Below, in pieces: positions 1-38,933 of a stretch of 38,933 nucleotides of DNA. The position numbers were made by a program, and so were the translations under genes. The stretch spans positions 1 to 38,933 of the forward strand of contig CANPDU010000032.1 of assembly GCA_947573135.1 (NCBI GenBank), written 5' to 3'. The notes below the pieces were generated by a model. It was given only the letters and a program-made list of their open reading frames with translations. It had not been told where the DNA came from and made no database searches. Positions within the stretch are counted from its first letter, which is position 1; each line of letters begins with the position of its first letter. The DNA is from an uncultured Bacteroidales bacterium (GTDB taxonomy: Bacteria > Bacteroidota > Bacteroidia > Bacteroidales > Muribaculaceae).

Positions 1-87
1 CGACACTATACGCCTGACATCATCGCTCACCAACCGGAAAAATCCGCTGACCCGTAAAAAATGCCAAAATGCTTCACTGGTTTTCAT
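1..87 (-). CDS. 5' end of a transposase-like gene, cut by the window edge
   Basis: An open frame of 29 codons starts with ATG at 87 and runs off the left edge (begins MKTSEAFWHF, continues LRVSGFFRLV). The same segment recurs in inverted orientation at the right edge, where it is out of frame after a 1-bp change; a multicopy, decaying segment of this kind suggests a mobile-element gene. I infer a transposase from the repetition and context, not from a recognised catalytic domain, because the DDE/DEDD part would lie outside the window. A CAAATTTA element (minus-strand TAAATTTG, a -7 match) sits at 92-99, only 5 bp from the ATG, so it may be chance or give a nearly leaderless transcript. Confidence 0.45.
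   Translation of the reverse strand, partial: MKTSEAFWHFLRVSGFFRLVSDDVRRIVS
16..53. repeat. Left arm of a 38-bp perfect inverted repeat
   Basis: These 38 bases are the exact reverse complement of 38881-38918 at the other end. Similarity continues imperfectly outward (both sides share ACACTAT, offset by one base). The repeat lies within the coding part of the transposase-like frame, so it is shared gene sequence and not a terminal inverted repeat of one element. Confidence 0.9.
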
Positions 88-164
88 GACGCAAATTTAA
101 CATTTTTTGGGAAAATCTATGCACCGCACTTTCGGCTTGACCCACTATTTCGGCGCATGGTAAT

Positions 165-1058
165 TTAATAATAAATCAGTCCTTTAGATGTGTTTAAATA
201 CACATCTCTATTACCAAAAAAGGAAGGGCCAATCAGACCATCCATATCTTTGACCGACCAATTTAGAATATTAATAGGAATATCTTTGAGACTTAGTTCA
301 CCAACAGAACATTTAGTTGCAAATATACCTTTTCCCGCTTTTTTGCCATTTAAATGATATGTGGTTTTTATCCAAAATTTAGTGTTTCTAATCCAATTGG
401 CGACTTTGGGATGACGCCCGAATAATGATATGTAATTAGCGCTTCCTAAATCAAAATTTAGTCTTGCTGTCATTTCGCCGATTGTCCGCTTTTCATCTTT
501 AATCTCTATTGAAGCCTCGATAACAGGTCTTGGCAGTAATTCAACAATTCTGAACGTATTTTTATCGTTTAGGTTAACCTTATCGCTTGACACAAAGTCC
601 ATCGTGAGTTTTTCAAAATTAAGACAAATTAACGGCTCCTGCATCTCATTTTTATTTTCATGGCGTAGCAAATGAATAGGCAAAAGTAAATGTTTAAAAT
701 TTTTGAGAACAATTATTTTGCCCTCATAATAAAAATCTCCAAGTCTGATTCTTCCTCTATGAACATTTTGAACAGCATAGTCCTTCCGATACGATTTGGC
801 GTGAGTGAATTCAACAGAGTCGGGCTCAAAAGCAGCAGTTTTACAGATTTCATTAAAAAAAGACTCATTACACATTATGTACCTGCATCCTGTCTCCAAA
901 AGGATACTGTCAACACGCGTTTCATTCATTTGACCATTAAAGTAGAAGTGTCCTTCACTTTTATATAATTTAAAGTGAGACTGAGCCTGAATATGTAGCG
1001 CACAAAGAATGATGCTTAAAAAGACCAGACTTACATTTTTAGCAGATTTATTAATCAT
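165..1058 (-). CDS. Secreted protein resembling a degenerate two-lobed aspartyl protease
   Basis: A 297-residue protein starting with a signal peptide (hydrophobic residues 9-22, likely cleavage after AQA, about residue 26). No firm family assignment. It has the layout of a retropepsin/pepsin-like protein of Bacteroidota: a first lobe with ETG at 55-57 after a hydrophobic strand, where an active enzyme has DTG or DSG; a second lobe with FDLGS at 202-206; and a C-terminal GLIGPSFF (274-281) followed by a strand ending in GLIYY, like the usual end of such folds. With Glu in place of the first Asp and Leu in the second triad, catalysis is doubtful. The gene and its flanks are clearly more AT-rich than uvrB and the rest of the window, which suggests acquisition. 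It is monocistronic and lies between the transposase-like fragment and an AT-rich gap. The fold call is inference. Confidence 0.6.
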   Translation of the reverse strand: MINKSAKNVSLVFLSIILCALHIQAQSHFKLYKSEGHFYFNGQMNETRVDSILLETGCRYIMCNESFFNEICKTAAFEPDSVEFTHAKSYRKDYAVQNVHRGRIRLGDFYYEGKIIVLKNFKHLLLPIHLLRHENKNEMQEPLICLNFEKLTMDFVSSDKVNLNDKNTFRIVELLPRPVIEASIEIKDEKRTIGEMTARLNFDLGSANYISLFGRHPKVANWIRNTKFWIKTTYHLNGKKAGKGIFATKCSVGELSLKDIPINILNWSVKDMDGLIGPSFFGNRDVYLNTSKGLIYY

Positions 1059-1502
1059 GATTCTATCTTTTAGTACACCAAACAGACAAGTGATAAGGAG
1101 TCCCAGAAAAGTATAATGCTTTTACGCTTTGATTATTTTTATAAAAGGGAAACATTGTGTCTATTTATTTGCAACATAAAATTTTTTATGCTTCATATAA
1201 GCATTGTACACACAGCATCAAAGAATTCAAGAAATGGATTACCTGATTAGATTTTTTCTCTGAGTGGATTTCATACATAATGTGATTGATTGTGGCCATC
1301 GGCGTTTTATTTTTATCGATGCTTAATACCAAAACGTATTGCGACCTGTTTTATTGCTTAGTATTCGTTTTTTGTTATGTTGCATTTCGAAATACAAGAT
1401 GCATACTTTTATAAGCCCAGCATATTTAAGAAGGTTTCTCAATTCCTCGGGGATGAGTGTCTTTGAAAATATCAAAATAGTTCATTAGTCATAAAATCAA
1501 GG
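1059..1502. other. AT-rich gap without a convincing gene
   Basis: About 440 bp, low GC, with stops in all frames. On the minus strand a roughly 50-codon stop-free stretch (about 1470-1325) contains PEELRNLLKYAGL but has no clear start and I do not recognise it; a second minus frame opens with MNYFDIFKDTH and stops after 19 codons. These may be remains of an inactivated gene. A small hairpin (ATGCTT 1188-1193 with AAGCAT 1199-1204) is present. Nothing else is seen. Confidence 0.5.
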
Positions 1503-1531
1503 GCTTACGTTTATTTGTAAGCGCTTTTTTT
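1503..1531 (+). terminator. Rho-independent terminator upstream of uvrB
   Basis: A 6-bp stem (GCTTAC 1503-1508, GTAAGC 1517-1522) with an 8-nt loop is followed by GC and seven T residues (1525-1531), reading on the plus strand. There is no intact plus-strand gene before it, so it probably terminates a lost gene, a small RNA or read-through from the left. The T-tract overlaps the presumed -33 region of uvrB. Confidence 0.55.
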
Positions 1532-1557
1532 ATTGTGCGGAAAAATTGCTATATTTG
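1526..1557 (+). promoter_or_regulatory. Bacteroidales-type promoter of uvrB-ygiQ
   Basis: TATATTTG at 1550-1557 fits the -7 consensus TAnnTTTG exactly. A TTTT at 1526-1529 stands 20 bp upstream where TTTG would be the -33 box, one mismatch. Transcription would begin near 1564, leaving a leader of under 20 nt before the ATG at 1581. Confidence 0.6.
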
Positions 1558-1580
1558 TAGTTTGTTTAATAATTGGTTGC

Positions 1581-3662
1581 ATGGATTTTAAACTTCATTC
1601 TCAATATAAACCTACAGGAGATCAGCCTCAGGCTATAGCTCAGCTGGCCGAGGGTGTGAACGACGGCCTTCCGGCGCAAACGCTGCTCGGAGTCACCGGG
1701 TCGGGCAAGACTTTCACTATGGCCAATGTTATTCAGGAAGTCAGGAAGCCGACGCTGATATTGAGCCATAACAAAACGCTTGCCGCACAGCTTTACAGTG
1801 AGTTCAAACAGTTCTTTCCCGAAAACGAAGTTCACTATTTTGTCTCTTATTATGACTATTATCAGCCTGAGGCTTACATACCGTCGGTTGATAAATATAT
1901 CGAGAAAGATCTGATGATCAATGACGAAATTGACCGGCTCAGGCTCGCCACGACTTCGGCTCTGCTGTCGGGAAGAAGAGATGTAATCGTTGTGTCATCA
2001 GTGTCGTGTCTTTATGGTATAGGCAATCCTGAGGATTTTCACGAAAACGTAGTAGAGGTTAAGGTCGGCCAGAAAATAACACGCAACGCATTTTTACGCA
2101 AGCTTGTATCGTCGCTTTATGCTCGGAATGAAGTAGATTTCCAGCGAGGCACATTTAGGGTTAAAGGCGACACAATCGACATCCGGCTTGCCTACGAGGA
2201 CGTAATGCTGCGTGTCGTGTTCTGGGGCGATGAGATAGAATCAATTGAGACTCTCTATCCTGAAGACAGTGTGCATATTGCCAATCATGATGAATTCAGA
2301 ATCTATCCGGCAAATATCTTTGTGACGTCGCCGGCACGTCAGGCTTCGGCGATAGCTCAGATCCAGCTTGATCTTGGGCGACAGGTAGAGTTTTTCAACC
2401 GCGAGGCGCGTGAACTTGAGGCTAAGCGTCTGTATGAGCGTGTGACCTACGATGTGGAGATGATCAAAGAGGTCGGCTATTGCTCAGGCATCGAGAATTA
2501 TTCGCGATATTTCGACGGGCGCGAACCAGGTATGAGGCCGTTCTGCCTGCTGGATTATTTCCCTAAGGATTTCCTGACGATAATTGATGAAAGCCATGTG
2601 ACTATACCACAGATCCGGGCTATGTATGGCGGTGACCTATCTCGAAAGATGAACCTTGTGGAATATGGTTTTCGTCTGCCGGCGGCGTTGGACAACCGTC
2701 CACTTAAGTTTGAGGAGTTTGAGCGGCTCACACCTCAGGTGCTGTATGTCAGTGCTACTCCGGCCGACTATGAGTTACAGAAGAGTGAGGGCGTTGTGGT
2801 CGAACAACTTATCCGTCCGACCGGTCTGCTCGATCCAGTTATCAGAGTGCGCCCGTCTCTTAACCAGATCGACGATCTGATGGAGGAGATCAATCTGCGA
2901 ATCGAACGTGGTGAACGCACGCTCGTGACGACTTTGACCAAGCGCATGGCCGAGGAACTTAATGACTATCTCGGCCGCCTCGGAGTGAAGACCGCATATA
3001 TCCACAGTGATGTCGATACGATGGATCGTGTGAAGATACTCGACGATCTAAGAGCCGGAGTCTACGATGTGCTGATCGGCGTGAATCTGCTCCGCGAGGG
3101 ACTCGATTTGCCTGAAGTGTCGCTTGTCGCGATACTCGATGCCGACAAAGAAGGTTTTCTCCGCAGTCACAGGTCGCTGACTCAGACTGTAGGACGCGCT
3201 GCCCGAAACCTCAACGGCGAAGTCATTATGTATGCCGATAAGATTACCGAATCGATGCAGCTCACAATTGACGAGACAGAACGGCGCCGTTCGCTGCAGC
3301 TTGCCTACAATGAGCAACACGGCATAACTCCGACAGCCATTATCAAAGCGCGCAATGCTATAATTGGGCATGAAACTGAAGATGATGTCGCTTCATCATC
3401 ATTATCGCGGCAAAAGATCCGTCAGGAGCGTAAACGCGGAACCGAAAGGCCGCTTTATGCGTCGGAATTCTCGACGACAGTCGATATAGCGGCAGATCCT
3501 GTGATTCAGTATATGAATCCTGACGAGTTGCAGCGTTCGATCACGCGCATGAGAGGTGAGATGCTCGAGGCCGCCAAGAAAATGGAGTTTATCGAAGCAG
3601 CCCGTCTGCGTGATGAGATCATCAAGATGGAGCATCGGCTCGAAACAATGAAAAATCAATGA
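1581..3662 (+). CDS. uvrB: UvrABC excinuclease subunit B
   Basis: DNA-damage recognition helicase-like subunit of nucleotide excision repair; it receives lesions from UvrA and recruits UvrC. The 693-residue length is usual for the family. Visible parts: Walker A GVTGSGKT (37-44), the beta-hairpin region containing YYDYYQPEAY, the DExH-type box IDESHVT, helicase motif V (GVNLLREGLDLPEV), motif VI (QTVGRAARN), and a C-terminal UVR motif (KKMEFIEAARLRDEI) that contacts UvrC. I chose ATG 1581 (MDFKLHSQYKPTGDQ) over an in-frame ATG at 1533, because 1533 lies upstream of the -7 promoter element and would add 16 hydrophobic residues absent from the family. The stop overlaps the ATG of ygiQ by 4 bp (ATGA), so the two are translationally coupled. 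Confidence 0.97.
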   Translation: MDFKLHSQYKPTGDQPQAIAQLAEGVNDGLPAQTLLGVTGSGKTFTMANVIQEVRKPTLILSHNKTLAAQLYSEFKQFFPENEVHYFVSYYDYYQPEAYIPSVDKYIEKDLMINDEIDRLRLATTSALLSGRRDVIVVSSVSCLYGIGNPEDFHENVVEVKVGQKITRNAFLRKLVSSLYARNEVDFQRGTFRVKGDTIDIRLAYEDVMLRVVFWGDEIESIETLYPEDSVHIANHDEFRIYPANIFVTSPARQASAIAQIQLDLGRQVEFFNREARELEAKRLYERVTYDVEMIKEVGYCSGIENYSRYFDGREPGMRPFCLLDYFPKDFLTIIDESHVTIPQIRAMYGGDLSRKMNLVEYGFRLPAALDNRPLKFEEFERLTPQVLYVSATPADYELQKSEGVVVEQLIRPTGLLDPVIRVRPSLNQIDDLMEEINLRIERGERTLVTTLTKRMAEELNDYLGRLGVKTAYIHSDVDTMDRVKILDDLRAGVYDVLIGVNLLREGLDLPEVSLVAILDADKEGFLRSHRSLTQTVGRAARNLNGEVIMYADKITESMQLTIDETERRRSLQLAYNEQHGITPTAIIKARNAIIGHETEDDVASSSLSRQKIRQERKRGTERPLYASEFSTTVDIAADPVIQYMNPDELQRSITRMRGEMLEAAKKMEFIEAARLRDEIIKMEHRLETMKNQ

Positions 3663-5515
3663 AAGAAGATATAAAACGAATTGATTACACTGCGCTGAAA
3701 CCGACTGACTGGTTGCCGACGTCAGTAAAGGAAATGAAGGCGCTGGGATGGAGTGGGGTAGATGTGGTGCTGTTTTCGGGCGACGCATATGTTGATCATC
3801 CGTCGTTCGGTGCAGCCGTTATCGGACGTACGCTTCAGGCTGCCGGCTACAGAGTGGCCATAGTGCCTCAGCCCAACTGGCAGGATGATTTACGTGACTT
3901 CAAAAAATTCGGAGTTCCGCGTCTGTTTTTCGGTATATCTCCCGGAGCGATGGACTCTATGGTCAACCATTATACAGCCAACCGCCGTCGTCGCAGCGAC
4001 GATGCATATACTCCTGGCGGTCGACACGGCATGAGACCGGATTATCCTTCGATAGTCTATTCAAAGATATTACGTGGTCTTTATCCGGATGTGCCTATTA
4101 TAGCCGGAGGCATAGAGGCATCTCTACGGCGGCTATCGCATTATGACTACTGGCAGGACCGTCTCCGGCCGTCGCTGATTGTTGATGCCCCCGTCGATAT
4201 GATTAGCTACGGTATGGGAGAAAAGACTGTCTTGGAAATCGCCTGTCGTCTTGAAGCCGGCGAGAAGATCATAGATATGACTGATGTTCGCCAGACAGTG
4301 GTACTTTTGCCTAAAGAAGCGATGCCTCAGGCAGATGACAACAATATCATATTGTCACCGTATGAAGTATGCCTTAAAGATAGGAAAAAACAGTCAGATA
4401 ATTTCAAGCATATCGAGCAACAGAGCAATGCGATGTCAGGAGGCGTCACACTATGGCAGGCTACCGGCGACAAAGTCGTAAAAGTTAATCCGATGTATCC
4501 GGCAATGACACAGGGAGAGATTGACGCATCGTTTGATCTTCCCTATACCCGATTGCCCCATCCGCGTTACAAAAACAAGAGAATTCCGGCCTATGAAATG
4601 ATCAGGCATTCGGTCAATCTTCACCGGGGCTGTTTCGGTGGGTGTGCGTTCTGTACGATTTCGGCTCATCAGGGTAAATTTATTGCTTCGCGGTCGGAAG
4701 CCTCAATATTGCGTGAGGCCGAACAAGTGACGCGTATGCCTGACTTCAAGGGATATATCAGCGACCTCGGCGGTCCGTCGGCCAATATGTATGCTATGGG
4801 AGGAAAGGACAAATCGATATGTGCGCGTTGTTTCAGGCCGTCGTGTCTGCATCCTTCACCATGCGTCAATCTCAACAGTGATCATCGTCCGTTGCTTGAA
4901 GTTTACCGCAAGGTTGACGCATTGCCGGGCATCAAGAAGTCATTTATCGGAAGCGGTGTCAGATATGATCTCACAATGAGACGTACCGGCGATTCGGCTA
5001 CAGATAAAGCGGCCGCAAAGTATAACGAGGAACTGATATGCAAGCATGTGTCAGGACGGCTGAAAGTTGCGCCCGAGCATACGTCTGACGCCGTGCTGAA
5101 AATAATGCGTAAGCCGTCGTTTGATCTTTTCAGGCAGTTCAAAGGCGTATTTGACGATGTCAATCGCCGGCACGGACTGCGCCAGCAGCTGATACCGTAT
5201 TTTATTTCGAGCCATCCGGGATGTACGGAACTTGATATGGCCGAACTCGCTGTCGAAACAAAACAGCTCGATTTCCATCTTGAGCAGGTTCAGGATTTTA
5301 CGCCGACACCGATGACTGTTGCCACAGAAATATATTATTCAGGCTATCATCCTTATACAGGCGAGCATGTATTTACGGCAAGATCACAGTCTGAAAAACT
5401 TGCTCAGCGCAGATATTTTTTCTGGTATGACAAGACTTACAGACCGGAAATAATGAACAGTCTGCGTCGCATACACCGTCCGGATCTGATATCAAAGCTG
5501 TTCGGGCGACCTTAG
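3659..5515 (+). CDS. ygiQ: YgiQ-family radical SAM protein
   Basis: A 618-residue radical SAM protein of the YgiQ family, whose reaction is not established. The [4Fe-4S]-binding cysteines are CxxxCxxC at 325, 329 and 332 (HRGCFGGCAFC). The N-terminal third (WLPTSVKEMKALGW, then DVVLFSGDAYVDHPSFG) is the cobalamin-binding-like N-terminal domain of the family, and an SH(P)GC..L segment and a cysteine-rich stretch (CARCFRPSCLHPSPC) follow the SAM core, as in full-length members. It starts inside the uvrB stop (ATGA), so it is made from the same transcript. Its end overlaps the end of the convergent stress-protein gene by about 4 bp. The pairing with uvrB is positional; no repair role follows from the sequence. 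Confidence 0.95.
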   Translation: MKEDIKRIDYTALKPTDWLPTSVKEMKALGWSGVDVVLFSGDAYVDHPSFGAAVIGRTLQAAGYRVAIVPQPNWQDDLRDFKKFGVPRLFFGISPGAMDSMVNHYTANRRRRSDDAYTPGGRHGMRPDYPSIVYSKILRGLYPDVPIIAGGIEASLRRLSHYDYWQDRLRPSLIVDAPVDMISYGMGEKTVLEIACRLEAGEKIIDMTDVRQTVVLLPKEAMPQADDNNIILSPYEVCLKDRKKQSDNFKHIEQQSNAMSGGVTLWQATGDKVVKVNPMYPAMTQGEIDASFDLPYTRLPHPRYKNKRIPAYEMIRHSVNLHRGCFGGCAFCTISAHQGKFIASRSEASILREAEQVTRMPDFKGYISDLGGPSANMYAMGGKDKSICARCFRPSCLHPSPCVNLNSDHRPLLEVYRKVDALPGIKKSFIGSGVRYDLTMRRTGDSATDKAAAKYNEELICKHVSGRLKVAPEHTSDAVLKIMRKPSFDLFRQFKGVFDDVNRRHGLRQQLIPYFISSHPGCTELDMAELAVETKQLDFHLEQVQDFTPTPMTVATEIYYSGYHPYTGEHVFTARSQSEKLAQRRYFFWYDKTYRPEIMNSLRRIHRPDLISKLFGRP

Positions 5516-6651
5516 ACCGGGATCATCAGCATCGGAATATCTGCGCTGAAAATAAGCTGATGAGCGAGGCTCGGATGAAAAATACGGCCTAAAATATTAA
5601 GTTTTTTCTTGTTTGGCACCACTATGAGATCATAGTGATGCATGGAATTCAGTTGCGTCACATCATCGATGGCGTGCCCCGTATCTGTAGCGACTGAGCT
5701 GAAATTGAAGCGTTTGTAGTTCTGACGGAAATAATCCGAAAGAGCCTCTATGGCTGACTGCGGCCGTTCTTTGCTGATCCAGCGCCTTCGCGACGGTATT
5801 ACCAGAAGTGTCACAGAAGCCTTAGTTTCCGGGAACATGCGCATCAGTGTGTCCATAGCGAGAATATCATCCTGATCAGCATTACAGAAAAACAGGATGT
5901 GCTTTAGTGAGCTATCACCGTCAATCAGCGACGGATGTGGAATGGTAATGACCGGATTACGCGCAGAGTCAAAAACTTCAGCGGAAACACTTCCGATCAT
6001 CTCTTTTTCCTTTTGGTCGGCACCGCGAGTCCCCATTACAGTAGCCAGAGGCGGATGCATCTTGGCATATGCTCCGATTGCGTCCTCAGGCACGCCTTCG
6101 ACAACTTCAGTGGTGAATTTCACTGCCTGAATCTCTCCCGACTTCATCTTGGAACGCAGGTCATTAGCAAAGTCGTCCATGGCCTTTTTTGCAGAATTGG
6201 AAATTTGCTCCCGGGTGTCGGCGTCAATAATGTCGTATGTCAGCGAGTCGGAAAGTTGCAGTCCTTCTCCGCTGATATATGGGTCTATAAACGAATATAG
6301 GAGCGTGAGCGAAGCTTTATGCACCGATGCAAGAGCAGCCGCGACTTTGACTACACCCATTGAATGCCGGCTGAAATCAACAGGTACGAGTATATAATGT
6401 GAACCTGTGTTATCGGGCGAACTTTCCTGAGCGATAAAAATTTCATGGTTTTCGATTATACGGAGAGCCAGAGGCAGATCGCTTTCTAAAATGCGGACTC
6501 TTATGCCTGACGAAACAGTAGGCTGCTCAAGATTGACGTTTTGCAACGTTACTTTTATACCTTCGCTTTCAAGCAACGAACGCAAAGCCACTGCTTTGTC
6601 ATAAGTATGTATGGCAACAGTAATCAGTCGGTTTGCAGACTCTTGAACCAT
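5512..6651 (-). CDS. DUF2007-like domain fused to two universal stress protein domains
   Basis: A 379-residue cytoplasmic protein with three parts. Residues about 8-70 resemble DUF2007 signal-transducer-like domains (ITVAIHTYDKAVALRSLLES, then a segment ending in ALRIIE). Residues about 86-232 form a first UspA fold (ILVPVDFS at its first strand; GTRGADQKE and GSVSAEV resemble the ATP-binding G-x2-G-x9-G[S/T] signature). Residues about 240-379 form a second, less typical Usp fold (ILFFCNADQDD; ends LIFSADIPMLMIPV). Usp proteins bind ATP or act in stress survival; the partner here is unknown. It lies 55 bp downstream of the small HTH gene on the same strand with no clear promoter between them, so co-transcription is likely. 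An N-terminal DUF2007-like module on a tandem Usp is an uncommon arrangement. Confidence 0.85.
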   Translation of the reverse strand: MVQESANRLITVAIHTYDKAVALRSLLESEGIKVTLQNVNLEQPTVSSGIRVRILESDLPLALRIIENHEIFIAQESSPDNTGSHYILVPVDFSRHSMGVVKVAAALASVHKASLTLLYSFIDPYISGEGLQLSDSLTYDIIDADTREQISNSAKKAMDDFANDLRSKMKSGEIQAVKFTTEVVEGVPEDAIGAYAKMHPPLATVMGTRGADQKEKEMIGSVSAEVFDSARNPVITIPHPSLIDGDSSLKHILFFCNADQDDILAMDTLMRMFPETKASVTLLVIPSRRRWISKERPQSAIEALSDYFRQNYKRFNFSSVATDTGHAIDDVTQLNSMHHYDLIVVPNKKKLNILGRIFHPSLAHQLIFSADIPMLMIPV

Positions 6652-6706
6652 GAATATGTGTTTATGTGAGATAAGGAGAGGGAGAATGAGAAAAAATGAA
6701 TTCTTG

Positions 6707-6967
6707 TCAGGCTTCTTTTTCCTGCTGTTTGAGGATTTCGACTGCCATGTCGTATATAGTAGCGTCGTCGAGAACTACAATGCCTCCGTCTGGACCTGGC
6801 TCGATGTGAACACCGCAATTTTTACCGAAATCATAGTTGCTACCACCGAAATAATTACGGACAGTCTGAACTGTGGTGTTAAGTTTGTCTGCAATCTGGT
6901 GCATCGAACCGTCGGGCAAGCTGTCTTTGAGACGGCGAAGCTCGTTGAAAGTGATTGTTTTACTCAT
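6707..6967 (-). CDS. Small helix-turn-helix DNA-binding protein
   Basis: An 86-residue protein. Residues 21-42 (MHQIADKLNTTVQTVRNYFGG) read as a helix-turn-helix, with an AT-hook-free, acidic second half containing HIEPGPDGGIVVLDDATIYD and a C-terminal helix (VEILKQQEKEA). Small proteins with this layout are common in Bacteroidales, but I know no assigned regulon. It precedes the stress-protein gene on the same strand, 55 bp away, so it may regulate that gene or itself. No clear -7 box was found upstream of its ATG at 6967. Confidence 0.8.
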   Translation of the reverse strand: MSKTITFNELRRLKDSLPDGSMHQIADKLNTTVQTVRNYFGGSNYDFGKNCGVHIEPGPDGGIVVLDDATIYDMAVEILKQQEKEA

Positions 6968-7083
6968 GATGCTTATAATTTAATGGATTAAACGATCGAT
7001 AATATAATTTAATAATTTAGCCCTAAGTTAGACTATCTTTTCGAGATGAACAAATAAATTGTACATAAAAGTTGTAGATTGAT

Positions 7084-7101
7084 ATATGTTCTTCAACATA
7101 T
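7084..7101. terminator. Small hairpin between batE and the HTH gene
   Basis: A perfect 7-bp stem (ATATGTT 7084-7090, AACATAT 7095-7101) with loop CTTC, followed by five T on the plus strand. On the minus strand, where batE ends at 7145, it is not followed by a T-run, so its role as the batE terminator is uncertain. It is AT-rich and weak. Confidence 0.3.
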
Positions 7102-7144
7102 TTTTATCTGCATGAGTCCATATAGTGACATTTGAGTCTGAAAG

Positions 7145-7918
7145 TCAGATGCGTTCGACTGCCTGAGCATCGAGCCACGCACGCGTGGTATTGTTGATCT
7201 TTACGTCAAACCACTTTCCGACATTAGGATCATCAGGTGTCGACAGTGAATCAATGATCTCTACTTTTGTCCCTTCGTGGATCGGCACGATCTTCTCTTT
7301 TTCGCTACGGGTCGAACGCGGAGCTGAACTCAGATTGGTCGTCGGAACAATGACAACCGCTTTGTCATGCCGGTCGTATGCTCCGGCTGTCTGATAAGCT
7401 ATCACCAGAGTGTAGACGAAAAATACAAGCACTATTATACCGCCGAAAAAGCCGACTTTGCGCAGAGCAACGTTTGAAGAGAATATATAGAGCGCGACTG
7501 TGCCGAGCACGATTATAAAGAGGAAAAGAGCTGTCCACGCCCAGGCATCGGGCGACATGCCGGAGACGATATTGCCGTGAACGTTGCTCAGAAAGCTGCT
7601 GTCGTCTTCAGGCATATCTTCGATCTGCGTCCTGACAAAACGAAGGTTTGTGGCGGCCTCTTTGTTAGACGGATCAAGAGCAAGCGCACGTTCATAGCTT
7701 AAAATTGCCTTGCCCAGACGGTTGTCACGGTAGTAGGCATTCCCGAGATTGTAGTAAAGGTTTGATGAAACACCTTCGTCGGCAATGGCTTCGTTGTAGA
7801 GTCTTATAGCATCGGCATAAGCTTCACGATTGTATGCTGAGTCAGCCCTGAGTGCCAGTGAGTCAGCGGATGCAGATAATCCGAACAGAGTAAGACATAA
7901 AGCAATTATATATTTCAT
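7145..7918 (-). CDS. batE: BatE: TPR and SH3-domain membrane protein
   Basis: Last gene of the aerotolerance operon. The 257-residue protein has a signal peptide (MKYIIALCLTLFGLSASA), TPR repeats at about 20-95 (YNREAYADAIRLYNEAI; NLGNAYYRDNRLGKAILSYERAL), two membrane helices in the middle (WTALFLFIIVLGTVALYIF and a following stretch ending VFFVYTLVIAY) and a C-terminal bacterial SH3-like domain (TTNLSSAPRS through WFDVKINNTTRAWL). An in-frame ATG lies 11 codons upstream (7951), but that start would overlap the batD end by about 20 bp and spoil the signal peptide, so ATG 7918, 13 bp after the batD stop, is preferred. BatE is thought to join the periplasmic/inner-membrane Bat complex. Confidence 0.88.
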   Translation of the reverse strand: MKYIIALCLTLFGLSASADSLALRADSAYNREAYADAIRLYNEAIADEGVSSNLYYNLGNAYYRDNRLGKAILSYERALALDPSNKEAATNLRFVRTQIEDMPEDDSSFLSNVHGNIVSGMSPDAWAWTALFLFIIVLGTVALYIFSSNVALRKVGFFGGIIVLVFFVYTLVIAYQTAGAYDRHDKAVVIVPTTNLSSAPRSTRSEKEKIVPIHEGTKVEIIDSLSTPDDPNVGKWFDVKINNTTRAWLDAQAVERI

Positions 7919-7931
7919 GATCGTTATGTTT

Positions 7932-9749
7932 TTATTTTTTGACATCTTCAAGACTTCTGATCGCAGCGACAGCTCTTTCGTAGAGTTGAGCTACTTCCTG
8001 ATCGGAATGCTGAGGAGTGAAACGGGCCATCTCACATTCGTCGAGCACCGCAATGGTATCTTCTGTCGTCTGAGCCGAAGCGCCGTAGTTCTCAAGCTGT
8101 GAAGCTATATTGTCACGTAACAGTTGAGACGGCGCAATGCCGAGTTTATCGCTTATATAGCCCCACATAGCTTTAGCGAGTTCAGAATAGAATTTATCGT
8201 TTTCTCGGGCGTTCATATAAGATCTTGCAGCCTTGAGGCGCTTTGACACCACGCGGTTGGCACGCGCATGTTTACGGCCTTTGACATCGGCATTGAATTT
8301 CAGCTTGCGGCGGTATATGATAACAACACATATAAGAATAGTGACTGCAATGATGAATGTGAGCCAATATAAACCATTGTGGAACACATAGCTGATTTCT
8401 TTCTCACGTCTGTCGGTCGAGGGTTTTATGTGAAGAATATCATTCATGCTCTTGTCGATCTCACGCTGTTCGACTACAGATGATGTCGAAGAGCCTTTCG
8501 CGATGTTGAGCTCATATGAACGGGTGTCAAGAGTGACATATTCTTTTTTGTCAATATCATAGTATACAAAAGGTGTTCCGGGAATTTCAAGTTTTCCGGC
8601 TTCCTGAGGAACAATCGTATAATCGACTTTGTATGATCCGGTCGTGTTAGCGCCAACAATTTTTGCATCAATGTCGGTTTTGGGAGTATACCGGTCGATA
8701 CTTGCGGGAAACTTGATGTCGGGCTGCTTGAGGTAACGTATATTTCCCGTTCCTGTTATTGTATATGTATATACCGCCGCTTCATTGGTGCGCAACAGCT
8801 CAGGCTGTAAATCGGTCGAGACAGTGAAGCGTCCTACCGCACCGTCGAAACCGGCCGGTTTGGGTTCGGGGAGGGGAGTTACATCGATTGATGCCATATT
8901 TGATTCTGTCGTAACCTGACGTTCGACAGGACGCTGGGTTGTGAAGAAACCCATATTGACCAACTCAAACTGCTGGATTGTTATATCGTATTTTCCGGAG
9001 TTAACAGTTAGTTTGCCTGATTTCTGAGGATAAAGGAGCAAGCGCTTCAGGACGGCAGTATTATAATTCTGTCCATTATAGTTCTCAAGATTTACCTCAA
9101 GATCGACAGGCAGTTCTTCTGAGAGGAAGCCGTCGAAAAGAGGCTGTTGCTTGACAAGAAAACTTGTAATGGAGTATTTTGTGTATACTTTTATGGTCGC
9201 CATAACTGCTTCTTGCTCGAGAGCATGTGTCTTTGAAAAAGATACACGCACGAAGAGATCGTTTGGCGAGACGCTACCCGGTCGCTGAGTCGTGGGGTCA
9301 ACTGCGCTGACCTGCGGAGCTGACTGTTGGGACTGCCCTTGCTGAGTGACAGGTTTATCAGGCGGCAGAATTTCAAATGTTACAGAATGCGAAGTGTAAT
9401 TTTTGCCACCTGAGTTTACAGTAATCTCCGGGACTGTAACTTTGCCAGGAGTCTGTGCCCTGTACATATATGTAAAATCGACGGACGTGGATGACGACAT
9501 CTGTCCGTTGATATACTGGCTGCTTGACATCGTCGATACTGACGGGCCATAGAGTAGGTCGCAACCTTGGAGTTCGGGAGGCTTCGGCGCGTTGGTCTGT
9601 CCGTTCGACAGTCTGAAAGTAAGCGAGAAGTTGCGTCCGGCAATTACATTGCCGGGCGGTATGACTTTGAATGATGTTTGGCAGTATGCAATTGACGAGA
9701 TGATGACTGCCAATAAGAAAATAGTTAAACGTAGTTGGCGCATGATCAT
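7932..9749 (-). CDS. batD: BatD: periplasmic BatD-family (oxygen tolerance) protein
   Basis: A protein of about 605 residues with an N-terminal signal peptide (RQLRLTIFLLAVIISSIAYC), a long extracytoplasmic beta-rich region with repeated Ig-like segments (TSFKVIPPGNVIAGRNFSL; VSFSKTHALEQEAVMATIKV; FTVSTDLQPELLRTNEAAVY), a single membrane helix near 465-488 (YWLTFIIAVTILICVVIIY) with a basic stop-transfer, and a cytoplasmic tail. This is the standard BatD architecture. ATG 9749 and ATG 9743 are both plausible starts; an earlier TTG at 9758 overlaps batC. Its start sits next to the batC stop at 9752, and its stop is 13 bp before batE, so it is read from the operon transcript. Confidence 0.92.
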   Translation of the reverse strand: MIMRQLRLTIFLLAVIISSIAYCQTSFKVIPPGNVIAGRNFSLTFRLSNGQTNAPKPPELQGCDLLYGPSVSTMSSSQYINGQMSSSTSVDFTYMYRAQTPGKVTVPEITVNSGGKNYTSHSVTFEILPPDKPVTQQGQSQQSAPQVSAVDPTTQRPGSVSPNDLFVRVSFSKTHALEQEAVMATIKVYTKYSITSFLVKQQPLFDGFLSEELPVDLEVNLENYNGQNYNTAVLKRLLLYPQKSGKLTVNSGKYDITIQQFELVNMGFFTTQRPVERQVTTESNMASIDVTPLPEPKPAGFDGAVGRFTVSTDLQPELLRTNEAAVYTYTITGTGNIRYLKQPDIKFPASIDRYTPKTDIDAKIVGANTTGSYKVDYTIVPQEAGKLEIPGTPFVYYDIDKKEYVTLDTRSYELNIAKGSSTSSVVEQREIDKSMNDILHIKPSTDRREKEISYVFHNGLYWLTFIIAVTILICVVIIYRRKLKFNADVKGRKHARANRVVSKRLKAARSYMNARENDKFYSELAKAMWGYISDKLGIAPSQLLRDNIASQLENYGASAQTTEDTIAVLDECEMARFTPQHSDQEVAQLYERAVAAIRSLEDVKK

Positions 9750-9751
9750 TT

Positions 9752-10501
9752 TTACCAAGGTTTATCAGTCGTGGCGCGACCGCCGTTTTTAACTTCCTGT
9801 TCCTGCACTTTCTTTCGTGTGCTGTTTTCTTTATTCTGAACCGACTGGAGTATCTGTTCGGCACTTTGTGTCATCTCTTGCTGTTGCTGCTGTTGCTGTT
9901 GTTGCTGATCCTGCTCCTGCTGGTCCTGCTGATCCTGTTGCTGTTGTTGCTGGTCTTGTTGCTGCTGTTGCTCGTCCTGACCCTGATCCTGATTTTGATC
10001 CTGGTTCTGTTCTTGCTCCTGTTGTTGCAATTGTGCGATACGCAGGTTCTGACGGGTCTTCAGATTATCAGGATTTTTGCGGAGCGCTCCTTTGTATTGC
10101 TCGATAGCGGCAGCATAATCGCCTTCGCGATACGCCATATTGCCCATGTTGTAAAAAGCTTTTTCAACAAGGAAATCATCGTTGGATGTGCGGGCTATCG
10201 ATTCGAAAATCTCAACAGCCTTTACGCGGGGATCGTTTGCAGTCCCGCGGTTATCCTCACTGGCCATATGTGTCAGCGTCACAGCTTTGTTAAACAGTGC
10301 CGCGTCCGAGGATGGATTTTCGGCAAGTGCTTTCTCATATAAAGCGAATGCTTCTACAAAATTACTGTCAGCAAAAGCCTTGTTGCCTTCTTTGATCAGG
10401 TTGCGCTCGGCCTTAACTGATTTTGCAGAAAGGTCAATCATGACTGCAGATATTCCAATCATAACTATGGATGAAATCAGCATTCTGGGAAATATTTTCA
10501 T
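9752..10501 (-). CDS. batC: BatC: TPR protein with long Gln/Asp/Glu-rich tail
   Basis: A 249-residue protein: an N-terminal hydrophobic anchor or signal (MLISSIVMIGISAVMIDL), TPR repeats (NKAFADSNFVEAFALYEKAL; ALFNKAV; KAFYNMGNMAYREGDYAAAIEQYKGAL; NLKTRQNLRIAQL), and then a tail of about 55 residues made almost only of Q, D, E and N, before a short basic end (STRKKVQEQEVKNGGRATTDKPW). TPR-plus-low-complexity is known for BatC-type proteins; this tail is long. I start it at ATG 10501 (MKIFPRM), 7 bp after the batB stop, rather than at 10564, which lies inside batB. Likely a scaffold between the VWA proteins and BatD/E. Confidence 0.85.
   Translation of the reverse strand: MKIFPRMLISSIVMIGISAVMIDLSAKSVKAERNLIKEGNKAFADSNFVEAFALYEKALAENPSSDAALFNKAVTLTHMASEDNRGTANDPRVKAVEIFESIARTSNDDFLVEKAFYNMGNMAYREGDYAAAIEQYKGALRKNPDNLKTRQNLRIAQLQQQEQEQNQDQNQDQGQDEQQQQQDQQQQQQDQQDQQEQDQQQQQQQQQQEMTQSAEQILQSVQNKENSTRKKVQEQEVKNGGRATTDKPW
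9875..10032 (-). repeat. CAG/CAA-rich low-complexity tract in batC
   Basis: A stretch of about 158 bp that encodes the Gln-rich tail using mixed CAA, CAG, GAC, GAT and GAG codons. It is an imperfect triplet repeat, not a pure microsatellite, and contains sub-repeats such as several near-identical QDQ and QQQQQ units. Replication slippage could change its length in frame. Confidence 0.8.
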
Positions 10502-10508
10502 GACGCGA

Positions 10509-11549
10509 TCACTTTGATTTAGTAAAGAAATTGATGTTTTTAAGCCATCCGATCTTACGGTCAATTACAAAAATATCAATCAGAAGCAATATGAGCGTTA
10601 TCCATGCGAAAGTCGGGAACTGCTCGGCACTTGCTTTGTAGTTGACACGTTTGAATTCGGATTTTTCGAGCTGATCGAGCTTGTCTGTCAGCTGTGAGAT
10701 TGCGCTCCCCGAGGCGCCGTTGACATAGATGCCATCACCGGCTTCGGCAATAGCTTTGCCAAGTTGCTCGTTGATTGTCGTGAGGACGACCTTCCCTTCG
10801 GCATCACGCATGAAATCGCCCGTGGAGCCCGAAACAGGGATCGGAGCTCCTTTTGCCGAACCAAGCCCGATTACATCGACCTGAATGCCAGCATCGGCAG
10901 CGGCTTTAGCTGCTTCAACAGCGGCGCCCTCATGATCTTCGGCATCTGTAATCAGAATTATGGCTTTGTGGACATCGGATGAGGATGAGAAACTTTCGGC
11001 AGACATCTTTATGGCTTCGGCGAGAGATGTTCCCTGATATGATATCAGTTCCGGGGAGAGATCGTTAAGATACATCTTGGCTGAAATATAATCGGTCGTC
11101 AGCGGCAACTGAAGTTTGGGCTCGCCGGCGAATATCACCATGCCGACTTTGTCATTTTCAAGTTTGTCGACAAGTCGCTCGAGATTAAGCCGTGCGCGGT
11201 CGAGACGAGATATACCTGACGGATCATCGGTCGACGACGCGAGCATAGAATTTGAAATGTCGAAGGCGATCATGATCTCTATGCCTTTGACGCTTGTCTC
11301 CTGTTCTTTTTGTCCGGCGCGCGGTCGGGCGATGACGATAATCAGGGCGGTCAGCGCGAGCAATTCCAGAACGATTTTGATTCTCGGCTGATAGCGGGAA
11401 GCGTCCGGCATCAGCTTTGCAACAATATCGGGACGTCCGAAGCGCTTGATCTTGCGTAAACGTGATGCTCTCGCCCATATGTAGAGCAAGGCAAACAGCA
11501 CGACAAGGCCGAGCAGATAAAGATGGAGTGGATAAGCGAAATCAAACAT
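10509..11549 (-). CDS. batB: BatB: VWA-domain membrane protein
   Basis: A 346-residue protein with two N-terminal membrane helices (YLLGLVVLFALLYIW at 11-25; LELLALTALIIVIA at 61-74), a von Willebrand A domain (about 88-290) with the MIDAS motif DxSxS at D97, S99, S101, the conserved TSLAEAI (MIDAS Thr) and TDAEDHEG motifs, and a C-terminal helix (FAWITLILLLIDIFVI). VWA domains bind Mg2+ and protein ligands and here are likely exposed to the periplasm. It follows batA by 33 bp and precedes batC by 7 bp. In Bacteroides fragilis, bat genes are needed for aerotolerance; the molecular reaction is unknown. Confidence 0.92.
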   Translation of the reverse strand: MFDFAYPLHLYLLGLVVLFALLYIWARASRLRKIKRFGRPDIVAKLMPDASRYQPRIKIVLELLALTALIIVIARPRAGQKEQETSVKGIEIMIAFDISNSMLASSTDDPSGISRLDRARLNLERLVDKLENDKVGMVIFAGEPKLQLPLTTDYISAKMYLNDLSPELISYQGTSLAEAIKMSAESFSSSSDVHKAIILITDAEDHEGAAVEAAKAAADAGIQVDVIGLGSAKGAPIPVSGSTGDFMRDAEGKVVLTTINEQLGKAIAEAGDGIYVNGASGSAISQLTDKLDQLEKSEFKRVNYKASAEQFPTFAWITLILLLIDIFVIDRKIGWLKNINFFTKSK

Positions 11550-11582
11550 ATTTGTGGTTGCTTGTATTCAGGTCTGTTAATA

Positions 11583-12569
11583 TTACGGTATAGAGCGAAG
11601 GACTGTGTAGCGCAGAAGCATTTCAAGAGCGAAGAAACCTAATGCGAGCCAAGCCCATAACATGTAATTGTCTTCGGTATGTGAAAAATGGCGCACATCC
11701 ATCTGTGTTTTCTCAAGTGCGTCAATTTCACGGAAGACATCTTCAAGAACGCGATTGTCAGTAGCACGGAAATATTTGCCACCGGTGCTGTCGGCGATAT
11801 TCTGCAATGTTGCTTCGTCGATAACAACGGGAAGTTTGACATATTCAATCCTGCCGAGCATATCTGCACGTGGGAAATCGGCCATGCCGTTTGTGCCTAT
11901 TCCGACAGCATATATTTTGACGCCCATTTCTTTGGCGACCTCCGCCGCCATCTGGGGAGTTGCGACGCCGGTGTTGTTAGAACCGTCGGTAAGCAATATG
12001 ATGCTTTTGCTCTTGGCCTTTCCTTCTTTCAGTCTGTTGAGCGAAGTGGCAATGCCGTCACCGATGGCTGTGCCGTCTTCAATCATATCAGTGCTTACTC
12101 CGCTGATGTAGCTCAAAAGCTGGCTGCGGTCAACTGTCATAGGCACACCAGTCAAGCTTTCTCCAGCAAAAATCACGAGACCAATATTATCGGATTCGCG
12201 TCCGTTGATAAATTTGGCCGCAACTCTTTTTGCTGCTTCCAGTCGGTCGGGCTGGAAATCACGGGCGAGCATACTCGTAGAAACGTCGAGCGCTATTACA
12301 ATATCCGTCCCTTCGGTCGAACTTGTATGCCAACTGTCCTTAAGCTGTGGTCTGGCGAGGACAATTATAAGGCAGCCGATCGCAGCGAGGCGCAGCAGAA
12401 ATAGACCATGGCGAAGATATACTTTCCATGTGCGGCCTAATTTGTCAAAAGCTCTGGTCGATGACATGGCTATGGACGCGTGAGAGTTGCGGTGCTTGAG
12501 TATATACCACGCGACAAGCGGTATATATATCAAGAATAGCCATAGATATTGAGGTTGGGACAATTGCAT
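11583..12569 (-). CDS. batA: BatA: VWA-domain membrane protein
   Basis: A 328-residue paralogue of BatB with the same build: N-terminal helices (YLWLFLIYIPLVAWYIL; LFLLRLAAIGCLIIVLA), a VWA domain with an intact MIDAS (D95, S97, S99; then DGTAIGDGI and LTDGSNNTG), and a C-terminal helix (MLWAWLALGFFALEMLL). The two VWA proteins in tandem are the diagnostic core of the operon. It is separated from the upstream BatD-like gene by 5 bp, which implies coupled expression. Confidence 0.93.
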   Translation of the reverse strand: MQLSQPQYLWLFLIYIPLVAWYILKHRNSHASIAMSSTRAFDKLGRTWKVYLRHGLFLLRLAAIGCLIIVLARPQLKDSWHTSSTEGTDIVIALDVSTSMLARDFQPDRLEAAKRVAAKFINGRESDNIGLVIFAGESLTGVPMTVDRSQLLSYISGVSTDMIEDGTAIGDGIATSLNRLKEGKAKSKSIILLTDGSNNTGVATPQMAAEVAKEMGVKIYAVGIGTNGMADFPRADMLGRIEYVKLPVVIDEATLQNIADSTGGKYFRATDNRVLEDVFREIDALEKTQMDVRHFSHTEDNYMLWAWLALGFFALEMLLRYTVLRSIP

Positions 12570-12574
12570 ATTTT

Positions 12575-13567
12575 TTACTTTAATTTTGTGTCGTTATTAC
12601 CTTCTTTGACAGCATCGCCGGCTTCTGGTTCGGCAGGAGGCAACGGTTTTGAATCTTCGACAAATTTCACGGCCGAGTTAAAGGCTTTGATGTTGTCGTC
12701 AGGCAAAGGCCTTACTTTTGCAAATTTTACAAAGTCGGCAATTTCGAGTATCTGTTTCATCAGATCCGAGCCCGGACGAGTCTCCTTATTATGCCGCAGA
12801 GTGTCAACGATCTGTGTACTCGACATTTCCATAGCGTTGATTCCGAAACGGCCATCAAGATACTGGCGCAGGATCTCGGTAAGTTCGGTGTAATACTCTT
12901 TATCACGACCGCTCTGAGGCAGTTTCTTTGCCTGAAGATCATTTAGACGCATTACTGCAAGGTCATAAGGCGGAGTGACAGCTTCTGGTTTGGATATAAA
13001 TCCTTTTTTGCGTCTGAATAGCAATACGGCGCATGTTATTATGGCTGCCGCAGCAATTCCGATGAAAACCCACAGCCACCAGTCGGGAATTATATCATAC
13101 CATCGCGAGGGCACGCTTACAACGCTTTCCATCGGGTTGATATCGGTGAGAGTGTCGAGATCGACTTCAAGAACTTTTAGCGTGACTGTCTCAGAATCAA
13201 TTGTGTCATCACCGATCACATAACGGAATGGCGGGAGTGTGACGGTGCCGGGATCAAAAGCCTGGATAGTATAGTTATAATCGAGTTCAATACGTCCGTT
13301 GCCGTGGTCGACTGTATCGATTTCCAGCCCGGAGACTTCCACACCAAAATATTCAGCTCCTATTTCCGGCGCATCGACAAGCTGACCGCTTGTGCCGTTC
13401 TTCAGGATTTCAAGCCGCAGACCGGCTTTGGACCCTTGCACGACAGTCGTTGAATCGATCGACGCTTTGAGTGATGCGTTGCCGGCTGCACCGGCAGAGA
13501 ACGGAACTGCCAATGTAAGAAGGAGAGCAGAAGCCAGAGATTGTATATTTTTAAAAAACGCATTCAT
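12575..13567 (-). CDS. BatD-like, single-span membrane protein of the moxR-bat operon
   Basis: A 330-residue protein: signal peptide (SLASALLLTLAVPFSAGAAG), a beta-rich extracytoplasmic part (residues about 30-160) with a VTLPPFRYVIGDD element that looks like the Ig-like modules of BatD, a membrane helix (WWLWVFIGIAAAAIITCAVLLF), and a cytoplasmic tail with conserved helical parts (YDLAVMRLNDLQAKKL; YTELTEILRQYLDGRFGI; EMSSTQIVDTL). The position between DUF58 and batA matches an unnamed gene often present in Bacteroidales bat operons. It ends 5 bp before batA and begins 40 bp after the DUF58 stop. Role inferred as a membrane scaffold; not catalytic by anything I can see. Confidence 0.8.
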   Translation of the reverse strand: MNAFFKNIQSLASALLLTLAVPFSAGAAGNASLKASIDSTTVVQGSKAGLRLEILKNGTSGQLVDAPEIGAEYFGVEVSGLEIDTVDHGNGRIELDYNYTIQAFDPGTVTLPPFRYVIGDDTIDSETVTLKVLEVDLDTLTDINPMESVVSVPSRWYDIIPDWWLWVFIGIAAAAIITCAVLLFRRKKGFISKPEAVTPPYDLAVMRLNDLQAKKLPQSGRDKEYYTELTEILRQYLDGRFGINAMEMSSTQIVDTLRHNKETRPGSDLMKQILEIADFVKFAKVRPLPDDNIKAFNSAVKFVEDSKPLPPAEPEAGDAVKEGNNDTKLK

Positions 13568-13607
13568 AAATTTAGCTGAGACTTGCAGTAGATATATAAA
13601 TTTACGG

Positions 13608-14480
13608 TTATCGTCCGCGGTTTTTAAATAGAGCCATCAGCGCAACGACATAGTCTTCGTCTGTGGCGACTGTCGCATAATCGACTCTGCTGCTGCGGAG
13701 TGTCGATGACATTGCTTGCTGGCGGTCATACCACCATTTGTCGTAAGTTTTTCTTACTTTGGCAGATGATGTATCGATCCACCGCGTCGCTCCAGTCTCA
13801 AGGTCGTTGACACGCATGAGTCCGATATCGGGGAGGTGAGAATCTCGTTTGTCATATACCTGCAATGCCATTAGATCGTGTTTATTTCCCGCTATTGTCA
13901 TCGGTTTGCCGTAATCACTGTCGTCGATGAAGTCTGAAATAAGAAACATCGTGCAGCGCTTTTTGAGCGCGTCAGTCAGGTAGCGTAATGCAAGCGCGAT
14001 ATCTGTTCCGTTGCTTGTAGGTTTGAAGTCGAGCAATTCGCGGATAATGAACAAAATGTGTTTTTTGCCTTTTTTTGGAGGAATAAATTTCTCGATTTTG
14101 TCAGAGAAAAAAACTGCTCCGATTTTATCATTATTCTGAATGGCTGAGAAAGCCAAAGTCGCTGATATTTCGGCGATCATCTGTCGTTTTTCGTCTCCGA
14201 CGGCTCCAAAATTACGGCTGCCCGACACATCGACAATCAGCATTACAGTCAGTTCGCGTTCCTCTTCATAAACCTTGACAAACGGACGGTTATGACGCGC
14301 GGTGACATTCCAGTCAATGTCGCGGATGTCATCGCCATACTGATACTCACGAACCTCTGAAAACATCATGCCACGTCCTTTAAAGGCCGAATGGTATTCA
14401 CCGGCGAAGATGTTTTGCGATAGTCCGCGGGTCTTGATTTCTATTTTACGGACTTTTTTTAAAAGTTCAGAAGAATCCAT
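13608..14480 (-). CDS. DUF58 protein of the MoxR-bat operon
   Basis: A 290-residue cytoplasmic protein with the DUF58 hallmark RDIDWNVTAR and a degenerate VWA-like fold (LTVMLIVDVSGSRNFG; then GTDIALALRYL and LISDFIDDSDYG). DUF58 proteins are nearly always encoded beside a MoxR ATPase and are thought to be partners of its chaperone-like action. It follows moxR by 82 bp that hold a stable hairpin and precedes the BatD-like gene by 40 bp. Confidence 0.92.
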   Translation of the reverse strand: MDSSELLKKVRKIEIKTRGLSQNIFAGEYHSAFKGRGMMFSEVREYQYGDDIRDIDWNVTARHNRPFVKVYEEERELTVMLIVDVSGSRNFGAVGDEKRQMIAEISATLAFSAIQNNDKIGAVFFSDKIEKFIPPKKGKKHILFIIRELLDFKPTSNGTDIALALRYLTDALKKRCTMFLISDFIDDSDYGKPMTIAGNKHDLMALQVYDKRDSHLPDIGLMRVNDLETGATRWIDTSSAKVRKTYDKWWYDRQQAMSSTLRSSRVDYATVATDEDYVVALMALFKNRGR

Positions 14481-14529
14481 ATTGTCGCGAGAGAAGAATT
14501 AAATGAAGGACGTGTTAAAATGAAATTGC

Positions 14530-14560
14530 ATGTTGGCCGGCCATTCCGACCGGCCAACAT
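14530..14560 (-). promoter_or_regulatory. Stable hairpin between moxR and the DUF58 gene
   Basis: An 11-bp perfect GC-rich stem (ATGTTGGCCGG 14530-14540; CCGGCCAACAT 14550-14560) with a 9-nt loop, starting 2 bp after the moxR stop. On the coding (minus) strand it is followed by GCAATTTCATTTT, with no long U-run. It may be a partial terminator or an RNA-stability element that lets moxR be made in excess over the downstream membrane proteins. Seen directly; function inferred. Confidence 0.55.
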
Positions 14561-14562
14561 TA

Positions 14563-15558
14563 TCAGGGCACCTGGATTTTATCAAGAATTTCTGTAATGA
14601 TCTCATCAGTAGTGATGTTGTTGGCTTCAGCCTCGTATGTGACACCGATACGGTGACGGAGAACATCATGGCAGACAGCAATAACATCTTCAGGGATCAC
14701 GAAGCCTCTCTGATGGAGGAATGCATAGGCTCTTGCCGCACGTGCAAGACTGATGGATGCACGAGGTGACGCACCGAAGGCGATGATGCTTGTGAGATCG
14801 TCAAGACCGTATTCTGCCGGATAACGTGTGGCAAAAACAATATCGACTATATAGCGCTCGATCTTCTCGTCGACGTAAATCTGCTCTACGATATTCTGTG
14901 CCTCGATGATTTCGTGAGGCTTGACGAGAGCTTCGACTTTGCGCTTTTCGTTGCTGATATTCTGGCGTATGATTACACGTTCTTCATCTTTCGTGGGATA
15001 TCCGATAACGACTTTCATCAGGAAACGGTCTACCTGTGCTTCAGGCAGAGGGTAGGTGCCTTCCTGTTCGATCGGGTTCTGTGTCGCCATGACGAGGAAC
15101 GGTTCGTCAAGGGGAAATGTGTTGTCGCCGATTGTGACCTGACGCTCCTGCATTGCTTCAAGGAGGGCGCTTTGCACTTTTGCCGGGGCTCGGTTTATTT
15201 CATCAGCAAGAACAAAATTGGCGAAAATCGGACCTTTTTTCACTTGGAATTGTTCGCTTTTGACGCTGTAGACCATAGTACCTAAAACGTCGGCCGGAAG
15301 AAGGTCGGGAGTAAACTGTACGCGGCTGTATTTTGCGTCAATCAACTGCGCAAGAGTTTTGATCGCAAGAGTCTTGGCAAGACCCGGAACACCTTCGAGA
15401 AGAACATGACCGTTGGAGAGAAGGGCAATCAGGAGTGATTCGACAAGGTGTTTCTGACCTACGATTGTCTGATCCATACCGTGGGTGATCAGATTGATAA
15501 AATCGCTTTTGCTTGCTACGAGAGCGTTAAGCTCTCTGATGTTTACGGATTCACTCAT
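14563..15558 (-). CDS. moxR: MoxR-family AAA+ ATPase
   Basis: A 331-residue AAA+ ATPase, first gene of the aerotolerance operon. Visible: Walker A GVPGLAKT, Walker B with sensor region (LADEINRAPAKVQSALLEAMQ), the MoxR signature (QERQVTIGD), ATQNPIEQEGTYPLPEAQ with the sensor-1 Asn, arginine-finger region (QVDRFLMK) and a C-terminal lid (GASPRASISLARAARAYAF). MoxR ATPases remodel or activate VWA-containing partners. A -7 box lies about 73 bp upstream of ATG 15558. Confidence 0.95.
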   Translation of the reverse strand: MSESVNIRELNALVASKSDFINLITHGMDQTIVGQKHLVESLLIALLSNGHVLLEGVPGLAKTLAIKTLAQLIDAKYSRVQFTPDLLPADVLGTMVYSVKSEQFQVKKGPIFANFVLADEINRAPAKVQSALLEAMQERQVTIGDNTFPLDEPFLVMATQNPIEQEGTYPLPEAQVDRFLMKVVIGYPTKDEERVIIRQNISNEKRKVEALVKPHEIIEAQNIVEQIYVDEKIERYIVDIVFATRYPAEYGLDDLTSIIAFGASPRASISLARAARAYAFLHQRGFVIPEDVIAVCHDVLRHRIGVTYEAEANNITTDEIITEILDKIQVP

Positions 15559-15630
15559 AAGTGATGTTATAATTGAAGTATTTAATATATATCGTTTTAG
15601 CGTATAGCTCTAAGCTTGCTTTACTTATTA

Positions 15631-15638
15631 CAAAATTA
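15631..15638 (-). promoter_or_regulatory. -7 element of the moxR-bat operon promoter
   Basis: CAAAATTA on the plus strand is TAATTTTG on the coding strand, an exact TAnnTTTG match. No good TTTG -33 is seen at the usual distance (region about 15655-15662 reads TAAATTAA), so the promoter may be weak or assisted. Transcription would start near 15624, giving a leader of about 65 nt. Confidence 0.45.
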
Positions 15639-15684
15639 CAATTATAACAACGACTAAATTAAAAGGGAGTGTTAATTTTATCTA

Positions 15685-15704
15685 TTAAGTCTTTAATGAC
15701 TTAA
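15685..15704. other. 7-bp AT-rich hairpin in the moxR upstream gap
   Basis: TTAAGTC (15685-15691) and GACTTAA (15698-15704) form a perfect stem with a 6-nt loop. On the plus strand a run of eight T follows 12 nt later. Between two same-strand operons it could be a weak terminator or a protein site; no gene is present in 15559-15841. Confidence 0.3.
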
Positions 15705-15841
15705 ACTTTAACTTTTTTTTGTGCGAAAATCGCTCTTCAACAACATCTGGCCTAAAATATCTGCGGCGTTGCTGTCGTTTGGCAGTCAATATAATATGTT
15801 ATGTGCGGTGCTAAAAACTGCACAGGATATGCAGCATATTT

Positions 15842-16864
15842 TTAGTTATTGAAACGATTGTAAATTTCGCGTCCTATGCGTTTTGCACGGACAAGAGTCT
15901 GTTCAGGAGTCTCACCGTCTGTAAAATCTTCTTTATCAGGGATGATTATTCTGGTGCCGGGCTTTATGCGGTTGGGATTCCCGAGATTATCGGCGTTGGC
16001 TTCGTAGATAAACACCCAATATTCCATCTGTCCGTAATATTTCCGGGCCATAGTCGTGAGAAAACGGGTCGGTGAGATTGTGTCATAAACCACCGGCCTG
16101 TCAACTTCCGCTGGCTTCTCTTCGACAATAACCGTATCCTCCGTCTCCTGAATGATTGTATCCGTGACAGCGGTATTCTTGTCCGACTCGTCGATATCAG
16201 CCGGTACGGGCCGGATGGTTTCATTTGTATCGCCGGATAATGCTTCCTGTATAGGGTTGTGAGAGAAGTAGCCAATAGTCATTCCGACAATAAGTCCGGC
16301 TATAAACATCAATATGCCGATTGTGTTTTTATTGGCGTGGGGCTGATATATCGGCTGTTCTTCGGATTCTTCTGCCTCAGAGTCTACTTCGTCAGTATTT
16401 TCCCGTTGGCCTACTGCAGATGAAACCGTTTCAGGCTGAGGCTTCGTGTCAGTGATCTCAGGCGTTTGAGGTTCTTCAGGCTGCGCAGGTTCAGGGATCG
16501 CATTGATTGCTGAACCTTCTGATTGTTCTGGCATTGCGGTGGCCACAGGCTCCTGACATTGTTGCGCGGCAGTGACAGTCTCGTCGAGTTGCGCGCATCC
16601 GATCGCAACCGGGCTGAACATTTCGAACGGTTCGTTAAGGGCTTGCGAAAGATTTTCATCAGGGACGAAACGGATAGGGCCGTCAGGATTGCCGGTGCGG
16701 AAAAACGATCCTAATCCGTCGACCGAAACGCTGTCGCTCACAGCGAGAGAATCTTCAATATGGGCAAAAAATACTTTTATGAATTTTTCAGACGCAGAGA
16801 GATCGGCAATACCGGTTCGGGCGATTATCTCGGCCAGACGAGGCAATGTTATGATTTCATTCAT
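15842..16864 (-). CDS. HU-like domain joined to a membrane helix and a LysM domain
   Basis: A 340-residue protein with an unusual domain order. Residues 1-90 resemble an HU/IHF monomer (begins MNEIITLPRLAEIIARTG; GLGSFFRTGNP at 50-60 corresponds to the HU GFG turn). Residues about 95-178 are an acidic, Pro/Gln/Glu-rich linker. Residues 182-200 form one membrane helix (IGILMFIAGLIVGMTIGYF). Residues about 203-258 are an acidic extracytoplasmic spacer, and about 259-310 are a LysM module (SPTRFLTTMARKYYGQ; ANADNLGNPNRIKPGTRIIIP). LysM binds peptidoglycan, so the HU end should be cytoplasmic and the LysM periplasmic. Its start overlaps the preceding HU gene by 8 bp. The HU part lacks a long basic beta-arm with the usual RNPxTG motif, so DNA binding is not certain; it may instead pair with the neighbouring HU. 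Confidence 0.85.
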   Translation of the reverse strand: MNEIITLPRLAEIIARTGIADLSASEKFIKVFFAHIEDSLAVSDSVSVDGLGSFFRTGNPDGPIRFVPDENLSQALNEPFEMFSPVAIGCAQLDETVTAAQQCQEPVATAMPEQSEGSAINAIPEPAQPEEPQTPEITDTKPQPETVSSAVGQRENTDEVDSEAEESEEQPIYQPHANKNTIGILMFIAGLIVGMTIGYFSHNPIQEALSGDTNETIRPVPADIDESDKNTAVTDTIIQETEDTVIVEEKPAEVDRPVVYDTISPTRFLTTMARKYYGQMEYWVFIYEANADNLGNPNRIKPGTRIIIPDKEDFTDGETPEQTLVRAKRIGREIYNRFNN

Positions 16865-17135
16865 GGCTGAGACGTTTTTTTAGTTTTGATCCGGGGGAAA
16901 ATGTCAGTTCAATTACGGGGGGATAAAGTTTGGTCTGGCCGTCGGTGTCATCAACGGCAACATACTCATCTTTTTTTATTGAGTCAAACTGTCCGAAACC
17001 AGGAATCGCAACCGCGTCAAGCGAAGAAGCGGCTTCTTTTATGGCGTCAGTCAATGCTTTGACCATAAATTCGGTATTGTTGGTGTCTTTGCCGAGTTGT
17101 CGGGCAAGACCTGAGATAAAAGTCTTATGATCCAT
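16857..17135 (-). CDS. HU-family DNA-binding protein (divergent)
   Basis: A 92-residue HU/IHF-like protein. The helix-rich N-terminus (FISGLARQLGKDTNNTEFMVKALTDAI) and the PGFGQF turn are typical, as is the C-terminal LTFSPGSKLKKRL. The beta-arm region (IKKDEYVAVDDTDGQTKLYP) is acidic and lacks the usual RNPxTG tip, so nucleic-acid binding may differ from classical HU. Its ATG lies inside the end of umuC (11-bp overlap), and its end overlaps the HU/TM/LysM gene by 8 bp, so translation of the three is coupled. It could form a heterodimer with the HU part of the next protein. Confidence 0.88.
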   Translation of the reverse strand: MDHKTFISGLARQLGKDTNNTEFMVKALTDAIKEAASSLDAVAIPGFGQFDSIKKDEYVAVDDTDGQTKLYPPVIELTFSPGSKLKKRLSHE

Positions 17136-18399
17136 GATTGCAATTTATTGTGATTATGTCGGAGAGGCGTGTCGAGAAGAGCCGTGACGGTTTTTCTCTG
17201 CGCACAAAGTTGTCGATGGGGCTGTAGGAGCCAGAGTGGACTGTGTCGTGGCCGATGGTGCAACGGTTTATCGAGTCCACAGTTTCCATGAGTCTTCGCC
17301 GTCGCTCGCGGTCGGCGGGATTGCTGAAAAGCGATTGTTGAATATGATTGCTGTCGGTCAACTCGCTGATCATCAGGCCGGCTTTCTTATAGGCGAATCC
17401 TTTTCTGAAAATAGACCGTAAGGCGTCAGTAGCAGCGGCGGTAATGGTTAACGTGTCAGCGGTCGGTTCGGATAATGTGCGGTGGGCAGTATTATAATAC
17501 TGCGGTAGATCAGAACGAAAGCCATCGGTATACAGAAACACTGACAGCGACACAGCGCATAGAGACCGTTCGCGCATTTTCCGGCCGACAGTACTTGCAA
17601 ATGCAGCTACAGCTGCGGCTAAATCGTCAAACGTAGTTAAAAATTTGCCAAAAGAGCGGGAGCACATCATCTGTTTCTGCTGGTCATCCGGCTCGAAGCC
17701 GATACATGGAGATCCATTAAGTTCCATCCATGTCTTTTTTCCGGATACGTTAAACAGATCCTCGACAGCATCAACAGGCAGATCAGCCAGCTGTAGACCT
17801 GTTATTATACCATGATCGTTTAATTTGCGGCTGAGACGTCGCCCGACGCCCCATATTTCTCTGAGGGGAGTGAGTTCGAGGGCTTTACGACGCTTCTCTT
17901 CGTTGTCGATCACGCAGCATGACCGATAGCCGGGATACTTTTTTGCAAATCGGGCCGCTACTTTAGCGAGTGTTCTGGTTTCTGCGATGCCGAGTGATGT
18001 AGGTATGCCGGTAAAGCGGCGTACTTTCCTTACGATGTCGCGTCCTGTCGACTGGAGAGTTGATCTGTCGAATGTTTCAAAATGAAGAAACGCTTCATCT
18101 ATAGAATAAATGTCGATTTCTGGGACAATTGCCGACAGAACAGCCATTACTCTTGTCGACATGTCGCCATAAAGTTTATGGTTTCCAGAATAGATCTCGA
18201 TGCCATAAGCATTACAGGCTCCTTTGATTTTGAAATACGGATCGCCGCGTTTCACTCCAAGAGCTTTCGCCTCATTGGATATGGCAACCGCACAGCCGTC
18301 GTTATTGCTGAATACAATCACCGGCTTAGTGCGTACGGCCGGATTAAAAACCCTTTCGCACGACACAAAAAAATTATTACAGTCGATCAGTCCTATCAT
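17125..18399 (-). CDS. umuC: Translesion DNA polymerase V subunit UmuC
   Basis: A 424-residue Y-family polymerase. It shows the N-terminal DCNNFFVSCERVF with the first metal-binding Asp, the catalytic YSIDEAF, the helix-hairpin-helix-like VGRRLSRKLNDHGI, and a C-terminal clamp-binding motif QQSLF (about 354-358). It would copy over damaged bases with two UmuD' subunits. ATG 18399 gives the normal start MIGLIDCNNFF; the longer frame starts with TTG 18420 and adds seven residues without support. The gap to umuD is 41 bp. The end overlaps the HU gene by 11 bp. Confidence 0.93.
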   Translation of the reverse strand: MIGLIDCNNFFVSCERVFNPAVRTKPVIVFSNNDGCAVAISNEAKALGVKRGDPYFKIKGACNAYGIEIYSGNHKLYGDMSTRVMAVLSAIVPEIDIYSIDEAFLHFETFDRSTLQSTGRDIVRKVRRFTGIPTSLGIAETRTLAKVAARFAKKYPGYRSCCVIDNEEKRRKALELTPLREIWGVGRRLSRKLNDHGIITGLQLADLPVDAVEDLFNVSGKKTWMELNGSPCIGFEPDDQQKQMMCSRSFGKFLTTFDDLAAAVAAFASTVGRKMRERSLCAVSLSVFLYTDGFRSDLPQYYNTAHRTLSEPTADTLTITAAATDALRSIFRKGFAYKKAGLMISELTDSNHIQQSLFSNPADRERRRRLMETVDSINRCTIGHDTVHSGSYSPIDNFVRREKPSRLFSTRLSDIITINCNHGS

Positions 18400-18440
18400 T
18401 ATCCATATTTTATTAAACAAGCCCTAAATAAGGATAAGAC

Positions 18441-18926
18441 TCAATAGTTAGTGTGACGTTTTTTTCGGGGTCGGCGATTTTGTTTGATGGTGTATGTGAC
18501 CACTCCCCATATCTCGAAACGCTTGTCGGGCGTGACAAGTATCGGATCGAAAGTCTCGTTGGACGGAATTAGCCATACACGGTCGTGCTCGAGTTTTATG
18601 CGTTTTAACGTAAATTCCCCGTCAATACAGCATACCGACAAGTCCCCGTCGACTGGTTCTATCGAGCGGTCGATTACGAGAATGTCTCCCGTTTCGATGC
18701 CTTCGTCGATCATTGAATCACCCTCGACTCTGCCGTAAAAAGTAGCTGCCGGATGTCTGATAATCTCACGGTTGAGATCGATCGATTCGTTTATGTAATC
18801 CTGAGCCGGGGAGGGGAAGCCGGCCTGAATGCCATTGTCGGCATATGGCAGCGCCAACGAGCTTGACACGTCGGCGCTGAATATGTCGATATGGGCTGAT
18901 GTGCTATGTCCGGAGGAGTCAGGCAC
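18441..18926 (-). CDS. umuD: UmuD, self-cleaving LexA-like subunit of Pol V
   Basis: A 161-residue S24 peptidase. The cleavage site A35-G36 lies in QAGFPSPAQDY, the nucleophile is S71 in GDSMID, and the general base is K108 in EFTLKR. The longer N-terminal arm (35 residues before the cleavage site, against about 24 in E. coli) is polar and Ser-rich. RecA-stimulated cleavage would yield UmuD'. The ATG is only 4 bp from the proS stop, so it is read through from proS unless a promoter lies inside proS; I did not find a clear LexA-type palindrome or TAnnTTTG there. Confidence 0.93.
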   Translation of the reverse strand: MPDSSGHSTSAHIDIFSADVSSSLALPYADNGIQAGFPSPAQDYINESIDLNREIIRHPAATFYGRVEGDSMIDEGIETGDILVIDRSIEPVDGDLSVCCIDGEFTLKRIKLEHDRVWLIPSNETFDPILVTPDKRFEIWGVVTYTIKQNRRPRKKRHTNY

Positions 18927-18930
18927 GGAT

Positions 18931-20412
18931 TTAATAATTACGGGCGATGATCACGCGACGGGCCGAAGGCTTGCCTGTGACCATACATACACCGGGTGTG
19001 TCATCACCGTCAAGAGGGATGCAGCGTATGGTCGCTTTTGTTTCTTCTTTGATGCGCTCTTCGGTCTCTGTCGTGCCGTCCCAGTGACAAAGGAAGAAAC
19101 CTCCGTCTTCGATTTTTTCCTTGAATTCGTCATAGGAGTCGCAGATATAAGTTTTCTCGTTGCGCATCTTGAGAGCCTTCTGGTAGATATTGTTTTGGAT
19201 ATCTTCAAGAAGAGTGTTGATCTGGTCTGCGATGCCGGCGAGGGGAAGTGTTTCTTTCTCAAGTGTATCGCGTCGCATCAGTTCGACTGTTCCGTTCTCG
19301 AGATCTCTGGCACCGATAGCCAGACGTACAGGAACACCCTTGAGCTCGTAGTCTGCGAATTTGAAACCTGGGCGTTTGTTGTCGGCATCGTCATATTTCA
19401 CACTGATGCCGAGCTCACGCAGACGCTCAATGATCGGGAGCACTTTGTCGGTGATAGCGGCGAGTTGTTCGGCATTTTTAGAGATAGGAATGATCACAAC
19501 CTGAATCGGAGCAAGATGGGGAGGAAGAACAAGACCGTTGTCATCGGAATGGGTCATGATGAGAGCTCCCATCAGTCTGGTTGAGACGCCCCATGAATTT
19601 GCCCAGACATATTCTGGCTTGTTGTCCTTATTGGCAAATGTAACATCAAATGCTTTCGCAAAATTCTGGCCGAGATTGTGGGATGTTCCCGACTGCAGAG
19701 CTTTACCGTCCTGCATCATGGCTTCAATGGTGTAGGTGTTGAGTGCGCCGGCAAAACGTTCGTTAGCGCTCTTGACGCCTTTGATCACAGGCATCGCCAT
19801 GTATTTTTTGGCAAATTCAGCATAGAGATTGATCATCTGGACGGTACGAGCCTCAGACTCTTCGGCTGTGGCATGGGCGCAATGGCCTTCCTGCCAAAGG
19901 AACTCGGCTGTACGCAGGAATATGCGGGTGCGCATTTCCCAGCGCATCACATTGGCCCATTGATTGCAAAGGATGGGGAGATCGCGGTAGCTGTGAATCC
20001 AGTTCTTATATGTGCCCCATATAATAGTTTCTGATGTAGGACGCACGATAAGTTCTTCTTCGAGGCGCGCATCCGGATCGACAACTACTCCGTTGCCGTT
20101 GGGGTCATTCTTCAGACGATAGTGGGTTACAACGGCACATTCTTTAGCAAAACCTTCGACATGCTCGGCTTCGCGGCAAAGGAATGATTTCGGGATCAGC
20201 AGCGGGAAATAAGCGTTTTGCACACCTGTTTCCTTGAACATGCGGTCGAGGGTCTGTTGCATCTTTTCCCAGATTGCATATCCGTAGGGTTTTATCACCA
20301 TACAGCCGCGCACAGCCGACTGCTCGGCAAGATCGGCTTTGACGACGAGTTCGTTATACCACTGTGAATAATTGTCCTTGCGCTTGGTAAGGCCTTTTAG
20401 TTCGATTGCCAT
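18931..20412 (-). CDS. proS: Prolyl-tRNA synthetase, archaeal/eukaryotic-type
   Basis: A 493-residue class II aminoacyl-tRNA synthetase that charges tRNA-Pro. The short form without the bacterial editing insertion is typical of the ProS type 3 used by Bacteroidota. Visible: motif 2 region ([25 protein letters not shown]), [10 protein letters not shown], motif 3 ([12 protein letters not shown]), the anticodon-binding domain ([33 protein letters not shown]) and the C-terminal zinc-free end RRVIIARNY. Preceded by a strong promoter and followed 4 bp later by umuD. Confidence 0.96.
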
Positions 20413-20474
20413 ATTATTGAATGACTTATAGTTGTTTTGTATCGTTTTGTTGTCTTGGTCGGTAAACCGTAATG

Positions 20475-20505
20475 CAAAGTTACGAAATACTTTTATCTCA
20501 GCAAA
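20475..20505 (-). promoter_or_regulatory. Promoter of proS-umuDC-HU operon
   Basis: On the coding strand TAACTTTG (CAAAGTTA at 20475-20482 on plus) matches the -7 consensus, and TTTG (CAAA at 20502-20505) matches -33; the spacer is 19 bp. The leader to the proS ATG is about 55-60 nt. This is one of the best promoter matches in the window and is the only clear one found for the run down to 15842. Confidence 0.7.
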
Positions 20506-20537
20506 ATATTGGTATGGGCGACGTCTTAAAAACTCGG

Positions 20538-22547
20538 TCAGAGTTTTACTTTTATGGACTCTCCCTGTCTGATGCTGAATTTCTGAGTGCGGCCGTTATG
20601 ATTGATGATGCTTACTTTTAATATGTCAGACGATGCCCGGCTGATCAGAATATCAAAATCAGATCCGAAGGCCCGCACGTGTTTCAGTTCGGCAAAGTTC
20701 CAACCGGCAGGTAATTCCGGTTTGAGTTCAAAGCTTTTGAAACCTGTTGGACGGATGCCGAAAAGACCTTCGGTGATGATGCGGCAATAGAGTCCGCTTT
20801 CGGCGGAAAGATGACGCTGGCTGCCTTCGGGCCATGCTTCAACCGGATAGGGTACGTGATCACCGAGCAGACGTCGGCGCGAATAGTCAGACAGACGCGG
20901 AATGACTTCGTCGGGATAACCGGCATACAGTGCGCCGCGAAGTGTATAGAGTGTCGCGCGATCCCAGAACACCGGATAGCCCTGACAGGTAAGGACTCCG
21001 TCGTCGGTATACATTTCCGGACTGAAGAGTGCCTTTACGGTCTGGTCGGCACGCTCGTTTATTCCCATGACAAGCGGAATGCATATCCATGAGCGCAGCA
21101 CGTCGTTGCCGTCATAATATCTATAGGTGGCATAGCCTTGTATGTCACGGCCAAAATATCGCTCGATAGCTTTTCGCAGATCTTTGGCCTGACGGGAATA
21201 CGCGGCAAGTTGTCCCGACGGTTTGCCGAGTTCTTTACCGAGGTAGTGCGCCGATATCAGGGCGTCATAATAGAGCGACGCTGTACACAGATTTGCATTG
21301 CCGGCCGGAAAGCGCCCTTCCAGCTCATCATGGTCTGAAAGCACGACACCGTCGGCATTCAGTTTGCGCCGGCAATACTCAAGGCACCATTCGATCAGTG
21401 TCCATAATTCTTCGGCTTCGGCCTTGTCGCCTCTGGCGAGCGCGTAGCGCGAGGCACCGTAAGCGAGCATCGCCGCGTCGCCACGGTCTCCGGCACCGTT
21501 CCATATGTCATCGCCTTCGGCTATGATCGAACTCGGTATCGGCTTGTATTCGTCATTGATAAACCGCGAGTAGTGACGAAAGCAGTTGAGGGCTGATTCA
21601 TTCCCGATATTATAGCCGAGAAACGGAAAGAACGGATTGATGTATTCGGCTTGGTCGTTACACCACAATGCCGCGTAGTAACTCTCTCCCCCCGGGCCAT
21701 GCATATATCCGCCTTTCGTTTTGTAGATGCTTTCTGATCCACGGATTTTAGCATATCGGAATTCTGCATCAATCACATCATCGGGAGTGTTGAGGATAAG
21801 GTTCTCGTCGAGGCTGTCGATAAATGTCTTACGCTTCTCCAGCTCTTCCGTCGCCGACAGGATACCGACGCTGTCATCTTTGCCCGGATAGGCCTTGATG
21901 ACAAGAGAGAAGTCAACACTCTCGCCCGGATTGAGATTGAAGGATCCGTCACCGTAGGTTTCCGCTGTGACCGTGTAGGAGCCTTGCACTCCGCGGGCTG
22001 CGTCAGTCGCATAGCTCTGGCTGATCTTCGGTATCAGGAGATTGAACGGCAGAGTGCCGATATTGCTTACCGTATAGAGTTCTGCCATGGCCGGAGCTCC
22101 CATCGTAGGAAATATCCTGCGACAGACTTCTATTGAAGTGGTTCCTCTGCTGTCGGTGGCGGTGTTGATCCCGACTACATTCATCATGCCGTTTATCTCG
22201 ATATTTCTCGTTTTCAGTTTCACGGCCTTATTATTGACTCTGATCATTGATACCGGATCGAGATCGTTATGCAGCATCAGGCTAGCGTGTGTGTTGTTGG
22301 GAATAGTCCTTAACATAGGAAAAACGAGCGCACGGTTGAGACCGAATACAGCATCGCTGTCAAGCGACCAATACAGAACTACGGCCATCTTTTCCCCGCT
22401 CATTTCAACATGATCGGCATGAGGCAGCTGTGTCTCGTCTGCATTAATGTTGATTACTAAGCTGTCAGGCTTGATCTGCCATCGGTCGGCTGCCGCAGAG
22501 CCAAACGCCATGGTCGCGGCAACAGCTATGCATAATATATTTTTCAT
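20538..22547 (-). CDS. Secreted six-hairpin (alpha/alpha)6 glycosidase-like protein
   Basis: A 669-residue secreted protein with signal peptide ([20 protein letters not shown]). The N-terminal half (to about 230) is beta-rich; the second half resembles an (alpha/alpha)6 barrel: [122 protein letters not shown], then a beta end ([23 protein letters not shown]). This is the layout of six-hairpin glycosidases (GH63/78/94-like), but I cannot assign a family or substrate. ATG 22547 is chosen over 22580, because the latter overlaps the -7 box and delays the signal peptide. It diverges from an esterase gene, so a shared glycan substrate is plausible. Confidence 0.8.
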
Positions 22548-22577
22548 TGATTGGTCTGTCGTTTGAGGTTTTATCAA

Positions 22578-22585
22578 CAAAGTTA
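22578..22585 (-). promoter_or_regulatory. -7 element for the glycosidase gene
   Basis: CAAAGTTA on plus is TAACTTTG on the coding strand, an exact TAnnTTTG match 31 bp before ATG 22547. No clean -33 TTTG is seen about 20 bp further. Confidence 0.5.
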
Positions 22586-22679
22586 ATTAAAATTCTGTGT
22601 CGAAGATCATATGTGTTGAAAAAACTTGCATAATTGGGAAAATCTTGCGAAATTAGCGTTGACAACCAATCAATGGAAT

Positions 22680-23552
22680 ATGAACAGATTATTTTTACTT
22701 TTTTCTTTGTTATTCAGTCTTATGGCAAGTGCGTCAAATCCGCCTGTTGAAATTATGGTATGGCCCGAGGGCGCTCCGTCCGACAATGGTATCGATGTGA
22801 ACGCCGAGGCCGAAAGCAATCAGTTTGTGACATCGGTCTCTACCCCGGTGCTGTATGTTTATCCGGCATCCAAGCCCAACGGCACAGCCGTAGTGATGCT
22901 ACCCGGCGGCGGTTACGCAGGTCTCGCAATGTATCATGAAGGCTCCGATATGGCTGACTGGTTTAATTCGATGGGTATAACATATGCCGTCCTTAAATAT
23001 CGTATGCCCAACGGACATACTGAGGTGCCGCTGAGTGATGCCGAAGAGGCTATGCGTATAGTTCGTCGTCATGCCGCAGACTGGGGCGTTGATCCGGCTT
23101 CGGTCGGTGTGATGGGCGCCTCGGCAGGAGGACATCTTGCGACAACACTCGCTACGCACTACAGTTCAGACGAAACGCGCCCTGATTTTCAGATACTGTT
23201 TTATCCGGTTGTAAGTATGCGCGACGATATCACTCACCATTATTCACGTGAGCTGTTAATGGGCAAAAATCCGACATCCGTGGAGATTGACCGCCTGAGC
23301 AACGAACTGCAGGTAAATGCCCGCACCCCCAAAGCATTCATAATGTTGTCGGCCGATGACGAAGCTGTCCCTGTGGCTAACAGTTTACGTTATTTTCAGG
23401 CTCTGACTGATGCAGGTGTACACTCTGCCATGCACGTTTATCCGTCAGGCGGACATGGGTGGGGCTATCGTGACAGCTTTCCGTATAAACCTGTCTGGAC
23501 TTCCGAATTACGCGAATGGTTGCGTCAGGAAGTGATAGGTTCAGCCAAATAA
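22680..23552 (+). CDS. Secreted alpha/beta-hydrolase esterase
   Basis: A 290-residue protein with signal peptide (LFLLFSLLFSLMASA). It has the alpha/beta-hydrolase features of BD-FAE/acetyl-esterase-like enzymes: oxyanion-forming LPGGGYAG (74-81), nucleophile S148 in GASAG, acid D226 or D227 (SADDEA), and H259 in GGHGWG. Such enzymes remove acyl groups from polysaccharides or hydrolyse small esters. ATG 22680 gives the signal peptide directly; the longer ORF start at 22626 adds 18 residues with no support. It is divergent from the glycosidase gene, with about 130 bp between. An imperfect inverted repeat follows the stop. Confidence 0.88.
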   Translation: MNRLFLLFSLLFSLMASASNPPVEIMVWPEGAPSDNGIDVNAEAESNQFVTSVSTPVLYVYPASKPNGTAVVMLPGGGYAGLAMYHEGSDMADWFNSMGITYAVLKYRMPNGHTEVPLSDAEEAMRIVRRHAADWGVDPASVGVMGASAGGHLATTLATHYSSDETRPDFQILFYPVVSMRDDITHHYSRELLMGKNPTSVEIDRLSNELQVNARTPKAFIMLSADDEAVPVANSLRYFQALTDAGVHSAMHVYPSGGHGWGYRDSFPYKPVWTSELREWLRQEVIGSAK

Positions 23553-23560
23553 CCGTGCGT

Positions 23561-23593
23561 TTTCTTTATTTAACAGCTGTTAGAAAAAAGAAA
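23561..23593. repeat. Imperfect AT-rich palindrome between the esterase and DUF5106 genes
   Basis: TTTCTTTATTTAACAG (23561-23576) and CTGTTAGAAAAAAGAAA (23577-23593) are nearly complementary around a central AACAGCTGTT. It lies 9 bp after the esterase stop and immediately before the next -7 box (23608), so it could be a bidirectional terminator stem or an operator. There is no clear U-run on either side. Confidence 0.4.
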
Positions 23594-23607
23594 CCGAGGA
23601 ATTTGCT

Positions 23608-23615
23608 TAATTTTG
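23608..23615 (+). promoter_or_regulatory. -7 element of the DUF5106-mnmA-DUF151-surE run
   Basis: TAATTTTG is an exact -7 match 29 bp before ATG 23645. The -33 site is poor (TGTT at about 23578-23581 falls inside the palindrome), leaving strength uncertain. Confidence 0.5.
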
Positions 23616-23644
23616 TTGATCAACTCTGAAAAATAGTAACTGCA

Positions 23645-24532
23645 ATGAAAAAAATCCTGCTGACAGTTTCAGCCTGTATTATATTTATTGCGCAAAATAT
23701 TTTTGCGCAAAATACCGAGCGTCTGTTTCCATATCCGGAGCCTCCTAAGGATATGACTAATTTATATGAGCGCTGCAATTATCTTGTATATAAATTTTGG
23801 GATCAATGCAATTTAAAGGCTGCGTTTTCAAAAAAGGCGAAGCTTAACGAAGCGTTTGGTGACTGGCTCGGCTTTATGCCTTATGCTTCGGCCGATACGG
23901 TTTATCTTGCCATTGATAATTTCCATAAATCTTTTAAAAAATCAGGTGAGCATGCGCTTGCCATAGCTAAGATGGCGGAAGCGTGGTTGTATTCTGACTC
24001 TGCGCAATACCGTTCTGATGAGTTATACGGACGTTTTGTTGATGCGGCTGTTGCCAATAAGAAAATTCCGGCAGAGGAGCGTCGCCACTTCGAGGCTCAG
24101 AAACGCATTCTTGACAATAGCAGTGTAGGCAAAGTTGTTCCCGATCTTGAACTTACACGTGCCGATGGAACAAAGACAAGCTTTTTTGCCGATTCGTCCG
24201 AATTTACGTTGCTCTTTATTTATCAGCCTGACTGCCTTGATTGTTCGTTTGCTCGTGTGCGGCTGTCTGCCGATATGATTCTAAATCAGTTGAACGACGG
24301 AGGTATCGTGCGTATCGTCAGCGTGTATGCCGGCGAACCGGACGCTTCATTCCTGACCACAGTTACGTCTTTCCCTGAAAAGTGGATCAACGTTGCGTCG
24401 CCGCAGGTTGCCGACTATTTTGACATGCGTATGACTCCGGCAATATATTATCTCGATAAGGATCATCGTATCATGGCCAAGGAACTTTCTGTTGACAATA
24501 TTCTTTCGGCCTTCCGTACATTGATTAAATGA
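23645..24532 (+). CDS. Secreted DUF5106/thioredoxin-fold protein
   Basis: A 295-residue protein with signal peptide (ILLTVSACIIFIAQNIFA). The central part (about 35-150, YERCNYLVYKFWDQCNLKAAF; ASADTVYLAIDNF; AMAEAWLYSD) fits DUF5106, and the rest is thioredoxin-like (VVPDLELTRADGTKT; LLFIYQPDCLDC) with a CxxC (CLDC) and a MTPAIYYLDKDHRI strand typical of thioredoxin cis-Pro regions. Such proteins act in the envelope, perhaps as disulfide or resistance factors. It is 6 bp from mnmA, but it is secreted while MnmA is cytoplasmic, so a shared sulfur pathway is not implied. Confidence 0.85.
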   Translation: MKKILLTVSACIIFIAQNIFAQNTERLFPYPEPPKDMTNLYERCNYLVYKFWDQCNLKAAFSKKAKLNEAFGDWLGFMPYASADTVYLAIDNFHKSFKKSGEHALAIAKMAEAWLYSDSAQYRSDELYGRFVDAAVANKKIPAEERRHFEAQKRILDNSSVGKVVPDLELTRADGTKTSFFADSSEFTLLFIYQPDCLDCSFARVRLSADMILNQLNDGGIVRIVSVYAGEPDASFLTTVTSFPEKWINVASPQVADYFDMRMTPAIYYLDKDHRIMAKELSVDNILSAFRTLIK

Positions 24533-24538
24533 TTTTAT

Positions 24539-25639
24539 ATGAAGATAGCGGTTCTTATATCCGGAGGAGTCGATAGTGCGGTTGCTGTAGAGCGGTTACT
24601 TGCCATGGGGCATGATCTGCATCTGTTTTATATCCGTATTGGTCTTGACACGGATGAAGGGGACTGTTCTGCAGAGGAGGATATCGAGATGTGCGGATTT
24701 ATTGCTCGTCGCTATGGTTTGCCTTTCGATGTCGTTTCACTTCATCAGGAGTACTGGGACAATGTCATGGAGTATGCGCTGCGTACCGTTCGTTCCGGTC
24801 TGACGCCTAACCCCGACATCATGTGCAACAAGATGATAAAGTTCGGCTATTTCGAACAGCGCTGGGGTCATGAGTTCGATCGCACGGCGACAGGTCATTA
24901 TGCCACTACGCGTGTTATCGACGGCCGTGTGTGGCTCGGCACGGCAGTTGACCCGGTCAAGGATCAGACCGATTTTTTGGCTCGCATATCATATGATCAG
25001 CTGAGTCATCTTATGTTTCCGATCGGCGATCTGCCGAAATCCGCGGTAAGGGAAATGGCTTTGTCTGCTAATCTGCCTAATGCGCGGCGAAAAGATTCAC
25101 AAGGCATATGTTTCCTCGGCAAAATCAATTACAATGATTTTATACGCCGTCATCTCGGAGAGAAGCCCGGAGCTATAATCGAAATAGAGACAGGCCGCAA
25201 GCTCGGTGAGCATCGTGGATACTGGTTTCATACGATTGGTCAGCGTAAGGGCCTGGGGCTAAGTGGCGGACCGTGGTATGTCGTCAAAAAGAATGTTGAT
25301 GATAACGTCATATATGTTTCGAACGGTTATGATACGGAGAAACAATATGGCAACATCGTGCATATCGACGAGATGCACTTCATAACGATGAATCCGTGGG
25401 ATGATGTATGCCGGAATGTGCCTGTTACATTTAAAAACAGACATATGCCCGAATTCCTTCAGGCTACGATAACAAAAGCGCCTGATGGCAGTTATGTAAT
25501 CGAATCCGAACGCCCTGTGCAAGGTATTGCACCCGGACAGTTTGCGGTTATCTATGATCCGGCTGCGTCGGTTTGTATAGGATCTGGCATAATTACAGGG
25601 CGCAATGTAACGGAAATTCAAAACATTAAAAAATGCTGA
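24539..25639 (+). CDS. mnmA: tRNA-specific 2-thiouridylase MnmA
   Basis: A 366-residue enzyme that makes s2U34 in tRNA-Lys, -Glu and -Gln. It has the PP-loop SGGVDS (8-13), the two catalytic cysteines C96 ([12 protein letters not shown]) and C191 (SQGICFLG), ATGHYA, and the C-terminal region. A small insertion ([12 protein letters not shown]) lies after the PP-loop region. It is 6 bp after the DUF5106 gene and 9 bp before the DUF151 gene, consistent with one transcript. Confidence 0.96.
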
Positions 25640-25648
25640 TTAATAGTT

Positions 25649-26320
25649 ATGGATAGGCGTATACGGCTAAAAGTAATGGGTATTTCCTACAGTCAGTTGC
25701 AGTCGGGAGCCTATGCGCTTCTTCTCAGCGAAGAGAACGGTCCGCATAAAATTCCGATAGTAATCGGCGGAGCCGAAGCTCAGTCGATAGCGATTAAAAT
25801 GGAGGGCATTATCCCCCCGCGTCCTTTGACTCATGATCTTTTTGTCAGCTTCGCGCATGCCTTCGGCGTGAAACTTGTCGAAGTATTTATTTATAAATTC
25901 GAGGATGGCATCTTTTACAGTGAGCTTTCGTTCAGTGACGGCACCCGTACGGTTCAGCTTGATGCCCGGACTTCGGATGCTATAGCTATAGCGATGCGTA
26001 CCCATACACCGATTTACACGACTCCTGACGTTGTGAGTGAAACAGGTTTTATAATCAGTGACAGTGATATTTCCGATGCCGAATCAAATGATTCAGGCAA
26101 AACGGATCAAGTATCCGATGCGGATGTGCCCGGCGCCGACTATTTTGCCGAACCTCGTCTGGAGAATTATGCGATAGAAGAACTTGAGCGCACGTTGTGT
26201 CAGCTTACCGAAGATGAGAACTATGAGGAAGCCGCGCGTGTTAATGAAATATTGCAGCGGAAACGCGCTCAACGCGATCAAGATAATGACTCCGGCAGCG
26301 AAACAATAATCAGAGAATAA
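25649..26320 (+). CDS. Bifunctional-nuclease-like DUF151 domain with C-terminal UVR motif
   Basis: A 223-residue protein. The first half (1-135) is DUF151 (MGISYSQLQSGAYALLLSEE; IPIVIGGAEAQSIAIKMEG; LDARTSDAIAIAMRTHTPIY), a family with reported RNase/DNase activity in plants. A spacer rich in Ser/Asp follows. Residues about 178-211 (ENYAIEELERTLCQLTEDENYEEAARVNEILQRK) are a UVR-type helical hairpin, the module that links UvrB to UvrC. It is 9 bp downstream of mnmA and 17 bp upstream of surE. A nucleic-acid role fits; the substrate is unknown. Confidence 0.88.
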   Translation: MDRRIRLKVMGISYSQLQSGAYALLLSEENGPHKIPIVIGGAEAQSIAIKMEGIIPPRPLTHDLFVSFAHAFGVKLVEVFIYKFEDGIFYSELSFSDGTRTVQLDARTSDAIAIAMRTHTPIYTTPDVVSETGFIISDSDISDAESNDSGKTDQVSDADVPGADYFAEPRLENYAIEELERTLCQLTEDENYEEAARVNEILQRKRAQRDQDNDSGSETIIRE

Positions 26321-26337
26321 TTTGTAATAGATAATCA

Positions 26338-27126
26338 ATGGCTGAAAATCATAACGACAGACGTCCTCTCATTTTAATCAGTAACGATGATAGCATTAAT
26401 GCGCCAGGCTTGCTCAGGCTTGTGGATTATGTCAGATATCTTGGCGATATAATAGTTGTCGCTCCCGAAGATCCTCATTCTGGGATGTCGTCGGCATTTA
26501 CTGTGACTGATGCGCTGCGCATACAGTCGCGCGATGATTATAATGGTGCAAGAATGTTTACTGTCAACGGCACACCTGTCGATTGTGTGAAGCTTGGTCT
26601 TCATGCTGTGGTTCCGCGTAAGCCTGATCTGATGCTTGCCGGCATCAATCATGGTTCTAATTCGGGCACTTCAATAATATATTCCGGCACGATGGGAGCG
26701 GTGCTCGAAGCGTGTATGGAAGGCATTCCGGCTGTCGGATTTTCGTTGACGCATCATTCTGTAAAAGCAGATTTCAGCCTTTCGGCGCCTATGGTTACGG
26801 AAATAGCATCCAAAGTGCTTTCGCAGGGTTTACCGCACGGTGTATGTCTGAATGTGAACATTCCGGCGAAAGTAGTGCCGGCCGGAATTCGGACATGTCG
26901 GGCCGCACGAGGCCGTTGGTCAGATGGTTATTGCCGTTATCTTGATCCGCATGGTAGTCCGTTCTACATGCTTAAAGGTCGATTTATAAATGAGGATCTT
27001 GATGCTGTCGACACTGATGAATACTGGCTTGAGCGCGGTTATATATCTGTCGTCCCTGTGTCGCCCGACATGACAATGTCTTCGTCAATCAAGGAAATGG
27101 GTCAGCGTTTTAATACGTCTGACTGA
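26338..27126 (+). CDS. surE: 5'/3'-nucleotidase SurE
   Basis: A 262-residue metal-dependent phosphatase acting on nucleoside monophosphates. Metal ligands D17 and D18 (SNDDS) lie in the N-terminal LILISNDDSINAPGL; VVAPEDPHSGMSS and GINHGSNSG are the other family motifs, followed by YSGTMGAVLEACMEGIPAVGFS. Length is usual. Last gene of the run; the convergent EFR1 gene begins 4 bp after the stop. Confidence 0.95.
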   Translation: MAENHNDRRPLILISNDDSINAPGLLRLVDYVRYLGDIIVVAPEDPHSGMSSAFTVTDALRIQSRDDYNGARMFTVNGTPVDCVKLGLHAVVPRKPDLMLAGINHGSNSGTSIIYSGTMGAVLEACMEGIPAVGFSLTHHSVKADFSLSAPMVTEIASKVLSQGLPHGVCLNVNIPAKVVPAGIRTCRAARGRWSDGYCRYLDPHGSPFYMLKGRFINEDLDAVDTDEYWLERGYISVVPVSPDMTMSSSIKEMGQRFNTSD

Positions 27127-27129
27127 TTT

Positions 27130-27897
27130 CTATTTCAAAAAATATTGCCCCTTGTCTTTCGTTGCTTTGCCATATTCTATGGCGTCGCAAGGACAGATAT
27201 GATAGCATCTGAGGCATAGGGCGCATCGGTCATGCCATTTCGGGCGTCCCTCTTCCATTGTGATATTGTCCATCGGGCATGACCGCGAACATGTGCCGCA
27301 ACCGATACACCTTCCGTTTGATTTAAACGGTTTGGGCGACATACAAAACTTCTTGAAATATGGATAAATAATTGAGGTTTTGAGCCGGGGCCATGCGCCT
27401 TTGGTGACAAGATCCCCTTCGATATTGTTTTTTATTCTCTCGGCTATTTCATCAATGCGTTCGGGCGCATGTTCAAGTTTGCTGTCGGCGAGTTCCGGGC
27501 TGTCCACGTCAAAGCCGCTCATGAGCACATACGTGTTTGGCATAGTCACAGAGTAGGCTGCTCCTGAAATCCATTTGCGTCGGCCGATCAGCTTTCGCCA
27601 CTGTGAGGCAGCCTGGCCAATATCGTCGCCGCAGGTCGTTACCATGATATGTGTCACTGCCTGGGCGCCCGTGAAATTCACTTCGGAAATGAAACGGCTT
27701 ATTACAGGAGGCACTCCCCAGGAATAAGTCGGAAAAACCCAGATTATGCGCTTCTCTCCTATGGCAGAGAGACGGCATTTCATGGGATCATAAAGCATTT
27801 CTCCTCTTAACTCGGTCGGACATTTTTCACTGAGAAGTTCCGCGAGTCTGTCAGCAACAAAGTGGCTGTTTCCGGTTCCGCTGAAAAATACTATCAT
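27130..27897 (-). CDS. EFR1-type flavodoxin-ferredoxin fusion
   Basis: A 255-residue redox protein. The N-terminal flavodoxin-like part has the FMN-binding loop FFSGTGNSHFVADRL (4-18); the C-terminus holds two [4Fe-4S] motifs (CIGCGTCSRSC; CALCLRCYHIC). This is the EFR1 family of anaerobic electron carriers. It starts in the end of the Smr/DUF2027 gene with an ATGA overlap. An intact double cluster and the gut-type context suggest an electron donor for an unassigned reductase. Confidence 0.92.
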   Translation of the reverse strand: MIVFFSGTGNSHFVADRLAELLSEKCPTELRGEMLYDPMKCRLSAIGEKRIIWVFPTYSWGVPPVISRFISEVNFTGAQAVTHIMVTTCGDDIGQAASQWRKLIGRRKWISGAAYSVTMPNTYVLMSGFDVDSPELADSKLEHAPERIDEIAERIKNNIEGDLVTKGAWPRLKTSIIYPYFKKFCMSPKPFKSNGRCIGCGTCSRSCPMDNITMEEGRPKWHDRCALCLRCYHICPCDAIEYGKATKDKGQYFLK

Positions 27898-28997
27898 TTT
27901 TTTGAGGGGCTTCCGATTGTTACCTGTGTTGCGCCGTATCCATACTCTCTGAACGATGCATCCTGAACGCCACAGCCCTTATAGCGATAGTTTAATTCTT
28001 TGAGAAGCGCCTGACGCAGAACTCCCTCTCCCTTACCGTGTATAAAGATGATCTTTTTGCCGCTGAAACGTAAATTCTGATCCATGATCTCACGAAAACG
28101 GTCAATCTGATAGTTAAGTATGTCGGCATTCGACATGCCTGTGCGGTCATCGATCAGTTCGTCTATATGAAGATCGAAGACTGATGGATCTGAATGTTTC
28201 TGTGCCTTTACGCTTGTATGATGTTTCTTTACGGGTTTGGCTTTAGGTCTGGTTTCAGTCGCGATGGCTTTGGGCTCTGAAACCATGCCTTCAATGGCGA
28301 CGGCGCCTCGCTGAGGCACATCATCCTTTACAATTTCATAGGCAATCACGGGAGAGTCAAAATAAACATTTGAATGGAAGCAATGCAGGCGGGCAAATTT
28401 CGAGCCGTCGAAACGACTTTCATAAGAAACCGGAGCTTTGAACTCAAAAGTTTTGTCTCGCTTGAATGCAATAAATTGCACGGCAATCCGGTCAATATCA
28501 GGGAGATCCCTTTGACTTATTTCAGCCAGAAGCAGCTGAAAATTCGGTTCTACGACACCTGCATAGCGGGTTGTCCATGATTGCCCGTCATCGTCTTTGG
28601 TGAGAAACGTGAAGTAGAGGTAATAATTTGAGTCGTTGACGAGATAAGCGTCAAAAGCGCTTTGGGAAAGACGCTTGAGGTCGTGGGCTTCAAATGCCAG
28701 CACGACATTGAGCATATCTCCTCCGTCTGTTTCTTCGACAGGTTCTTCTTTTTCGACAGGATCGGTCGACTTTGACGGAGCCGGTGTATCCTGAAGCCGG
28801 GGACCGACTACAACCTCTTTCTTTTCTGTTTTTTCTGCCGGAGCTGATTGCGCTACGACCACGCATTCGCGTAAAAGCATGGGAGTCTCGAAGCCGTCTT
28901 CGTCGGCCACATATGCCATATTGTCTTTTATTCTGACTATTACGCCTCCGCCTATGTCATTAAGGAAGCGCACTGTATCGCCTGTTTTTGCTGCCAT
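27894..28997 (-). CDS. DUF2027 and Smr-domain protein
   Basis: A 367-residue protein. The N-terminus (about 1-50, KTGDTVRFLNDIGGGVIVRI) is DUF2027-like and SH3-fold-like, followed by a Pro/Glu-rich linker, a beta-rich central region (LNVVLAFEAHDLKRL onward), a Lys/His-rich linker, and a C-terminal Smr (MutS2-type) nuclease-like domain (FDLHIDELID; KKIIFIHGKGEGVLRQALLKEL; YGYGATQVTI) with the HGKG loop. DUF2027-Smr fusions are characteristic of Bacteroidota. Likely acts on nucleic acid. It overlaps the EFR1 gene by 4 bp; the reason for this pair is not apparent. Confidence 0.9.
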   Translation of the reverse strand: MAAKTGDTVRFLNDIGGGVIVRIKDNMAYVADEDGFETPMLLRECVVVAQSAPAEKTEKKEVVVGPRLQDTPAPSKSTDPVEKEEPVEETDGGDMLNVVLAFEAHDLKRLSQSAFDAYLVNDSNYYLYFTFLTKDDDGQSWTTRYAGVVEPNFQLLLAEISQRDLPDIDRIAVQFIAFKRDKTFEFKAPVSYESRFDGSKFARLHCFHSNVYFDSPVIAYEIVKDDVPQRGAVAIEGMVSEPKAIATETRPKAKPVKKHHTSVKAQKHSDPSVFDLHIDELIDDRTGMSNADILNYQIDRFREIMDQNLRFSGKKIIFIHGKGEGVLRQALLKELNYRYKGCGVQDASFREYGYGATQVTIGSPSKK

Positions 28998-29036
28998 GAT
29001 CTTAAAATTGCAGATTATCCGTTATTCTTATTTTTG

Positions 29037-29044
29037 CAAAATTA
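29037..29044 (-). promoter_or_regulatory. -7 element of the Smr-EFR1 pair
   Basis: CAAAATTA on plus is TAATTTTG on the coding strand, 39 bp before ATG 28997. No convincing -33 box was found about 20 bp further upstream. Confidence 0.5.
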
Positions 29045-29084
29045 CGAAAAAATGTGATATCTTATTTTTATTTACACCATGTGT

Positions 29085-29116
29085 TTTGTCATTGTAAGAA
29101 GATTTAATTAATTTTG
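29085..29116 (+). promoter_or_regulatory. Promoter of the GT2-DUF4286-ruvC operon
   Basis: TTTG at 29085-29088 and TAATTTTG at 29109-29116 with a 20-bp spacer match both boxes exactly. The first ATG follows at 29148, a leader of about 25 nt. Confidence 0.75.
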
Positions 29117-29147
29117 CATAATCAGGCTACTAACCGGACTTTTATAT

Positions 29148-29909
29148 ATGTCACCTCTTTTTTCAATTATAACCGTGTGTTACAATGCTGCTGATGATTT
29201 GCAGCGTACAATATTGAGTGTCAATAGCCAGACATGCCGTCAGTACGAACACATTATTATTGATGGAGCCTCGACAGACCATACGCAAGCAGTGCTTGAC
29301 AAGTCGGTATCTGCTAATCGAAAGATCGTCTCCGAACCCGACAATGGTATCTACGATGCAATGAACAAGGGCCTTGGCATGGCCGAAGGCGATTATCTTA
29401 TATTTCTTAATGCCGGCGATCGTTTTCATGATGTTGATACTCTGGCGACATATGCCGGATTGATTGACGAAAACAATAAGCCCGGGATAGTTTACGGTCA
29501 GACGGCTCTCGTTGATGCTGACGGTAATTATGTTGGCGAGCGGCATCTTGTCGCACCCGAAACGCTGACTTATAAAAGTTTTGCCGATGGTATGCTGGTC
29601 TGTCATCAGTCGATGGCCGTATTGCGTCTGATAGCGCCGCTCTATAATACCCGCTACCGCTTCTCGGCTGATTATGACTGGAGCGTTCAATGTCTTCAGC
29701 ATTCACGCAAGAATGTATATACCGGTAAAATTATGTGTGACTATCTGAGTGAGGGCATGACGACTGCCAACCGTAGGGCTTCATTAATTGAGCGGTTTCG
29801 AATAATGTCTCACTATTATGGTTTCTTCCCGACGCTTTTCAGACATTTAGGCTTCGTCAGACGCTTTATACGATATAATAATAAACAGAAAAAACTGCAA
29901 AACCATTGA
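29148..29909 (+). CDS. Family 2 glycosyltransferase
   Basis: A 253-residue soluble GT-A enzyme: LFSIITVCYNAADDLQRTI at the N-terminus, then HIIIDGASTDHT, SEPDNGIYDAMNKGL (the typical family signature), and FLNAGDRF. The usual DxD-like acid is in the NAGDR region. No membrane helix. It probably adds a sugar to an envelope glycan. It overlaps the next gene by 4 bp (TTGA), and both precede ruvC. Confidence 0.92.
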   Translation: MSPLFSIITVCYNAADDLQRTILSVNSQTCRQYEHIIIDGASTDHTQAVLDKSVSANRKIVSEPDNGIYDAMNKGLGMAEGDYLIFLNAGDRFHDVDTLATYAGLIDENNKPGIVYGQTALVDADGNYVGERHLVAPETLTYKSFADGMLVCHQSMAVLRLIAPLYNTRYRFSADYDWSVQCLQHSRKNVYTGKIMCDYLSEGMTTANRRASLIERFRIMSHYYGFFPTLFRHLGFVRRFIRYNNKQKKLQNH

Positions 29910-30211
29910 TACTGTATAATACATCTTTCCACGTAGATGAGTCGATCGAGAACGATTTTCTTGTTTGGCTGAAAACCGAAGCCATAGAATCTCACCGGAC
30001 ATTTGGCATGACAGATCCGATGCTTGCAAAACTTTTGACTTCTGTCGGTGAGGGCTGTTCTTCCTTTGCTCTCCATTTTCACGCTTGCGATCATAGCGTC
30101 GTGAACCGATGGGAGCGCGATGGTCAGCCCGGACTGTTTGCAGCAATGAATAAACGTTGGGGACAGCGTGCGCTGGCATTCTCAACGACAATGGAGGTTG
30201 TCGATCTATGA
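29906..30211 (+). CDS. DUF4286 protein with a TTG start
   Basis: A 101-residue protein of the DUF4286 family: [13 protein letters not shown] at the N-terminus, then [20 protein letters not shown] and [16 protein letters not shown]. The function is unknown. No ATG or GTG exists before residue 35, whereas TTG 29906 gives the family's usual start MI(I/L)YN and lies in a TTGA overlap with the GT2 stop. This is strong evidence for TTG initiation by translational coupling. It ends in an ATGA overlap with ruvC, so it is the middle of a coupled triplet. Confidence 0.85.
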
Positions 30212-30795
30212 CTGACAAGAGAACAGATCTGAAAGCCTGGGATCGTATTATAATAGGCATAGATCCCGGTACGAATGTCATGGGCTACGGAATTCTCGGC
30301 GTCAGGGGACGCACACCGGCCATGATTGCAATGGGGGTTATTGAGTTGCATCGCACCGACAGTCATTATCTGCGGCTGCGACATATATATGATCGGGTTC
30401 TTTCATTGGTTGAAGGCTTTTTACCTGATGAAATGGCCATTGAAGCCCCGTTTTTCGGAAAAAATGTTCAGTCTATGCTGAAACTTGGCCGCGCTCAGGG
30501 GGTTGCTATGGCTGCCGCATTGTCACGTGATATACCGATCGCCGAATATGAGCCTAGAAAAATAAAGCAGGCTATAACTGGGTCGGGAGCTGCTTCAAAA
30601 GAGCAGGTCCGCGAGATGCTCCGCCGACAGCTTTCCATTCCTGCTGATGCCATCCCTCCGCAGCTTGACTCTACCGACGCTCTTGGTGCGGCTCTGTGTC
30701 ATTTTTACGAGTCTCAGCGCCCGTCGGTCGAGAAAGGATGCCGATCGTGGAAAGACTTCATCGCGAAAAATCCCGATAAGGTCAAAGGGCTGTAA
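30208..30795 (+). CDS. ruvC: Holliday junction resolvase RuvC
   Basis: A 195-residue endonuclease that resolves recombination junctions with RuvAB. Catalytic acids are D19 (GIDPGT), E79 ([11 protein letters not shown]) and D154/D157 ([12 protein letters not shown]). ATG 30208 is chosen over 30157, because it overlaps the DUF4286 stop (ATGA) and begins near the core; the longer start would add 17 residues from the neighbour's frame. Convergent with the TonB-dependent receptor; the two stops are adjacent. Confidence 0.95.
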
Positions 30796-33246
30796 TCAGA
30801 ATTCTACCGAAAGTCTTACGTTGATCTGGCGGCGCGTCAGATAGTTTGGCACGGCATATTGGATGTCGTTGACATCGGTCACCCAATAATATCCGCTCAC
30901 ATTGGATATGTCTAGCAGGTTGAATATGTCGAGCCCAAGCCACGCCGACTTGAATACTCTCCCAAGTCCGCTACGTTCGGCTCTGTTGTTGTCGGATTGC
31001 ACCAGGGCATATGCGAGACCGATATCAACGCGTTTGTAAGCAGGTGCACGGAAATAGCCCTGATCGCGCGTGCTGCGCGGCGCGGTAATCGGCAGTCCGT
31101 CCGAAAAGATACCGCGCAGATTGAATTTCAGACGGGGAAATTTTGGAAAATAATCGGTGAAGAACAGTGCAAAACTGTATCTGCGGTCTGACGGCAACGG
31201 AACTTTCACCCCATTGAGCGTCTGAGAGGTCTTCATCAGTGAAAAGCTTATCCACGAATCGCTCCCAGGCACAAATTGTCCGAACAGTTTAAGATCAAGA
31301 CCCGTGGAGAAACCGTTGGATGCATTGACGCCGGAATACACCAGTTTGAGATTTTCGATCTCATATGGAATCAGATTTCCCAATATCTTATAGTACGCTT
31401 CGCCCGATAGTTTGAACGGTCGCTCGAAGGCGCGGAACGTATAATCCGCTCCGGCGATAAACTGATAGCTGCGCTGCGATTTGATATCGTTGTTAAGCGT
31501 GATCACTGTGTTGCCTTCACTGTCGGCGACAGGTCTGCGGAACTCTCGGTAAAACGGTGATTGATAATATAGACCTGTGGCGAAACGGAATGCCCATTGT
31601 GGTGCTTTATCAGGAATAAAGCCGACGCTTAAGCGTGGGCTGACAAGCATCTCACTGTTGAAATCGGAGTAGGAGAGGCGCAGCCCGCCGTTGATATTGA
31701 AATATCCTGCGTCTGCACTCACACGCCAGGCATCCTGTGCATAAAAGGCGTAATTATTGACCGACAGATCGTGACGCGAGTCAAGATTGTATATGACCTT
31801 AAGCGCATCAGGGTCTGCCGGAAGAGAGAACCCAGCCGAGTCGCGCAGTTCCCATTCACGTGTACGGTCGACGATTGATCTGTGCTTGAATGACAGTCCA
31901 TAGCTGATATTATGATTGTTTATGCCGCTTGATCCGTGAAGATCAAGTCCGATAACAGATGCTTTAAGACGGTTTCGGGCATGTTCATGGTAGCGCCCGA
32001 CTCCGAGTTCGCCGCCGATAGCACCGCCTCCAGACGCGTCGCCCGATGTGCCGGCCTGGTCAAGCCAGTATTCTCCGCTGATATCGTAGGTGACGAGCTC
32101 ATTGGTCATAAATCCTGAGGTCAGAAGTGCAAACTCATGAGCTTTATTGGGCTTGAAAGTCAGCGACAGCGCTCCTGACCATGTTTCAAATTTATCTTTC
32201 TCCTGGCCGTCGAAATATACTTTAAACTGTTTGGCGTCAGTCGATGTGCCGAAATTGGTCGTTCTGGTCGCAGGTATGAATTTATAATTATTTATTGCTA
32301 CGTTTCCGAGAAAGTTGACACGCCATTTGTCTGAAAACTTCAACGTCATAGATGTCTGATAATCAAAAAAACGCGGATCATATTCTCCCTTGTCATCCAT
32401 TGACGAAAGCAGGGAACTGTTGCTCTTATACCTCAGGCCATGGAGCTGAGTGAACTTTCGCGAGGAACTGCCGAGTGACAGACTGCCTCCCATCAGACTC
32501 AGTGCGGCCGCACCTTCGAAACTTTCTGGTTCTCGATAAGTTATATCAAGCACACTCGACATACGGTCATCATAACGCGCCGGAAAACCTCCGGTCGAGA
32601 AACTTACCGCGCCGACCATATCCGGGTTGATAATGCTTAATCCTTCCTGTTGGCCTGATGTCACCAGCTGCGGGCGGTAAACTTCTATCCCGTTGATGTA
32701 GACACTGTTTTCGTCGTATGATCCGCCTCTGACATTGTATTGAGACGACATTTCATTGCCCGACGTTACTCCGGCCATCGTGGTGATCATGGATTCAATG
32801 CCGTTTCCGCTTGCATCCGGTGCGAGTTTGTAGGATGATGCGTCGATCTTCTGGATTGCGCCGGTCTGTTTCTGGATATCTGTCACCTCGATTCCGCCCA
32901 ATGCGTATGATGCCGGAGTCATTTTTACGTTTAAAGTGACGTCTCCTTTAGGTTCGATGAGACGTCGCTTGGCTTCTTCGTATCCGATGCAGCTGAATAT
33001 TACGCGAATTGTGTCTGCATCGGGAGCTGATAACGAATATCGTCCGTCGAGACCGCTCGTCGCTCCTATTGTTGTTCCTGATATACGGATTGTGGCAAAT
33101 TCAAGGGGCTCGTTGTTCTCGTCGGTGATCTGACCGCTTATTTTTACAGCAGACAGCGCTGTACTATAGGCCGATAAAACTAAAAATGACGTTATGATGA
33201 GTCTGTATATGATTGGCATCTCTGGCGTGAGTCGATTGAAGTTCAT
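30796..33246 (-). CDS. TonB-dependent outer-membrane receptor
   Basis: An 816-residue outer-membrane protein. A signal peptide (LIITSFLVLSAYSTALS) is followed by a carboxypeptidase-regulatory-like domain (about 33-108, VKISGQITDENNEPLEFATI), a plug domain (SYKLAPDASGNGIESMITTMAGVTS; SSQYNVRGGSYDENSVYINGIEVY) and a 22-strand-type barrel ending in NVRLSVEF, which fits BAM-type C-terminal signals. There is no SusD partner and no visible substrate hint; a SusC role is not supported. It is monocistronic here and convergent with ruvC. Confidence 0.9.
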   Translation of the reverse strand: MNFNRLTPEMPIIYRLIITSFLVLSAYSTALSAVKISGQITDENNEPLEFATIRISGTTIGATSGLDGRYSLSAPDADTIRVIFSCIGYEEAKRRLIEPKGDVTLNVKMTPASYALGGIEVTDIQKQTGAIQKIDASSYKLAPDASGNGIESMITTMAGVTSGNEMSSQYNVRGGSYDENSVYINGIEVYRPQLVTSGQQEGLSIINPDMVGAVSFSTGGFPARYDDRMSSVLDITYREPESFEGAAALSLMGGSLSLGSSSRKFTQLHGLRYKSNSSLLSSMDDKGEYDPRFFDYQTSMTLKFSDKWRVNFLGNVAINNYKFIPATRTTNFGTSTDAKQFKVYFDGQEKDKFETWSGALSLTFKPNKAHEFALLTSGFMTNELVTYDISGEYWLDQAGTSGDASGGGAIGGELGVGRYHEHARNRLKASVIGLDLHGSSGINNHNISYGLSFKHRSIVDRTREWELRDSAGFSLPADPDALKVIYNLDSRHDLSVNNYAFYAQDAWRVSADAGYFNINGGLRLSYSDFNSEMLVSPRLSVGFIPDKAPQWAFRFATGLYYQSPFYREFRRPVADSEGNTVITLNNDIKSQRSYQFIAGADYTFRAFERPFKLSGEAYYKILGNLIPYEIENLKLVYSGVNASNGFSTGLDLKLFGQFVPGSDSWISFSLMKTSQTLNGVKVPLPSDRRYSFALFFTDYFPKFPRLKFNLRGIFSDGLPITAPRSTRDQGYFRAPAYKRVDIGLAYALVQSDNNRAERSGLGRVFKSAWLGLDIFNLLDISNVSGYYWVTDVNDIQYAVPNYLTRRQINVRLSVEF

Positions 33247-33268
33247 TGTATTAACGGTCTCCTGAGTC

Positions 33269-33300
33269 TAAAATTATATTCAGGTCGTTGTAGTGTCAAA
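33269..33300 (-). promoter_or_regulatory. Promoter of the TonB-dependent receptor
   Basis: On the coding strand TAATTTTA (plus TAAAATTA, 33269-33276) is one mismatch from TAnnTTTG, and TTTG (plus CAAA, 33297-33300) is a -33 box with a 20-bp spacer. It overlaps the divergent ugd promoter. Confidence 0.55.
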
Positions 33301-33317
33301 AAAAAACAGTAGTTTTG
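33287..33317 (+). promoter_or_regulatory. Promoter of the nucleotide-sugar operon
   Basis: GTTG at 33287-33290 and TAGTTTTG at 33310-33317 are near-consensus -33/-7 boxes with a 19-bp spacer. Transcription would begin near 33324, so the first ugd ATG at 33319 is ruled out as a start and ATG 33349 is used. Confidence 0.65.
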
Positions 33318-33348
33318 TATGATATTTATTACCGCAATTCTATTTAAG

Positions 33349-34698
33349 ATGAATATTGCAATAGTTGGTACAGGATATGTCGGACTTGTTTCCGGAGCAT
33401 GCTTCGCTGAAATGGGAGCCAATGTGACTTGTATTGATATAGATCATGGTAAGATCGACCGTCTTCGTCGCGGTGAGATACCGATTTACGAGCCGGGACT
33501 CGACGAACTTGTCAGACGTAACGTCAGGGCAGGGCGTCTCTTTTTCTCTACCGGCCTTGAAACGGTGATTGACGATGTCGAGGCTGTGTTTTGTGCCGTC
33601 GGCACGCCTCCCGATGAAGACGGATCGGCCGATCTCAGCCATGTCATTGATGTGGCCCGCACATTTGGCCGTCTGATCAGTCGCTATTCTATTTTAGTGA
33701 CAAAATCCACTGTTCCTGTCGGCACGTCTTCGATTATAAAGCAAGTCATAGCTGAAGAGCTTGACAAAAGGGGAGTCGAAGTCGATTTTGAAGTGGCGTC
33801 TAATCCCGAGTTTCTCAAAGAGGGGGCGGCGATCAAGGATTTCATGTCGCCCGACCGGGTTGTGATCGGCATCGAGTCAGAGCGTGCGCGCAAAGTGATG
33901 GAACGTCTCTACCGTCCGTTTTTGCTAAACAATTTCAGGGTACTCTTCATGGATATTCCGTCGGCTGAAATGACGAAATATGCGGCCAATTCGATGCTCG
34001 CGACGCGCATTTCTTTTATGAATGAGATCGCAAATCTTTGTGAACTTACAGGAGCTGATGTAAATATGGTTCGTAAAGGAATCGGAAGTGATGTCCGAAT
34101 CGGCGGAAAGTTTCTGTATCCCGGATGTGGCTATGGGGGCTCTTGTTTTCCCAAAGATGTGAGGGCATTGATTTCGACCGGCGAACAATACGGATGTGAT
34201 ATGAGCATCATACGCGCGGTAGAAAGTGTTAATGAACGCCAGAAATCTGTTGTATATGAAAAAATATCAGAAGCTTTGGACGATCTTAACGGTAAACGTA
34301 TTGCTGTCTGGGGGCTGGCATTTAAGCCTGAGACCGACGACATGCGCTGCGCGCCTTCGCTTATTGTAATCAGTAGACTTCTCGAGGCTGGAGCCCATGT
34401 TGTGGTTTTCGATCCTATTGCTATGGATGAGTGTCGTCGACGCTTGGGCGATGCTGTGACATATGCATCTGACATGTACGAAGCTGTCATTGACGTGGAT
34501 GCGCTTGCATTGATTACCGAGTGGAAACAGTTCCGTCTGCCGTCATGGGAGCTTGTAAGACGTGCGATGAAAGGTCGTGTCATTGTGGACGGACGCAATA
34601 TTTATGATCCGGCCGAAGTTGCAGATGAGGGATTTGCATATTACTGCATCGGCCGTAGAGTAATTGATAAACATACCGACTCTTTAACTCGTTATTGA
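33349..34698 (+). CDS. ugd: UDP-glucose 6-dehydrogenase
   Basis: A 449-residue NAD-dependent enzyme making UDP-glucuronate. The dinucleotide fold begins at MNIAIVGTGYVGLVSG, the catalytic cysteine is C266 in GGSCFPKD, and GLAFKPETDDMRCAPS is the C-terminal domain motif. ATG 33349 removes ten hydrophobic residues read from 33319 and leaves a normal N-terminus just after the promoter. First gene of the five-gene sugar operon, 3 bp before the aminotransferase gene. Confidence 0.95.
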   Translation: MNIAIVGTGYVGLVSGACFAEMGANVTCIDIDHGKIDRLRRGEIPIYEPGLDELVRRNVRAGRLFFSTGLETVIDDVEAVFCAVGTPPDEDGSADLSHVIDVARTFGRLISRYSILVTKSTVPVGTSSIIKQVIAEELDKRGVEVDFEVASNPEFLKEGAAIKDFMSPDRVVIGIESERARKVMERLYRPFLLNNFRVLFMDIPSAEMTKYAANSMLATRISFMNEIANLCELTGADVNMVRKGIGSDVRIGGKFLYPGCGYGGSCFPKDVRALISTGEQYGCDMSIIRAVESVNERQKSVVYEKISEALDDLNGKRIAVWGLAFKPETDDMRCAPSLIVISRLLEAGAHVVVFDPIAMDECRRRLGDAVTYASDMYEAVIDVDALALITEWKQFRLPSWELVRRAMKGRVIVDGRNIYDPAEVADEGFAYYCIGRRVIDKHTDSLTRY

Positions 34699-34701
34699 AA
34701 T

Positions 34702-35835
34702 ATGGATTTTGAGCGCATAATGCTTTCGCGTGTACATTTGAGCGGAACAGAACAGAAATACATCAATGAGGCATTCGCCGATGATTGGGTGGTGCCTCTC
34801 GGTCCTCATGTTGACGAATTTGAGCACAGACTCGAACGCTATCTCGGCGTTCAGTCGGTTGTGGCTCTGAGTGCGGGGACGGCTGCGATTCATCTTGGCC
34901 TCGTGCTCCTCGGCGTAGAAAGAGGTGATGAGGTCATATGTCAGTCGATGACGTTTGCCGCATCCTGTAATCCTATTGTTTACCAGGGTGCCACGCCGGT
35001 GTTCGTTGACAGCGAGCGCGACACGATGAATATGGATCCGGCGATGCTTGAGCGGGCGATTGTCGAGCGTAAACGCATCACCGGGCGATATCCTAAGGCC
35101 GTCATTCCTGTTCATCTGTACGGTATGCCAGCCAAAATCGATGAAATCATCTCGATAGCAAGCACATATGAGATCCCTGTGCTTGAAGATGCCGCAGAGG
35201 CTCTCGGTTCGGAATTCGATGGTCGTAAGTGTGGTACATTCGGTACTTTCGCTGCTCTCAGCTTCAATGGTAATAAGATAATTACAACATCGGGCGGAGG
35301 AGCTCTGATATGCCCGGATGCTGAGATCGCCGGTCGAGCAAAATTTTACGCGACGCAAGCACGGGAGAACCGTCCGTATTACTATCATGAGACTATCGGC
35401 TATAATTATCGCTTGAGTAATATATCGGCCGCGATAGGTTGCGGTCAGATGGATGTTCTTGCCGACCGCGTCAGTCGTCGTCGTCTCATCCATGATCTCT
35501 ATAAGAACATTTTGGCCGATTGTAGGCAAGTTGTGGTTCAGGATAATCCGGATGATCGGTTTGACTCTAATTTTTGGCTGACTACGATCTCCATTGATCC
35601 TGATTCTCATAAGTCTCCCGAAGAGTTGCGGCAATATCTCGCGGCTGAGAATATCGAGTCGCGTCTGTTATGGCGTCCTATGCACTTGCAGCCTGTATTT
35701 TTCGATGCGCCGTATTACGGAGAGAATGTTTCCGGCCGGCTGTTCGACCACGGCTTGTGTCTGCCGAGCGGGTCGTCCCTTTCTGATGACGATATAAGCC
35801 GTGTCGCCGAACGTATCAAAAAATTCTTCAAATGA
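34702..35835 (+). CDS. DegT/DnrJ/EryC1/StrS aminotransferase
   Basis: A 377-residue PLP enzyme for amino-sugar synthesis. It has the sugar-aminotransferase order: ALSAGTAAIHLGL, VICQSMTFAASCNPI, VIPVHLYGMPAKIDEI, LEDAAEALGS and the PLP lysine K192 in SFNGNK. The GYNYRLSNISAAIGCGQM segment is typical. It resembles PglE/EpsN-type enzymes that aminate UDP-4-keto sugars, but no dehydratase such as pglF is present in the window, so its substrate must come from elsewhere. It is 3 bp after ugd. Confidence 0.92.
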   Translation: MDFERIMLSRVHLSGTEQKYINEAFADDWVVPLGPHVDEFEHRLERYLGVQSVVALSAGTAAIHLGLVLLGVERGDEVICQSMTFAASCNPIVYQGATPVFVDSERDTMNMDPAMLERAIVERKRITGRYPKAVIPVHLYGMPAKIDEIISIASTYEIPVLEDAAEALGSEFDGRKCGTFGTFAALSFNGNKIITTSGGGALICPDAEIAGRAKFYATQARENRPYYYHETIGYNYRLSNISAAIGCGQMDVLADRVSRRRLIHDLYKNILADCRQVVVQDNPDDRFDSNFWLTTISIDPDSHKSPEELRQYLAAENIESRLLWRPMHLQPVFFDAPYYGENVSGRLFDHGLCLPSGSSLSDDDISRVAERIKKFFK

Positions 35836-35845
35836 CTGTTCAGTG

Positions 35846-36526
35846 AAAGGTAAGAGAAAAATATGCATGGCATTTGACCTGGATGACACGCTTTTCAAAG
35901 AGCGTGATTATGTTAGGACAGGGCGTCTTGCTGTTGCCGGTCATTTTGCTCCGTTGGCAGCAATGGATGCGGCTGATCTGTTTACGATGATGGAGACAGC
36001 TCCCGATGCTTTCGATGCTTTGCTTGATCTTCCTGCCGTCCGTCGGGCCAGAATCGGTATAAATGACATACTGGCCGTCTATCGGTCACACAAACCTGCG
36101 CTCACATTGCCCGATGATACGGTATCCGCGTTATCCGCATTGACCGAGCGCGGTGTTATTCTTGCCATTATTACTGATGGCCGTTCGATTACTCAGCGTA
36201 ACAAGATTGATGCTCTCGGCCTTGAGCGGTATTTTGCTCACGACAATATTCTGATAAGTGAGGAAGTCGGAGATGACAAACTTTCGCCACGCCCGTTCAT
36301 GAGTCTTATGGAGCGCTGTGAGGCCGACCGTTATTATATGGTCGGTGATAATCCGATAAAAGACTTTTATCATCCCAATCTGTTGGGGTGGACTTCTATA
36401 ATGCTCCGCGACATAGACGGAGTCAATGTGCCGTCACAGGATCTTAGTGTATATGAACCTGATCATTGGCCGCAAATTTTTATTGATAACCTAACTCAAC
36501 TGCCTGAATTATGCCTACCGCATTAA
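35846..36526 (+). CDS. HAD-superfamily hydrolase
   Basis: A 226-residue haloacid-dehalogenase-like phosphatase. Motif I is FDLDDTLF, motif II IITDGRS, a Lys (SPRPF region, DDKLS), and motif [10 protein letters not shown], all in order. I place the start at GTG 35846, 10 bp after the aminotransferase stop, which gives [16 protein letters not shown] with a complete first strand; ATG 35867 would cut that strand and the GTG at 35801 would overlap the upstream gene by 35 bp. It ends 16 bp inside gmd. It may dephosphorylate a sugar phosphate or remove a side product in the pathway. Confidence 0.8.
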
Positions 36527-37578
36527 TAACTGGAATTACCGGGCAAGACGGATCTTATCTTGCTGAATTTCTTGTTGAAAAGGGCTATGAGGTGCATGGC
36601 ATTCTGCGCCGCAGCTCTTCTTTCAACACCGAACGTATCGAGCATCTGTATCTTGACGAGTGGGTGCGTGACATGCACGGTCACCGCCTGATCAATCTCC
36701 ATTACGGCGATCTGACTGACTCCTCGTCGCTTGTCAGGATTATAGCCGAAGTGCAGCCCGATGAAATTTACAATCTCGCCGCTCAGAGCCATGTGAAGGT
36801 TTCGTTCGACGTGCCTGAATATACGGCCGATGTCGACGCTGTCGGAACGTTAAGACTCCTCGAAGCCGTAAGAATCCTCCATATGGAAAAGAAATGCCGC
36901 ATTTATCAGGCGTCGACTTCGGAGCTGTTCGGCAAAGTGCAGGAAATCCCTCAGTCCGAAAAGACGCCCTTCTATCCGCGTTCGCCTTATTCTGTGGCTA
37001 AGCTCTATAGCTTCTGGATAATGAAGAATTATCGTGAAAGTTACGGCATGTTTACGGCTAACGGCATTCTTTTTAACCATGAGTCTGAGCGTCGCGGCGA
37101 AAATTTCGTTACCCGTAAGATTACCCTCGCCGCAGCCCGGATAGCTGCTGGATTGCAGGAAAAACTCTATCTCGGCAATCTTAACGCCCGGCGTGACTGG
37201 GGCTATGCGCGAGACTATGTAGAGTGCATGTGGATGATACTTCAGCAACCTGAGCCCGACGATTTTGTAATCGCCACAGGTGAGTATCATTCCGTGCGTG
37301 AATTTGCCACTCTCGCTTTCAGGCGAGTCGGCATAAACCTCCGCTGGGAAGGAGAGGGCATAGACGAAAAAGGTATCGACGAAGCAACCGGAAAAGTTCT
37401 CGTTGAAGTCGATCCTCGTTTCTTCCGCCCGTCTGATGTCGAGGAGCTTCTTGGCGATCCGTCGAAAGCGCGTAAGATACTTGGCTGGAACCCGACGAGC
37501 ACATCGTTCGAGAAACTTGTCGAGCTGATGGTTGACTCTGATATGAAACTCGTCAAACAAGAAGCTGTAAAGAAATAA
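36511..37578 (+). CDS. gmd: GDP-mannose 4,6-dehydratase
   Basis: A 355-residue SDR enzyme converting GDP-mannose to GDP-4-keto-6-deoxymannose. It shows NADP-binding [33 protein letters not shown], catalytic Y160/K164 (SPYSVAK), and [18 protein letters not shown]. It starts 16 bp before the HAD stop and ends with a TAATG overlap with fcl. Confidence 0.97.
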
Positions 37579-38663
37579 TGACAGATAAAGACATAAAAAT
37601 ATATGTGGCCGGTCATCGCGGACTTGTCGGATCGGCAATATGGAAGAATCTTAACGAACGCGGCTATCATAATCTTGTAGGCCGCACTCACGCTGAACTC
37701 GACCTTCTCGATCCGCAGGCTGTTAAAGCGTTTTTCGACGCCGAGCGCCCCGATATGGTTGTCCTGGCTGCGGCCCATGTCGGCGGCATTATGGCAAATT
37801 CCATCTACCGCGCTGATTTCATTTATGAAAATCTGCAGATCCAGCAGAATGTCATTGGCGAAGCTTTCCGCCACGGAGTGAAGCGCCTTCTTTTCCTCGG
37901 TTCGACATGTATATATCCACGTGAGGCTCCCCAGCCGATGACAGAAGATGCGTTGTTGACATCATCGCTTGAATACACTAACGAACCGTATGCCGTTGCC
38001 AAAATTGCAGGCATGAAGATGTGCGAGGCGTTCAATCTCCAATATGGCACGGAGTATCTTGCCGTGATGCCCACAAATCTTTACGGTCCAAATGATAATT
38101 TTCATCTCGAAAATTCTCACGTCCTGCCGGCTATGATACGCAAGATGCATCTTGCGCGTCTTCTGTCCGAGAACCGCTTTGATCTTATTCGCAGGGATCT
38201 TGATGTGCGTCCTGTTAAGGATTTCGATCATGCAGATGCCTCTAACCTGATGATAGCTGAAGTCCTCGGACGTTTCGGCATCTATGCCGACCGTCTTGAA
38301 CTATGGGGATCGGGTACTCCATTGCGTGAATTCCTTTGGAGCGAGGATATGGCTGATGCGTCGGTCCACGTGTTGCTTAACGTCAGTTTTGACGACCTTA
38401 AAAAACAGGCTGGAAAAGATATCCGTAATACCCATATAAATGTCGGCACAGGTAAAGAACTGTCTATCGCCCGGCTTGCCGGGAAGATACGTCATGCCGT
38501 AGGTTTCACCGGCGATCTTTGCTGGGACACTTCGAAACCGGATGGTACTATGCGCAAGCTTTGCGACGTAAGCCGCTTACATAAACTCGGTTGGACTCAC
38601 AAGGTAGAACTCGACGAAGGCATCGGCCGTCTTTATGAATGGTACAAAGCCACTGTGTCGTGA
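37578..38663 (+). CDS. fcl: GDP-L-fucose synthase
   Basis: A 361-residue epimerase-reductase giving GDP-L-fucose. Motifs: VAGHRGLVGSAIW, AAHVGGIMANS, LGSTCIYP, catalytic Y138/K142 (EPYAVAKIAGMK), MPTNLYGPNDNFH, and GSGTPLREFLW. With gmd it completes GDP-fucose synthesis, the usual donor for fucosylated capsule in gut Bacteroidales. Start at ATG 37578 in TAATG. Confidence 0.97.
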   Translation: MTDKDIKIYVAGHRGLVGSAIWKNLNERGYHNLVGRTHAELDLLDPQAVKAFFDAERPDMVVLAAAHVGGIMANSIYRADFIYENLQIQQNVIGEAFRHGVKRLLFLGSTCIYPREAPQPMTEDALLTSSLEYTNEPYAVAKIAGMKMCEAFNLQYGTEYLAVMPTNLYGPNDNFHLENSHVLPAMIRKMHLARLLSENRFDLIRRDLDVRPVKDFDHADASNLMIAEVLGRFGIYADRLELWGSGTPLREFLWSEDMADASVHVLLNVSFDDLKKQAGKDIRNTHINVGTGKELSIARLAGKIRHAVGFTGDLCWDTSKPDGTMRKLCDVSRLHKLGWTHKVELDEGIGRLYEWYKATVS

Positions 38664-38691
38664 AAATTTTGATAAAAATACGCTGCAGAAA

Positions 38692-38723
38692 TTTGGCAGT
38701 ACCAAAATTTAGCCTTAACTTTG
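38692..38723 (+). promoter_or_regulatory. Promoter of the tRNA-Glu gene
   Basis: TTTG at 38692-38695 and TAACTTTG at 38716-38723 match both consensus boxes, with a 20-bp spacer, 10 bp before the tRNA. The tRNA therefore does not depend on the fcl transcript. Confidence 0.75.
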
Positions 38724-38733
38724 CAGCGCAAAA

Positions 38734-38806
38734 GGCGATTTAGTGTAGTGGCCTAGCACGCCGCCCTCTCACGGCGGAAACCCGGGTTCGAGTCCCGGAT
38801 TCGCTA
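38734..38806 (+). tRNA. tRNA-Glu (anticodon CTC)
   Basis: A 73-base cloverleaf without encoded CCA. D-stem GTGT/GCAC, anticodon stem CCGCC/GGCGG with loop CTCTCAC (anticodon CTC), T-arm CCGGG-TTCGAGT-CCCGG. The acceptor stem GGCGATT/ATTCGCT has a G-U first pair and one T-T mismatch (6:67). Otherwise all stems pair. The odd pair may be natural or an assembly error. Confidence 0.9.
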
Positions 38807-38810
38807 CACA

Positions 38811-38844
38811 AAGCTCTGGGTCTCATGAGACTCGGAGCTTTTTT
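38811..38844 (+). terminator. Terminator of the tRNA-Glu gene
   Basis: A 13-bp stem with two G-U pairs (38811-38823 and 38828-38840), loop CATG, followed by a run of T (38839-38844). It is the strongest intrinsic terminator in the window. Confidence 0.85.
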
Positions 38845-38880
38845 ATTATAGAATTGTTTTGGCGCATATTAATAAATCTG

Positions 38881-38933
38881 GGGTCAGCGGATTTTTCCGG
38901 TTGGTGAGCGATGATGTCGGAGCATAGTGTTAT
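38881..38933 (+). pseudogene. Second, broken copy of the transposase-like 5' segment
   Basis: Bases 38881-38918 are the exact inverted copy of 16-53 and read VSGFFRLVSDDV in the same frame. After this the copy differs by a 1-base deletion relative to the left copy (AGGCGT becomes GGAGC), which gives GA and a TAG. Upstream of 38881 the similarity stops at GGG, so the start codon and first 12 residues are missing. It is a truncated, frameshifted relic, unless the window edge is an assembly artefact. Confidence 0.5.

Follow-up and report, generated by a model that had tools for sequence, protein, structure and literature searches.

INTRODUCTION

Canonical HU proteins grip DNA through an arm that bears the motif R-x3-N-P. 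For the Bacteroidota, Burroughs et al. (2017, Cell Cycle) are said to have described a tandem-HU/TM/SPOR design. Proteins of this design, with HU-CCDC81_bac_1 (PF18174), HU-CCDC81_bac_2 (PF18175) and SPOR (PF05036) domains, are the nearest known kind to the unit that we report here. Both combine two serial HU-type domains with a helix in the membrane and a wall-binding domain in the periplasm, but in our unit the HU domains are spread over two genes and a LysM domain replaces SPOR. To our knowledge, the way in which chromosomes are held and segregated in Bacteroidota has been little studied, and in a gut family a two-gene HU unit predicted to reach the wall across the inner membrane offers itself as a direct candidate for linking nucleoid and envelope.

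RESULTS

Layout of the locus

The window, by which we mean the whole stretch of 38,933 nucleotides that was analyzed, comes from an uncultured Bacteroidales bacterium of the Muribaculaceae (hereafter, the family). On its minus strand, umuD (18441-18926; GTG start; NF007621, 159.8 bits, over the cut-off), umuC (17125-18420; the Pol V catalytic subunit, with IMS and IMS_C domains, which more likely starts at the ATG at 18399), an HU gene of 92 codons (16857-17135) and a gene for a 340-residue HU-head/TM/LysM protein (15842-16864) lie consecutively. The open reading frames thereby bear out an earlier note on this DNA, both in the order on one strand and in the overlaps of 11 bp between umuC and the HU gene and 8 bp between the HU and LysM genes. 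On the same strand, umuD starts 4 bp past proS (18931-20412; open reading frame and domain match), which is probably the first gene of the transcription unit, and moxR of a MoxR-DUF58-Bat cluster (14563-15558; likewise an open reading frame with a domain match) lies beyond the LysM gene.

The genome also encodes a separate tandem-HU/TM/SPOR protein (L236:7464-8477; PF18174, 83.4 bits; PF18175, 40.4; SPOR, 32.4), and PF18174 matches were present in 37 of 41 genomes searched. The HU protein of the window, in contrast, reaches 13.8 bits against PF18174 (cut-off, 26), neither window protein matches PF18175 at E 0.1, and a Pfam search of the two found no SPOR domain, a LysM fold being in its place. 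By this Pfam test, the unit falls outside the tandem-HU/TM/SPOR family.

Fold and topology of the HU-head/TM/LysM protein

The earlier note had proposed an HU-like head, a charged linker, one membrane helix and a LysM domain for the larger protein, and models and fold matches identify all four as real. The head (residues 1-80; 16625-16864) has the two helices, beta saddle and C-terminal helix of the HU fold, and structure comparison of its AlphaFold2 model shows a resemblance to HU/IHF proteins. An acidic, proline-rich linker follows, and then a transmembrane helix (residues 181-201; 16262-16324) that is helical in the AlphaFold2 model and has a hydropathy of 2.2. The LysM region (residues 256-312; 15929-16099) matches its sequence models weakly: PF01476 gives 14.6 bits against a gathering score of 20.9, and the LysM/Kbp model NF008399 gives 28 bits (E 2.5e-6), below its own cut-off. 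Its AlphaFold2 model nevertheless has the beta-alpha-alpha-beta fold in structure comparison, and from that fold the domain would be expected to bind peptidoglycan. A sequence search of the PDB returned four weak matches (E 0.055 or worse), and literature searches turned up no paper on an HU-LysM protein among the matches listed. PMC10434189 lists the LysM protein BT0577 of B. thetaiotaomicron and an HU protein, in passages that do not bear on an HU-LysM unit; the passages concerned in PMC13114119 likewise have no bearing on an HU-LysM protein.

Every member examined, 81 from the family and 35 from other families, has a strong hydrophobic helix. Lysine and arginine are commoner before it than after it in 72 of the 81 (one is the reverse, and eight are ties), as the positive-inside rule would have it for a head in the cytoplasm and a LysM domain in the periplasm; the bias is weaker in the other families (22 of 35 for, nine against and four ties). 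To this extent the architecture described in the earlier note, suited to a link with the wall, stands. It does not extend to every member: in six of the 81 (L092, L099, L100, L105, L108 and L110, from genera g8 and g24) the protein stops shortly past the helix and has lost the LysM domain, which leaves part of the family with no wall anchor.

Distribution and gene order

The HU/TM/LysM protein has matches in 128 of the 149 genomes of the family (107 of the 110 good ones), spread over all 30 genera. A profile search of the order matched 190 of 198 genomes at E 0.001, many of these matches being HU proteins hit through the head alone, and across the phylum 39 of 296 genomes match at 1e-12. Neighborhoods were read at 81 family loci (the window plus 80 of the 127 other matching genomes, mostly the better-scoring ones) and at 35 loci of other families of the order (from 34 genomes with stronger hits, among the 198). 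The HU gene adjoins the HU/TM/LysM gene on the same strand at 81 of 81 family loci, and the two are adjacent at 27 of the 35 others; a separate partner gene was not found at four of the 35 (L140, L141, L143 and L145). The pair was also read at a single locus, L259, from a different class within the phylum, where the genes overlap by 4 bp. The earlier note had put the order umuC-HU-HU/LysM forward for a check of its conservation. The HU-HU/TM/LysM part is kept across Bacteroidales and at this one locus of another class; umuC lies beside the pair at only 12 of the 81 family loci, on which count umuDC was rejected as part of the unit. Restriction of the full order to the window genome was rejected as well, since umuDC-HU-LysM recurs in three genera (g1, g5 and g10). 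The conserved unit is thus the last two genes, and the HU plus HU/TM/LysM wall-tether architecture is widespread in the order.

On the other side of the pair, moxR is a neighbor at 56 of the 81 family loci and at many loci of other families, several of which show the order ftsY-rimO-HU-HU/TM/LysM-moxR-DUF58-Bat or parts of it (ftsY and rimO were identified in L112 and L125, and assigned by size and place elsewhere). Such recurrence would suit an envelope partner of MoxR-DUF58-Bat, with the HU pair docking a MoxR/VWA machine to the wall. We regard this as improbable: in the window, a 283-bp gap holding a separate promoter-like site (15631-15663, minus strand; one mismatch) precedes moxR, the upstream neighbors in several other families are ftsY and rimO, and 25 of the 81 family loci have no moxR within the stretch that was read.

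Two relatives carry the HU partner and the HU/TM/LysM protein in one open reading frame (L146:1570-2847 and L149:6912-8258). These fused frames lie on different contigs and are 59% identical to each other, which argues that both the fused and the split forms are real and that the split is not an assembly error. The AlphaFold2 model of a fused relative matches single-chain IHF over the length of its two domains (pTM 0.43; pLDDT of 65 to 76 in parts of domain 1), with the proviso that AlphaFold2 knows HU dimers and that the pairing in this model is not independent evidence. Judged by the fused form and its model, the HU protein and the head resemble the halves of a single HU-type dimer.

umuDC and promoters

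In the window, an S24 peptidase gene stands next to a Y-family umuC, as in DNA polymerase V operons; the UmuC protein scores 353 bits against the UmuC model, below its cut-off of 431. Among the 12 umuDC loci of the family, the 11-bp overlap of umuC with the HU gene is found in the window and in L033 and an overlap of 1 bp in three more, whereas gaps of 10 to 100 bp separate the genes in the other seven; the umuC and HU coordinates in L151, L157 and L192 also overlap by 11 bp. None of the 35 other-family loci showed a UmuC. Relatives were counted at E 1e-60, and a UmuC relative occurs somewhere in 105 of the 149 family genomes (85 of the 110 good ones), and in most genomes read it lies away from the locus; sequence upstream of the HU gene was shorter than 1 kb at only one locus, L088. 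In a UmuC tree of 36 rows, 17 at the locus and 19 elsewhere (19 of 20 off-locus loci were used, L253 being too short, and removal of identical rows took 41 to 36), the at-locus proteins cluster with three label changes, and a single origin of at-locus umuC would be compatible with this topology. A recent mobile arrival of umuDC was also considered; with three label changes, an old local insertion followed by losses is equally likely.

Promoters were sought with a Bacteroidota-type consensus. Its single perfect match, TTTG-N19-TAACTTTG, lies upstream of proS (20475-20505, minus strand; no mismatches). From there past the LysM stop to the site ahead of moxR, the only other sites with at most one mismatch are two, inside proS and umuC. 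The scan gave 17 sites with up to two mismatches, where mononucleotide shuffles gave 6.8 on average, and weak promoter sites therefore mean little; scans for sigma-70 promoters (7 versus 7.4) and terminators (5 versus 5.9) stayed at shuffle level.

These results bear on a reading that builds on the earlier note, with its tether co-made with Pol V, namely that the genes form a damage-induced module in which Pol V and an HU-based anchor for repair sites are made together after DNA damage. The overlaps of 1 to 11 bp at five of the 12 umuDC loci and the clustering of at-locus UmuC proteins speak for it. Because umuD follows proS by 4 bp and the perfect promoter lies upstream of proS, however, damage-specific coexpression is unsupported, and with umuC at so few family loci, at none of those read in other families and often elsewhere in the genome, the suggested coupling to Pol V is not supported either; we consider such a module very improbable.

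Several further arrangements were seen around these genes. In the sister genus g3, UmuC and a DUF5686 region share one frame of ca. 1,200 residues (L237:122-3727; also L240 and L246), with Pfam matches to IMS and DUF5686 in L237 and open frames of 1,198 to 1,214 residues in five genomes. A family-2 glycosyltransferase gene (L149:5941-6900) lies between proS and the fused HU/LysM gene, and the same gene may occupy the space at nine of the 12 umuDC loci where proS and umuD stand about 1 kb apart. In L155 (3007-6730), umuDC lies ahead of the HU/LysM pair with 3.7 kb of other sequence between them.

DNA-gripping arms

The partner HU protein of the window clears the PF00216 gathering score (43.7 bits versus 22.4). 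It has Y-x3-D-D in place of the arm motif R-x3-N-P, and the variant R-x3-H-P is missing too. The head with which it would pair has no DNA-binding beta arm: G-x-F and N-x-P-F are 22 residues apart, and the AlphaFold2 model shows a strand at 52-56, a short turn and a strand at 64-68. This spacing is usually 39 residues in arm-bearing heads and mostly 19 to 24 in armless ones, which make up 59 of the 78 parsed heads in the family; in other families, four of 28 parsed as short. The motif R-x3-N/H-P in the partner goes with an arm on the head, both in the family (17 of 19 with arm-bearing heads, 0 of 59 with armless ones) and outside it (21 of 23 and 0 of 3, respectively). The counts draw on 78 of the 81 family loci and on 26 of 27 from outside, and they include one arm-bearing row, L078 (31 residues), that is probably misparsed. 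Parsing failed for five of the 108 partners and for 10 of the 116 heads. Aspartate or glutamate occupies the position of the arm asparagine of HU in 53 of the 78 parsed family partners.

A tree of MoxR plus DUF58 from 69 of the 108 loci (those with MoxR found and the head parsed; L078 was excluded by hand) groups all 44 armless rows in a single clade (100/99), next to which stands a clade of nine arm-bearing family rows (98/96). Arm loss within the family is thus essentially one event, and the Fisher value for the association of arm and motif in the family is therefore overstated. Outside this tree, the armless L130, L132 and L134 of other families suggest further losses. At L259, in the other class, the head carries ARTGVNPRTGEPI and both head and partner match PF00216, which suggests that arm residues reflect an older, DNA-gripping state.

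Charge follows the same direction in the window, where the head (residues 1-92) has a pI of 4.4 and the partner one of 5.6, compared with 9.9 and 9.5 for two HU proteins elsewhere in the genome; the median of 8.8 for family partners runs the other way. The DNA-binding idea of the earlier note finds no backing in these features, and HU-type clamping of DNA appears doubtful in the clade of the window. The window partner keeps an arm of HU length and a basic C terminus, and weak or different DNA contacts by the pair are possible.

One alternative is that the pair works as a nucleoid-envelope tether in the window genome too, reaching DNA through the partner arm or a recruited canonical HU while LysM holds the wall. 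The architecture, topology and conservation of the HU/TM/LysM protein would fit, as would the basic median pI of family partners, the arm residues retained in the sister clade, in other families and fully in L259, and the separate tandem-HU/TM/SPOR protein, which makes membrane-anchored HU pairs a recurring design. Set against these are the acidic, armless head and the acidic, motif-free partner of the window, the acidic residue at the arm position in most family partners and the members without LysM. We think a working tether here unlikely, though it ranks well above the MoxR and damage readings. The likelier reading of the window unit, and one that we hold to be somewhat probable, is an envelope scaffold made of HU-fold protein rather than an HU-type DNA clamp, because arm features are missing from both halves and the pairing domains and the helix have been retained.

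DISCUSSION

The functional unit would consist of the HU protein (16857-17135) and the HU-head/TM/LysM protein (15842-16864). We infer that the HU domain of each joins that of the other in a single pseudo-dimer of HU/IHF type, located at the cytoplasmic side of the inner membrane, which the single helix is predicted to span, and that the LysM domain would grip peptidoglycan in the periplasm. The arm-keeping forms, found in other Bacteroidales families, in the sister clade within the family and at the one locus of another class, could plausibly tether the chromosome to the wall. In the main family clade, including the window, the arm features are absent from both halves, with the pairing domains and membrane helix kept. 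umuDC has been added locally to the transcription unit of the pair; its transcription probably starts at the proS promoter, and it lies outside the mechanism.

The scaffold in the window is most likely derived from a nucleoid tether. As a tentative history, which we put forward with less confidence than the scaffold itself, the Muribaculaceae may have turned an old nucleoid-to-wall tether, which once gripped DNA with both arms, into a DNA-free envelope scaffold. Both halves of the dimer would have given up their grip on DNA close to where the main clade arose, after which two genera lost the wall domain. A clade without DNA-gripping features allows a comparative test of a nucleoid-envelope role, and if the conversion is true, the same locus offers matched natural versions that differ in whether they have DNA-gripping arms and whether they have a wall anchor.

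Compared with other known systems, the umuD and umuC of the window carry the domains of their families and are ordinary members of the UmuD'2C/DNA polymerase V system, here lineage-specific neighbors of the HU pair. To chain T of the Mycoplasma mobile G1-ATPase structure 9io5, the likeness is in fold only, and the same is true of the CCDC81-type tandem HU proteins of ciliary doublets, among which we presume 8snb_1K to be a CCDC81 homologue. Tetrahymena IJ34 is given as a CCDC81 homologue in PMC10105768. The comparison suggests a bacterial HU pair heading toward a structural role, as the tandem HU proteins of cilia appear to have done. With HU/IHF (PF00216) the unit shares the fold of its head, the sequence family of its partner and, as modeled for the fused relative, an IHF-like pairing; unlike HU/IHF, the unit in the clade of the window would be anchored in the membrane, with no arm on the head and no arm motif in the partner.
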